Shown here: positions 1 to 33,110 of the stretch, piece by piece
Layout: every line of letters begins with the position of its first letter
How positions within the stretch are numbered: position 1 is the first letter of the stretch
Assembly (NCBI GenBank): GCA_000990005.1
Contig: LBPF01000008.1
Span: forward strand, 1 to 33,110
Source: Candidatus Woesebacteria bacterium GW2011_GWB1_33_38
Lineage (GTDB): Bacteria; Patescibacteriota; Microgenomatia; UBA8517
Direction: 5' to 3'
Length of the DNA stretch: 33,110 bases
Program-made: the position numbers and the translations under genes
The notes under the pieces: model-generated
What the model saw: the letters and a program-made list of their open reading frames with translations, nothing else
Databases searched by the model: none
Told to the model about the DNA's origin: nothing

Positions 1-423
1 CCAATCATTTTTAATTTTGATAAAAGTGATATCAACTCCCCAAATATGATTTGGGTAGCTGGCCTCAATTCCTTTTAAAAGATATGGATAGATTTCATGA
101 TTCTTGTTTGGAATTGATAGGTTCTTTTTGGGAAATATAGCCTGTATTCCCATTACACTCATTAACCTTGCAACTTTTTTGTGGTTAATAATATCTCCAT
201 TTTCTCTTAATTGCCAAGTAATTCTAGGAACACCATAAAAAGGGTATTTAGTATAAATTTTGTCAATTTGACCCATTAAATATAAATCTTTTTCAGGAAC
301 TTCCATCTTTTTGTAATAAAAACTGGATCTATTTAAATTTAAAAGTGCACATTGTCTTGAAACTGAAATATTGTTGTTTTCAGGTTCAATCAACTTAATC
401 TTTTCAGTAACTGGTATTACCAG
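1..423 (-). CDS. IS3-family transposase OrfB (DDE integrase), partial
   Basis: Translation of the open minus frame gives the OrfB N-terminus: KLIEPENNNISVSRQCALL, then an HTH_21-like segment (YTKYPFYGVPRITWQL), and the start of the rve integrase core at PNHIWGVDITFI, where the D of GVDIT is the first catalytic residue of the DDE triad. The rest lies beyond position 1. The frame has no AUG near its beginning and overlaps the end of orfA, so it is probably made by frameshifting or slippage on the A9 run at 426-434. The start given is the first codon (CTG) after that run, not a proven initiation site. Confidence 0.85.
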   Translation of the reverse strand, partial: MVIPVTEKIKLIEPENNNISVSRQCALLNLNRSSFYYKKMEVPEKDLYLMGQIDKIYTKYPFYGVPRITWQLRENGDIINHKKVARLMSVMGIQAIFPKKNLSIPNKNHEIYPYLLKGIEASYPNHIWGVDITFIKIKNDW

Positions 424-706
424 TCTTTTTTTTTAACCACTCAAGTTCTAGTTGGAGTTTTCCAACTGTTTTGTATAGTTCATCAATTAACTCCTCTTTA
501 ATTACATCAGGTCTTTTAGCTTCTTCAAAGCCACTTTTTAAAGCTTCAATCCCTTTAACCTTCCAAGCCATAGCCTGTGTTGGATGAATTCCAAACCTAG
601 AACATATTTGAGCTACAGTTTCAGAACCTTTGATAAGCTCCAAAGCCACATTAACTTTAAATGATGTTGGATGAACTCTTCTCACTAATTTTGTATTTCC
701 TGTCAT
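404..706 (-). CDS. IS3-family transposase OrfA (HTH)
   Basis: A 100-residue protein with the HTH_Tnp_1 pattern: SFKVNVALELIKGSETVAQICSRFGIHPTQAMAWK split over a helix-turn-helix, then a C-terminal helix rich in Glu, Lys and Leu that would form the leucine-zipper dimerisation region (ELYKTVGKLQLELEWLKKK). It binds the element ends and, fused to OrfB, forms the active transposase. The final codons run through nine consecutive A on the coding strand (426-434), the usual place for recoding in this family. Length is normal. Confidence 0.9.
   Translation of the reverse strand: MTGNTKLVRRVHPTSFKVNVALELIKGSETVAQICSRFGIHPTQAMAWKVKGIEALKSGFEEAKRPDVIKEELIDELYKTVGKLQLELEWLKKKTGNTSY
426..434 (-). other. 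A9 slippery run at the orfA/orfB junction
   Basis: On the coding strand nine A are followed by G (T9 on the + strand). OrfB is open in the +1 (equivalently -2) frame relative to orfA; the -1 frame meets a stop (TAA) two codons after the run. Loss of one A by transcriptional slippage would join the two ORFs. Confidence 0.6.
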
Positions 707-790
707 ATGTTTTGTATCTTAACAGGTTGTCCAGTTTTTGGGGTAAGGTATACATTGACATGGAAAGTCAAGCTAGTAGATCCAAAGTTG

Positions 791-1162
791 TCAATACTCG
801 CGTCTCTCTTTTCCGCCTCGTTCTTTTTCATTAAAGATAAGATCCACAAATTCTTTACCGTCAGCACTTAAGTAACGGGCAATATATTCTTCGCCTTTTT
901 TAATAATACGCTCGCTTGTACGTCCACTCCCTATTGGTCCACATACTTCAGTCAAACAAATTTCTTTATCATCTACACAAACCAAAACAGCACTGTACCC
1001 ATCTAAATCTTCAAATAAACAATTCCCTCCAGGTATCCATTTGCGAGTGAAGAAACGAATAAAGTCACTTTGAGCTGCATTTTCCTCAGTGTCAATTATT
1101 ACAGATCTTGTTTCTGTGTCGTCGGGTGCGCCTATCCGTTTTCTCGCCAAAACAACTTTCAT
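791..1162 (-). CDS. Hypothetical protein (downstream part of a split ORFan)
   Basis: A 123-residue acidic/basic protein with no motif I recognise; no signal peptide or membrane segment. The centre (FTRKWIPGGNCLFEDLDGYSAVLVCVDDKEICLTEVCGPIG) alternates hydrophobic and polar residues as in a small beta-rich domain. It lies in the same frame as the ORF at 1181-1363, with only an in-frame TGA and a few codons between them, so both may be pieces of one gene of about 190 codons. If separate, the ATG at 1162 is preceded by AAAGGA about 12 nt upstream. Confidence 0.55.
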   Translation of the reverse strand: MKVVLARKRIGAPDDTETRSVIIDTEENAAQSDFIRFFTRKWIPGGNCLFEDLDGYSAVLVCVDDKEICLTEVCGPIGSGRTSERIIKKGEEYIARYLSADGKEFVDLIFNEKERGGKERREY

Positions 1163-1180
1163 TCTTTTGGATGTATCCTT

Positions 1181-1363
1181 TCAAGACTTTTCATATTCAT
1201 CAGTAGGTAACCAACCAACATATTGCCCAATCGTCTCAGTTAAATCACGAGCTCCATCAGGACCCACGTAATTAAACCGCTGAGTTATGGGTTTCCTAGT
1301 TTTATCTAAACTAGGGTCTGGTTTAGGTTTAGGCACCGATTTTTTTCGTTGAATAGCGGTCAT
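1181..1363 (-). CDS. Hypothetical small protein (upstream part of a split ORFan)
   Basis: A 60-residue ORF, Lys/Pro-rich at the N-terminus (KKSVPKPKPDP) and then a short folded-looking segment ending WLPTDEYEKS. Its TGA stop (1181-1183) is in frame with the next ORF, and reading it as Trp would give EKSWKDTSKRMKVV, a smooth junction. This suggests a nonsense mutation (TGG to TGA) in one ORFan. It starts 2 bp from the putative TTG start of the divergent winged-helix gene, so one of those two starts is probably wrong. Confidence 0.4.
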   Translation of the reverse strand: MTAIQRKKSVPKPKPDPSLDKTRKPITQRFNYVGPDGARDLTETIGQYVGWLPTDEYEKS

Positions 1364-1365
1364 GT

Positions 1366-2373
1366 TTGAATGTTAGTGATAAAATAGTTATAATCCAAGA
1401 CATTATGAGGACATTTGGAGTACCATTTAGCTTTGTATCAAGTCCTGAAACTGAAAAGGAGAGAGTCTTGTATGCATCTTCTTCTGTTGCCTCTGGTTTT
1501 TATCCAAGACATGATTTTCTTGTTTCACCTATTCCAATCAATAGATATGCCAAAAAATGTATTGTTTTACCTCAAATTCTAAAAGATGTAAGTAAAAATT
1601 ATTGGCAAGATGCAGCAAAAGCAGGATCTACTATGCCATTAGTTCTATCTGAATTGATGAAAAATGAGTTAATAAATGTCGTCTTAGAACCTGTGGACGA
1701 GAGAAAAATTAATTATTTTAAAAATGAATGGGAAAAAGTCAAAAATGATTGCTGGAGGGCTTTGAATATTTATTTCAAAAAAGAAATTAAATACATTAAA
1801 AACGTTGAAGTAAGAATTACAAAAATAGGATCAATTGGTTCACATTATTTATTAAAAAAAGAAAAAGGACAAAATTTAATCATTAACATTAGAGAAGACG
1901 CTGGTGTAGAAGAAATTATTAATCTCTTAATTTTGGCATTAATTTACCCTACTGCTAAAGATTTGAACTTGAGTTTTAGTCAAAGAATGGTATTACGGGA
2001 TTTTATATTAACACGTCCTGAATTTGGAATTACAAACAATTACAAGAGAGTAAAAATAACTACTCGTTTGAGAGAAAAAAGTGATGATTATATTAAATTT
2101 TTGAATATCCCAAATATTATTGATCCGTTTACTGAAATTAACAAAAACATCTCTGTTTTTGGAGTAAAAGAATCCATACTTCTTCAGGAGTTAATTGATA
2201 AAAAAGATGAAATAGTTGATTATGATCAAATTGCAGATTTAATTTGGGGCGAGGGCAGATTTAAAAGTTACTGGGCAATAAATAAACTTGTGCAAAGAAT
2301 ACAGAAAAAAATTGATGGTCTAAATATAAATTTAAAGATTAAAGGTGTTAGAGGCAAAGGGTACAAGCTTTAA
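1366..2373 (+). CDS. Winged-helix (OmpR/PhoB-type) DNA-binding protein with unknown N-terminal domain
   Basis: The last ~70 of 335 residues form a Trans_reg_C winged helix: LLQELIDKKDEIVDYDQIADLIWGEG, a recognition helix region (SYWAINKLVQRIQKKI) and the diagnostic wing ending VRGKGYKL. There is no receiver domain; the N-terminal ~260 residues are of unknown fold. Residues ~160-225 (GSIGSHYLL, then EEIINLLILALIYP) have the spacing of a metalloprotease-like region whose zinc-binding HExxH is absent, but that is a guess. The TTG start at 1366 is weak; ATG at 1405 (residue 14) is a good alternative. The 3' end overlaps the convergent P-type ATPase gene by 42 bp. Confidence 0.75.
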   Translation: MNVSDKIVIIQDIMRTFGVPFSFVSSPETEKERVLYASSSVASGFYPRHDFLVSPIPINRYAKKCIVLPQILKDVSKNYWQDAAKAGSTMPLVLSELMKNELINVVLEPVDERKINYFKNEWEKVKNDCWRALNIYFKKEIKYIKNVEVRITKIGSIGSHYLLKKEKGQNLIINIREDAGVEEIINLLILALIYPTAKDLNLSFSQRMVLRDFILTRPEFGITNNYKRVKITTRLREKSDDYIKFLNIPNIIDPFTEINKNISVFGVKESILLQELIDKKDEIVDYDQIADLIWGEGRFKSYWAINKLVQRIQKKIDGLNINLKIKGVRGKGYKL

Positions 2374-4842
2374 ACGATTTTTAACTTGCCCCAAAAATCT
2401 AGCTGAAAGAAAAGCAATAAATGAGTAAGCCAAAACTTCAACTAAGTTAAGTGGAGAGATACTTACCAACCCAAACGCTCTTTGAAGTACGGGGTTATAA
2501 ATAATTAAAGGGTGTAATGCTAAAGGAAACAAAAACGCTATAATAAAAACAGGATTTGCCAAGTACTTAAGACTGTTTAAAAATTTTCTTCTGCCGATAA
2601 AAAGATCAAGCAATATAAAATGCTGAAAAAAAACAACGGTTGTAAAGATATAAGAGATATTCTTTCCTAATAACCCCATTATCCCAGCCAGTGACATGCC
2701 AATTAATCCAATTGCAAATAGATAAAAACCGTCAGTCTTATTTAAAAAATTATTTCCTCCTTCTATTTTACCTTCTTTTCCCATCCCTGGTGAAAAAGCA
2801 AACGAAATTGCAGGAAGTCCGTCAGTTACTACGTTTATATATAAAAGTTGAATTGGAGTCAAAAGAGGAAGATTAAAAGTAAGAGATAAGATTACATAAA
2901 AAACTTCTCCAATATTACAGGAGAGTAAATATTTAATTGCATGTTTAATACGTATAAATATGTTTCTTCCTTCCAAAACAGCATCAACCAAAGTTGCAAA
3001 GTTGTCATCCGTTAAAATTATATGAGATACATCTTTGGCAACATCTGTTCCGGTTAAGCCCATGGAAAGTCCGACATCAGCCTTTTTTAAAGCCAATGCA
3101 TCATTTACCCCGTCCCCTGTCACAGCAACAATCTTTCCCATTTTCTGGAACAGAGAAACAATTCTTAATTTGTCTTCAGGAAAAACTCTAGCAAAAACTT
3201 TTACTCTAGCTAAAACTTTTAACAAGTCTTCATCTGAATAGCTTCTGATTTCATCTCCGGTTAAAATTTCGTCTCCCTTTTTTAAAATTCCAGCTTCTTT
3301 GGCTATTACTTTAGCAGTTAGAGGCCCATCACCTGTTATCATAACAACATCAACACCCATTTTATGGGCCATGCCAATTGCCTCAGGAATTTCCTTACGC
3401 AAAGGATCAGCAATACCCACAAAACCCAAAAACTGATGGTTTTTTTCCAGATTTCCCTCTTTAAATATTTTATTTGAAAAAGCGATTACTCTTAAACCTT
3501 TTTTTGCAAAAACATTTAATTGTTTTTCCAATTGTGATTTCATTTTTTCATCCAGTAATTTTTTAGTATTCCCGACTAAAACATGTGAACATATAGATAG
3601 TATTGATTCAGGAGAACCTTTTGACAAAACAAGTTTTTCTTTACCATGTACAGCAACAACTGTCATTCTTTTAGTTATTGGACTAAAACTTATTTCTTCA
3701 ATTTTTCTCCATAATGATCTTTTTTCCTCATATGAATTTTTGTCATGTTTCTCATTCATTATTAAAAGAGCTCCTTCTGTGGTATCTCCTAAAACATCAA
3801 AATCACTACCTTCTTTCTTAACTAAAGAGGCAGTTGAACACAAACTTGAAGTTAATAAAATTTTGTCAAATGCAAATTTTCCTCTATGCCAGATTTCTTT
3901 AACCCTCATTTGATTGGTTGTTAAGGTACCTGTTTTATCGGTTGCAATTAAGTTTAAAGACCCCATAGCCTCAATTGAATCAAGTTTTCTGACAATTGCC
4001 TTCTTTTTGGACATTAATAAAACCCCAATTGAAAGAATTACCGTCATAACGGCAGGTAATCCTTCAGGAATTGCGGCAACGGCAACACTGACCGCCAATA
4101 AAAAACTTTCAAAAAGGTTTGCTGTTTTTATATAAGACAACCCAAAAACAACTAAAGAGATAACAATTCCCAATATTCCTAAAATTTTGGCAAACTGTTC
4201 AAGTTTTTTTTGAAGTGGAGTTTTAGTTTGCTTTATTTCTTTTAAACCTGTTGAAATTTTACCAAAATAAGTGTTTTCTCCTGTTTTTTCAATTAACACA
4301 TAGGCACTTCCCCCCGAGACAACCGTCCCTGTTAATACTTTATCCATTTTTTTATCTCCCTCTTTCTTAGGTACAGGCAAAGATTCGCCTGTAATTGAAG
4401 CCTCGTTTACTTCAAAATGATTTGATTTAATAATTTTTCCATCGGCCGGAATTTTTGAACCTTCTTCTAGGAAAATTAAATCTCCAGGAACCAAAAATTT
4501 AGCCTCAACTTCAATTTCCTTACCGTCTCTTGTTACCCTAACCATACTTTCAACCATACTTTTTAGTAGTGAGAGAGATTTTTCAGCTTTAAACTCCTGA
4601 TAAAAACCAAAAAAAGCATTCATCAAAACAATTGAAAAAATCAAAATTGAATCAAGTCTTTCTCCAAGTAAAAGTGAAACAATTGAAGCAATAATTAAAA
4701 TAATTATTAAAAAATTATTAAATTGAGATAAAAAAACCTTTAATAAATTAAATCTACTTTCTCCTTCAAGCTGATTTAAACCATATTTAGCAAAAAGTTT
4801 TTCTGCCACTTTAGAATCCAGTCCCAAATTTTGAATATTCAT
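2332..4842 (-). CDS. P2A-type (Ca2+-transporting) P-type ATPase
   Basis: An 836-residue cation pump of the inner membrane. In order: cation_ATPase_N region (1-60), actuator domain with TGES (151-154), M4 with PEGLP (259-263), phosphorylation site DKTGTLT (Asp302), nucleotide-binding domain with KGSPE (408-412), MITGD (502-506) and the hinge TGDGVND (575-581), then M5-M6 (SCNIGEVF; YINVVTDGLP) and a C-terminal membrane domain. PEGLP plus the M6 NxxTDG pattern place it with SERCA/PMCA-like Ca2+ pumps; the ion is inferred. The start codon overlaps the stop of the prenyltransferase gene by 4 bp (ATGA), so the two are translationally coupled. Confidence 0.93.
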   Translation of the reverse strand: MNIQNLGLDSKVAEKLFAKYGLNQLEGESRFNLLKVFLSQFNNFLIIILIIASIVSLLLGERLDSILIFSIVLMNAFFGFYQEFKAEKSLSLLKSMVESMVRVTRDGKEIEVEAKFLVPGDLIFLEEGSKIPADGKIIKSNHFEVNEASITGESLPVPKKEGDKKMDKVLTGTVVSGGSAYVLIEKTGENTYFGKISTGLKEIKQTKTPLQKKLEQFAKILGILGIVISLVVFGLSYIKTANLFESFLLAVSVAVAAIPEGLPAVMTVILSIGVLLMSKKKAIVRKLDSIEAMGSLNLIATDKTGTLTTNQMRVKEIWHRGKFAFDKILLTSSLCSTASLVKKEGSDFDVLGDTTEGALLIMNEKHDKNSYEEKRSLWRKIEEISFSPITKRMTVVAVHGKEKLVLSKGSPESILSICSHVLVGNTKKLLDEKMKSQLEKQLNVFAKKGLRVIAFSNKIFKEGNLEKNHQFLGFVGIADPLRKEIPEAIGMAHKMGVDVVMITGDGPLTAKVIAKEAGILKKGDEILTGDEIRSYSDEDLLKVLARVKVFARVFPEDKLRIVSLFQKMGKIVAVTGDGVNDALALKKADVGLSMGLTGTDVAKDVSHIILTDDNFATLVDAVLEGRNIFIRIKHAIKYLLSCNIGEVFYVILSLTFNLPLLTPIQLLYINVVTDGLPAISFAFSPGMGKEGKIEGGNNFLNKTDGFYLFAIGLIGMSLAGIMGLLGKNISYIFTTVVFFQHFILLDLFIGRRKFLNSLKYLANPVFIIAFLFPLALHPLIIYNPVLQRAFGLVSISPLNLVEVLAYSFIAFLSARFLGQVKNRLKLVPFASNTFNL

Positions 4843-6062
4843 GCTACACGCTCTTTTAAAGCGCTATAATATTTTTGAAGATAATCTTCTGCCTTTCCCC
4901 AATCCCCTCTATTTCTAGCAACATTGGCCAAAACTCGAAGATGTGCTGCTTTTGCCGCTTGAAAAAGGCTTATTCTATAAACTTCTGCTAAATGCTCTTT
5001 TTCCAGCTCTTCATTTTCCCCCTTTTGTTTCCTCATCTCAACTTCTAAGGTTGCAACAATTTCAGGTTCAAATGCAAGCTTTAACTCTTCCTTAATAAGC
5101 TTGTAAAATTTCTTTAACGAAACCTTAGCTTTGTCAAGTTTGTTTTTATCAAACTCAAGACCTGCCTGAAGCATATATTTTGCCGCCTGACTTGCTAATT
5201 TTTTGGAAAGTCCAAATTGTTCTTTTACATGTTGCATGGAGTAATCCAACAAGGTGACACCCTGTGGTATATTTGCTAAACGCCACCATTTAAGCTCCAA
5301 ATTGGCTACCAAGTGAGGATCAAAAGTAAAATGTTCTACCGCATCGTTACCCCCAAATCTCCTTCTGCGTCTTGAATAATCTAGAATTGCCTCTTTTAAC
5401 TTTTCTGGAGAAAAGTCTGGAAAATGACCATTTTCCCAATAATATTCAGTATATGGAGATTCCCAAAGCAAAAAACCTGATGTTCTTTGTTCTCCTGAAG
5501 TTCTAATCATTAAATCTGCATACGGATATGGCTGACTGTGGGTATCAATATAACTTTCCATTAGTTCTTTTGTTACGTTTTGAGCTTCAACACCATCCTT
5601 AATCATATTTTGCACTGCGCGTAAAATATCGTCATGTCCCCCATAATCAAGACAAATATTCATAATAAATTTTTTGTATTTTGCAGTCTCATTTTCTGCT
5701 TCTTCAATTTTTTTCATTAGAAACTTTGGCAACCTATCTTTCCTTCCCAAATGATAAATTCTCACCTCATTTTTCCTTGCTTCATCTAAAAAGTCTTTAA
5801 TTAATTTTTCATATAACTTCATTAAATAATTGATTTCCTTTTCTGTTCTGTCCCAGTTTTCAGTAGAGAAGCCCCAAAGTGTTACAGTATGAATTCCCCA
5901 GCTTCTTGCAGTTCTACAAACTTTAACTGCAGCCTCAAAACCCGCTTTGTGACCATAAAGTGTATTTAGCCCTCTTGATCTTGCCCAACGTCTATTTCCA
6001 TCAGGAATAATTGCAATATGGTTTGGAGTAGTTGTATCTTTTGGAAGTTTAAGATTTGACAT
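4839..6062 (-). CDS. uppS: Isoprenyl transferase (undecaprenyl diphosphate synthase) with C-terminal helical extension
   Basis: Residues 1-245 are a cis-prenyltransferase: IPDGNRRWA with catalytic Asp21, GHKAGFEA, the FSTENW loop, and DLMIRTSGEQRTSGFLLWES near the end. It condenses isopentenyl diphosphate units into the C55 lipid carrier for cell-wall and surface polysaccharide assembly. The family is normally 230-260 residues; here ~160 residues follow, predicted almost all helical and charged (KKLASQAAKYMLQAGLEFDKNKL; WGKAEDYLQKYYSALKERV), like TPR/TPR-like repeats. It overlaps the upstream HAD gene by 14 bp and the downstream ATPase by 4 bp, so the three form an operon. Confidence 0.92.
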   Translation of the reverse strand: MSNLKLPKDTTTPNHIAIIPDGNRRWARSRGLNTLYGHKAGFEAAVKVCRTARSWGIHTVTLWGFSTENWDRTEKEINYLMKLYEKLIKDFLDEARKNEVRIYHLGRKDRLPKFLMKKIEEAENETAKYKKFIMNICLDYGGHDDILRAVQNMIKDGVEAQNVTKELMESYIDTHSQPYPYADLMIRTSGEQRTSGFLLWESPYTEYYWENGHFPDFSPEKLKEAILDYSRRRRRFGGNDAVEHFTFDPHLVANLELKWWRLANIPQGVTLLDYSMQHVKEQFGLSKKLASQAAKYMLQAGLEFDKNKLDKAKVSLKKFYKLIKEELKLAFEPEIVATLEVEMRKQKGENEELEKEHLAEVYRISLFQAAKAAHLRVLANVARNRGDWGKAEDYLQKYYSALKERVA

Positions 6063-6729
6063 GAGTCATTATTATATCAGTAATTGTATTCCTATTCACT
6101 ACTTCCCAATTTTTCGCTTTTGCAATTTGTTCTAATTTTTCATTTGGCTCCATAACCAAAGGGTATTTTACTTTATCTAGCATATCAGCATCATTTTCAG
6201 AATCGCCTACAGCCATTGAACCATCTTTACCGTATTTATTTAATAATTCTGCAACAATTCCTTTGTTACCACCTAAAGACAACGCAATTTCTCCTTTTAT
6301 TTTTCCGTCTTCAATTTTTGTTTTTGATGACAAGAATCCATTTAAAGCAAATTTTTTAGTAAATGCTTCAGCAGTAAAATCAAAGTTTGTAGTTATGAAA
6401 TATAAATCATGAGTAACCTGCAGTTTACTAACTAAATTATTAAAATAAGGGAAAATATTGTTTTTGTTTTTTTCAATGAAATCTAAATTATAGTTTAATA
6501 CATCCTCATATTTTTTACCTTCCAAATATTTTGAATATTGCACTAACATTTCATCCGCAGCCTGTTTGTAATTTAATTCTCCTTTTTTGTATTTATCCAA
6601 TAGTCCTAAAATAATATTCCAAAGTCCTTTTTCAATAAAACCACTTTTTTCTTGATCCTGAATTAAATCAAAAATAGAATGTCCTTCATAAATCACACCA
6701 TCAATATCGAATAGTGCTAATTTTTTTAT
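6049..6729 (-). CDS. HAD-superfamily phosphatase (SerB-like), probably AUA-initiated
   Basis: Motif I is LALFDIDGVIYEG, motif II is in FITTNFDF, and motif III/IV is MAVGDSENDADML, i.e. a HAD-IB-type phosphohydrolase of ~226 residues. Conventional start codons exist only after motif I (GTG at 6696), which would delete the nucleophile Asp. Upstream the frame stays open for only nine codons: AGG ATA AAA AAA TTA GCA. A perfect TATAAT lies at 6737-6742 (minus strand), seven bases before the ATA, the same spacing as other leaderless genes here, so an AUA start is my best reading (M-K-K-L-A-L-F-D-I-D-G). A one-base error in the A7 run is the alternative: it would create a TTG start. Confidence 0.75.
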   Translation of the reverse strand: MKKLALFDIDGVIYEGHSIFDLIQDQEKSGFIEKGLWNIILGLLDKYKKGELNYKQAADEMLVQYSKYLEGKKYEDVLNYNLDFIEKNKNNIFPYFNNLVSKLQVTHDLYFITTNFDFTAEAFTKKFALNGFLSSKTKIEDGKIKGEIALSLGGNKGIVAELLNKYGKDGSMAVGDSENDADMLDKVKYPLVMEPNEKLEQIAKAKNWEVVNRNTITDIIMTHVKS

Positions 6730-6736
6730 CCTTCAA

Positions 6737-6742
6737 ATTATA
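6737..6742 (-). promoter_or_regulatory. -10 box for the HAD gene
   Basis: Perfect TATAAT on the minus strand, followed by seven bases and then the presumed ATA start. No convincing -35 at 17 bp. Confidence 0.45.
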
Positions 6743-6752
6743 GATGAAATTT

Positions 6753-6781
6753 TTGACAAATGATATATAATGATATATAAT
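6753..6781 (+). promoter_or_regulatory. Consensus sigma70 promoter, leaderless
   Basis: TTGACA (6753-6758), a 17-bp spacer and TATAAT (6776-6781) are perfect consensus hexamers. The ATG of the next gene begins eight bases after the -10, so transcription should start at or next to the A of the start codon. The spacer and -10 are built of two tandem TGATATATAA units. Confidence 0.85.
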
Positions 6782-6788
6782 ACAAGAC

Positions 6789-6983
6789 ATGACATTAATA
6801 GGTGCGGGTGATGGAACATTAAATATTGATTTGACTGACCACAGACCTCAAAAGGAAGGAGAAACGACGGTAGTTGTTTCAATTGAAAGAGAACTTGAAT
6901 CAGATGTACAGGTTTTTCTGGAAAAAGTGGGCAAAGATAGAAAAGAAGCAGGACTTCTGTCATTAGCAGATTTAGACGATTAA
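6789..6983 (+). CDS. Hypothetical small protein, strongly expressed promoter
   Basis: 64 residues, acidic, no membrane segment: MTLIGAGDGTLNIDL followed by a beta-alpha pattern (TTVVVSIERELESDVQVFLEKVG) and an acidic tail ending LADLDD. I do not recognise the family. The consensus promoter ending 7 bp before its ATG is the main reason to accept it as a real gene. It lies in the gap between the HAD and isopentenyl phosphate kinase genes, on the opposite strand, and overlaps the kinase stop by 4 bp. Confidence 0.7.
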   Translation: MTLIGAGDGTLNIDLTDHRPQKEGETTVVVSIERELESDVQVFLEKVGKDRKEAGLLSLADLDD

Positions 6984-7750
6984 TTCTTGCAAATTTTAGT
7001 TCTCTCACCCCTACTTAATCCATTCATAATATATATTTCTGCATCAAGGGATTTAACTAATTTTAGACTTTCTTCAACTTTCAAAATCATTCCGCCTGTG
7101 ACATCTGTGTTTTTACTGCCAGTTATATATTTTTGAATTTCTTTAAAATTTTTGGGTGTAATTTTTTCTATAGTCTTACCATTTGCATCATATACCCCAT
7201 TTGTATCTGTGTAATATATTATTTTTATCTTTTTATAGAATTTAGAAAGTTTTTTAGCCAGCAAATCAAGGGTGGCTTCACCTGAGTTTATATGAAAGCC
7301 TTGTTTTTTATCCATTACCAGATCGCCATAAATAACAGGGATAATTCCAATATCTAAAGCCTTTTTGATGTGTCCTGTAATTATTTTTTTCTCATATATA
7401 AAACTCATTGGGGCAAATGAAACAACTTTTAGCTTCAATTTTAAAAATTCACTAACCACAATTCTATTTATTTGGATGGCAGCGTCGGCAGTTAATGAAA
7501 AACCCCAAATCTTTCTATCAAGGTGTAACCCTACATCCCGCAGGGTTACACCTTCAGCAACAGCATATTTAGCTGCTGGAGTATGTGCAAATGAGCCTGA
7601 ACCATGACCTACAATTAAATCAGTATTTTTATTTTTTAATTTAATTATTTGTTTTGCTAATTTTTTAATAACATCGGTTCTAGCTGTAAAAGGCTTACTT
7701 TTATCAGTTATCACACTCCCACCAAGTTTAACCAAAATTAAATTTTTCAT
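6980..7750 (-). CDS. Isopentenyl phosphate kinase-like amino acid kinase
   Basis: AAK-fold kinase of 256 residues: LILVKLGGSVITDKSKPF at the N-terminus, VGHGSGSFAH (His56 at the place of the IPK catalytic His), YGDLV, YYTDTNGVYDANG, and TDVTGGMILKVEESL near the C-terminus. GGS...GSFAH...TGG with this spacing fits IPK (isopentenyl phosphate to isopentenyl diphosphate, last step of the alternative mevalonate route) better than glutamate or aspartate kinases. ATG at 7750 is chosen because a -35/extended -10 promoter lies immediately upstream and occupies an earlier TTG in this frame. A 35-bp palindrome is embedded in frame (encoding EGVTLRDVGLHL). Substrate is inferred; nearby uppS supports an isoprenoid role. 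Confidence 0.8.
   Translation of the reverse strand: MKNLILVKLGGSVITDKSKPFTARTDVIKKLAKQIIKLKNKNTDLIVGHGSGSFAHTPAAKYAVAEGVTLRDVGLHLDRKIWGFSLTADAAIQINRIVVSEFLKLKLKVVSFAPMSFIYEKKIITGHIKKALDIGIIPVIYGDLVMDKKQGFHINSGEATLDLLAKKLSKFYKKIKIIYYTDTNGVYDANGKTIEKITPKNFKEIQKYITGSKNTDVTGGMILKVEESLKLVKSLDAEIYIMNGLSRGERTKICKN
7520..7554. repeat. Palindromic element inside the isopentenyl phosphate kinase gene
   Basis: Perfect inverted repeat AAGGTGTAACCCT / AGGGTTACACCTT (13-bp arms) around a 9-bp loop, inside the coding sequence and read in frame, in a region where IPK homologues vary in length. Confidence 0.8.
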
Positions 7751-7760
7751 CTTATGACTG

Positions 7761-7789
7761 ATTCTACCATTAGTACTAATTTGTACCAA
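7761..7789 (-). promoter_or_regulatory. Promoter of the isopentenyl phosphate kinase gene
   Basis: Minus strand TTGGTA, 17-bp spacer, TAGAAT preceded by TGG (extended -10). The ATG at 7750 is 10 nt after the -10, giving a leader of only a few bases. Confidence 0.7.
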
Positions 7790-7801
7790 ATCGTGTATCT
7801 A

Positions 7802-7830
7802 TTGACATTTTATTTGTAGTTTTGTAAGCT
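7802..7830 (+). promoter_or_regulatory. Putative promoter of the first abiE pair
   Basis: TTGACA at 7802-7807 and, after 17 bp, a weak -10 (TAAGCT, 7825-7830) seven bases before the ATG at 7838. Confidence 0.5.
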
Positions 7831-7837
7831 GTAGGTA

Positions 7838-8428
7838 ATGAAAAGTCTTACCTTTAGCTTATATTCATCAAAAGAGACTGTTTTTAGCACACAAGAAATA
7901 TCCATGATTTTGAAAGAACCAAATTTAAATAGACTAAAATCTAGAATTAATTATCTCGTCAAAAAAGAAAAACTTGTTAGTATTAGGAAAGGTCTTTATG
8001 CAAAAACTAACGGGTATGAGATTCTTGAAGCAGCTAATAAAATTCTTACTCCATCCTATATCAGCCTTGAAACGGTTTTACAAAAAAGTGGAGTTACATT
8101 TCAAGATTATAGTCATACAATTTTTGTTTTAAGTTATCAAACAAGAGAAATTGTGTTGGGCGACTCCTCAATTTGTTTTAAAAAAATAAAGGATGAGATT
8201 CTTACCAATCCCGAGGGCATAATAAATAAAGATGGGTATTTCATAGCTAGCCCAGAACGGGCCTTTTTAGATAGAATTTATTTGGACAAAAACTATTATT
8301 TTGATCACTTAGATCCCATTGATTGGAAAAAAGCCAGACACTTACTTAAATTGTATAATAATAAAGCAATGGAAAGGAGGTTTAACAATTATGTTAATGA
8401 TTTCTTCACACCGCACAATAATGATTAA
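7838..8428 (+). CDS. AbiEi-family antitoxin / autorepressor
   Basis: 196 residues. The N-terminus is a winged helix (TFSLYSSKETVFSTQEISMILKE, NRLKSRINYLVKKEKLVSIRKGLYA) and the rest is the AbiEi antitoxin domain, with the family pattern ITPSYISLETVL-like segment (ILTPSYISLETVLQKSG), IVLGDSSICFKKI, and NKDGYFIASPERAFLDRIYL. Antitoxins of this type IV family bind their own promoter and counter the cognate nucleotidyltransferase without binding it. The toxin gene starts inside its 3' end, overlapping by 38 bp. A close relative of the system lies at 13384-14615 on the other strand. Confidence 0.85.
   Translation: MKSLTFSLYSSKETVFSTQEISMILKEPNLNRLKSRINYLVKKEKLVSIRKGLYAKTNGYEILEAANKILTPSYISLETVLQKSGVTFQDYSHTIFVLSYQTREIVLGDSSICFKKIKDEILTNPEGIINKDGYFIASPERAFLDRIYLDKNYYFDHLDPIDWKKARHLLKLYNNKAMERRFNNYVNDFFTPHNND
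8371..8380 (+). promoter_or_regulatory. Strong Shine-Dalgarno for the AbiEii toxin
   Basis: GGAAAGGAGG ends 10 nt before ATG 8391. It decides the toxin start against an upstream ATG at 8319 and shows that internal genes here use SD sites. Confidence 0.8.
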
Positions 8429-9077
8429 TATTTTAAAGGATATATACTCTGATATTGAAATATCATCTTTTTTAGGTTTTAAAGGCGGAACAACCTTATA
8501 CTTTTTCTATAACCTTCCTCGCTTCAGCGTAGATTTGGATTTTGATTTATTGGATGAAACAAAAAAGGACATTGTCTTTAAACATATAACTAAAATTGCA
8601 AAAAAGTATGGAGAATTACAGGAAAAAAGAGAAAAGCATTTCAATTTATTCTGGTTATTAAGTTACAAAAAAGGATTAAATAGACTAAAAATTGAAATAT
8701 CCAAAAGAACATCAAAGAATAGTTATGAAATTAAAAGTGTTTTTGGAATCCCGGTCTTAATTATGAAAAAGGAAGATATGTTTGCAAATAAATTAACAGC
8801 TCTTCTTGATCGAAAAAAACTTGCCAATCGTGATATTTTTGACATCTGGTTTATGCTCCATGAAGCTTGGGATTTAAACGATGGACTTTTAGAATTTAGG
8901 ACAGGGATTAAAGCAAAAATGTATCTTAAAAAATGTTTAAATTTACTAGAAAAAAAACCTCCAACAAATATTTTGGAAGGTATAGGTGATTTAGTTGATA
9001 ATAAAACCAAAGACTGGGTTAAGAAGAATTTAATTAGAGATACTATATTTTTACTTAAAGCAAATTATGAACTTTGA
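8391..9077 (+). CDS. AbiEii/AbiGii-family nucleotidyltransferase toxin
   Basis: 228 residues from ATG 8391. Polymerase-beta-like motif FKGGTTLYFFYNLPRFSVDLDF (GG...DxD, both Asp of DLDF present), then the family C-terminal signature KKEDMFANKLTALLDR and NRDIFDIWFML. Such toxins transfer nucleotides and cause reversible bacteriostasis (abortive phage infection or plasmid stability). All catalytic residues appear intact. Start is set by the SD at 8371-8380. The 3' end overlaps the ECF sigma gene by 11 bp, so the three genes are likely one transcript. Confidence 0.88.
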   Translation: MLMISSHRTIMINILKDIYSDIEISSFLGFKGGTTLYFFYNLPRFSVDLDFDLLDETKKDIVFKHITKIAKKYGELQEKREKHFNLFWLLSYKKGLNRLKIEISKRTSKNSYEIKSVFGIPVLIMKKEDMFANKLTALLDRKKLANRDIFDIWFMLHEAWDLNDGLLEFRTGIKAKMYLKKCLNLLEKKPPTNILEGIGDLVDNKTKDWVKKNLIRDTIFLLKANYEL

Positions 9078-9603
9078 CAATCTTTACAAAAGTTGCGTTT
9101 CTCCCCTAACCCGTTTTGTATTTAAAAAAATAGGTTCAGACCCTGAAGTGGCTGATCAAATAGTAACTGAAACTTTTTCTGCAGCTTGGAAGGGATATAA
9201 AACGTTTAAGCATAAATCTACTTTTTTTACTTGGCTTTGTAGAATAGCCTTAAATAAAATTGCAGATTACTATAAAGATCAAATAAATAATAGGTCCCAC
9301 CTAATATATCCAAACTTGAAGAAATGGTCACAAATTGAAGCTATTACGGGTTCCGAACCCGTAATTTCACCAGAGGAACAATTTGTATTAAATGAATTAA
9401 GAAACAAAGTTAATGAAGTTTTAAACTTACTTCCCCTGGAAAAAAGAAAGTTATTGTGGTTTAAATACTACCGAGATTTATCATATAAAGAAATATCTAT
9501 AATTTTGCATATCTCTCCTCGCGCAGTAGAAGGTAAAATTTACAGGGCAAAACTGGCTTACGAAGCATTATTTAAAAAGTTTAAAGATTACTACTCTCGC
9601 TGA
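9067..9603 (+). CDS. ECF-type RNA polymerase sigma factor
   Basis: 178 residues with sigma70 region 2 (DPEVADQIVTETFSAAWKGYKTFKHKSTFFTWLCRIALNKIADYYK) and region 4 (LLPLEKRKLLWFKYYRDLSYKEISIILHISPRAVEGKIYRAKLAYEAL). Between them ~25 variable residues include ITGSEPVIS, encoded by a 23-bp palindrome. No anti-sigma gene is adjacent. The start overlaps the AbiEii toxin and the 3' end overlaps the convergent glycosyltransferase gene by 36 bp. Confidence 0.9.
   Translation: MNFDNLYKSCVSPLTRFVFKKIGSDPEVADQIVTETFSAAWKGYKTFKHKSTFFTWLCRIALNKIADYYKDQINNRSHLIYPNLKKWSQIEAITGSEPVISPEEQFVLNELRNKVNEVLNLLPLEKRKLLWFKYYRDLSYKEISIILHISPRAVEGKIYRAKLAYEALFKKFKDYYSR
9343..9365. repeat. Palindromic element (GGGTTCCGAACCC family) in the sigma gene
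   Basis: Perfect 11-bp arms (ATTACGGGTTC / GAACCCGTAAT) around one base, inside the linker of the sigma factor. The first 19 bases are identical to 25461-25479 in comEA, and the core recurs in argS. Confidence 0.85.
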
Positions 9604-10347
9604 GAAAACAATCACTGCATTCCAAATTCTAATTATTCTTTTAGGCTCAGTAACAACCCTCCAAAGCCACTCCAGACCAAGGCTAGCAAGCCATTTGGGT
9701 GGAAGCTTGGACATTCCTGCAATATACCTAAATGTTCCCCCTACGGTCATTGCAGAGGGTGAACCTTTCATCCTATAAATATTTCGATATATCCATTTTT
9801 CCTGTTTTGGCGGTGTCATACCCACAAAAATTAAATTTGCTTCAAAAAGCTTAATGTTACCAATAATTTTTCTGTGTAAATTTTTGTCGTTTTCTGAAGC
9901 GGGTTGGCCCATTTGTGTATATTTTGGAAATTTATGGTAAGTCTTAAAAGTAATGTTTGGATAGTTTGGCTTTAACTTATTAGCTGCAAGCTCTGCCTCA
10001 TTGTTCTCTCCACCCATAAAATAAACTCGTAAAAACATCTCGTTTGCAATTTTTAAAATATCAAGGAATAACTCCCTGCCTTTTATAACTTCAATATTTT
10101 CGTTATTTAGAAATTTAAAAGCAAATTTAAGTCCGATTCCGTCTGGTACTGAAAAAGTAGACCTTAAAATTGCTTTTTTAAGTAACCAATCCTTAGTTGC
10201 CATCAAAACTATTTCTGGGTTGGGGGTAACAATATAGAATTTTTCTTTATTTTCTAGCTTCAAATGAATTTCGCTTAGCAATCTAACTTTGTTAGTGCTA
10301 TTTAATTGAATTCCTAAGATATTGCCGTGTTTTGGACCTGTTTTCAT
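9568..10347 (-). CDS. WecG/TagA/CpsF-family glycosyltransferase
   Basis: 259 residues with the family landmarks: TPNPEIVLMA, the PDGIGL motif (Asp of the catalytic pair), VYFMGGENN, FVGMTPPKQEKWIYRN, VGGTFRYIAGMSKLPPKWLASLGLEWLWRVVTEPKR. Members transfer ManNAc-type sugars from UDP donors to undecaprenyl-linked intermediates in wall or surface glycan synthesis, on the cytoplasmic face. GGTFRYIAG has Arg where most members have Asp, a possible change in acceptor handling. It lies downstream of mreB with its own 281-bp 5' region. Confidence 0.88.
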   Translation of the reverse strand: MKTGPKHGNILGIQLNSTNKVRLLSEIHLKLENKEKFYIVTPNPEIVLMATKDWLLKKAILRSTFSVPDGIGLKFAFKFLNNENIEVIKGRELFLDILKIANEMFLRVYFMGGENNEAELAANKLKPNYPNITFKTYHKFPKYTQMGQPASENDKNLHRKIIGNIKLFEANLIFVGMTPPKQEKWIYRNIYRMKGSPSAMTVGGTFRYIAGMSKLPPKWLASLGLEWLWRVVTEPKRIIRIWNAVIVFSARVVIFKLFK

Positions 10348-10368
10348 ATAATTTATATCAATTTTTTG

Positions 10369-10382
10369 TTAATAATTAACTT
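10369..10382. repeat. Heptamer array (2 units)
   Basis: TTAATAA TTAACTT, the same two units that end the array at 10451-10478. Confidence 0.55.
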
Positions 10383-10450
10383 TTTTTCAATAAAATATGT
10401 CTCTTTTTTATTAAATTTTACCATTTTTTCTCCGCAAGTGATTAAAATTA

Positions 10451-10478
10451 TTAATAGTTAACTGTTAATAATTAACTT
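10451..10478. repeat. Heptamer array (4 units)
   Basis: TTAATAG, TTAACTG, TTAATAA, TTAACTT: four consecutive 7-mers sharing TTAA at positions 1-4. Confidence 0.75.
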
Positions 10479-10628
10479 GAAACTATAGTACGTCCACTTT
10501 ATAGATTAATTAATCAAAGTTAGCAATATTGTATAACTTTTTGACTCGATATACGAATATAACTTGCTACCTTTATCCACAAATAACTAACATTATTTTA
10601 TTTTTAGGTACCTTATACCTATAAGATA

Positions 10629-11690
10629 TTAACCTTTGGTTGTTACTGACCTTTTCCAAAGTTCAATGTTCTCTAAAACCAATCCAGTTCCCCGCACCAC
10701 ACAAAGAAGTGGTTCATCGGCAACGTGGGCTGGTACTCCAGTTTCTTCCGTTAAAAATCTGTCTAAGTTTCGTAAGAGTGAGGTACCGCCACTCATGATA
10801 ATTCCCTTGTCTATAATGTCTGCAGCAAGCTCAGGTGGAGTGTCTTCAAGTACAGCTTTAACAGCTCCAACCATGAGTTGCAATGTTGACCTAATTGCCT
10901 CAGTAACTTGAGTGGAAGTTACTGTTACAGTTCTTGGCAGGCCAAAAACAAGATCACGGCCAGAGATTTCTAACTTTTCTTCTTTGGGAAGTTTAATTGC
11001 AGATCCAATTTTAATTTTAATATCCTCGGCGGTTGTATCCCCAATTATAAGATTGTGTTTCTTCTTCATAAAAGCTATAATTGCCTCATCAAGCTTAGTT
11101 CCGGCAACTCTAACAGATTTATGAACAACAACACCACCCAAAGAAATAACTGCAGCCTCAGTTGAGCCTCCACCACTATCTATAATCATGTGCCCAGAAG
11201 GGGCTGAAACAGGAACTTCTGCACCAATTGCAGCAGCTAATGGTTCATCAATTAAATATGCATGAGCCGCACCTGCTGAAAGCGTCGCATCAAGAGCGGC
11301 TCGTCTTTCAACTTGAGTACACCCAGCAGGCACACAAACCATGACATCTGGCCTTAAAATATGAGACATAACTTTGCCTGTGACTCCTCCGGCGTTGCAA
11401 GCTGCGCTTATAAAATATCTAAGCATAGCCTCAGTTACTTGATAGTCTGCAATGACGCCATCTCTCATTGGGCGATTAGCAATTAAGCTTTCAGGAGTTC
11501 TACCCAACATCTTTTTAGCCTCAATTCCCACAGCTACTACTTTATTGTCATCTACAGAAGTCGCTACAACTGTAGGTTCATTAGCAACAATTCCTTGACC
11601 CAAAACCCAAACTAAAGTGTTGGCAGTTCCTAAATCAATTGCTATTTTTTGTTTTACAAGAAAGTTTCGCATCTTAAAAACGTTTTGCAT
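10629..11690 (-). CDS. mreB: Rod shape-determining protein MreB
   Basis: 353-residue actin-like ATPase that forms membrane-associated filaments guiding cell-wall synthesis. Phosphate 1 loop IAIDLGTANTLVW, phosphate 2 MIIDSGGGSTEAAVISLGG, adenosine motif IIMSGGTSLLRNLDRFL. Length is normal. I keep the ATG at 11690 (MQNVFKMRN) because TATAAT on the same strand ends 10 nt upstream; ATG at 11672 is an alternative. No mreC/mreD follows. Neighbours are a lipid-carrier glycosyltransferase and, divergently, a PEGA-domain protein, fitting an envelope-biogenesis neighbourhood. Confidence 0.95.
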   Translation of the reverse strand: MQNVFKMRNFLVKQKIAIDLGTANTLVWVLGQGIVANEPTVVATSVDDNKVVAVGIEAKKMLGRTPESLIANRPMRDGVIADYQVTEAMLRYFISAACNAGGVTGKVMSHILRPDVMVCVPAGCTQVERRAALDATLSAGAAHAYLIDEPLAAAIGAEVPVSAPSGHMIIDSGGGSTEAAVISLGGVVVHKSVRVAGTKLDEAIIAFMKKKHNLIIGDTTAEDIKIKIGSAIKLPKEEKLEISGRDLVFGLPRTVTVTSTQVTEAIRSTLQLMVGAVKAVLEDTPPELAADIIDKGIIMSGGTSLLRNLDRFLTEETGVPAHVADEPLLCVVRGTGLVLENIELWKRSVTTKG

Positions 11691-11698
11691 TGTAGTTT

Positions 11699-11722
11699 GT
11701 ATTATACAATATTGTATAATAC
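11699..11722. promoter_or_regulatory. 24-bp perfect palindrome with divergent -10 boxes (mreB / PEGA gene)
   Basis: GTATTATACAAT followed by its exact reverse complement. Each half carries TATAAT: 11715-11720 for the + gene (ATG 9 nt later at 11730) and 11706-11701 for mreB (ATG 10 nt later at 11690). Works as a symmetric bidirectional promoter or as an operator; the -35 elements are weak on both sides. Confidence 0.75.
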
Positions 11723-11729
11723 CCCAAGT

Positions 11730-12887
11730 ATGGCAAAATTAAACATTGTCTCAACCAGGGTTATTATCCTTTTTACCACTTTTGTCGTAGTTGGGATAAT
11801 TGGCTACTTTGTAGCTCTAATGGCTAGAGGATATCAGTTTGATGTAGACAAATTTAAGTTGCTAGCTAATGGTATATTAGTAATCAAATCAGATCCAGAT
11901 GGCGCATCAATTTATGTTAATGGAGGTTTGAAAGGTGCTACCAATACAAATTTAAAACTATCTCCTAATTCATATGATATTGAGGTTAAAAAGGATGGTT
12001 ATATTTCTTGGAAAAAAAGATTAAATATTAAGAAGGAAGAAGTTACCCAAGTTACAGCACAACTATTCAAAACTGCTCCATCTTTGTCTCCAGTTACGTT
12101 TGATGGAGCCACAAATCCCGTCGCATCTTCTGATTTTAGTAAAATTGCATATATTAATGATGAAGGACTTTGGGTAATGTCTGTTTCTTCCCTTCCAATT
12201 GGCTTCCCCAATGAACCTAAAAAAATTGCCGATGCGGTATCTTCTGAATCAAAATATATCTTTTCACCCAACGGTAGAGAAATACTTTTAACAACAAATA
12301 ATAGTGCTTATCTTTTAAACACAAATGAATTTACCTCTCAGAATCAAAGAGTAAATATAGGTACCAAAGTAAACGAGACACTTGAATCATGGGATCAGAA
12401 TAAAACACAAAAAGAAACTGCAGAACTCAAAAATTTACCTTTAGAATTAGTGGATATATTTAAAAGAAAAGTTTCAAGGTTTACCTTCTCACCTGATACT
12501 ACAATGATAATGTATCAGGCATCTAGCGAAGCAAAAATAAAAGAGGGTCTATCTTCTCCACTCCCTGGGTCATCGACCCAAAAAGAAGAAAGAGATATCA
12601 AAGCTGGTAAAACATATATTTACGATATCAAAGAAGATAGAAATTTTGAAGTTGGAGACGAAAATAATAATATTTACTGGTTACCAACTTCAAGACACCT
12701 GATCTCTGCTGAATCCGGAAAAATCATAATCATGGATTATGATGGAACTAATAGGCAAACTGTCTTTTCAGGCAATTACATTGCTCCACATGCCTATCCA
12801 TTTGTTAATGCCAGTAAACTTTTAATTCTAACAAACCTAGGATCAGATTCACAAATTCCAAATTTGTATTCATTAAGCATAAAGTAA
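11730..12887 (+). CDS. PEGA-domain protein with beta-propeller-like C-terminus
   Basis: 385 residues from ATG 11730 (the earlier ATG at 11649 would overlap mreB and the promoter). One N-terminal transmembrane helix (STRVIILFTTFVVVGIIGYFVALMARGY), then a PEGA domain (GILVIKSDPDGASIYVNGGLKGATNTNLKLSPNSYDIEVKKDGYISW split over its beta strands), then TolB/WD-like repeats (SPVTFDGATNPVASSDFSKIAYIN; SRFTFSPDTTMIMYQ; NNIYWLPTSRHLI). It is expected outside the membrane, tethered by its N-terminus. The binding partner is unknown. Confidence 0.8.
   Translation: MAKLNIVSTRVIILFTTFVVVGIIGYFVALMARGYQFDVDKFKLLANGILVIKSDPDGASIYVNGGLKGATNTNLKLSPNSYDIEVKKDGYISWKKRLNIKKEEVTQVTAQLFKTAPSLSPVTFDGATNPVASSDFSKIAYINDEGLWVMSVSSLPIGFPNEPKKIADAVSSESKYIFSPNGREILLTTNNSAYLLNTNEFTSQNQRVNIGTKVNETLESWDQNKTQKETAELKNLPLELVDIFKRKVSRFTFSPDTTMIMYQASSEAKIKEGLSSPLPGSSTQKEERDIKAGKTYIYDIKEDRNFEVGDENNNIYWLPTSRHLISAESGKIIIMDYDGTNRQTVFSGNYIAPHAYPFVNASKLLILTNLGSDSQIPNLYSLSIK
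12566..12580. repeat. Short palindrome in the PEGA gene
   Basis: TGGGTC / GACCCA arms around ATC, GC-rich against an AT-rich gene, in a linker between beta strands. Possibly a further in-gene palindrome family; short enough to be chance. Confidence 0.4.
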
Positions 12888-12894
12888 CTCCAAA

Positions 12895-12903
12895 TGGTAA
12901 AAT
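12895..12903 (+). promoter_or_regulatory. Extended -10 for tRNA-Arg
   Basis: TGGTAAAAT, ending eight bases before the tRNA 5' end, so the transcript would start at or next to the mature 5' end. Confidence 0.55.
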
Positions 12904-12911
12904 AATCACAA

Positions 12912-12983
12912 GTCCCCGTAGTTCAACGGATAGAACAAGGGTTTCCTAAACCCTAGATTTCAGTTCGATTCTGAACGGGGACA
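12912..12983 (+). tRNA. tRNA-Arg (anticodon CCU)
   Basis: Full cloverleaf: acceptor GTCCCCG/CGGGGAC (7 bp), D arm GTTC/GAAC, anticodon arm AGGGT-TTCCTAA-ACCCT with CCT, T arm TTCAG-TTCGATT-CTGAA, discriminator A. CCA is not encoded. Confidence 0.93.
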
Positions 12984-12984
12984 C

Positions 12985-12999
12985 TTCTGCAAAGCAGAA
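12985..12999. repeat. Small hairpin 3' of tRNA-Arg
   Basis: TTCTGC / GCAGAA around AAA, one base after the tRNA discriminator; no U tract follows, so it is not a classical terminator. A matching hairpin lies at 13296-13312 on the other side of the GIY-YIG gene. Confidence 0.6.
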
Positions 13000-13023
13000 T
13001 TGGTCTGCAGAGAAGAACTATAT

Positions 13024-13287
13024 ATGTATAAAGTCTATCTACTTAGAAGCAAAATTAAACCTGAAAAATCTTATGTAGGATTAACAACAAAATTAATTTC
13101 TGAACGATTAAGTGAACACAATAACGGAAAATCTAAATACACCAATACATTTAAACCATGGGAGTTAATATATTACGAGAATTTTTATTGTAAACTTTGT
13201 GCTGAAAAAAGAGAGATATTTTTAAAATCTGGAATCGGTTATAGATTTAGAAAAATAATTTCAAACAATTACAAACTAATTTATTAA
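13024..13287 (+). CDS. GIY-YIG domain nuclease-like protein
   Basis: 87 residues from ATG 13024: YKVYLLRSK (GIY strand), KSYVGLTTKLISERLSEHNNGKSKYTNTFKPWELIYYE (YIG strand, Arg and His of the active site) and AEKREIFLKSGIGYRFRK with the metal-binding Glu. This is the UvrC-like single-domain type common in small genomes, of uncertain role in DNA repair or mobility. It fills the 328 bp between two tRNA genes and is bounded by two small hairpins. The in-frame ATG 8 codons upstream (13000) is less likely. Confidence 0.85.
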   Translation: MYKVYLLRSKIKPEKSYVGLTTKLISERLSEHNNGKSKYTNTFKPWELIYYENFYCKLCAEKREIFLKSGIGYRFRKIISNNYKLIY

Positions 13288-13295
13288 ATCGAAAA

Positions 13296-13312
13296 GTTCT
13301 TCTTTGAAGAAC
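13296..13312. repeat. Small hairpin 5' of tRNA-Pro
   Basis: GTTCTTC / GAAGAAC around TTT; its last base is the first base of the tRNA-Pro acceptor stem. Confidence 0.6.
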
Positions 13313-13383
13313 GGGGTGTAGTGTATCGGTAACACGCTCGGTTCGGGACCGAGAAACAGGCAGTCCAATTCTGCCCTCCCCGA
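13312..13383 (+). tRNA. tRNA-Pro (anticodon CGG), atypical
   Basis: Acceptor CGGGGTG/CTCCCCG with one T-T mismatch (pair 6), D arm GTGT/ACAC, anticodon arm CTCGG-TTCGGGA-CCGAG with CGG, T arm GGCAG-TCCAATT-CTGCC, discriminator A. The T loop has C at position 55 where nearly all tRNAs have U. It could be a lineage quirk, a sequence error or a gene remodelled at its 3' end by the adjacent AbiE cassette. Confidence 0.8.
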
Positions 13384-14130
13384 CTAAAGATTTCTTAAAA
13401 AGAGAAGTGTGTCTTGTTTTAATGTTTTTCTAATCTTTTTAAACTTTTCCAAGGGCAAAAGCATATTTAAATCTTGATTTATAATATCTTCTGCCACATT
13501 CTTCTCTACAAAACTTATTAATTTTTTTATATATTCTTTTGCTCCCAAGCCAGTTCTTTCTTTAATTATTTCTTCTTTAAATTCATACCCTTGTGAGAAA
13601 AAATAATGAACATCATATATATCACGGCCAGCAATTTTTTTATGCCTATTATATCTATCAGTTACGCTAACAAGTTTATTTGCAAACATTGATTCAATAG
13701 TTTGGCAATTTAAAAACCGATCAATTTCATTTATCTTAACTTTTTTATAATCATTACTTATTACAAATTCAGATGAATGAGCTTCGCTCCCGAATACACT
13801 GATCATAAGAGTATTCCGTGTATTGGGTTGTGATTTGTATTTTAAAGTAAAGAAAAGGGATTTAGAGTTTTCTTTATCTATTGTAAATTCTAGCTTTTCA
13901 AAAATTGATTCCAATTCTTTTCGTATTACTGAAGTTTCTAATTCAGAAAGTATTTTATGTGGATCAAAATCTAGGTCAACAGAAAATCTATCCAGATAAT
14001 CAAGCATTGAGGCACACGTCCCACCTTTGAAATATATCTTTGAAGATAATATTGGGCTATCTGCAATTTCAACCAAAAGCCTTTGCATTTTACTTCTATG
14101 TACAATGTCTTGTTGTCTTAAAGTTATCAT
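13384..14130 (-). CDS. AbiEii-family nucleotidyltransferase toxin (second pair)
   Basis: 248 residues: FKGGTCASMLDYLDRFSVDLDF (GG...DLDF catalytic motif), NCQTIESMFANKLVSVTDR and AGRDIYDVHYFF, the same architecture as the toxin at 8391 but with little sequence in common, so it is probably an independent acquisition rather than a recent duplicate. Stop codon begins one base after the discriminator base of tRNA-Pro. The start overlaps the antitoxin stop by 4 bp (ATGA), so the pair is coupled. Confidence 0.88.
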   Translation of the reverse strand: MITLRQQDIVHRSKMQRLLVEIADSPILSSKIYFKGGTCASMLDYLDRFSVDLDFDPHKILSELETSVIRKELESIFEKLEFTIDKENSKSLFFTLKYKSQPNTRNTLMISVFGSEAHSSEFVISNDYKKVKINEIDRFLNCQTIESMFANKLVSVTDRYNRHKKIAGRDIYDVHYFFSQGYEFKEEIIKERTGLGAKEYIKKLISFVEKNVAEDIINQDLNMLLPLEKFKKIRKTLKQDTLLFLRNL

Positions 14131-14615
14131 TTTTGTAAAGTATCAAAATAATATTTAGGGTTAAAATAAAGCATATCAGAAATTGCTCTTTCTTTCGTGG
14201 CCATAAAATATCCATCTTTTTGTATTATATTTTCAGGATTTAATAATATTTCTGGTTTAGCCTGCCTGTAAATGTACATGGTTCCATTAAATCCAATTCT
14301 TTGAGAAACGGATGAAACAAAGGTAATTGGGTAAACCATTTGGTTTATTACACCTTCCAAGAACAACACAGTTTCGCAACTGACATAACAAAACTTATGA
14401 ATAAGGGCCGTTCCTAATTCAAATTTATCGATTTCATGAACTGGAACAGTTGAATATAACCCTTTAGTGATTTGGATTAGTATCCCTTTTTGAACGTAAC
14501 GTTTTATCGTAGTATAAAGTGTATTTCTATTTTCAATTTCCCAAAGTAATGCTAAATCCTGGGTATGGAAAAGCTTTTCCTTAGATTTGAATAGTATGTC
14601 TAGTTTGTTTATCAT
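14127..14615 (-). CDS. AbiEi-family antitoxin (second pair)
   Basis: 162 residues: winged helix KLDILFKSKEKLFHTQDLALLWE/NTLYTTIKRYVQKGILIQITKGLYS, then the antitoxin domain (CYVSCETVLFLEGVINQ; PENIIQKDGYFMATKERAISDMLYF). It is shorter than the first copy, ending soon after the RAISDMLYF helix. Upstream lies a consensus promoter with a palindrome exactly filling the spacer, the expected site for autorepression. An 8-codon ORF (MMSKLTLS) ends with a TGA that overlaps its ATG. Confidence 0.85.
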   Translation of the reverse strand: MINKLDILFKSKEKLFHTQDLALLWEIENRNTLYTTIKRYVQKGILIQITKGLYSTVPVHEIDKFELGTALIHKFCYVSCETVLFLEGVINQMVYPITFVSSVSQRIGFNGTMYIYRQAKPEILLNPENIIQKDGYFMATKERAISDMLYFNPKYYFDTLQK

Positions 14616-14637
14616 GACAATGTAAGTTTACTCATCA

Positions 14638-14681
14638 TGTACAATTATGTACAGAATAACATAACTAAGTTATGTTGTCAA
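14638..14681 (-). promoter_or_regulatory. abiE promoter with operator palindromes
   Basis: Minus strand TTGACA (14681-14676), 17-bp spacer, TATTCT (14658-14653). The perfect palindrome AACATAACT-A-AGTTATGTT (14658-14676) fills exactly the space between the hexamers. Downstream two TGTACA boxes (14638-14643, 14648-14653) are 10 bp apart, one helical turn. Confidence 0.75.
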
Positions 14682-14683
14682 AC

Positions 14684-15154
14684 CTACTTCCCCACTTCTT
14701 CCTTGGAGTAAATCAGAAGATCAGTTACAGAATCATAATCAAAGATCTCATCAGCATTAAAAATTAGTCCTAATTCTTTTTCTGCTGATTCTGGAGCATC
14801 TGAAGCATGAATTATATTGTTTGAACCGCTCATACCAAAGTCTCCCCTGATACTACCCGCTTCTGCTTCTCTAGCTTTTGTAATTCCAACAATCTTTCTA
14901 ACTGCAGCGATTGCATCAAGACCTTGCCAGACCATAGCAACAACTGGAGTCCATTCCATGAAGTCTTTTAGTGTTTGGAAAAAGTCTTTGTCTTTGTGAT
15001 GAGCATACCAATTGTCAATGATGCTATCTGTAAAGCGAACCATCTTAATACCCACAAGTTTTAATCCTTTTCTTTCAAACCTATGGATAATTTCCCCCAC
15101 CAAACCTCTTTGAAGTCCATCTGGTTTAACTAATACTACAGTTTTCTCCATCAT
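14684..15154 (-). CDS. ndk: Nucleoside diphosphate kinase
   Basis: About 156 residues from ATG 15154 (or ATG 15151, MEKTVVLVKPDG). Transfers the gamma phosphate between NTPs and NDPs. KPDGLQRGLVGEI, RxxARE-type segment and GSNNIIHASDAPESAEKEL with the phospho-accepting His are all present. Slightly longer than the usual 135-150 residues through a loop around KDKDFFQTLKDFMEW. The preceding ORFan frame stops immediately before the ATG, suggesting co-transcription. No typical SD; the earlier ATG at 15175 is inside that frame and unlikely. Confidence 0.95.
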   Translation of the reverse strand: MMEKTVVLVKPDGLQRGLVGEIIHRFERKGLKLVGIKMVRFTDSIIDNWYAHHKDKDFFQTLKDFMEWTPVVAMVWQGLDAIAAVRKIVGITKAREAEAGSIRGDFGMSGSNNIIHASDAPESAEKELGLIFNADEIFDYDSVTDLLIYSKEEVGK

Positions 15155-15155
15155 A

Positions 15156-15318
15156 TTATTTATCAAACAAATCATTATTTACCATAACTTTAACACCTAC
15201 ACGAATTCCATCATCTCGACCAGTTTCCGTCAAAAACGTGACACTGGGCACGTGACTAGATAATCTGCCGACACAACCTTTCCGTCTCCATAAATCTATG
15301 TTATTTTTACATGCAGCC
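15156..15318 (-). pseudogene. Out-of-frame continuation of the ORFan above
   Basis: The -1 frame from the T6 run is open with coding-like composition (LAACKNNIDLWRRKGCVG, then SVTFLTETGRDDGIRVGVKVMVNN) and ends in TAA one base before the ndk ATG at 15154. Restoring one base would give a ~227-residue protein. Confidence 0.55.
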
Positions 15319-15838
15319 AAAAAACTTCGAGCTGTCTAATTTTTAAACCTCCGGAAACTGTACCAACGTCGGCTTTATCATCTATAAACTTTCCATTAAT
15401 TTTCTCTCCTAACGAATTAGCAAAATCAAATTCTAAATTATCAATATAACCTTCCTCGTCTCTTCCTGTATTACCAAAACCACATCCACTAGGAAGTTTG
15501 CCTTCAGACATTTCTAAGCTAAGTTCTAAAACTTGAGATGAATCAGCAACTTGTTTTGCTACAGCTTCCCTTAGTAGTACTTGATCTCCACGAGGAATAA
15601 GAAATAGACCTTCAACATTGTTATGAAATTTTGTTAATCTACTTATAACTGAAGGTTTACTGTTCTCGGAGTGTGGATTCCAAAGTCCATATTTTGTAAC
15701 TTTTCTTTCTTCACCAATATTAGAGGTGGATGTAAAACACGCCCCATTATCTTCAATTCTTTGTATCAAATTGATTGCCTCACCCACCGTATGTGGTCGA
15801 AAAGTTTCATTCATTAAAAATACTTCATTAAATTCCAT
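15296..15838 (-). CDS. Hypothetical protein, C-terminally truncated by a frameshift
   Basis: 180 residues, not recognised. Contains GKLPSGCGFGNTGRDEEGYIDNLEFDF and a C-terminus VSGGLKIRQLEVF; no signal peptide or membrane helix. At the T6 run on the coding strand (A6 at 15319-15324 on +) the frame breaks: with seven T it would continue for ~55 more codons and stop directly before ndk. Start ATG 15838 or ATG 15814 (M9). Confidence 0.6.
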   Translation of the reverse strand: MEFNEVFLMNETFRPHTVGEAINLIQRIEDNGACFTSTSNIGEERKVTKYGLWNPHSENSKPSVISRLTKFHNNVEGLFLIPRGDQVLLREAVAKQVADSSQVLELSLEMSEGKLPSGCGFGNTGRDEEGYIDNLEFDFANSLGEKINGKFIDDKADVGTVSGGLKIRQLEVFWLHVKIT

Positions 15839-15887
15839 ATTCTTTTCAATTTATCAAACTTTTAACTTTTTGCATAGGGGGCAAAAT

Positions 15888-17096
15888 TTATATTTCCCAA
15901 GGATATTTGAAATAATCTTGGTTCTTTTCTCCATCAAGCCCTACTACATTAAACTTACTAATTTTATATTTCTTTAAAAAAGTACTTAAAGATTTTTGGC
16001 TAAACTGTGCAAAATTTGTTTTAACCTCAATTGGCAATATACTTAAATCGTCTTTTTTGACAATAAAATCAATTTCCTTTTGTTGTTTATTTCTCCAAAA
16101 ATGAATATTGTTTCTTCCGTATACTTTTACAAGTTCGGAGAAAACATTTGTTTCAAAAACATTTCCTAAAAGGGTAGATTGAAAATTACCAAACCAGAGA
16201 AGTGATTGTAAACCAGAATCTAAGAAAAATATTTTTGGATTTTTGCTAATTTCCACACTTGGACTATGGCTAAATGGTGTAACTCTTTTAATAACAAATG
16301 TCTCTTCTAAGATTGATAAATATTTATGTAGTGTCGATTGAGAAATAGTTGTTTCCCTTGAAAGTGCTGCTACATTTAAAATTTGCCCCGACTGAGAGGC
16401 TAAAACTTTTAGCATACTATTAAGTTTATTGATATCGGTAATATCAGCTAAATCACGGATATCTTTTCTTACATATGTTTCAATTAATTGTAGGAGGTGA
16501 TCCCTTTTTTTAGTTTCATCTGGCTCAAGAACAATCCTAGGATAGCCTCCATATTTGATAAATTCTGCATATAGCAATTTAATGTGATAAAGAGCTGAAG
16601 ACGACAATGAATCAATGTTTACATATTCAGAATTCTTAAATTTCAAAAATTCTCTAAATGATAATGGGAAAATTTCAAAACTTATATATCTTCCAGCGAG
16701 AGAATTGGTAAATTTTGTCTTTATATCAAATGTAGACGATCCTGAAACAATAAGGTGAATATTTTTATAATGATCTGCAATTATTTTCAAAAATGAGCTT
16801 GGGTTGTCTAAATATTGAATCTCATCAATAAAAACAAAAACATTTTCATTTTCCAGATAACCTTTACTGCCTAAATTTGATATAAATTCACTCGTTCCTT
16901 TATTTAAAATTCCAAGTAAATCTGGGTATTCTAAATCATAATAAAATGTCTTCGATTTCTCTTCTTCTAAGAATTTTTGAGTGTATTTTAAAACATGGGT
17001 TTTACCAACCTGTCTTGCCCCCAACAGAACCAAAATGGTTTCGTCACCCAGGTAAGGCTTAATTTCATTAAAGATATCCCTTTTATATAACTGCAT
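15888..17096 (-). CDS. AAA_14 / DUF4143 family ATPase
   Basis: 402 residues: Walker A LGARQVGKTH (24-33), Walker B VFVFIDEIQYL, sensor IVSGSS, then a winged-helix segment (LASQSGQILNVAALSRETTISQSTLHKYLSILEETFVIKRV) and a DUF4143 nuclease-like end (NNIHFWRNKQQKEIDFIVKKDD... IEVKTNF, the E-D-ExK pattern of PD-(D/E)XK folds). Common orphan ATPases of unknown role, often patchily distributed. It has its own near-consensus promoter. A remnant of another member lies at 32820-33046. Confidence 0.9.
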   Translation of the reverse strand: MQLYKRDIFNEIKPYLGDETILVLLGARQVGKTHVLKYTQKFLEEEKSKTFYYDLEYPDLLGILNKGTSEFISNLGSKGYLENENVFVFIDEIQYLDNPSSFLKIIADHYKNIHLIVSGSSTFDIKTKFTNSLAGRYISFEIFPLSFREFLKFKNSEYVNIDSLSSSALYHIKLLYAEFIKYGGYPRIVLEPDETKKRDHLLQLIETYVRKDIRDLADITDINKLNSMLKVLASQSGQILNVAALSRETTISQSTLHKYLSILEETFVIKRVTPFSHSPSVEISKNPKIFFLDSGLQSLLWFGNFQSTLLGNVFETNVFSELVKVYGRNNIHFWRNKQQKEIDFIVKKDDLSILPIEVKTNFAQFSQKSLSTFLKKYKISKFNVVGLDGEKNQDYFKYPWEI

Positions 17097-17106
17097 TTAT
17101 ACAAAA

Positions 17107-17135
17107 AGTATAACTTTTAATAAAGTCCATGTCAA
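17107..17135 (-). promoter_or_regulatory. Promoter of the AAA_14 ATPase
   Basis: Minus strand TTGACA (17135-17130), 17-bp spacer, TATACT (17112-17107), then 10 nt to ATG 17096. Confidence 0.85.
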
Positions 17136-17149
17136 GTTTAGTATACTTT

Positions 17150-18421
17150 TTAAAGAAGCTTTTTGAATCTGGAGGCATCCTCGTATGGGCCAATTATGGC
17201 TAGATTTAATCTTTCTGGTACAAACAATCTTTTAGCTTCAAACAAAACCTCTTCTAAATTTACTTTATCTATTTTTTTGAATACTTCTTCAGGGGTTAAT
17301 ATTTCACTGCCAAATAATTCTTGATCTCCAAAGAAACTATTTACATCTGATGTATCTTCCAAAGCTAGAGCCAAATGACCTTTTAAAAATTCTTTTGCCT
17401 TCGTCAGTTCTTTATTTAGCATTTGTGTTTTAACATTTAGCATTTGGTAATGAATATCAAGCATTACCTTCACTGCTTCTTCTGCCTTTTTAACATCTAA
17501 TCCTGCATATGTTCCGATATAACCTATATCTGAATACCTATCCATTGAGGTTCTAATTGCATAGGCAAGTCCTCTTCGCTCTCTAACTTCTATGAACATT
17601 CTAGAGCTCATTCCCCCACCTAAAATTGCCGAAAGTATAGTTTGGGCATACTTGCCTTTGTAATTCTTGCCATCAGCCATAAAACCAAGAATTACATGTG
17701 CCTGTTCCTTTTTCTTGTTATGAAGTTTAATTTGTGGTTTATTTTGTTTGTTTTCAAACTGTTTAGCTACAAGTGATGAGTTACGAGTTACGAGTTTGGG
17801 GAAATATTTATTTGCTAAATCTAATGTTTGTTTTTCAGTAACTCCTCCAGCAACAGTTACCATCATATTTTCAGCTGTATAAAATTTCTTTCTATATTCC
17901 TCAAAATCCCTCTTTACCATACCCTGTACGCTCTTTTCTGTACCTGAAATATCCCAACCAAGTGTTGATCCTGAATAAATCAATTCCTCAAAAGTATCTC
18001 CAATTTTCATCATTGGCGTATCTTCATACATTCTAATTTCTTCTATAATTGTGCCTTTTTCTCTTTCAATTTCTTTTTTGTCTAGAATTGGGTTAATCAA
18101 CATATCAGACAATATATCAAATGCTGTTTCTATATCATCTTTCCTACACTTGACATAGTAATTTGTATATTCTTTACCCGTACCCGCATTAAATTCTCCT
18201 CCAATTCCATCAATTACTTCAGAAATTTCCTTGGCAGTTGGGCGTTTTTTTGAACCTTTAAAGCCCATATGTTCCAAAAAATGGCTTATACCGCTATTTT
18301 TCTTTTCCTCATTCCTAGATCCTGTCTTAACCCACACAGTTACTGTGGCTGAAGGAACAGACGGCATAGGGATTGTCAGTACTCGAAGTCCATTTGATAG
18401 TATTTGTTTGTTAAAATTCAT
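17150..18421 (-). CDS. M16-family zinc metallopeptidase
   Basis: 423 residues from ATG 18421. HFLEH at residues 47-51 (inverted zinc motif HxxEH) with the distal Glu in GTIIEEIRMYED, then the inactive-like C-terminal M16_C half (LGGGMSSRMFIEVRERRGLAYAIRT). Processes peptides, cytoplasmic or envelope-associated. The start is set by TATACT only 6 nt upstream and by the family alignment (NGLRVLTIPMP); longer in-frame extensions upstream overlap the divergent gene. Two heptamer arrays are embedded in its coding sequence in linker positions. Confidence 0.92.
   Translation of the reverse strand: MNFNKQILSNGLRVLTIPMPSVPSATVTVWVKTGSRNEEKKNSGISHFLEHMGFKGSKKRPTAKEISEVIDGIGGEFNAGTGKEYTNYYVKCRKDDIETAFDILSDMLINPILDKKEIEREKGTIIEEIRMYEDTPMMKIGDTFEELIYSGSTLGWDISGTEKSVQGMVKRDFEEYRKKFYTAENMMVTVAGGVTEKQTLDLANKYFPKLVTRNSSLVAKQFENKQNKPQIKLHNKKKEQAHVILGFMADGKNYKGKYAQTILSAILGGGMSSRMFIEVRERRGLAYAIRTSMDRYSDIGYIGTYAGLDVKKAEEAVKVMLDIHYQMLNVKTQMLNKELTKAKEFLKGHLALALEDTSDVNSFFGDQELFGSEILTPEEVFKKIDKVNLEEVLFEAKRLFVPERLNLAIIGPYEDASRFKKLL
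17414..17448. repeat. Heptamer array (5 units) in the M16 gene
   Basis: On + strand: ATTTAGC, ATTTGTG, TTTTAAC, ATTTAGC, ATTTGGT. Encodes QMLNVKTQMLN. Confidence 0.75.
17768..17795. repeat. Heptamer array (4 units) in the M16 gene
   Basis: TACAAGT, GATGAGT, TACGAGT, TACGAGT on +. Nearly the same units occur in leuS at 26366-26393. Encodes LVTRNSSLVA. Confidence 0.8.
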
Positions 18422-18427
18422 GTTAGT

Positions 18428-18437
18428 AGTATATACT
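18428..18437. promoter_or_regulatory. Symmetric -10 palindrome between M16 and DUF1003 genes
   Basis: AGTATATACT contains TATACT on both strands. Each is followed by exactly six bases and then an ATG (18444 on +, 18421 on -). A TTGTTA (18408-18413) lies 18 bp before the + strand -10. Confidence 0.75.
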
Positions 18438-18443
18438 AAATTA

Positions 18444-18935
18444 ATGTCCAAAATCATACAAAGTTTTGAAGCCAAAGAACTTAAAAAAAGACCTTTTATA
18501 ATTAAGATTGCAGATAGGCTAACCTCTTTTTTTGGTAGTATTTCTTTTTTAATTTTGAACCTTTTGTTTTTTGTAAGTTGGATAATCTTTAACAAATTTG
18601 ATCAATTTCCATTTCCAATGTTAACCATGATAGTTTCGCTCGAAGCTATTTTTTTAACAATTATTATGTTAGTTAGTCAACAAAGACAAGCTCATATTGC
18701 AACAATCAGAGAAGAACTTGATATGCAAGTCAATAAATACTCTGAACGCGAAATTACTAAAGTTTTAAATCTTTTAAAAATTATTGCTGAAAAACAAGAC
18801 ATAAAACTTGATGACAAAGAACTTGACGAAATGTTAAATGAACTTGAATTAGGCTACATTGAAAGAAAACTTGAAGAACAACTATCCGAAAAACAAAAAT
18901 TAATAATCGATCTATCACCTCTCAATAAATCTTGA
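18444..18935 (+). CDS. DUF1003-family membrane protein
   Basis: 163 residues from ATG 18444. Two transmembrane helices (FFGSISFLILNLLFFVSWIIFN and PMLTMIVSLEAIFLTIIMLVSQ, each read over its hydrophobic core) separated by the NKFDQFPFP turn, then QQRQAHIATIREELDMQVN and a long acidic coiled-coil tail. This matches DUF1003, a conserved membrane family of unknown function. The start is chosen by the leaderless promoter; earlier ATGs lie within the divergent M16 gene. Its 3' end overlaps the next convergent ORF by 21 bp. Confidence 0.85.
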   Translation: MSKIIQSFEAKELKKRPFIIKIADRLTSFFGSISFLILNLLFFVSWIIFNKFDQFPFPMLTMIVSLEAIFLTIIMLVSQQRQAHIATIREELDMQVNKYSEREITKVLNLLKIIAEKQDIKLDDKELDEMLNELELGYIERKLEEQLSEKQKLIIDLSPLNKS

Positions 18936-19136
18936 CCTTGCATCAAACAATGATTTATTTAATTCTAATTTAGCTTCTGGCGATATTTCTTTTAAAACTC
19001 TTCGAGCCCTGCTTCCGAGAGATTCTAAACTTGTATCAGTCACAACAATTCTCAAGTTTTCTGGTAAAACACTCTCACCCCCTGCGACTAATGCAAGTCT
19101 CGTATTACTAATTTGCTTCACCTGGTAGGTTATCAT
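18915..19136 (-). CDS. Hypothetical small protein
   Basis: 73 residues from ATG 19136 (MITYQVKQISNTRLALVAGG...), ending KSLFDARSRFIER. Beta strand-rich start and a basic helical end; not recognised. It lies downstream of the decayed ORF at 19166-19861. A TGATAAAAT extended -10 with TTGGAA 16 bp upstream lies just before it on the same strand. Confidence 0.55.
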   Translation of the reverse strand: MITYQVKQISNTRLALVAGGESVLPENLRIVVTDTSLESLGSRARRVLKEISPEAKLELNKSLFDARSRFIER

Positions 19137-19165
19137 GTTTATTTGACAGAATTTTATCATAATTT

Positions 19166-19861
19166 TCACAAATTCCAATTAGTAATTTGTTTAATAACAA
19201 CATTGGCATTATCTTTTAATTCCTCAATTTCTTTTGTTTTTCCTTGAGATTATAAATTAGTGTAGCCAATTACAATACTTAAAATTGCCGTTGCCAATCT
19301 TTGATCCTTAACTCTTTTAGAATGCCTTAGTTTAATTTCATTTGCAATTGCAAAATCACTAGGATCTTTATTTAAAAGCCCCTGCTTAGCTAAATTTATC
19401 CCACTCCAATCAACACTTGAAACTTGCACATTTCCACCACTAATCAATTTTGTTTCATCAGGTAAAATAGTTCCAAAAACTTTTCTTAAAGAGTTTCCAA
19501 TGTAAGCCCCTAAAAGTGCAATTTTACCTAAAGACTCTCTGGAATTATTAATTTCAAGTTTTGATAATTTGTATAAATTTGAAACGGCTTCCTTGAGATT
19601 TGTACTAGATAACCTCCCTTCAATAAAACCTTGGAGATGTAATACAAACTCTTCAGAAGTATATTTGTTAGTTTCTTGAATTAAATCTTTAATAAAAGCT
19701 AGTTCAGGTGGGAAAGCAACTAAGGCAAATCACATTGAAGAAGAAATTGAATTAGGGTCTTCACTTCTCCCTCCATTTCCTGTAACTTCAGTTATAACAT
19801 AGCCAGAATTACCATCATGCATAACAAGATTAGCCATTAACGGCCCAACAGCAAAAAACAT
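19166..19861 (-). pseudogene. Hypothetical ORFan with internal stop codons
   Basis: From ATG 19861 (SD GGGAGA five bases upstream) the frame reads MFFAVGPLMANLVMHDG..., meets TGA at 19730-19732 (residue 44; SSM-stop-FALVAFPPEL), continues open for ~160 codons (ending GYTNL), meets TAA at ~19250, and stays open for another ~27 codons to TGA at 19166. No frameshift is needed at any point. The TGA could be a Trp codon changed by one base. Product unknown; the middle part is helical (NLKEAVSNLYKLSKLEI). It is in the same frame as the ORF upstream. Confidence 0.6.
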
Positions 19862-19870
19862 CGATTCTCC

Positions 19871-20137
19871 CTATAAATTTTCTTCAGGCATTCCTCTATC
19901 TTTAGCAACTGATAAATCAAATTCTCCGTAACCTAATGCCCCACCATACGAAGAAGCACTTAATCTTCCTCCCTTTGAAGCCATTCTTAGACCCAATTCA
20001 ACTGCTTTCGCTCCAAGGCTGTATTGCTTGCCAGAAGCTTCTAAAATTAACCTTACTTCTTGAATAACTTTTAACTCTGAATCCTGATCCATTATCTTAA
20101 AAGTTCCAATTGTTTCATTTTGAGGTTGTAAATCCAT
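19871..20137 (-). CDS. Hypothetical protein directly downstream of argS
   Basis: 88 residues: ELKVIQEVRLILEASGKQYSLG, then a Gly/Ser-rich segment (SKGGRLSASSYGGALGYGEFDL), ending GMPEENL. Not recognised. It starts 5 bp after the argS stop with SD AAAGG inside the argS end. The ORF stops with TAG (19871-19873) four codons before the next ATG in the same frame, so it and the pseudogene may once have been one protein. Confidence 0.6.
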   Translation of the reverse strand: MDLQPQNETIGTFKIMDQDSELKVIQEVRLILEASGKQYSLGAKAVELGLRMASKGGRLSASSYGGALGYGEFDLSVAKDRGMPEENL

Positions 20138-20141
20138 TTTT

Positions 20142-21821
20142 TTACATCCTTTCTGGGGCTTCTATGCCCAATAGTTTTAGGCCATTTTTAAGAACTTGTC
20201 CTGTTCCCTGTGTTAAAAGTACTCGGAAAGATTCGTTTTCACTTCCAATAATTTTATGCTTTGTATAGAAAGTATTATATTTTGAGGCTAAACTATATAA
20301 ATATTCACATAAAATGTTAGGTGAGTAACTTTTAGCAGCAATTGTGATAATCTCTTGAAATTGGGATAATTTACGAAGAACAGAGAGTTCTTTGCCTGTT
20401 AGTTCTGGTAAGTCTTGCAGGTTCGGAACCCGTAAGCCTTTCGGGTTCCGAACCTTATATGTAGTTTTTTGTATCACACTGTTACATCTTGCAACAGTAT
20501 ATTGTAAATAAGGCCCAGAATTCCCTTCCAAAGAAATTGATTCTTTAAGGTCAAAAGCTATTTCTTGTGCAAGTCCTGTTTTTAAAAATGAATATTTAAC
20601 TGCCCCAACTGCTATTTTTTCTGCTATTTCACTATTAATTTTATAACTTTCTAAGATTTTTTCTTTTGCCTGATCTAATATATCTTCACCTAAAATCACA
20701 TTCCCAGTTCTAGAACTCATTTTTCCCTCTTTAAGTTTTACCCAACCATATGGAATATGTATTTCTCTCCCTTTTGTTTCAGGTAAAATAAATTCCAAAG
20801 CCTTAATAATAACTTTAAAATATTCTGTTTGTTCAGGCCCTACAGTGTGAACTAAAAGATCAGGATCATATTCTGAAAACTGTAATTTAGCCAAACCTAG
20901 ATCTTTCCCCTCGTACGTAGGAACACCTTTTCCAGATATAAATACTCTATCATGAAGCCCATATTTTGATCCTTTGAAAATGACTGCCCCATCACTTTTT
21001 TCTAAAATACCATTTTTTAAAGATTCTAGGGCGATTAGTTTACCACTTTCTGCACACTCGCTCTCAAAATAGAATCTATTAAATTTGGTGTAAACCCTTT
21101 TATAAATTTCGTCAAAATAATCCAAACTCCATTTTCTAGTTTCTTCATAGATTTTGTTAATATCAGAGTCAGATTTATCATAAATTTTTAAATTAATTTC
21201 TCCTACTCTTTTTTTAGCCTCTTCATCTTCTTCATAGGCAGTTGCACCTTTCGCATATACTTTGCCTAGATATTCTGCTCTTTTTTTAATGTCTTTGAGA
21301 TCTTCAAAGCCTTCTATTTCTATTCCATAAATAGCTTTGGCAATATGCAAACCTACATCACCTTGATAATTAGCTCGAATAACTTTAGCCCCTATCGCTT
21401 CATGAAGTCGTGATAAAGTTTCGCCTGTGGTTATATTTCTTAAGTGTCCGATATGAAATGCTTTATGTGTATTAGGATGGGCGAACTCAAACATTATCTT
21501 TTTACCTTTTAAAGAATCACCTTTCCCGTAGTCCTCTTTCCCCTCATCAATCTGTATCAAATTATTAATTAATATATCTTTTTTCAACCAAAAATTGATA
21601 AATTTACCAACAACTTTGGCAGAAAACTGTAAATCTTTACCATTTATTTCATTCGCAATTTTTTGAGGATCCAAATCTTTGTTTCTTAAACAAATATTAC
21701 TGCTATAATCACCAAATTGAGAATCAGAAGCAAAGTCCACTTCAGAATTTTTAATTCCCGTCGCTTTTTCCAAAACCCTAACTATTTGATCTTTGTAATT
21801 TGACATTTTAATCTTATTCAT
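20142..21821 (-). CDS. argS: Arginyl-tRNA synthetase
   Basis: 559 residues. Class I synthetase: HIGH at 123-126 (FHIGHLRN), the DxGLH segment, KMSS at 367-370 (EGKMSSRTGN) and a C-terminal DALR anticodon-binding domain ending LGIEAPERM. Length is typical. A 37-bp palindrome encodes VRNPKGLRVPN at ~457-467, in the variable linker between the catalytic core and DALR domain. It follows NYN and tRNA-binding genes; the T-box leader at 23011-23158 may control the run. Start ATG 21821 or 21806. Confidence 0.95.
   Translation of the reverse strand: MNKIKMSNYKDQIVRVLEKATGIKNSEVDFASDSQFGDYSSNICLRNKDLDPQKIANEINGKDLQFSAKVVGKFINFWLKKDILINNLIQIDEGKEDYGKGDSLKGKKIMFEFAHPNTHKAFHIGHLRNITTGETLSRLHEAIGAKVIRANYQGDVGLHIAKAIYGIEIEGFEDLKDIKKRAEYLGKVYAKGATAYEEDEEAKKRVGEINLKIYDKSDSDINKIYEETRKWSLDYFDEIYKRVYTKFNRFYFESECAESGKLIALESLKNGILEKSDGAVIFKGSKYGLHDRVFISGKGVPTYEGKDLGLAKLQFSEYDPDLLVHTVGPEQTEYFKVIIKALEFILPETKGREIHIPYGWVKLKEGKMSSRTGNVILGEDILDQAKEKILESYKINSEIAEKIAVGAVKYSFLKTGLAQEIAFDLKESISLEGNSGPYLQYTVARCNSVIQKTTYKVRNPKGLRVPNLQDLPELTGKELSVLRKLSQFQEIITIAAKSYSPNILCEYLYSLASKYNTFYTKHKIIGSENESFRVLLTQGTGQVLKNGLKLLGIEAPERM
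20419..20455. repeat. Palindromic element (GGGTTCCGAACCC family) in argS
   Basis: Perfect 14-bp arms (AGGTTCGGAACCCG / CGGGTTCCGAACCT) around the 9-bp loop TAAGCCTTT. Confidence 0.9.
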
Positions 21822-21841
21822 ATATATTACTATTTATCACG

Positions 21842-21892
21842 AGGGAGGGAAGCTTTAAGATTCGTACTTAAAGTAACACTCCCGTTTTTTTT
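21842..21892 (+). terminator. Rho-independent terminator on the + strand with no upstream + gene
   Basis: CTTTAAG/CTTAAAG plus outer GGGAG/CTCCC, then GTTTTTTTT. It reads in the + direction although the genes on both sides are minus strand. It may end antisense transcription through argS, or its mirror hairpin acts in the argS 5' leader. Confidence 0.6.
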
Positions 21893-21919
21893 GGCTTATT
21901 TCGTCAGAAACAAGCTTGC

Positions 21920-22402
21920 TTATTTACCTAATTTTACCCTTTTATCATTCATAAAATCCATGTAGGATTTAAATTTTAATAAAAGTTGAGAGTATTTTTT
22001 CTGATTTGGAATAATAATTTTTTCAAGCTTTTTCTGTTTATCTAAATACTCAACTAAGCAATAAAAATCTCCATCACCTGAAACTATAACGGCCTTTTTG
22101 TAATTCGGATACTCAATCATTGTGTGAAGCACCAATTCTGCATCTACATTGCCTTTTACCTCGTGTTTTGAAACAACTGTGGGTTTAAAAACCAGTTGAT
22201 ATCCTGACTTTTTCAAAGAGTCATACAATTTTTGATTTTTCTCAATGTATCCAATAAATAAAAATGCTTTTCTAATTTTATATTTATCCTTTAGATAAAT
22301 TCTAAACCTTCTAAAATCAAGCTTCCAACCTTGATCACGAATTCCAAGATTTAAATTCTGGGAATCAATAAAAGCATAAACTTTCTGGTTTGTTCTTTGC
22401 AT
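21920..22402 (-). CDS. NYN-domain (LabA/DUF88) putative RNase
   Basis: 160 residues. PIN-like fold: FIDSQNLNLGI (first Asp), KGNVDAELVLHTMIEY (second Asp) and VSGDGDFYCLVEYL (GDxD). The acidic residues predict a metal-dependent RNase, possibly in tRNA or RNA quality control given its place between a tRNA-binding protein and argS. SD GCAGGA lies seven bases before the ATG, overlapping the previous stop. Confidence 0.88.
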   Translation of the reverse strand: MQRTNQKVYAFIDSQNLNLGIRDQGWKLDFRRFRIYLKDKYKIRKAFLFIGYIEKNQKLYDSLKKSGYQLVFKPTVVSKHEVKGNVDAELVLHTMIEYPNYKKAVIVSGDGDFYCLVEYLDKQKKLEKIIIPNQKKYSQLLLKFKSYMDFMNDKRVKLGK

Positions 22403-22405
22403 ATA

Positions 22406-22732
22406 TTATCCTGCTTTTACACCATTTGGAACTTTTTTCTCAGGAATCGCCAAAACTGGAATTATTCCATCTGAGTAACCAATATCAAATGTCATACCCT
22501 CTGATATTTCACCCATCATTTCTTTTGGTTCCAAATTGACAACAAACAAAGCCTGTAACCCTTCAATTTCTTTTGGATTCTCACGTTCTTTCTTAATTCC
22601 AACTAAAATATTCCTCTTAAAATCCCCGAAGTCAACAACAAGCTTAACTAATTTATCTGACTTCTCGATATCAATAACCTTTTCAATCAAACCCACACGA
22701 ATATCAATCTTTTCAAGATCGCTAAATTTAAT
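22406..22732 (-). CDS. tRNA-binding OB-fold protein (MetG C-terminal/EMAPII-like)
   Basis: Conserved start would be IKFSDLEKIDIRVGLIEKVIDIEKSDKL, then VDFGDFKRNILVGI and LEPKEMMGEISEGM: the OB fold that binds tRNA in methionyl-tRNA synthetase and related free-standing chaperones. The frame has no ATG/GTG/TTG before GTG 22696 (inside RVG), which would remove part of the fold. ATT at 22732 or CTG at 22771 (12 nt after AAAGGAG) are candidate starts. The frame is continuous with the upstream ORF except for its TGA stop. Confidence 0.8.
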   Translation of the reverse strand: MKFSDLEKIDIRVGLIEKVIDIEKSDKLVKLVVDFGDFKRNILVGIKKERENPKEIEGLQALFVVNLEPKEMMGEISEGMTFDIGYSDGIIPVLAIPEKKVPNGVKAG

Positions 22733-22777
22733 ATTTGATTTAATTTGTTGCGTATTTCTATTGTATAACAGATTAGT

Positions 22778-23005
22778 TCAAAACTCCTTTCCTTTTTTTG
22801 AACTCCACTTTCTCCAGTCTTTAGGTGCCTGAGGGTGTGTTTCTTTAAAAATTAATGCTTCCAATTCTTTCAGGGTTACATCTTTTACTTTGTCTCCGTC
22901 TAATGTTAGTAAATTTATTTCTCCATCTTGATCCACCAAAACCATCCCCACATCATTAGGTATTGCTAAATTAGCAACCAATTTTTTAATTATACTTATA
23001 TCCAT
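22778..23005 (-). CDS. Hypothetical protein, first gene after the T-box
   Basis: 75 residues from ATG 23005: MDISIIKKLVANLAIPNDVGMVLVDQDGEINLL..., ending HPQAPKDWRKWSSKKGKEF. Alpha/beta start, no match I know. An earlier ATG (23035) lies within the terminator hairpin of the T-box and cannot be the usual start. The strong purine run AAAGGAAAGGAG at its 3' end looks like the SD of the next gene. Confidence 0.7.
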   Translation of the reverse strand: MDISIIKKLVANLAIPNDVGMVLVDQDGEINLLTLDGDKVKDVTLKELEALIFKETHPQAPKDWRKWSSKKGKEF

Positions 23006-23010
23006 ATTTA

Positions 23011-23158
23011 TAAAAACAAAAACCCCTTCAAACATTAAACTTAATTAATATTTAAAGGGGTTCTTCGACATCGCTCAGAACGGTACCACCCTTATTTTTA
23101 ACTCTTTACTCCAAAGCTCTTGGGATTCGAACCCCAATCAAACGCTTTTTCCTTGGTT
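23011..23158 (-). promoter_or_regulatory. Compact T-box riboswitch (tRNA-sensing leader)
   Basis: T-box sequence AAGGGTGGTACCG at 23093-23081. Antiterminator: A93-A92-G91-G90-G89 pair with C59-C58-C57-U56-U55, 7-nt bulge UGGUACC (88-82), second helix GUUCU (81-77) with AGAAC (64-60), positions as 230xx. Terminator: AACCCCUU (62-55) with AAGGGGUU (28-21), then UUUUUGUUUUU. The two are mutually exclusive. Only ~65 nt precede the T-box, folding as CCAAGG/CUUUGG enclosing UUGGG-GUUCGAAU-CCCAA, so stem I is minimal. Specifier unknown. Confidence 0.85.
23060..23081. repeat. REP-like sequence inside the T-box
   Basis: GTTCT, a 12-bp core with CGACATCGC, then AGAAC. This resembles a TTCGACxTCGCTCAG-type repeat common in bacterial genomes, here forming the apical helix of the antiterminator. 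Confidence 0.5.
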
Positions 23159-23167
23159 ATTGTATCA
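23159..23167 (-). promoter_or_regulatory. Extended -10 for the T-box transcript
   Basis: TGATACAAT on the minus strand; transcription should start at about 23152-23155, immediately 5' of the outer stem. Confidence 0.6.
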
Positions 23168-23201
23168 CACTTAATTCATTTTAGCTTTTTTGCAAGAAAA
23201 A

Positions 23202-23210
23202 TGATAGAAT
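23202..23210 (+). promoter_or_regulatory. Extended -10 for the gene at 23220
   Basis: TGATAGAAT, nine bases before the ATG. Confidence 0.55.
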
Positions 23211-23219
23211 CTTAGCCTT

Positions 23220-23444
23220 ATGCCTAAAGAAGATTACCAAAGGTTAATGGCTGCAGCCGTAGTAAATGCAGATCAAGGTGAACCACTTTTAAGTGGTGTT
23301 CCAAAAAAAATAGAAAAGGTGTTGAGAGGTGGATATATGGGGATAAGTTATCATTTTACAAAAGATGAAATTGATTTTTTAAAAAACGTGGATGCGATAG
23401 ATTTGGCAGATTTTGCTAAACAAACTGCGGGTTATTGGGATTAA
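23220..23444 (+). CDS. Hypothetical small protein
   Basis: 74 residues: helical N-terminus (MPKEDYQRLMAAAVVNADQGE), GVPKKIEKVLRGGYMGISYHF, then FLKNVDAIDLADFAKQTAGYWD. Not recognised; soluble, near neutral. Divergent from the T-box operon with its own extended -10, so probably real and independently expressed. Its stop overlaps the convergent comEC-like gene by 4 bp. Confidence 0.65.
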   Translation: MPKEDYQRLMAAAVVNADQGEPLLSGVPKKIEKVLRGGYMGISYHFTKDEIDFLKNVDAIDLADFAKQTAGYWD

Positions 23445-24268
23445 TTTTTCACCTCAAAATCAATATCCCCCATTTGATCTGTCCGAAGTATTTTAATATC
23501 CTTCTCACTTAATATCTTTATTACTTCCTCATGTGGGTGGCCATAACTATTTTTTGCCCCGACACTAATTACAGCAACCCGCCTGCCGGCGGGCAGGCTT
23601 CCAGAAAAAACAGCATCAAGTAGTTTTTGGCTTAAACCATTCTTTGAACCATGATGATTCACTTTGAGGTAGTTGATGTTTTGTATTTGGCTAGATTCTG
23701 ATATCTGATTACTAACTTCTTGCTCCACATCTGCAGTAAAAAGAGCCTTAAACTGGCCGTATTTTAGAAGAGTTACTATTCCCTGATCATTTACCCCCAC
23801 ACCAAAATCTTTGGTGTCTGGGTGTACTATATCCAAATATATCATACCCAACCTGATAACCATGTCCTTACCAATAGGCATACTGGGTATCCCTCTACCA
23901 CCTATCTCATTTTCTAGCACTTTGAAGGTTTGATTGCTAGAAGTTGTCCCATTATGGGCGTAGGTTTTTATGTTATAAGTTTTAACAACATCAATTAATC
24001 CTCCGTAGTGATCTAACTCTGGATGTGTCAAAATTACAAGTTCTATTTTTCTATCATAAAAAGGCATGTATGATCCTAAACAGTCAAGGATCTTTTGATT
24101 TGGTCCCCCATCTATTAAAATCTGTGTATTATTTTTTTGTATTAAAATCGCATCACCTTGACCAACATCACAGGCAATAATATGGAGACTGTCATCAACA
24201 GTAAAAACTGCCAACCAGACTGTCAAGGCGACAGTTAAGAAAATAAATCTAATATTTTTGTAAACCAT
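23441..24268 (-). CDS. ComEC C-terminal-like metallo-beta-lactamase-fold protein
   Basis: 275 residues: one N-terminal hydrophobic helix, CDVGQGDAILIQ, the metal motif THPELDHYGG (HxxxDH), FTADVE and VNHHGSKNG, as in the ComEC C-terminal domain thought to process DNA during uptake. It is a separate ORF overlapping the ComEC membrane gene by 34 bp, i.e. ComEC is split. A GC-rich palindrome encodes SLPAGRR, and a degenerate heptamer array covers NQISESSQ. Confidence 0.88.
   Translation of the reverse strand: MVYKNIRFIFLTVALTVWLAVFTVDDSLHIIACDVGQGDAILIQKNNTQILIDGGPNQKILDCLGSYMPFYDRKIELVILTHPELDHYGGLIDVVKTYNIKTYAHNGTTSSNQTFKVLENEIGGRGIPSMPIGKDMVIRLGMIYLDIVHPDTKDFGVGVNDQGIVTLLKYGQFKALFTADVEQEVSNQISESSQIQNINYLKVNHHGSKNGLSQKLLDAVFSGSLPAGRRVAVISVGAKNSYGHPHEEVIKILSEKDIKILRTDQMGDIDFEVKN
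23581..23598. repeat. GC-rich palindrome (CCTGCCGGC family)
   Basis: GCCTGCC ... GGCAGGC around GGCG, overlapping a second palindrome CCCGCC...GGCGGG; in frame, encoding LPAGRR. Related copy at 25551-25570. Confidence 0.8.
23687..23721. repeat. Degenerate heptamer array (5 units)
   Basis: TTGGCTA, GATTCTG, ATATCTG, ATTACTA, ACTTCTT: CT at positions 5-6 of every unit. Weaker than the other arrays. Confidence 0.4.
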
Positions 24269-25299
24269 ATTAAAAATGGAAATAATATAAATAGTATCAA
24301 TCTACCAACTAGTGGTACAATTAAACCAACAATTCCTCCAGATGCCCCTAAAATCATGATATAGGGAATGGTCCAAAGTATTAAAGCATTAATAATTGGA
24401 GAAAGTAAATTAAACTGACCAAAAGTTGCATATATTATTGGTGCAACCCCAATTTGAGCAGCAAGAGAGGTTGACAGTCCTTCTCTTAATATATTTGGTA
24501 CAAATTTTAATTTGTCATTTATTCTTTTTTGAAATAACATCAAAGACATTGTAGCTACAAATGACAGAATAAACCCTAAATCTGTTATCCAAATAGGCTT
24601 AATTAAAAGCATTATGCCTGCAGAATAAATTAATAGTCTCCAAGAATTAACAAGTCTTCCTTTATATTGGGCTAAAAAGGCAATACTTCCCATGATCCCT
24701 GCTCGAATAATTGGAGCATCAAAGCCTGAAAGAACCACATACACAAAAATTCCCGCAAGGGTCATGAAAACCGCATGTTTTCGGTTAAAAAAATATGTTA
24801 AGGTTGAAATTAAGAATGTTGCCAACATGGTTACATTTGTGCCTGAAGCAACTACAATATGTGCAGTTCCTGTTGATTTTAATTTCTCCCAAAAAACGGC
24901 AGGCATGTTTTTTGACCCAATCGTTACTCCAGCAACAAGACTAGAATACGGTTCGGATAAACTGGATTTGTAAAGAGAAATCAATTTAAGTCTAAATTTA
25001 AGTAAAAGATTTTTATTTTCTGTATTAATTTCTATTAATTTCGCATTATCTAATCTATTCCCGCCCACCACCCCTTGGATTATAATGCGGTCTCCATATG
25101 TTATTTCTGGATATTTTGGCAAGTAAATTTTAAGTCCTTGAAGTTTTAAATATTGCTGTTTGTCATATATAATTGGTTCTGTATAAACTCTTGATGTAAT
25201 CCTTACAAAATCACCATTTTTGTAGACTGGTTGGGTCGAAAAAAATCTTAAAGAAATTAGTAAAGTTAAGACAATAAAACTAATAGACAGAAATTTCAT
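24235..25299 (-). CDS. comEC: ComEC/Rec2 competence channel, membrane part
   Basis: 354 residues: DUF4131/OB-like start (VYKNGDFVRITSRVYTEPII... GDRIIIQGVV), then LVAGVTIGSKNMPAVFWEKLKSTGTAHIVVASGTNVTML (the ComEC SG signature), GFDAPIIRAGIMG and 7-8 membrane helices. It forms the channel for single-stranded DNA in natural transformation. It lacks the metallo-beta-lactamase domain, supplied by the downstream ORF. Overlaps comEA by 20 bp. Confidence 0.92.
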   Translation of the reverse strand: MKFLSISFIVLTLLISLRFFSTQPVYKNGDFVRITSRVYTEPIIYDKQQYLKLQGLKIYLPKYPEITYGDRIIIQGVVGGNRLDNAKLIEINTENKNLLLKFRLKLISLYKSSLSEPYSSLVAGVTIGSKNMPAVFWEKLKSTGTAHIVVASGTNVTMLATFLISTLTYFFNRKHAVFMTLAGIFVYVVLSGFDAPIIRAGIMGSIAFLAQYKGRLVNSWRLLIYSAGIMLLIKPIWITDLGFILSFVATMSLMLFQKRINDKLKFVPNILREGLSTSLAAQIGVAPIIYATFGQFNLLSPIINALILWTIPYIMILGASGGIVGLIVPLVGRLILFILFPFLIWFTKILDLFS

Positions 25300-25954
25300 T
25301 TTTTATTTTTTCATAAGTTTTTTGAGGGATTATTTTTTTACTAACCAATTCCTCCAAATTTGAGTAAGGTCTTTGTTCAATGATTTTTTGGGCGTAAACA
25401 GGGCCAATTCCTACAAGTTTTTCTAACTCTGACTGGCTTGCAGTGTTAATATTAACTAAAATTACGGGTTCCGAACCCGAAATACCTAAAACACCTTGAT
25501 CTAGTTTGATATCCCCAGTTTTTTTGGCACTCTGAACTTCCGACTGCGACCCGCCTGCCGGACGGGCAGGATAGATGTATATCTTTTGACCATCTATTAA
25601 CTTACTGGCTCTATTAATATTTTTATTAACCCACTCCCTATCTGCGTCTATTGATAGTCCTCCAGAAACTATTAAAAGGTCATCAATTCTTGAGTTAATT
25701 GGGAGTTTATAAACACCAGGTTTTTCTATACATCCAGAAATTTCTACAACGATTTCACCTGAAAGGTCTGACCTTTCAGGTTTTGATGATATTATTTCAA
25801 CTTTGTCACCAGAAGAAAAGATATTGGTTTTGAAAGAAAGTACCCCAAAACCTATTAGAATAAGTCCCAAGAGGCAAAAAATAATAAGTTTTTGATTAGA
25901 TGACGAAGTTAACAAGTTTGTTAGAAATAAATATTTCTTTTTTAATTTTTCCAC
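25280..25954 (-). CDS. comEA: ComEA-like DNA receptor (SLBB and helix-hairpin-helix)
   Basis: 224 residues: N-terminal membrane anchor (LIIFCLLGLILIGFGVLSF), SLBB domain (VVEISGCIEKPGVYKLPINSRIDDLLIVSGG), and a C-terminal helix-hairpin-helix DNA-binding pair (VNINTASQSELEKLVGIGPVYAQKIIE). Binds incoming DNA outside the membrane. Between and within domains sit three palindromes, encoding KPERSDLSG, ARPAGG and GSEPV, which lengthen the linkers. Start overlaps the leuS 3' end by 59 bp; TTG 25915 would shorten this to 20 bp. Confidence 0.9.
   Translation of the reverse strand: MEKLKKKYLFLTNLLTSSSNQKLIIFCLLGLILIGFGVLSFKTNIFSSGDKVEIISSKPERSDLSGEIVVEISGCIEKPGVYKLPINSRIDDLLIVSGGLSIDADREWVNKNINRASKLIDGQKIYIYPARPAGGSQSEVQSAKKTGDIKLDQGVLGISGSEPVILVNINTASQSELEKLVGIGPVYAQKIIEQRPYSNLEELVSKKIIPQKTYEKIKNEISVY
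25465..25479. repeat. Palindromic element (GGGTTCCGAACCC family) in comEA
   Basis: CGGGTTC / GAACCCG around one base; with its left flank identical to 19 bases of the sigma-gene copy and read in the same frame (GSEPV). Confidence 0.85.
25524..25551. repeat. Degenerate heptamer array (4 units) in comEA
   Basis: TTGGCAC, TCTGAAC, TTCCGAC, TGCGACC; all units end in C with A at 6 in three. It abuts the palindrome at 25551-25570. Confidence 0.4.
25551..25570. repeat. GC-rich palindrome (CCTGCCGGC family) in comEA
   Basis: CCTGCC / GGCAGG around 5 bases, near-identical to 23579-23597 in the neighbouring gene. Confidence 0.8.
25757..25781. repeat. Palindrome (ACCTGAAAGGT family) in comEA
   Basis: Perfect 11-bp arms ACCTGAAAGGT / ACCTTTCAGGT around CTG. 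Confidence 0.8.
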
Positions 25955-28334
25955 TCTTTAACCATTTTGCTACTTTTTCATCTGTTTTTGCAAGTTTAAT
26001 TATAGTTTCTTTATCTGTAGCCTGTACACTATCCACTACAACTTGTCCTCTAAGTTTCCCATTGACTTGAATTACTATTGTAACTTCGTCCGATTTTAGA
26101 TACTTTTCATCATAAGTGGGCCATTGCGAGATATGGATTGAATTCTTTTGACCTAGTATCGCATGCCAAATTTCTTCAGCTAAATGTGGAGCAAACGGCG
26201 CGAGCAAACGCGCCAAGATATTAAGTGAATCGATATTAAGTGAATCACAACTAGACAAAACATTTACCAGTTCCATTAGGCTTGAGATTGCAGTATTAAA
26301 TTTGTAATTTTCTATATCTTCCCCTACTTTTTTAATAGTTTGATGCATTTTAGATAAAACAGGCTTGTCAGTTATGAGTGATGGGTTACGAGTTTGATGG
26401 AATAAACGCCATACACGGCCGAGGAAACGATGAGCTCCTTCAACTCCTGTAATATTCCAAGGTTTCATAATATCAAACGGTCCCATGAACATTTCATAAA
26501 CACGAAGTGTATCTGCTCCAAATTTAGGGATAATGTCATCTGGTGTAATTACATTTCCCCACCTCTTACTCATCTTCCTTGAATCAGGCCCAAGAATCCA
26601 ACCTGGAGCTCGTAGCTTTAAAAAGGGCTCATCACCCATTTTTTTATCAATATATCCAAGATCAAATAACACTTTCCAAAAAAATCTGGCAAATAATAAA
26701 TGTTGAACTACATGTCCCCCACCTACATAATCATTAACTGGAATTATTTTTTCTTTTGAGGCAAATTCTTTTGTATTCTTTGGATCACAAAATCTTAAGA
26801 AGTACCAAGATGAATCAACGTATGTATCCATCGTGTCAACTTCTCGTTTGGCTGGCTTTCCACAACTAGGACAAACTACGTCTTTCTGGAAACTAGTAGA
26901 TCTGGCAATTGGTGATTCTCCATGAGGCAAAAAATCAACATCAGTTGGCAAAAGTACGGGTAACTCACTTTCTGGAACAGGATTCCAACCACATTTATCA
27001 CAGTAAATCATAGGGATTGGACAGCCCCAGTATCTTTGTCTTGAAATCAACCAATCACGAATATGATATGAAATAACTCTTTTTCCCCAGCCTTTTTCTT
27101 CAAAATAGTCCATAGTCTTTCGAAGCCCCTCTTCAAAATCCATTCCATTTAAAAACTCAGAGTTTATAAACGTGCCTTTTTTACCATGCTCAATCACTTG
27201 GCTTTCTAATTTAATTTCGCTTTCATCGCCATCTGCTCCAACCACCACTCTTTTAATAGGTAATCCAAATTTTTTTGCAAATTGAAAATCACGTTTATCG
27301 TGCCCAGGACATCCCTGTACAGCGCCAGTGCCTACGTTTGCAAGTACAAAATCAGTTACCCAAATTGGAAGTTTCTCGTTGGTTAGATGATTAATTGCGT
27401 ACAAACATGTGAATTCACCTGTTTTTTCTTTACCTTCTGTAATTCTTTCCTGATCAGATTTGGACATAGCCATTTCATAATATTTTTTAACTTTATTTTT
27501 AATTAAATCATCAACTTTAATTTCTCCATTTATTATTTTTGAAATTAATTCGTGTTCAGGGGCAATAACAATGAAGGTTGCCCCAAAATTAACAGGGGCA
27601 GTTGTAAAAACTGTCACTTTATCTTTATATCCATCTATCTCATAAGAGATATTAATACCTTCTTTTCTTCCAATCCAATTTTTTTGCTGGGTTTTGACTT
27701 CTTCTAACCAATCAATCCCATCCAAACCAGATATTAACCTATCAGAATAGTCTGTAATTTTGAAAAACCATTGATCTAAATCTTTTTTAATTACAGGTGT
27801 ATCACACCTCTCACATTTACCATCCTCTACCTGCTCATTTGCAAGAACTGTTTCATCTTTAGGGCACCAATTTACAGGCGATTTCTTTTTATACGCTAAC
27901 CCTTTTTCAAACAGCTTAATAAATAACCATTGTGTCCATTTGTAAAATTCAGGACTTGAAGTATCTATTTCTTTATCCCAATCGTACGATAGCCCTGAAG
28001 CCATCAACTGTTTCTTAAAATTTAAAATATTTTTATGAGTTTCTTTATCAGGGTGAATTCCAGTTTTTATAGCATAATTTTCTGCTGGTAGTCCAAAGGC
28101 ATCCCAGCCCATTGGATGTAAGATATCAATGCCTTTCATCCTTAAATATCTACTTAAAATATCAGTTCCAACGTAACCTTCTAGATGCCCTACATGCATA
28201 GAAGCCCCAGAAGGATATGGAAACATATCCAAGACGTACCGTTTTTTGTTTTTGTTTTCTGATGTCTTATAAATTCCATCTTTCTCCCATTTTTTTTGCC
28301 ACTTTTTTTCAATTTTTTTGTGATCGTATATCAT
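25896..28334 (-). CDS. leuS: Leucyl-tRNA synthetase
   Basis: 812 residues. HVGH at 47-50 (MHVGHLEGY), zinc-like cysteine pairs (CPKDE; CERC; CDKCGW; CPSCGK), the CP1 editing domain (TGAVQGCPGHDKRDF), KMSKR (SRKMSKRWGN) and the anticodon-binding and C-terminal domains (LARLLAPFAPHLAEE... VNGKLRGQVVVD). Complete. It carries a heptamer array (encoding TRNPSLITDK, between KMSK and the helical domain) and a 15-bp perfect duplication (DSLNI twice). Promoter TTCTCA-17-TAGAAT ends 9 nt before the ATG. comEA and comEC follow. Confidence 0.96.
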   Translation of the reverse strand: MIYDHKKIEKKWQKKWEKDGIYKTSENKNKKRYVLDMFPYPSGASMHVGHLEGYVGTDILSRYLRMKGIDILHPMGWDAFGLPAENYAIKTGIHPDKETHKNILNFKKQLMASGLSYDWDKEIDTSSPEFYKWTQWLFIKLFEKGLAYKKKSPVNWCPKDETVLANEQVEDGKCERCDTPVIKKDLDQWFFKITDYSDRLISGLDGIDWLEEVKTQQKNWIGRKEGINISYEIDGYKDKVTVFTTAPVNFGATFIVIAPEHELISKIINGEIKVDDLIKNKVKKYYEMAMSKSDQERITEGKEKTGEFTCLYAINHLTNEKLPIWVTDFVLANVGTGAVQGCPGHDKRDFQFAKKFGLPIKRVVVGADGDESEIKLESQVIEHGKKGTFINSEFLNGMDFEEGLRKTMDYFEEKGWGKRVISYHIRDWLISRQRYWGCPIPMIYCDKCGWNPVPESELPVLLPTDVDFLPHGESPIARSTSFQKDVVCPSCGKPAKREVDTMDTYVDSSWYFLRFCDPKNTKEFASKEKIIPVNDYVGGGHVVQHLLFARFFWKVLFDLGYIDKKMGDEPFLKLRAPGWILGPDSRKMSKRWGNVITPDDIIPKFGADTLRVYEMFMGPFDIMKPWNITGVEGAHRFLGRVWRLFHQTRNPSLITDKPVLSKMHQTIKKVGEDIENYKFNTAISSLMELVNVLSSCDSLNIDSLNILARLLAPFAPHLAEEIWHAILGQKNSIHISQWPTYDEKYLKSDEVTIVIQVNGKLRGQVVVDSVQATDKETIIKLAKTDEKVAKWLKSGKIKKEIFISNKLVNFVI
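26217..26246. repeat. 15-bp tandem duplication in leuS
   Basis: GATATTAAGTGAATC twice in direct succession, keeping frame (DSLNI-DSLNI). Confidence 0.9.
26366..26393. repeat. Heptamer array (4 units) in leuS
   Basis: TGTCAGT, TATGAGT, GATGGGT, TACGAGT; same unit family as 17768-17795. Confidence 0.8.
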
Positions 28335-28338
28335 ATAT

Positions 28339-28372
28339 TTGATATTCTACATCTTTTTAACTAAACTGAGAA
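28339..28372. promoter_or_regulatory. Overlapping divergent promoters, leuS and the gene at 28374
   Basis: Plus: TTGATA (28339-28344), 17 bp, TAAACT (28362-28367), six bases to ATG. Minus: TTCTCA (28372-28367), 17 bp, TAGAAT (28349-28344), nine bases to the leuS ATG. They share the same 34 bp, so the two promoters must compete. Confidence 0.7.
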
Positions 28373-28373
28373 T

Positions 28374-28715
28374 ATGTTATACATCTTAGCTTTGATTATT
28401 ATTCTATATACTTCTTCACATTTTCTATTTAGAAAAAATGAAATTTACTTAAGGGTTAGAAAATATATTGATATTGCAACGATTGTTGTTACTTCTGTTT
28501 TAGTTATTACTTGGGTTGAAATATTTAATTTATCTTTTCTTTTTATAATCTACTTCTTCATTTCACTTGGAATAATCTCTTATCTTATTTCTAGATTGAG
28601 AAAACTCGAAGCTAAAAAATTATCTGCTGAAACAGTTATTAAAGAATTAAAAATAGAAGAAAAAGTACTAGAAAATGAAATTGAAGTACTACAAAATGAA
28701 GAAATAAAGAAATGA
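28374..28715 (+). CDS. Hypothetical membrane protein with coiled-coil tail
   Basis: 113 residues: three hydrophobic segments (N-terminal ILALIIILYTSSHFLF; IDIATIVVTSVLVITWVEIF; FLFIIYFFISLGIISYLI) and an acidic/basic coiled coil (AETVIKELKIEEKVLENEIEVLQNEE). No family recognised. Its TGA stop overlaps the ATG of the next secreted protein (ATGA), so it is probably a small integral partner at the head of the surface-protein operon. Confidence 0.75.
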   Translation: MLYILALIIILYTSSHFLFRKNEIYLRVRKYIDIATIVVTSVLVITWVEIFNLSFLFIIYFFISLGIISYLISRLRKLEAKKLSAETVIKELKIEEKVLENEIEVLQNEEIKK

Positions 28716-29440
28716 AGAAATTTTTGTTGTCGTTTTTTCTGTTGTCACTGTTCACTATTCACTATTCACTGTTCACTGTTTCTGCTCAAGAACGTATAGA
28801 ATCCCCTAACTACCGTATTCAATTCCCAAATTTAAATTCTGGCGCTGGAATTCCAACATCGAGTGGATACAAGCTTGACTCAACTGTTGGTCAAACAGTT
28901 GCTGGAAAATTTAGTTCAGCGGGATATATTGCAAGGGCGGGATTTCAATATATTCATTCAATTATTCCTTTTTCTTTTTCAATTAGTGATATACAAAAAA
29001 ACTTTGGAACCTTAACCCCTAACACCCCATCTACCAATTCTTCAACCATTATTATATCTGCTGGAGGAGCAGGGGGATATTCTGTTAAAGCTTCTGAAAA
29101 TAATCCTTTAAAAACTTCAGATGGTGGAGATACAATTATTGATACACTTTGCGACACAACCTGTTCTGAAACTACAGCAGGAGTCTGGACATCTTCCACA
29201 AAATATGGTTTTGGATTCAATATGAGCGGAAATGATGTCCCTACTGATTTTACTAATTCAACTTATTATAGACAATTTGCTGACAGGAATTCTGCAGAAG
29301 TGGAATCTACTATAATGAGTTCAGTTAATGTTGGATCAAGTAGAACCGCAACTATTACTTATCAAATAAATATAAGTGCTGTTCAACCGGCAGGAACATA
29401 TAGAAATGTAATTAAATTTACAGCTATTCCAAGTTATTAA
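28712..29440 (+). CDS. Secreted beta-rich surface protein (WxL-like)
   Basis: 242 residues. Signal peptide FLLSFFLLSLFTIHYSLFTVSAQE, encoded largely by five heptamers. Then ESPNYRIQFPNLNSGAGIPTSSGYKL..., an FGTLTPNTPSTNSSTIIIS segment and a C-terminal block (YGFGFNM... TYYRQFADRNSAEVES... QPAGTYRNVIKFTAIPSY) that recurs in the protein at 30348. The pairing with DUF916-like neighbours and the W/FGTL...QPAG...TA.P pattern suggest a WxL-type envelope-bound protein. Homology claim is by pattern only. Confidence 0.75.
   Translation: MKKFLLSFFLLSLFTIHYSLFTVSAQERIESPNYRIQFPNLNSGAGIPTSSGYKLDSTVGQTVAGKFSSAGYIARAGFQYIHSIIPFSFSISDIQKNFGTLTPNTPSTNSSTIIISAGGAGGYSVKASENNPLKTSDGGDTIIDTLCDTTCSETTAGVWTSSTKYGFGFNMSGNDVPTDFTNSTYYRQFADRNSAEVESTIMSSVNVGSSRTATITYQINISAVQPAGTYRNVIKFTAIPSY
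28744..28778. repeat. Heptamer array (5 units) in a signal peptide
   Basis: GTCACTG then TTCACTA, TTCACTA, TTCACTG, TTCACTG, encoding the hydrophobic core of the signal peptide. Confidence 0.85.
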
Positions 29441-29441
29441 A

Positions 29442-29469
29442 TTAATAGTTAAAAGTTAAGAATTAATAA
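29442..29469. repeat. Heptamer array (4 units), intergenic
   Basis: TTAATAG, TTAAAAG, TTAAGAA, TTAATAA directly after the stop of the preceding gene, ending three bases before the next ATG. Confidence 0.8.
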
Positions 29470-29472
29470 TTT

Positions 29473-30369
29473 ATGAAAACTACTAAACAAATCAAAAATA
29501 ATACTTTTTGGATTATTTTGTTTTCATTCTTCATTCTTAATTCTTCATTCTTAATTGACAAAGCAATGGCTCAAGCCATTTCTTTGTCCGTCTCTCCCCC
29601 ATTATTTGAACTTATGATTCAACCCAATAAACAAGTCAAACAGATATTTACTATAACAAACTTAGGCGGTGATAGTATCATAACTCCGAGTCTAGTTTAT
29701 TTTGAATCCACCGACGGAACAGGTAACGTTAATCTAACTGAAAATCAAGCTCCAGATTGGGTTATTTATAATAAAACCCCATTTAATTTAAAAGGTCAAG
29801 AAAAATTTGATTTTGAGATTTTGTTCTCTCCTCCATCTGACGACCCCGAAATTGATCATTTATTAACTTTAGTTTTTGAAACTAATGAGCCTGTTGACCT
29901 GTTGGGACAAAATTCAACAACTTACACTTCAAAAATAGGTGCAAATATATTACTAACAATTTCCAAAGATGGCAGTCCAGAAAAGAAGGCGGAAATAATA
30001 GAATTTTCAGCTCCTAAAATCATCGATTCCCTGTACCCTATACGCTATACCCTAAAACTGGCTAACAATGGCAATTCTTTCTGGAAACCTAACGGTAAAA
30101 TAATAGTTAACAAAGAAATATTAAATTTGGCCCCTCAAAATATACTTTCAAATTCTTTAAGAAAAATGAAATGTATTGACAATGAAATATTAATAAATTG
30201 TGAGCTGAAAACCAGGTTTTATGTTGGTAAAATTGTATCAAAGTTAGAGTTCACTATTGACGAGGAACCAAAGGTTTATAAACTGGAAATTACAACTTAT
30301 TCCCTTCCCTTGACATTAGTAGGTGTAGTCGTATTATTAATATTAGTATGGCGAAAATTAAAACGCTAG
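29473..30369 (+). CDS. DUF916-like membrane-anchored surface protein
   Basis: 298 residues: signal peptide (IILFSFFILNSSFLIDKAMAQA), Ig-like extracellular region beginning SLSVSPPLFELMIQPNKQVKQIFTITNLG, an ending with a transmembrane helix (LPLTLVGVVVLLILVW) and a short basic tail RKLKR. This is the layout of DUF916/WxL-interacting proteins that hold WxL proteins at the cell surface. The signal peptide and residues ~186-195 (SLYPIRYTLK) are coded by heptamer arrays. Overlaps the next gene by 22 bp. Confidence 0.8.
   Translation: MKTTKQIKNNTFWIILFSFFILNSSFLIDKAMAQAISLSVSPPLFELMIQPNKQVKQIFTITNLGGDSIITPSLVYFESTDGTGNVNLTENQAPDWVIYNKTPFNLKGQEKFDFEILFSPPSDDPEIDHLLTLVFETNEPVDLLGQNSTTYTSKIGANILLTISKDGSPEKKAEIIEFSAPKIIDSLYPIRYTLKLANNGNSFWKPNGKIIVNKEILNLAPQNILSNSLRKMKCIDNEILINCELKTRFYVGKIVSKLEFTIDEEPKVYKLEITTYSLPLTLVGVVVLLILVWRKLKR
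29523..29557. repeat. Heptamer array (5 units) in a signal peptide
   Basis: TTCATTC, TTCATTC, TTAATTC, TTCATTC, TTAATTG. Confidence 0.85.
30027..30054. repeat. Heptamer array (4 units) in a surface-protein gene
   Basis: TTCCCTG, TACCCTA, TACGCTA, TACCCTA. Confidence 0.8.
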
Positions 30370-31841
30370 TTGTTCCATTTCTTATAACTGTTATAGTTTT
30401 AAGTTTCTATTTTATTTATCCTACTAAAAAACTTTATTCAGCTAATTTTACTTCGGCTTCAGCCACACTTTCAAACGCTAGGTTTTCATATAAGGCAGGT
30501 GTTACCTCGGGAACAACGGGAACATCTGTTGTTAATATTGACGGTTCTGGAAATGCCGATAATGACACAGACCATCTGTTTCCTAAAGATACTATTTGTA
30601 TTTCAAATGCAACAGAAGATGGTTGTACAGGGAGCACCACTTATGTTGTTTCTAGTATTGTAGATACAGACACCTTTAACACTACCACTCCTCTTGGGGC
30701 AACACTTTTATCAACTGATTATGTCATTGCCACCCAATCAGGAAGTCTAGCTATTTCTTTTACTACTGCAACAGAAGTTCCAATCGGTGGAACACTCTTA
30801 ATCACAATTCCTGCCGCAATAAGTGGGTCAGGAAATGCAAATGATGGTATCCCAGATACAGCTGCAACGACAGGTGATAACGGCTTTGATTTATCAACTA
30901 TCGCAACAGGTGATGTATCAGTATCAGATATCACAGGCTGTACTTCAGCAGGCTGGGGTTCTGCAACAATAACAACAGGAAATGGTACATCAACAGACCA
31001 CACCATATCGTTTACCAGAGCGTCAGCAACTTGTGCAGTCAGTAAAGCCATTACGGTAACTATAGATAATGCCCCCGGAATAATTAATCCAGCACCACTT
31101 ACTTCACATACACAAGGGCAGGCTGATGCTTACCAGATTAACATTAAAACAAGAGATGGTGGTACAAACGTACTTGACCAATCTGATGTAACAGTTGCTC
31201 CAGTTGAAGGAGTATTAATCTCAGCGACAGTCGATGAGACACTTTCTTTTGCAGTAGCAACAAGAGCGTCAGGAACTACTAACTGCAACATTCTAACAAG
31301 TGTAACAACAACAGCTATGTCGGTACCATGGGGAACACTTTCCCCAACATATGCCTCAGGAACTCATAATTCCGCACAACAATTAACTGTTTCGACAAAT
31401 GCAACTGCTGGATACAAAGTATATGCCGAAGAAAATGACCAAATGGGTAAAAATGGTGTTGCTTGTTCCGGCGCAGGGGCTGGAGAATCTGTTGACTGTA
31501 TTCAGGATACTGCTTGTGGCGGTACACCATGCACTCATGTAACTGCACAGGATTGGGGTTCTGACCCCTCAAGTTATCCAGGTCTTGGTTACTCGCTAGA
31601 AGACGCCTCAGGAACAGATGCTTACTTTGAATATGACGATACTGGAACCTTTTATGCTAAGCAGTTTGCAGACCAAGAAGCCGTAGAAGTTAGATCAGAC
31701 GCTGGAGCGGAACTTATGAGTAATAGTGGTCCAGTTGCGGGATCTTCCGCTTACGTTTGCTATAGAATAGATATTACAGCAACACAGCCAGCGGGGTATT
31801 ATTATAATAAAGTAAAGTACACAGCAGTTCCGACTTTTTAA
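30348..31841 (+). CDS. Large secreted beta-rich surface protein (WxL-like)
   Basis: 497 residues, N-terminal hydrophobic signal/anchor (TLVVPFLITVIVLSFYFIYP), then Thr/Ser/Gly-rich beta repeats (TSGTTGTSVVNIDGSGN; LLSTDYVIATQSG; TTGDNGFDLSTIATGDVSVSDITGC) and a C-terminal domain VPWGTLSPTYASGTHN... YGYSLED-like... YAKQFADQEAVEVRS... QPAGYYYNKVKYTAVPTF matching the protein at 28712. GC content is higher than its neighbours. Cys residues come in likely disulfide pairs. Exposed on the surface; role in adhesion is plausible but not shown. Confidence 0.78.
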   Translation: MAKIKTLVVPFLITVIVLSFYFIYPTKKLYSANFTSASATLSNARFSYKAGVTSGTTGTSVVNIDGSGNADNDTDHLFPKDTICISNATEDGCTGSTTYVVSSIVDTDTFNTTTPLGATLLSTDYVIATQSGSLAISFTTATEVPIGGTLLITIPAAISGSGNANDGIPDTAATTGDNGFDLSTIATGDVSVSDITGCTSAGWGSATITTGNGTSTDHTISFTRASATCAVSKAITVTIDNAPGIINPAPLTSHTQGQADAYQINIKTRDGGTNVLDQSDVTVAPVEGVLISATVDETLSFAVATRASGTTNCNILTSVTTTAMSVPWGTLSPTYASGTHNSAQQLTVSTNATAGYKVYAEENDQMGKNGVACSGAGAGESVDCIQDTACGGTPCTHVTAQDWGSDPSSYPGLGYSLEDASGTDAYFEYDDTGTFYAKQFADQEAVEVRSDAGAELMSNSGPVAGSSAYVCYRIDITATQPAGYYYNKVKYTAVPTF

Positions 31842-31847
31842 ATTAAA

Positions 31848-32822
31848 ATGAAAAAAATACTTGCCCTAATCATAATTTCCGTTTTGATAACAGTCTTTGC
31901 GTTTGAAATTAAAGCACAAGATAGGATTCCTTTAGTGGTAGCGCCAGCAAGGCAATTTGTTGCTATGGATGCGGGAACAACTGAAAACTTGGTAATTAAG
32001 TTTTTTAATGAATCAACTGTACCAGTCTCAGGAAATCTAAAAGCTATTGATTTTGTGGTTACTGCAAAAGACGGCTCCCCTATTTTACTTGAAGATCAAA
32101 CAAATGATTGGATAAAATTACCTTTCGACAGAGCCACAATTCCAGCAGGAGATGTATTAAAAATAAATTATAAAGTAACAGTTCCTGAAAATACTCAACC
32201 AGGCGGTAGGTATGTTGCAATCATGTTTGAACAAACAGGACAAATCCCTGATACACAAACAAATGATGAAGGAGCGTCTGCAATTTCATCTAGAATCGTT
32301 GGGCTTTTGTCCGTCAGAATAAACGGTTTTGTTTATGAATCAGCTTTTATAGACAATTTTAAAACCCCTAATTTTTTAGAATTCGGACCTATTCCAGTTT
32401 ATTTTGAAATATTAAATAAAGGTGGAATGCACATTACCCCATTTGGACAAATTACACTTACAAGCTGGTTTGGAAAAACTATAGAAAATAAAACATTAGA
32501 ACCTAAAAATATCTTTCCAAATGCTAAAAGAATATATGAAGATTCAATGGGTAAAACTTGGATGTTTGGAAGATATATTGCAAGCCTAACAGCAAGTTAT
32601 GGTGATCAAGGGAAAACTTTAACCTTAAATCAATTTGTCTGGATTATTCCTATAACTTTAATTATAATAATAACTCTAGGTTTAATTATAGTCACAATGG
32701 GTATAGTTTTAATTAATAAAAGATTTAAAGCAAAACAGGTCAAATTGGAAGAAAAATTAGAAGAAGAAATAACAGAGCTTGAATCTCTAAGAAATAAATT
32801 CAAAGATAAACTACCAAAATAG
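31848..32822 (+). CDS. DUF916-like membrane-anchored surface protein (second copy)
   Basis: 324 residues: signal peptide (KILALIIISVLITVFAFEIKAQD), extracellular Ig-like domain IPLVVAPARQFVAMDAGTTENLVIKFFNES..., NKGGMHITPFGQITLTSWFGKTIENK, transmembrane helix (WIIPITLIIIITLGLIIVTMGIVL) and a cytoplasmic coiled coil (KLEEKLEEEITELESLRNKF). Same architecture as the protein at 29473 but with a longer cytoplasmic tail. It follows the large surface protein by 6 bp, so each surface protein is paired with one anchor. Confidence 0.8.
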   Translation: MKKILALIIISVLITVFAFEIKAQDRIPLVVAPARQFVAMDAGTTENLVIKFFNESTVPVSGNLKAIDFVVTAKDGSPILLEDQTNDWIKLPFDRATIPAGDVLKINYKVTVPENTQPGGRYVAIMFEQTGQIPDTQTNDEGASAISSRIVGLLSVRINGFVYESAFIDNFKTPNFLEFGPIPVYFEILNKGGMHITPFGQITLTSWFGKTIENKTLEPKNIFPNAKRIYEDSMGKTWMFGRYIASLTASYGDQGKTLTLNQFVWIIPITLIIIITLGLIIVTMGIVLINKRFKAKQVKLEEKLEEEITELESLRNKFKDKLPK

Positions 32823-33046
32823 CCTTAAGTACTTGACAAATAATTGTGGCATGGTTCTAACACTTTATGGCGCTAGGCAAACAGGAAAAACAACTCTTAT
32901 TAAAAACCTATTCGGTGTTAAAAACCAAAATTTCTTGTATTTAAATTGTGAAGAACAAAGAATAAAAACAAAACTTATTCCCGATTACCCCAGCCTTAAA
33001 AGCTTAATAGGGGGACTGTCGCCCAATTAGCCTTGTAGCCTTAAGT
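32820..33046 (+). pseudogene. Remnant of an AAA_14 family ATPase between direct repeats
   Basis: Frame reads MVLTLYGARQTGKTTLIKNLFG...FLYLNCEEQR...LKSLIGGLSPN-stop: a Walker A and the usual following strand, then a premature stop where the family continues to its Walker B. N-terminal residues are missing as well. Exact 11-bp direct repeats TAGCCTTAAGT at 32820-32830 and 33036-33046 bound the fragment. Unlike the intact member at 15888, it cannot be functional. Confidence 0.7.
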
Positions 33047-33061
33047 TGTATGTGATACAGT
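33033..33061 (+). promoter_or_regulatory. Promoter of the last, partial gene
   Basis: TTGTAG (33033-33038), 17 bp, TACAGT (33056-33061) then six bases to ATG 33068. Confidence 0.55.
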
Positions 33062-33067
33062 TTGTAT

Positions 33068-33110
33068 ATGTCTTCTGCTCAAGATGGTGGGGTTTTAATT
33101 TCTGAAGAAG
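33068..33110 (+). CDS. Partial CDS, N-terminus of unknown protein
   Basis: MSSAQDGGVLISEE runs off the window. Too short to identify; accepted because of the leaderless promoter just upstream. Confidence 0.5.
   Translation, partial: MSSAQDGGVLISEE

Follow-up and report, generated by a model that had tools for sequence, protein, structure and literature searches.

Four classes of T-box riboswitch are recognised (PMC10482949), and two of them are close to the leader considered here. In class III, for which the ileS leaders of Nocardia farcinica and M. tuberculosis serve as examples, stem I is short and the specifier is in an apical loop of 5-6 nt, with stem II being required and control mostly translational (PMC10482949). 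The ileS stem I is K-turned, lacks the elbow-binding double T-loop motif and has a purine after its specifier, and class III stem II brings an S-turn and a IIA/B pseudoknot. Class II, e.g. B. subtilis glyQS, is glycine-specific and acts through a transcription terminator; a single-stranded linker replaces stem II, and the long stem I has an internal specifier loop and the elbow-binding motif. According to reviews, a short stem I hardly binds tRNA unless stem II is there as well, and the elbow-binding motif is a requirement of T-boxes that act on transcription (PMC7583486, PMC10482949); strong pairing between codon and anticodon, GGC being the example, is said to make stem II dispensable. A 2008 survey included no CPR genomes (PMC2494555), and a literature search of incomplete coverage found no report of T-boxes in CPR bacteria, so the novelty of what follows is provisional.

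The window, i.e. the whole stretch of 33,110 nucleotides that was analysed, makes up a single contig of a genome of 845 kb. Going by names, the nearest relatives of its argS are in Woesebacteria and Roizmanbacteria MAGs, and the uncultured source is probably a Microgenomates (CPR) bacterium. On the minus strand (23148-23012) a leader precedes an operon that encodes argS together with a tRNA-binding and an NYN protein. Very probably this leader, an RNA of about 94 nt, is a stripped-down T-box switch that senses tRNA. It has the family's 7-nt UGGN bulge, an exclusive terminator, a cognate specifier and discriminator pairing. With class III it shares the short stem I without elbow-binding motif and the apical specifier followed by a purine, and a putative K-turn in stem I would be a further likeness, but it has no stem II with S-turn and pseudoknot, and its output is a transcription terminator. 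With class II it shares that terminator and the linker in place of stem II, whereas its stem I of ~36 nt, apical specifier and arginine specificity set it apart from glyQS. The combination is outside the four published classes. The class I label of the preliminary description is not supported, as the long stem I with double T-loop motif and the stem II of that class are both lacking and the specifier is apical.

Sequence anatomy and exclusive folds

Features of the argS leader and of the operon downstream of it
Feature	Position	Strand	Basis or remark
Putative extended -10 promoter element TGATACAAT	23159..23167	-	read from sequence; weak
Short stem I, AAAGC-GUUU-GA-UUGGG[GUUCGAAU]CCCAA-GA-GCUUU	23113..23148	-	minimum-energy fold, -11.6 kcal/mol, z -2.0
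Putative K-turn, 5' side GUUU-GA	23138..23143	-	3' side GA at 23119-23118
Specifier codon CGA (Arg)	23127..23129	-	positions 3-5 of hexaloop UUCGAA
Unpaired linker, 19 nt	23094..23112	-	read directly; unpaired in fold
Antiterminator AAGGG-UGGUACC-GUUCU...AGAAC-CCCUU	23055..23093	-	sequence and fold; A2 paired and covarying in the set of 63 leaders
A1 helix AAGGG/CCCUU, 5 bp	23093-23089 with 23059-23055	-	
T-box bulge UGGUACC, 7 nt	23088-23082	-	
A2 helix GUUCU/AGAAC, 5 bp	23081-23077 with 23064-23060	-	
Intrinsic terminator and U tract	23012..23065	-	overlaps 3' strands of A2 and A1
First ORF under control, unknown protein of 75 aa	22778..23005	-	ATG at 23005
tRNA-binding OB-domain protein	22406..22765	-	Pfam PF01588, E 2.7e-17
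NYN-domain protein, putative nuclease	21920..22402	-	Pfam PF01936, E 2.8e-15
argS, arginyl-tRNA synthetase	20142..21821	-	Pfam PF00750 and PF05746

The near-consensus T-box and the bulge between two 5-bp helices, first described from the letters of the window, are present on the minus strand just as reported then, and the accompanying view that the switch is unusually compact is borne out. A divergent ORF starts at 23220, so that a canonical stem I would overlap the promoter and does not fit, and the linker, which occupies the place of stems II, IIA/B and III, is too short for a stem II. (A purine motif in it, AAGAG/AAAGA, is not enriched among leader linkers, being present in 10 of 63 with 8.1 expected.) Upstream of TGATACAAT no clear or consensus -35 element was found, and since the extended -10 element stands by itself, a transcription start near 23152 is a guess. 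The putative K-turn of stem I is a sequence pattern composed of the helix AAAGC/GCUUU, the loop GUUU and GA/GA.

When the leader is folded up to the end of A1, with the 3' arm of the terminator omitted, the minimum-energy structure consists of the short stem I and the A1/UGGUACC/A2 antiterminator, the stability of this 98-nt truncated leader not being above that of shuffles (z 0.36). Once the 3' arm is added, the terminator wins. The strand 23064-23055 is common to both structures, and they are therefore mutually exclusive. Exclusivity and the U tract had been anticipated correctly, but not the length: in place of 8 bp the terminator hairpin has ~21 bp (20 pairs in one listing), at -26.0 kcal/mol and z -8.2. 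Such strength on its own is what an ordinary constitutive terminator or attenuator, with a T-box likeness due to chance, would display, yet the joint presence of a near-consensus T-box, an exclusive antiterminator, a cognate codon and argS, together with dozens of similar leaders elsewhere, leaves that explanation next to negligible.

The Rfam model RF00230 aligns to the antiterminator region of the window (model positions 156-216), though with 12.2 bits where the gathering score, a curation cut-off and not a biological definition, is 93. A search of the whole of its own genome with RF00230 gave no match and no second T-box, and neither did a pattern search there, the one other match looking coding. 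The helix arm formerly called REP-like is not a repeat in this genome: besides the arm, a one-mismatch pattern retrieved only a single poor match, as against six control matches. Sequences similar to it fill the A2 arm in four other leaders (L004, L040, L041 and L057).

The proposed control of an argS operon is supported; Pfam searches identified the OB, NYN and argS products, while the 75-aa ORF has no match in Pfam or NCBIfam. As a separate matter, that ORF shares its reading frame with the OB ORF, a single TGA lying between them (22778-22700), and no ATG, GTG or TTG precedes the OB domain in the window, where relatives' OB ORFs begin with ATG; an ACG or ATT start, readthrough and an assembly error are candidate explanations.

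Leaders in related genomes

Relatives were sought with a pattern comprising the T-box and the closing A1 strand, all upstream sequence being left unspecified. It matched in 12 of 57 genomes of the order, 58 of 374 of the class and 33 of 380 of the phylum; in the class search a reversed control pattern gave 15 matches, compared with roughly 70 real places. The resulting dataset has 63 leaders with a downstream U run, mostly from this survey with a few others, probable chance matches having been removed by hand (L042, L047, L050, L060 and L061). Comparison was by structural coordinates, as MAFFT misaligned stem I modules of differing length, and downstream genes were assigned by NCBIfam (aspS, glyS, thrS, serS, ileS, argH and aminotransferases). 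For many relatives RF00230 returned E values from 1e-8 to 0.015, and 28.8-50.6 bits, short of the cut-off of 93, for most of those tested.

Across the 63 leaders A2 has at least 3 bp in 79% (5.5% when shuffled) and a mean length of 4.5 bp (0.6 when shuffled), with both sides changing pair types among GC, AT and CG. The terminator helix reaches 7 bp or more in 87%, against 3% of shuffles. Neither feature was selected for, and their enrichment identifies the relatives' leaders as antiterminator/terminator switches. Upstream, a search was made for a stem I built as helix, short loop, GA, helix, loop, helix, GA and helix, and hairpin scores of 18 or more were obtained for 57% of leaders and 7% of shuffles; the window's score, 26.8, is the second highest of the 63. 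Pair types within stem I vary widely at each position, in a table that is biased because the finder itself demands pairing. T-boxes that were picked without regard to it repeatedly have the GA/GA (or AA) bulge on their upstream side. One leader with a good antiterminator, before valS (L038), was searched for a stem I and none was found. Covariation in A2, of the kind that a comparison of related leaders was expected to yield, is present across the set, but not at the window locus itself, for which no orthologous leader was found in another genome: BLAST with the window leader against 50 family genomes returned T-box-sized pieces only, and in the 374 class genomes other CGA-loop stems of the window's form were limited to chance-like matches with unpaired flanks.

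For 27 leaders with strong hairpins and a labelled gene, the window included, the apical loop could be compared with the regulated amino acid, AspRS cases being allowed Asp or Asn and the labels of L044, L054, L166 and L168 resting on an argS further down the same operon. The loop contains the cognate codon in 26 of them, while 20,000 permutations of the labels averaged 8.7 and never exceeded 18. If only hexaloops and only their positions 3-5 are considered, 13 of 17 are cognate (permutation mean 4.6), and each of the four misses is an Arg CGC loop displaced by a single base. The codons found are AAC for Asp/AsnRS and for aspartate aminotransferase, GGC for glyS and glyA, ACC for thrS, AUC for ileS, UCC for serS, CCC for proS, and CGC for argH, argS and argG.

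Specifier, tRNA match and proposed switch

In the window the hexaloop UUCGAA, when read in the register of positions 3-5, gives CGA as the specifier, followed by A, the conserved purine, at 23126. The loop GUUCGAAU had been taken for a copy of the tRNA T-loop, and UUCGAAU does match T-loop sequence, but docking of such a mimic on the tRNA elbow is highly improbable, for in relatives the loop follows whichever amino acid is regulated (AAC, GGC, AUC, UCC, ACC, CGC), which makes it a specifier loop, and it is T-loop-like only where the codon is CGA. Nor is a specifier in the internal loop once proposed to hold it, AAAAAGCGUUUGA, supported, as that loop is the 5' side of the putative K-turn and in relatives this side does not track specificity. 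Several triplets are contained in GUUCGAAU, and recognition of a different tRNA through Ser UCG, Glu GAA or Phe UUC would be conceivable on that ground; it is very unlikely given the hexaloop register, the argS downstream and the genome's own tRNA-Ser, whose G73 would pair only as G-U with UGGU.

The genome's tRNA-Arg anticodons are UCG, UCU, CCU and GCG, and A73 is present in all four genes read. tRNA-Arg(UCG) pairs fully with CGA, two of the three pairs being G-C, and its A73 pairs with the U of UGGU; tRNA-Gly and tRNA-Thr of the same genome have U73. Position 4 of the T-box follows the discriminator among labelled leaders: every Gly (14) and Thr (2) leader has A there, to suit U73, and 11 of 15 Arg leaders have U, to suit A73.

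That the leader is a transcription-terminating T-box riboswitch for uncharged tRNA-Arg(UCG) is a reading that we hold with considerable confidence, and for tRNA binding and its dependence on charging we infer the following course. RNA just past the 5' end would form the short K-turned stem I, with its apical loop presenting CGA. Uncharged tRNA-Arg would bind at two places, the anticodon pairing with CGA and the 3'-terminal ACCA with UGGU of the bulge, and, once bound, would hold the A1/A2 antiterminator so that polymerase reads into the OB-NYN-argS genes. With charged tRNA-Arg, for which no stable bulge pairing is predicted, the 3' strands of A1 and A2 would instead join the 21-bp terminator and transcription would stop. 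By analogy with Gly T-boxes, absence of the elbow contact and of the stem II clamp may be tolerable, perhaps because two of the three codon-anticodon pairs are G-C. If the switch works without either, pairing of codon with anticodon and of ACCA with UGGU is enough during transcription.

A probable shortened family form and its wider setting

argS is present in all 50 family genomes, and Arg-type T-boxes were located 1.8-3.3 kb upstream of it in 5 of the 40 regions fetched (G014, G016, G017, G048 and G049), with orthologues of the OB gene ahead of argS in the T-box operons of G048 and G014, as in the window. These other family T-boxes are long, with stem I, in those where it could be placed, ~170-200 nt ahead of the T-box, and the other Arg T-boxes of the group mostly have a CGC specifier and keep their long upstream domains. 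The window leader looks like a shortened form of the family's Arg regulator. Shortening could amount to decay, stems II and III having been lost from a full Arg T-box with a terminator that now responds poorly to tRNA, and the length of the family's other Arg T-boxes, the restriction of the short Arg form to one genome and the weak tRNA binding predicted from the literature for a leader without stem II (PMC7583486) all agree with this. We nevertheless regard decay as unlikely, since none of the remaining parts is damaged (A1, A2 and stem I are perfect helices of 5 bp, the T-box is consensus, the specifier is cognate and the discriminator matches) and equally short leaders recur with other specificities, namely L005 before aspS, L057 and L058 before glyS, and possibly L115 and L131.

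Microgenomates/Patescibacteria leaders such as L044, L008 and L129 have the same stem I type, antiterminator, terminator and relation to a cognate gene as the leader in the window; most of the leaders found there keep stem II-like and/or stem III-like domains. On balance we favour, though with reserve, a fifth T-box architecture: transcriptional, with a class III-like apical-specifier stem I and neither elbow-binding motif nor stem II, in which a 94-nt RNA is predicted to hold the tRNA only at its anticodon and 3' end, and which would stand at the far end of a set of transcriptional T-boxes with short stem I that runs through the Patescibacteria and scores below the cut-off of the standard covariance model. 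If this is so, a minimal tRNA-sensing switch is defined, with use as a small model for structure and design, and CPR bacteria gain amino-acid control by tRNA that annotation with the standard model has overlooked.

Several other loci came to light along the way. In other Patescibacteria classes (L205-L230), short-stem-I T-boxes with terminators precede ileS-like and aspS-like genes, the loop often being AUC. L083 has the loop UUUCCCG (Pro CCC) before proS and a tRNA-binding OB protein of the same kind as that in the window's argS operon. Two T-boxes are close together before glyA in L080 (1501 and 1682), and L125 has an Arg-type one at 482 followed at 1282 by a near-canonical one that scores 92.6 bits with RF00230. 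Two protein families, '...FWS.VEKSWP...' and '...EHPNWAPWLEAS...'-like, are repeatedly encoded after Arg-type T-boxes (L032/L198, L044, L168; L074, L084, L124, L133); they have no NCBIfam match and are candidates for arginine-linked functions.

A run of at least five T, 8-45 nt upstream of the T-box, is present in 26 of 63 leaders, compared with 1.7 in shuffles. Such runs (e.g. in L006, L044, L054 and L121) usually follow a G+C-rich hairpin situated where stem III would be, and hairpin and run together look like an extra terminator inside the leader; in L006 and L054 an outer helix seems to enclose the internal terminator-like element. In L044, immediately after the terminator and ~92 nt past AGGGTGG on the minus strand, a 38-nt remnant of a tRNA-Arg, GCGCCTG...CAGGCGCAC, with acceptor stem and T-arm but no D or anticodon arm, is situated between the Arg T-box and its operon. 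Attention is also drawn to two T-boxes directly upstream of tRNA genes, one with the Trp specifier UGG before tRNA-Trp(CCA) (L045, 1447-1373, minus strand) and one with the Arg specifier CGC before tRNA-Arg(GCG) (L124, 595-669). No paper on a T-box governing the tRNA that it senses was found in the literature search; judged from their sequences, these two would control the very tRNA that they sense.
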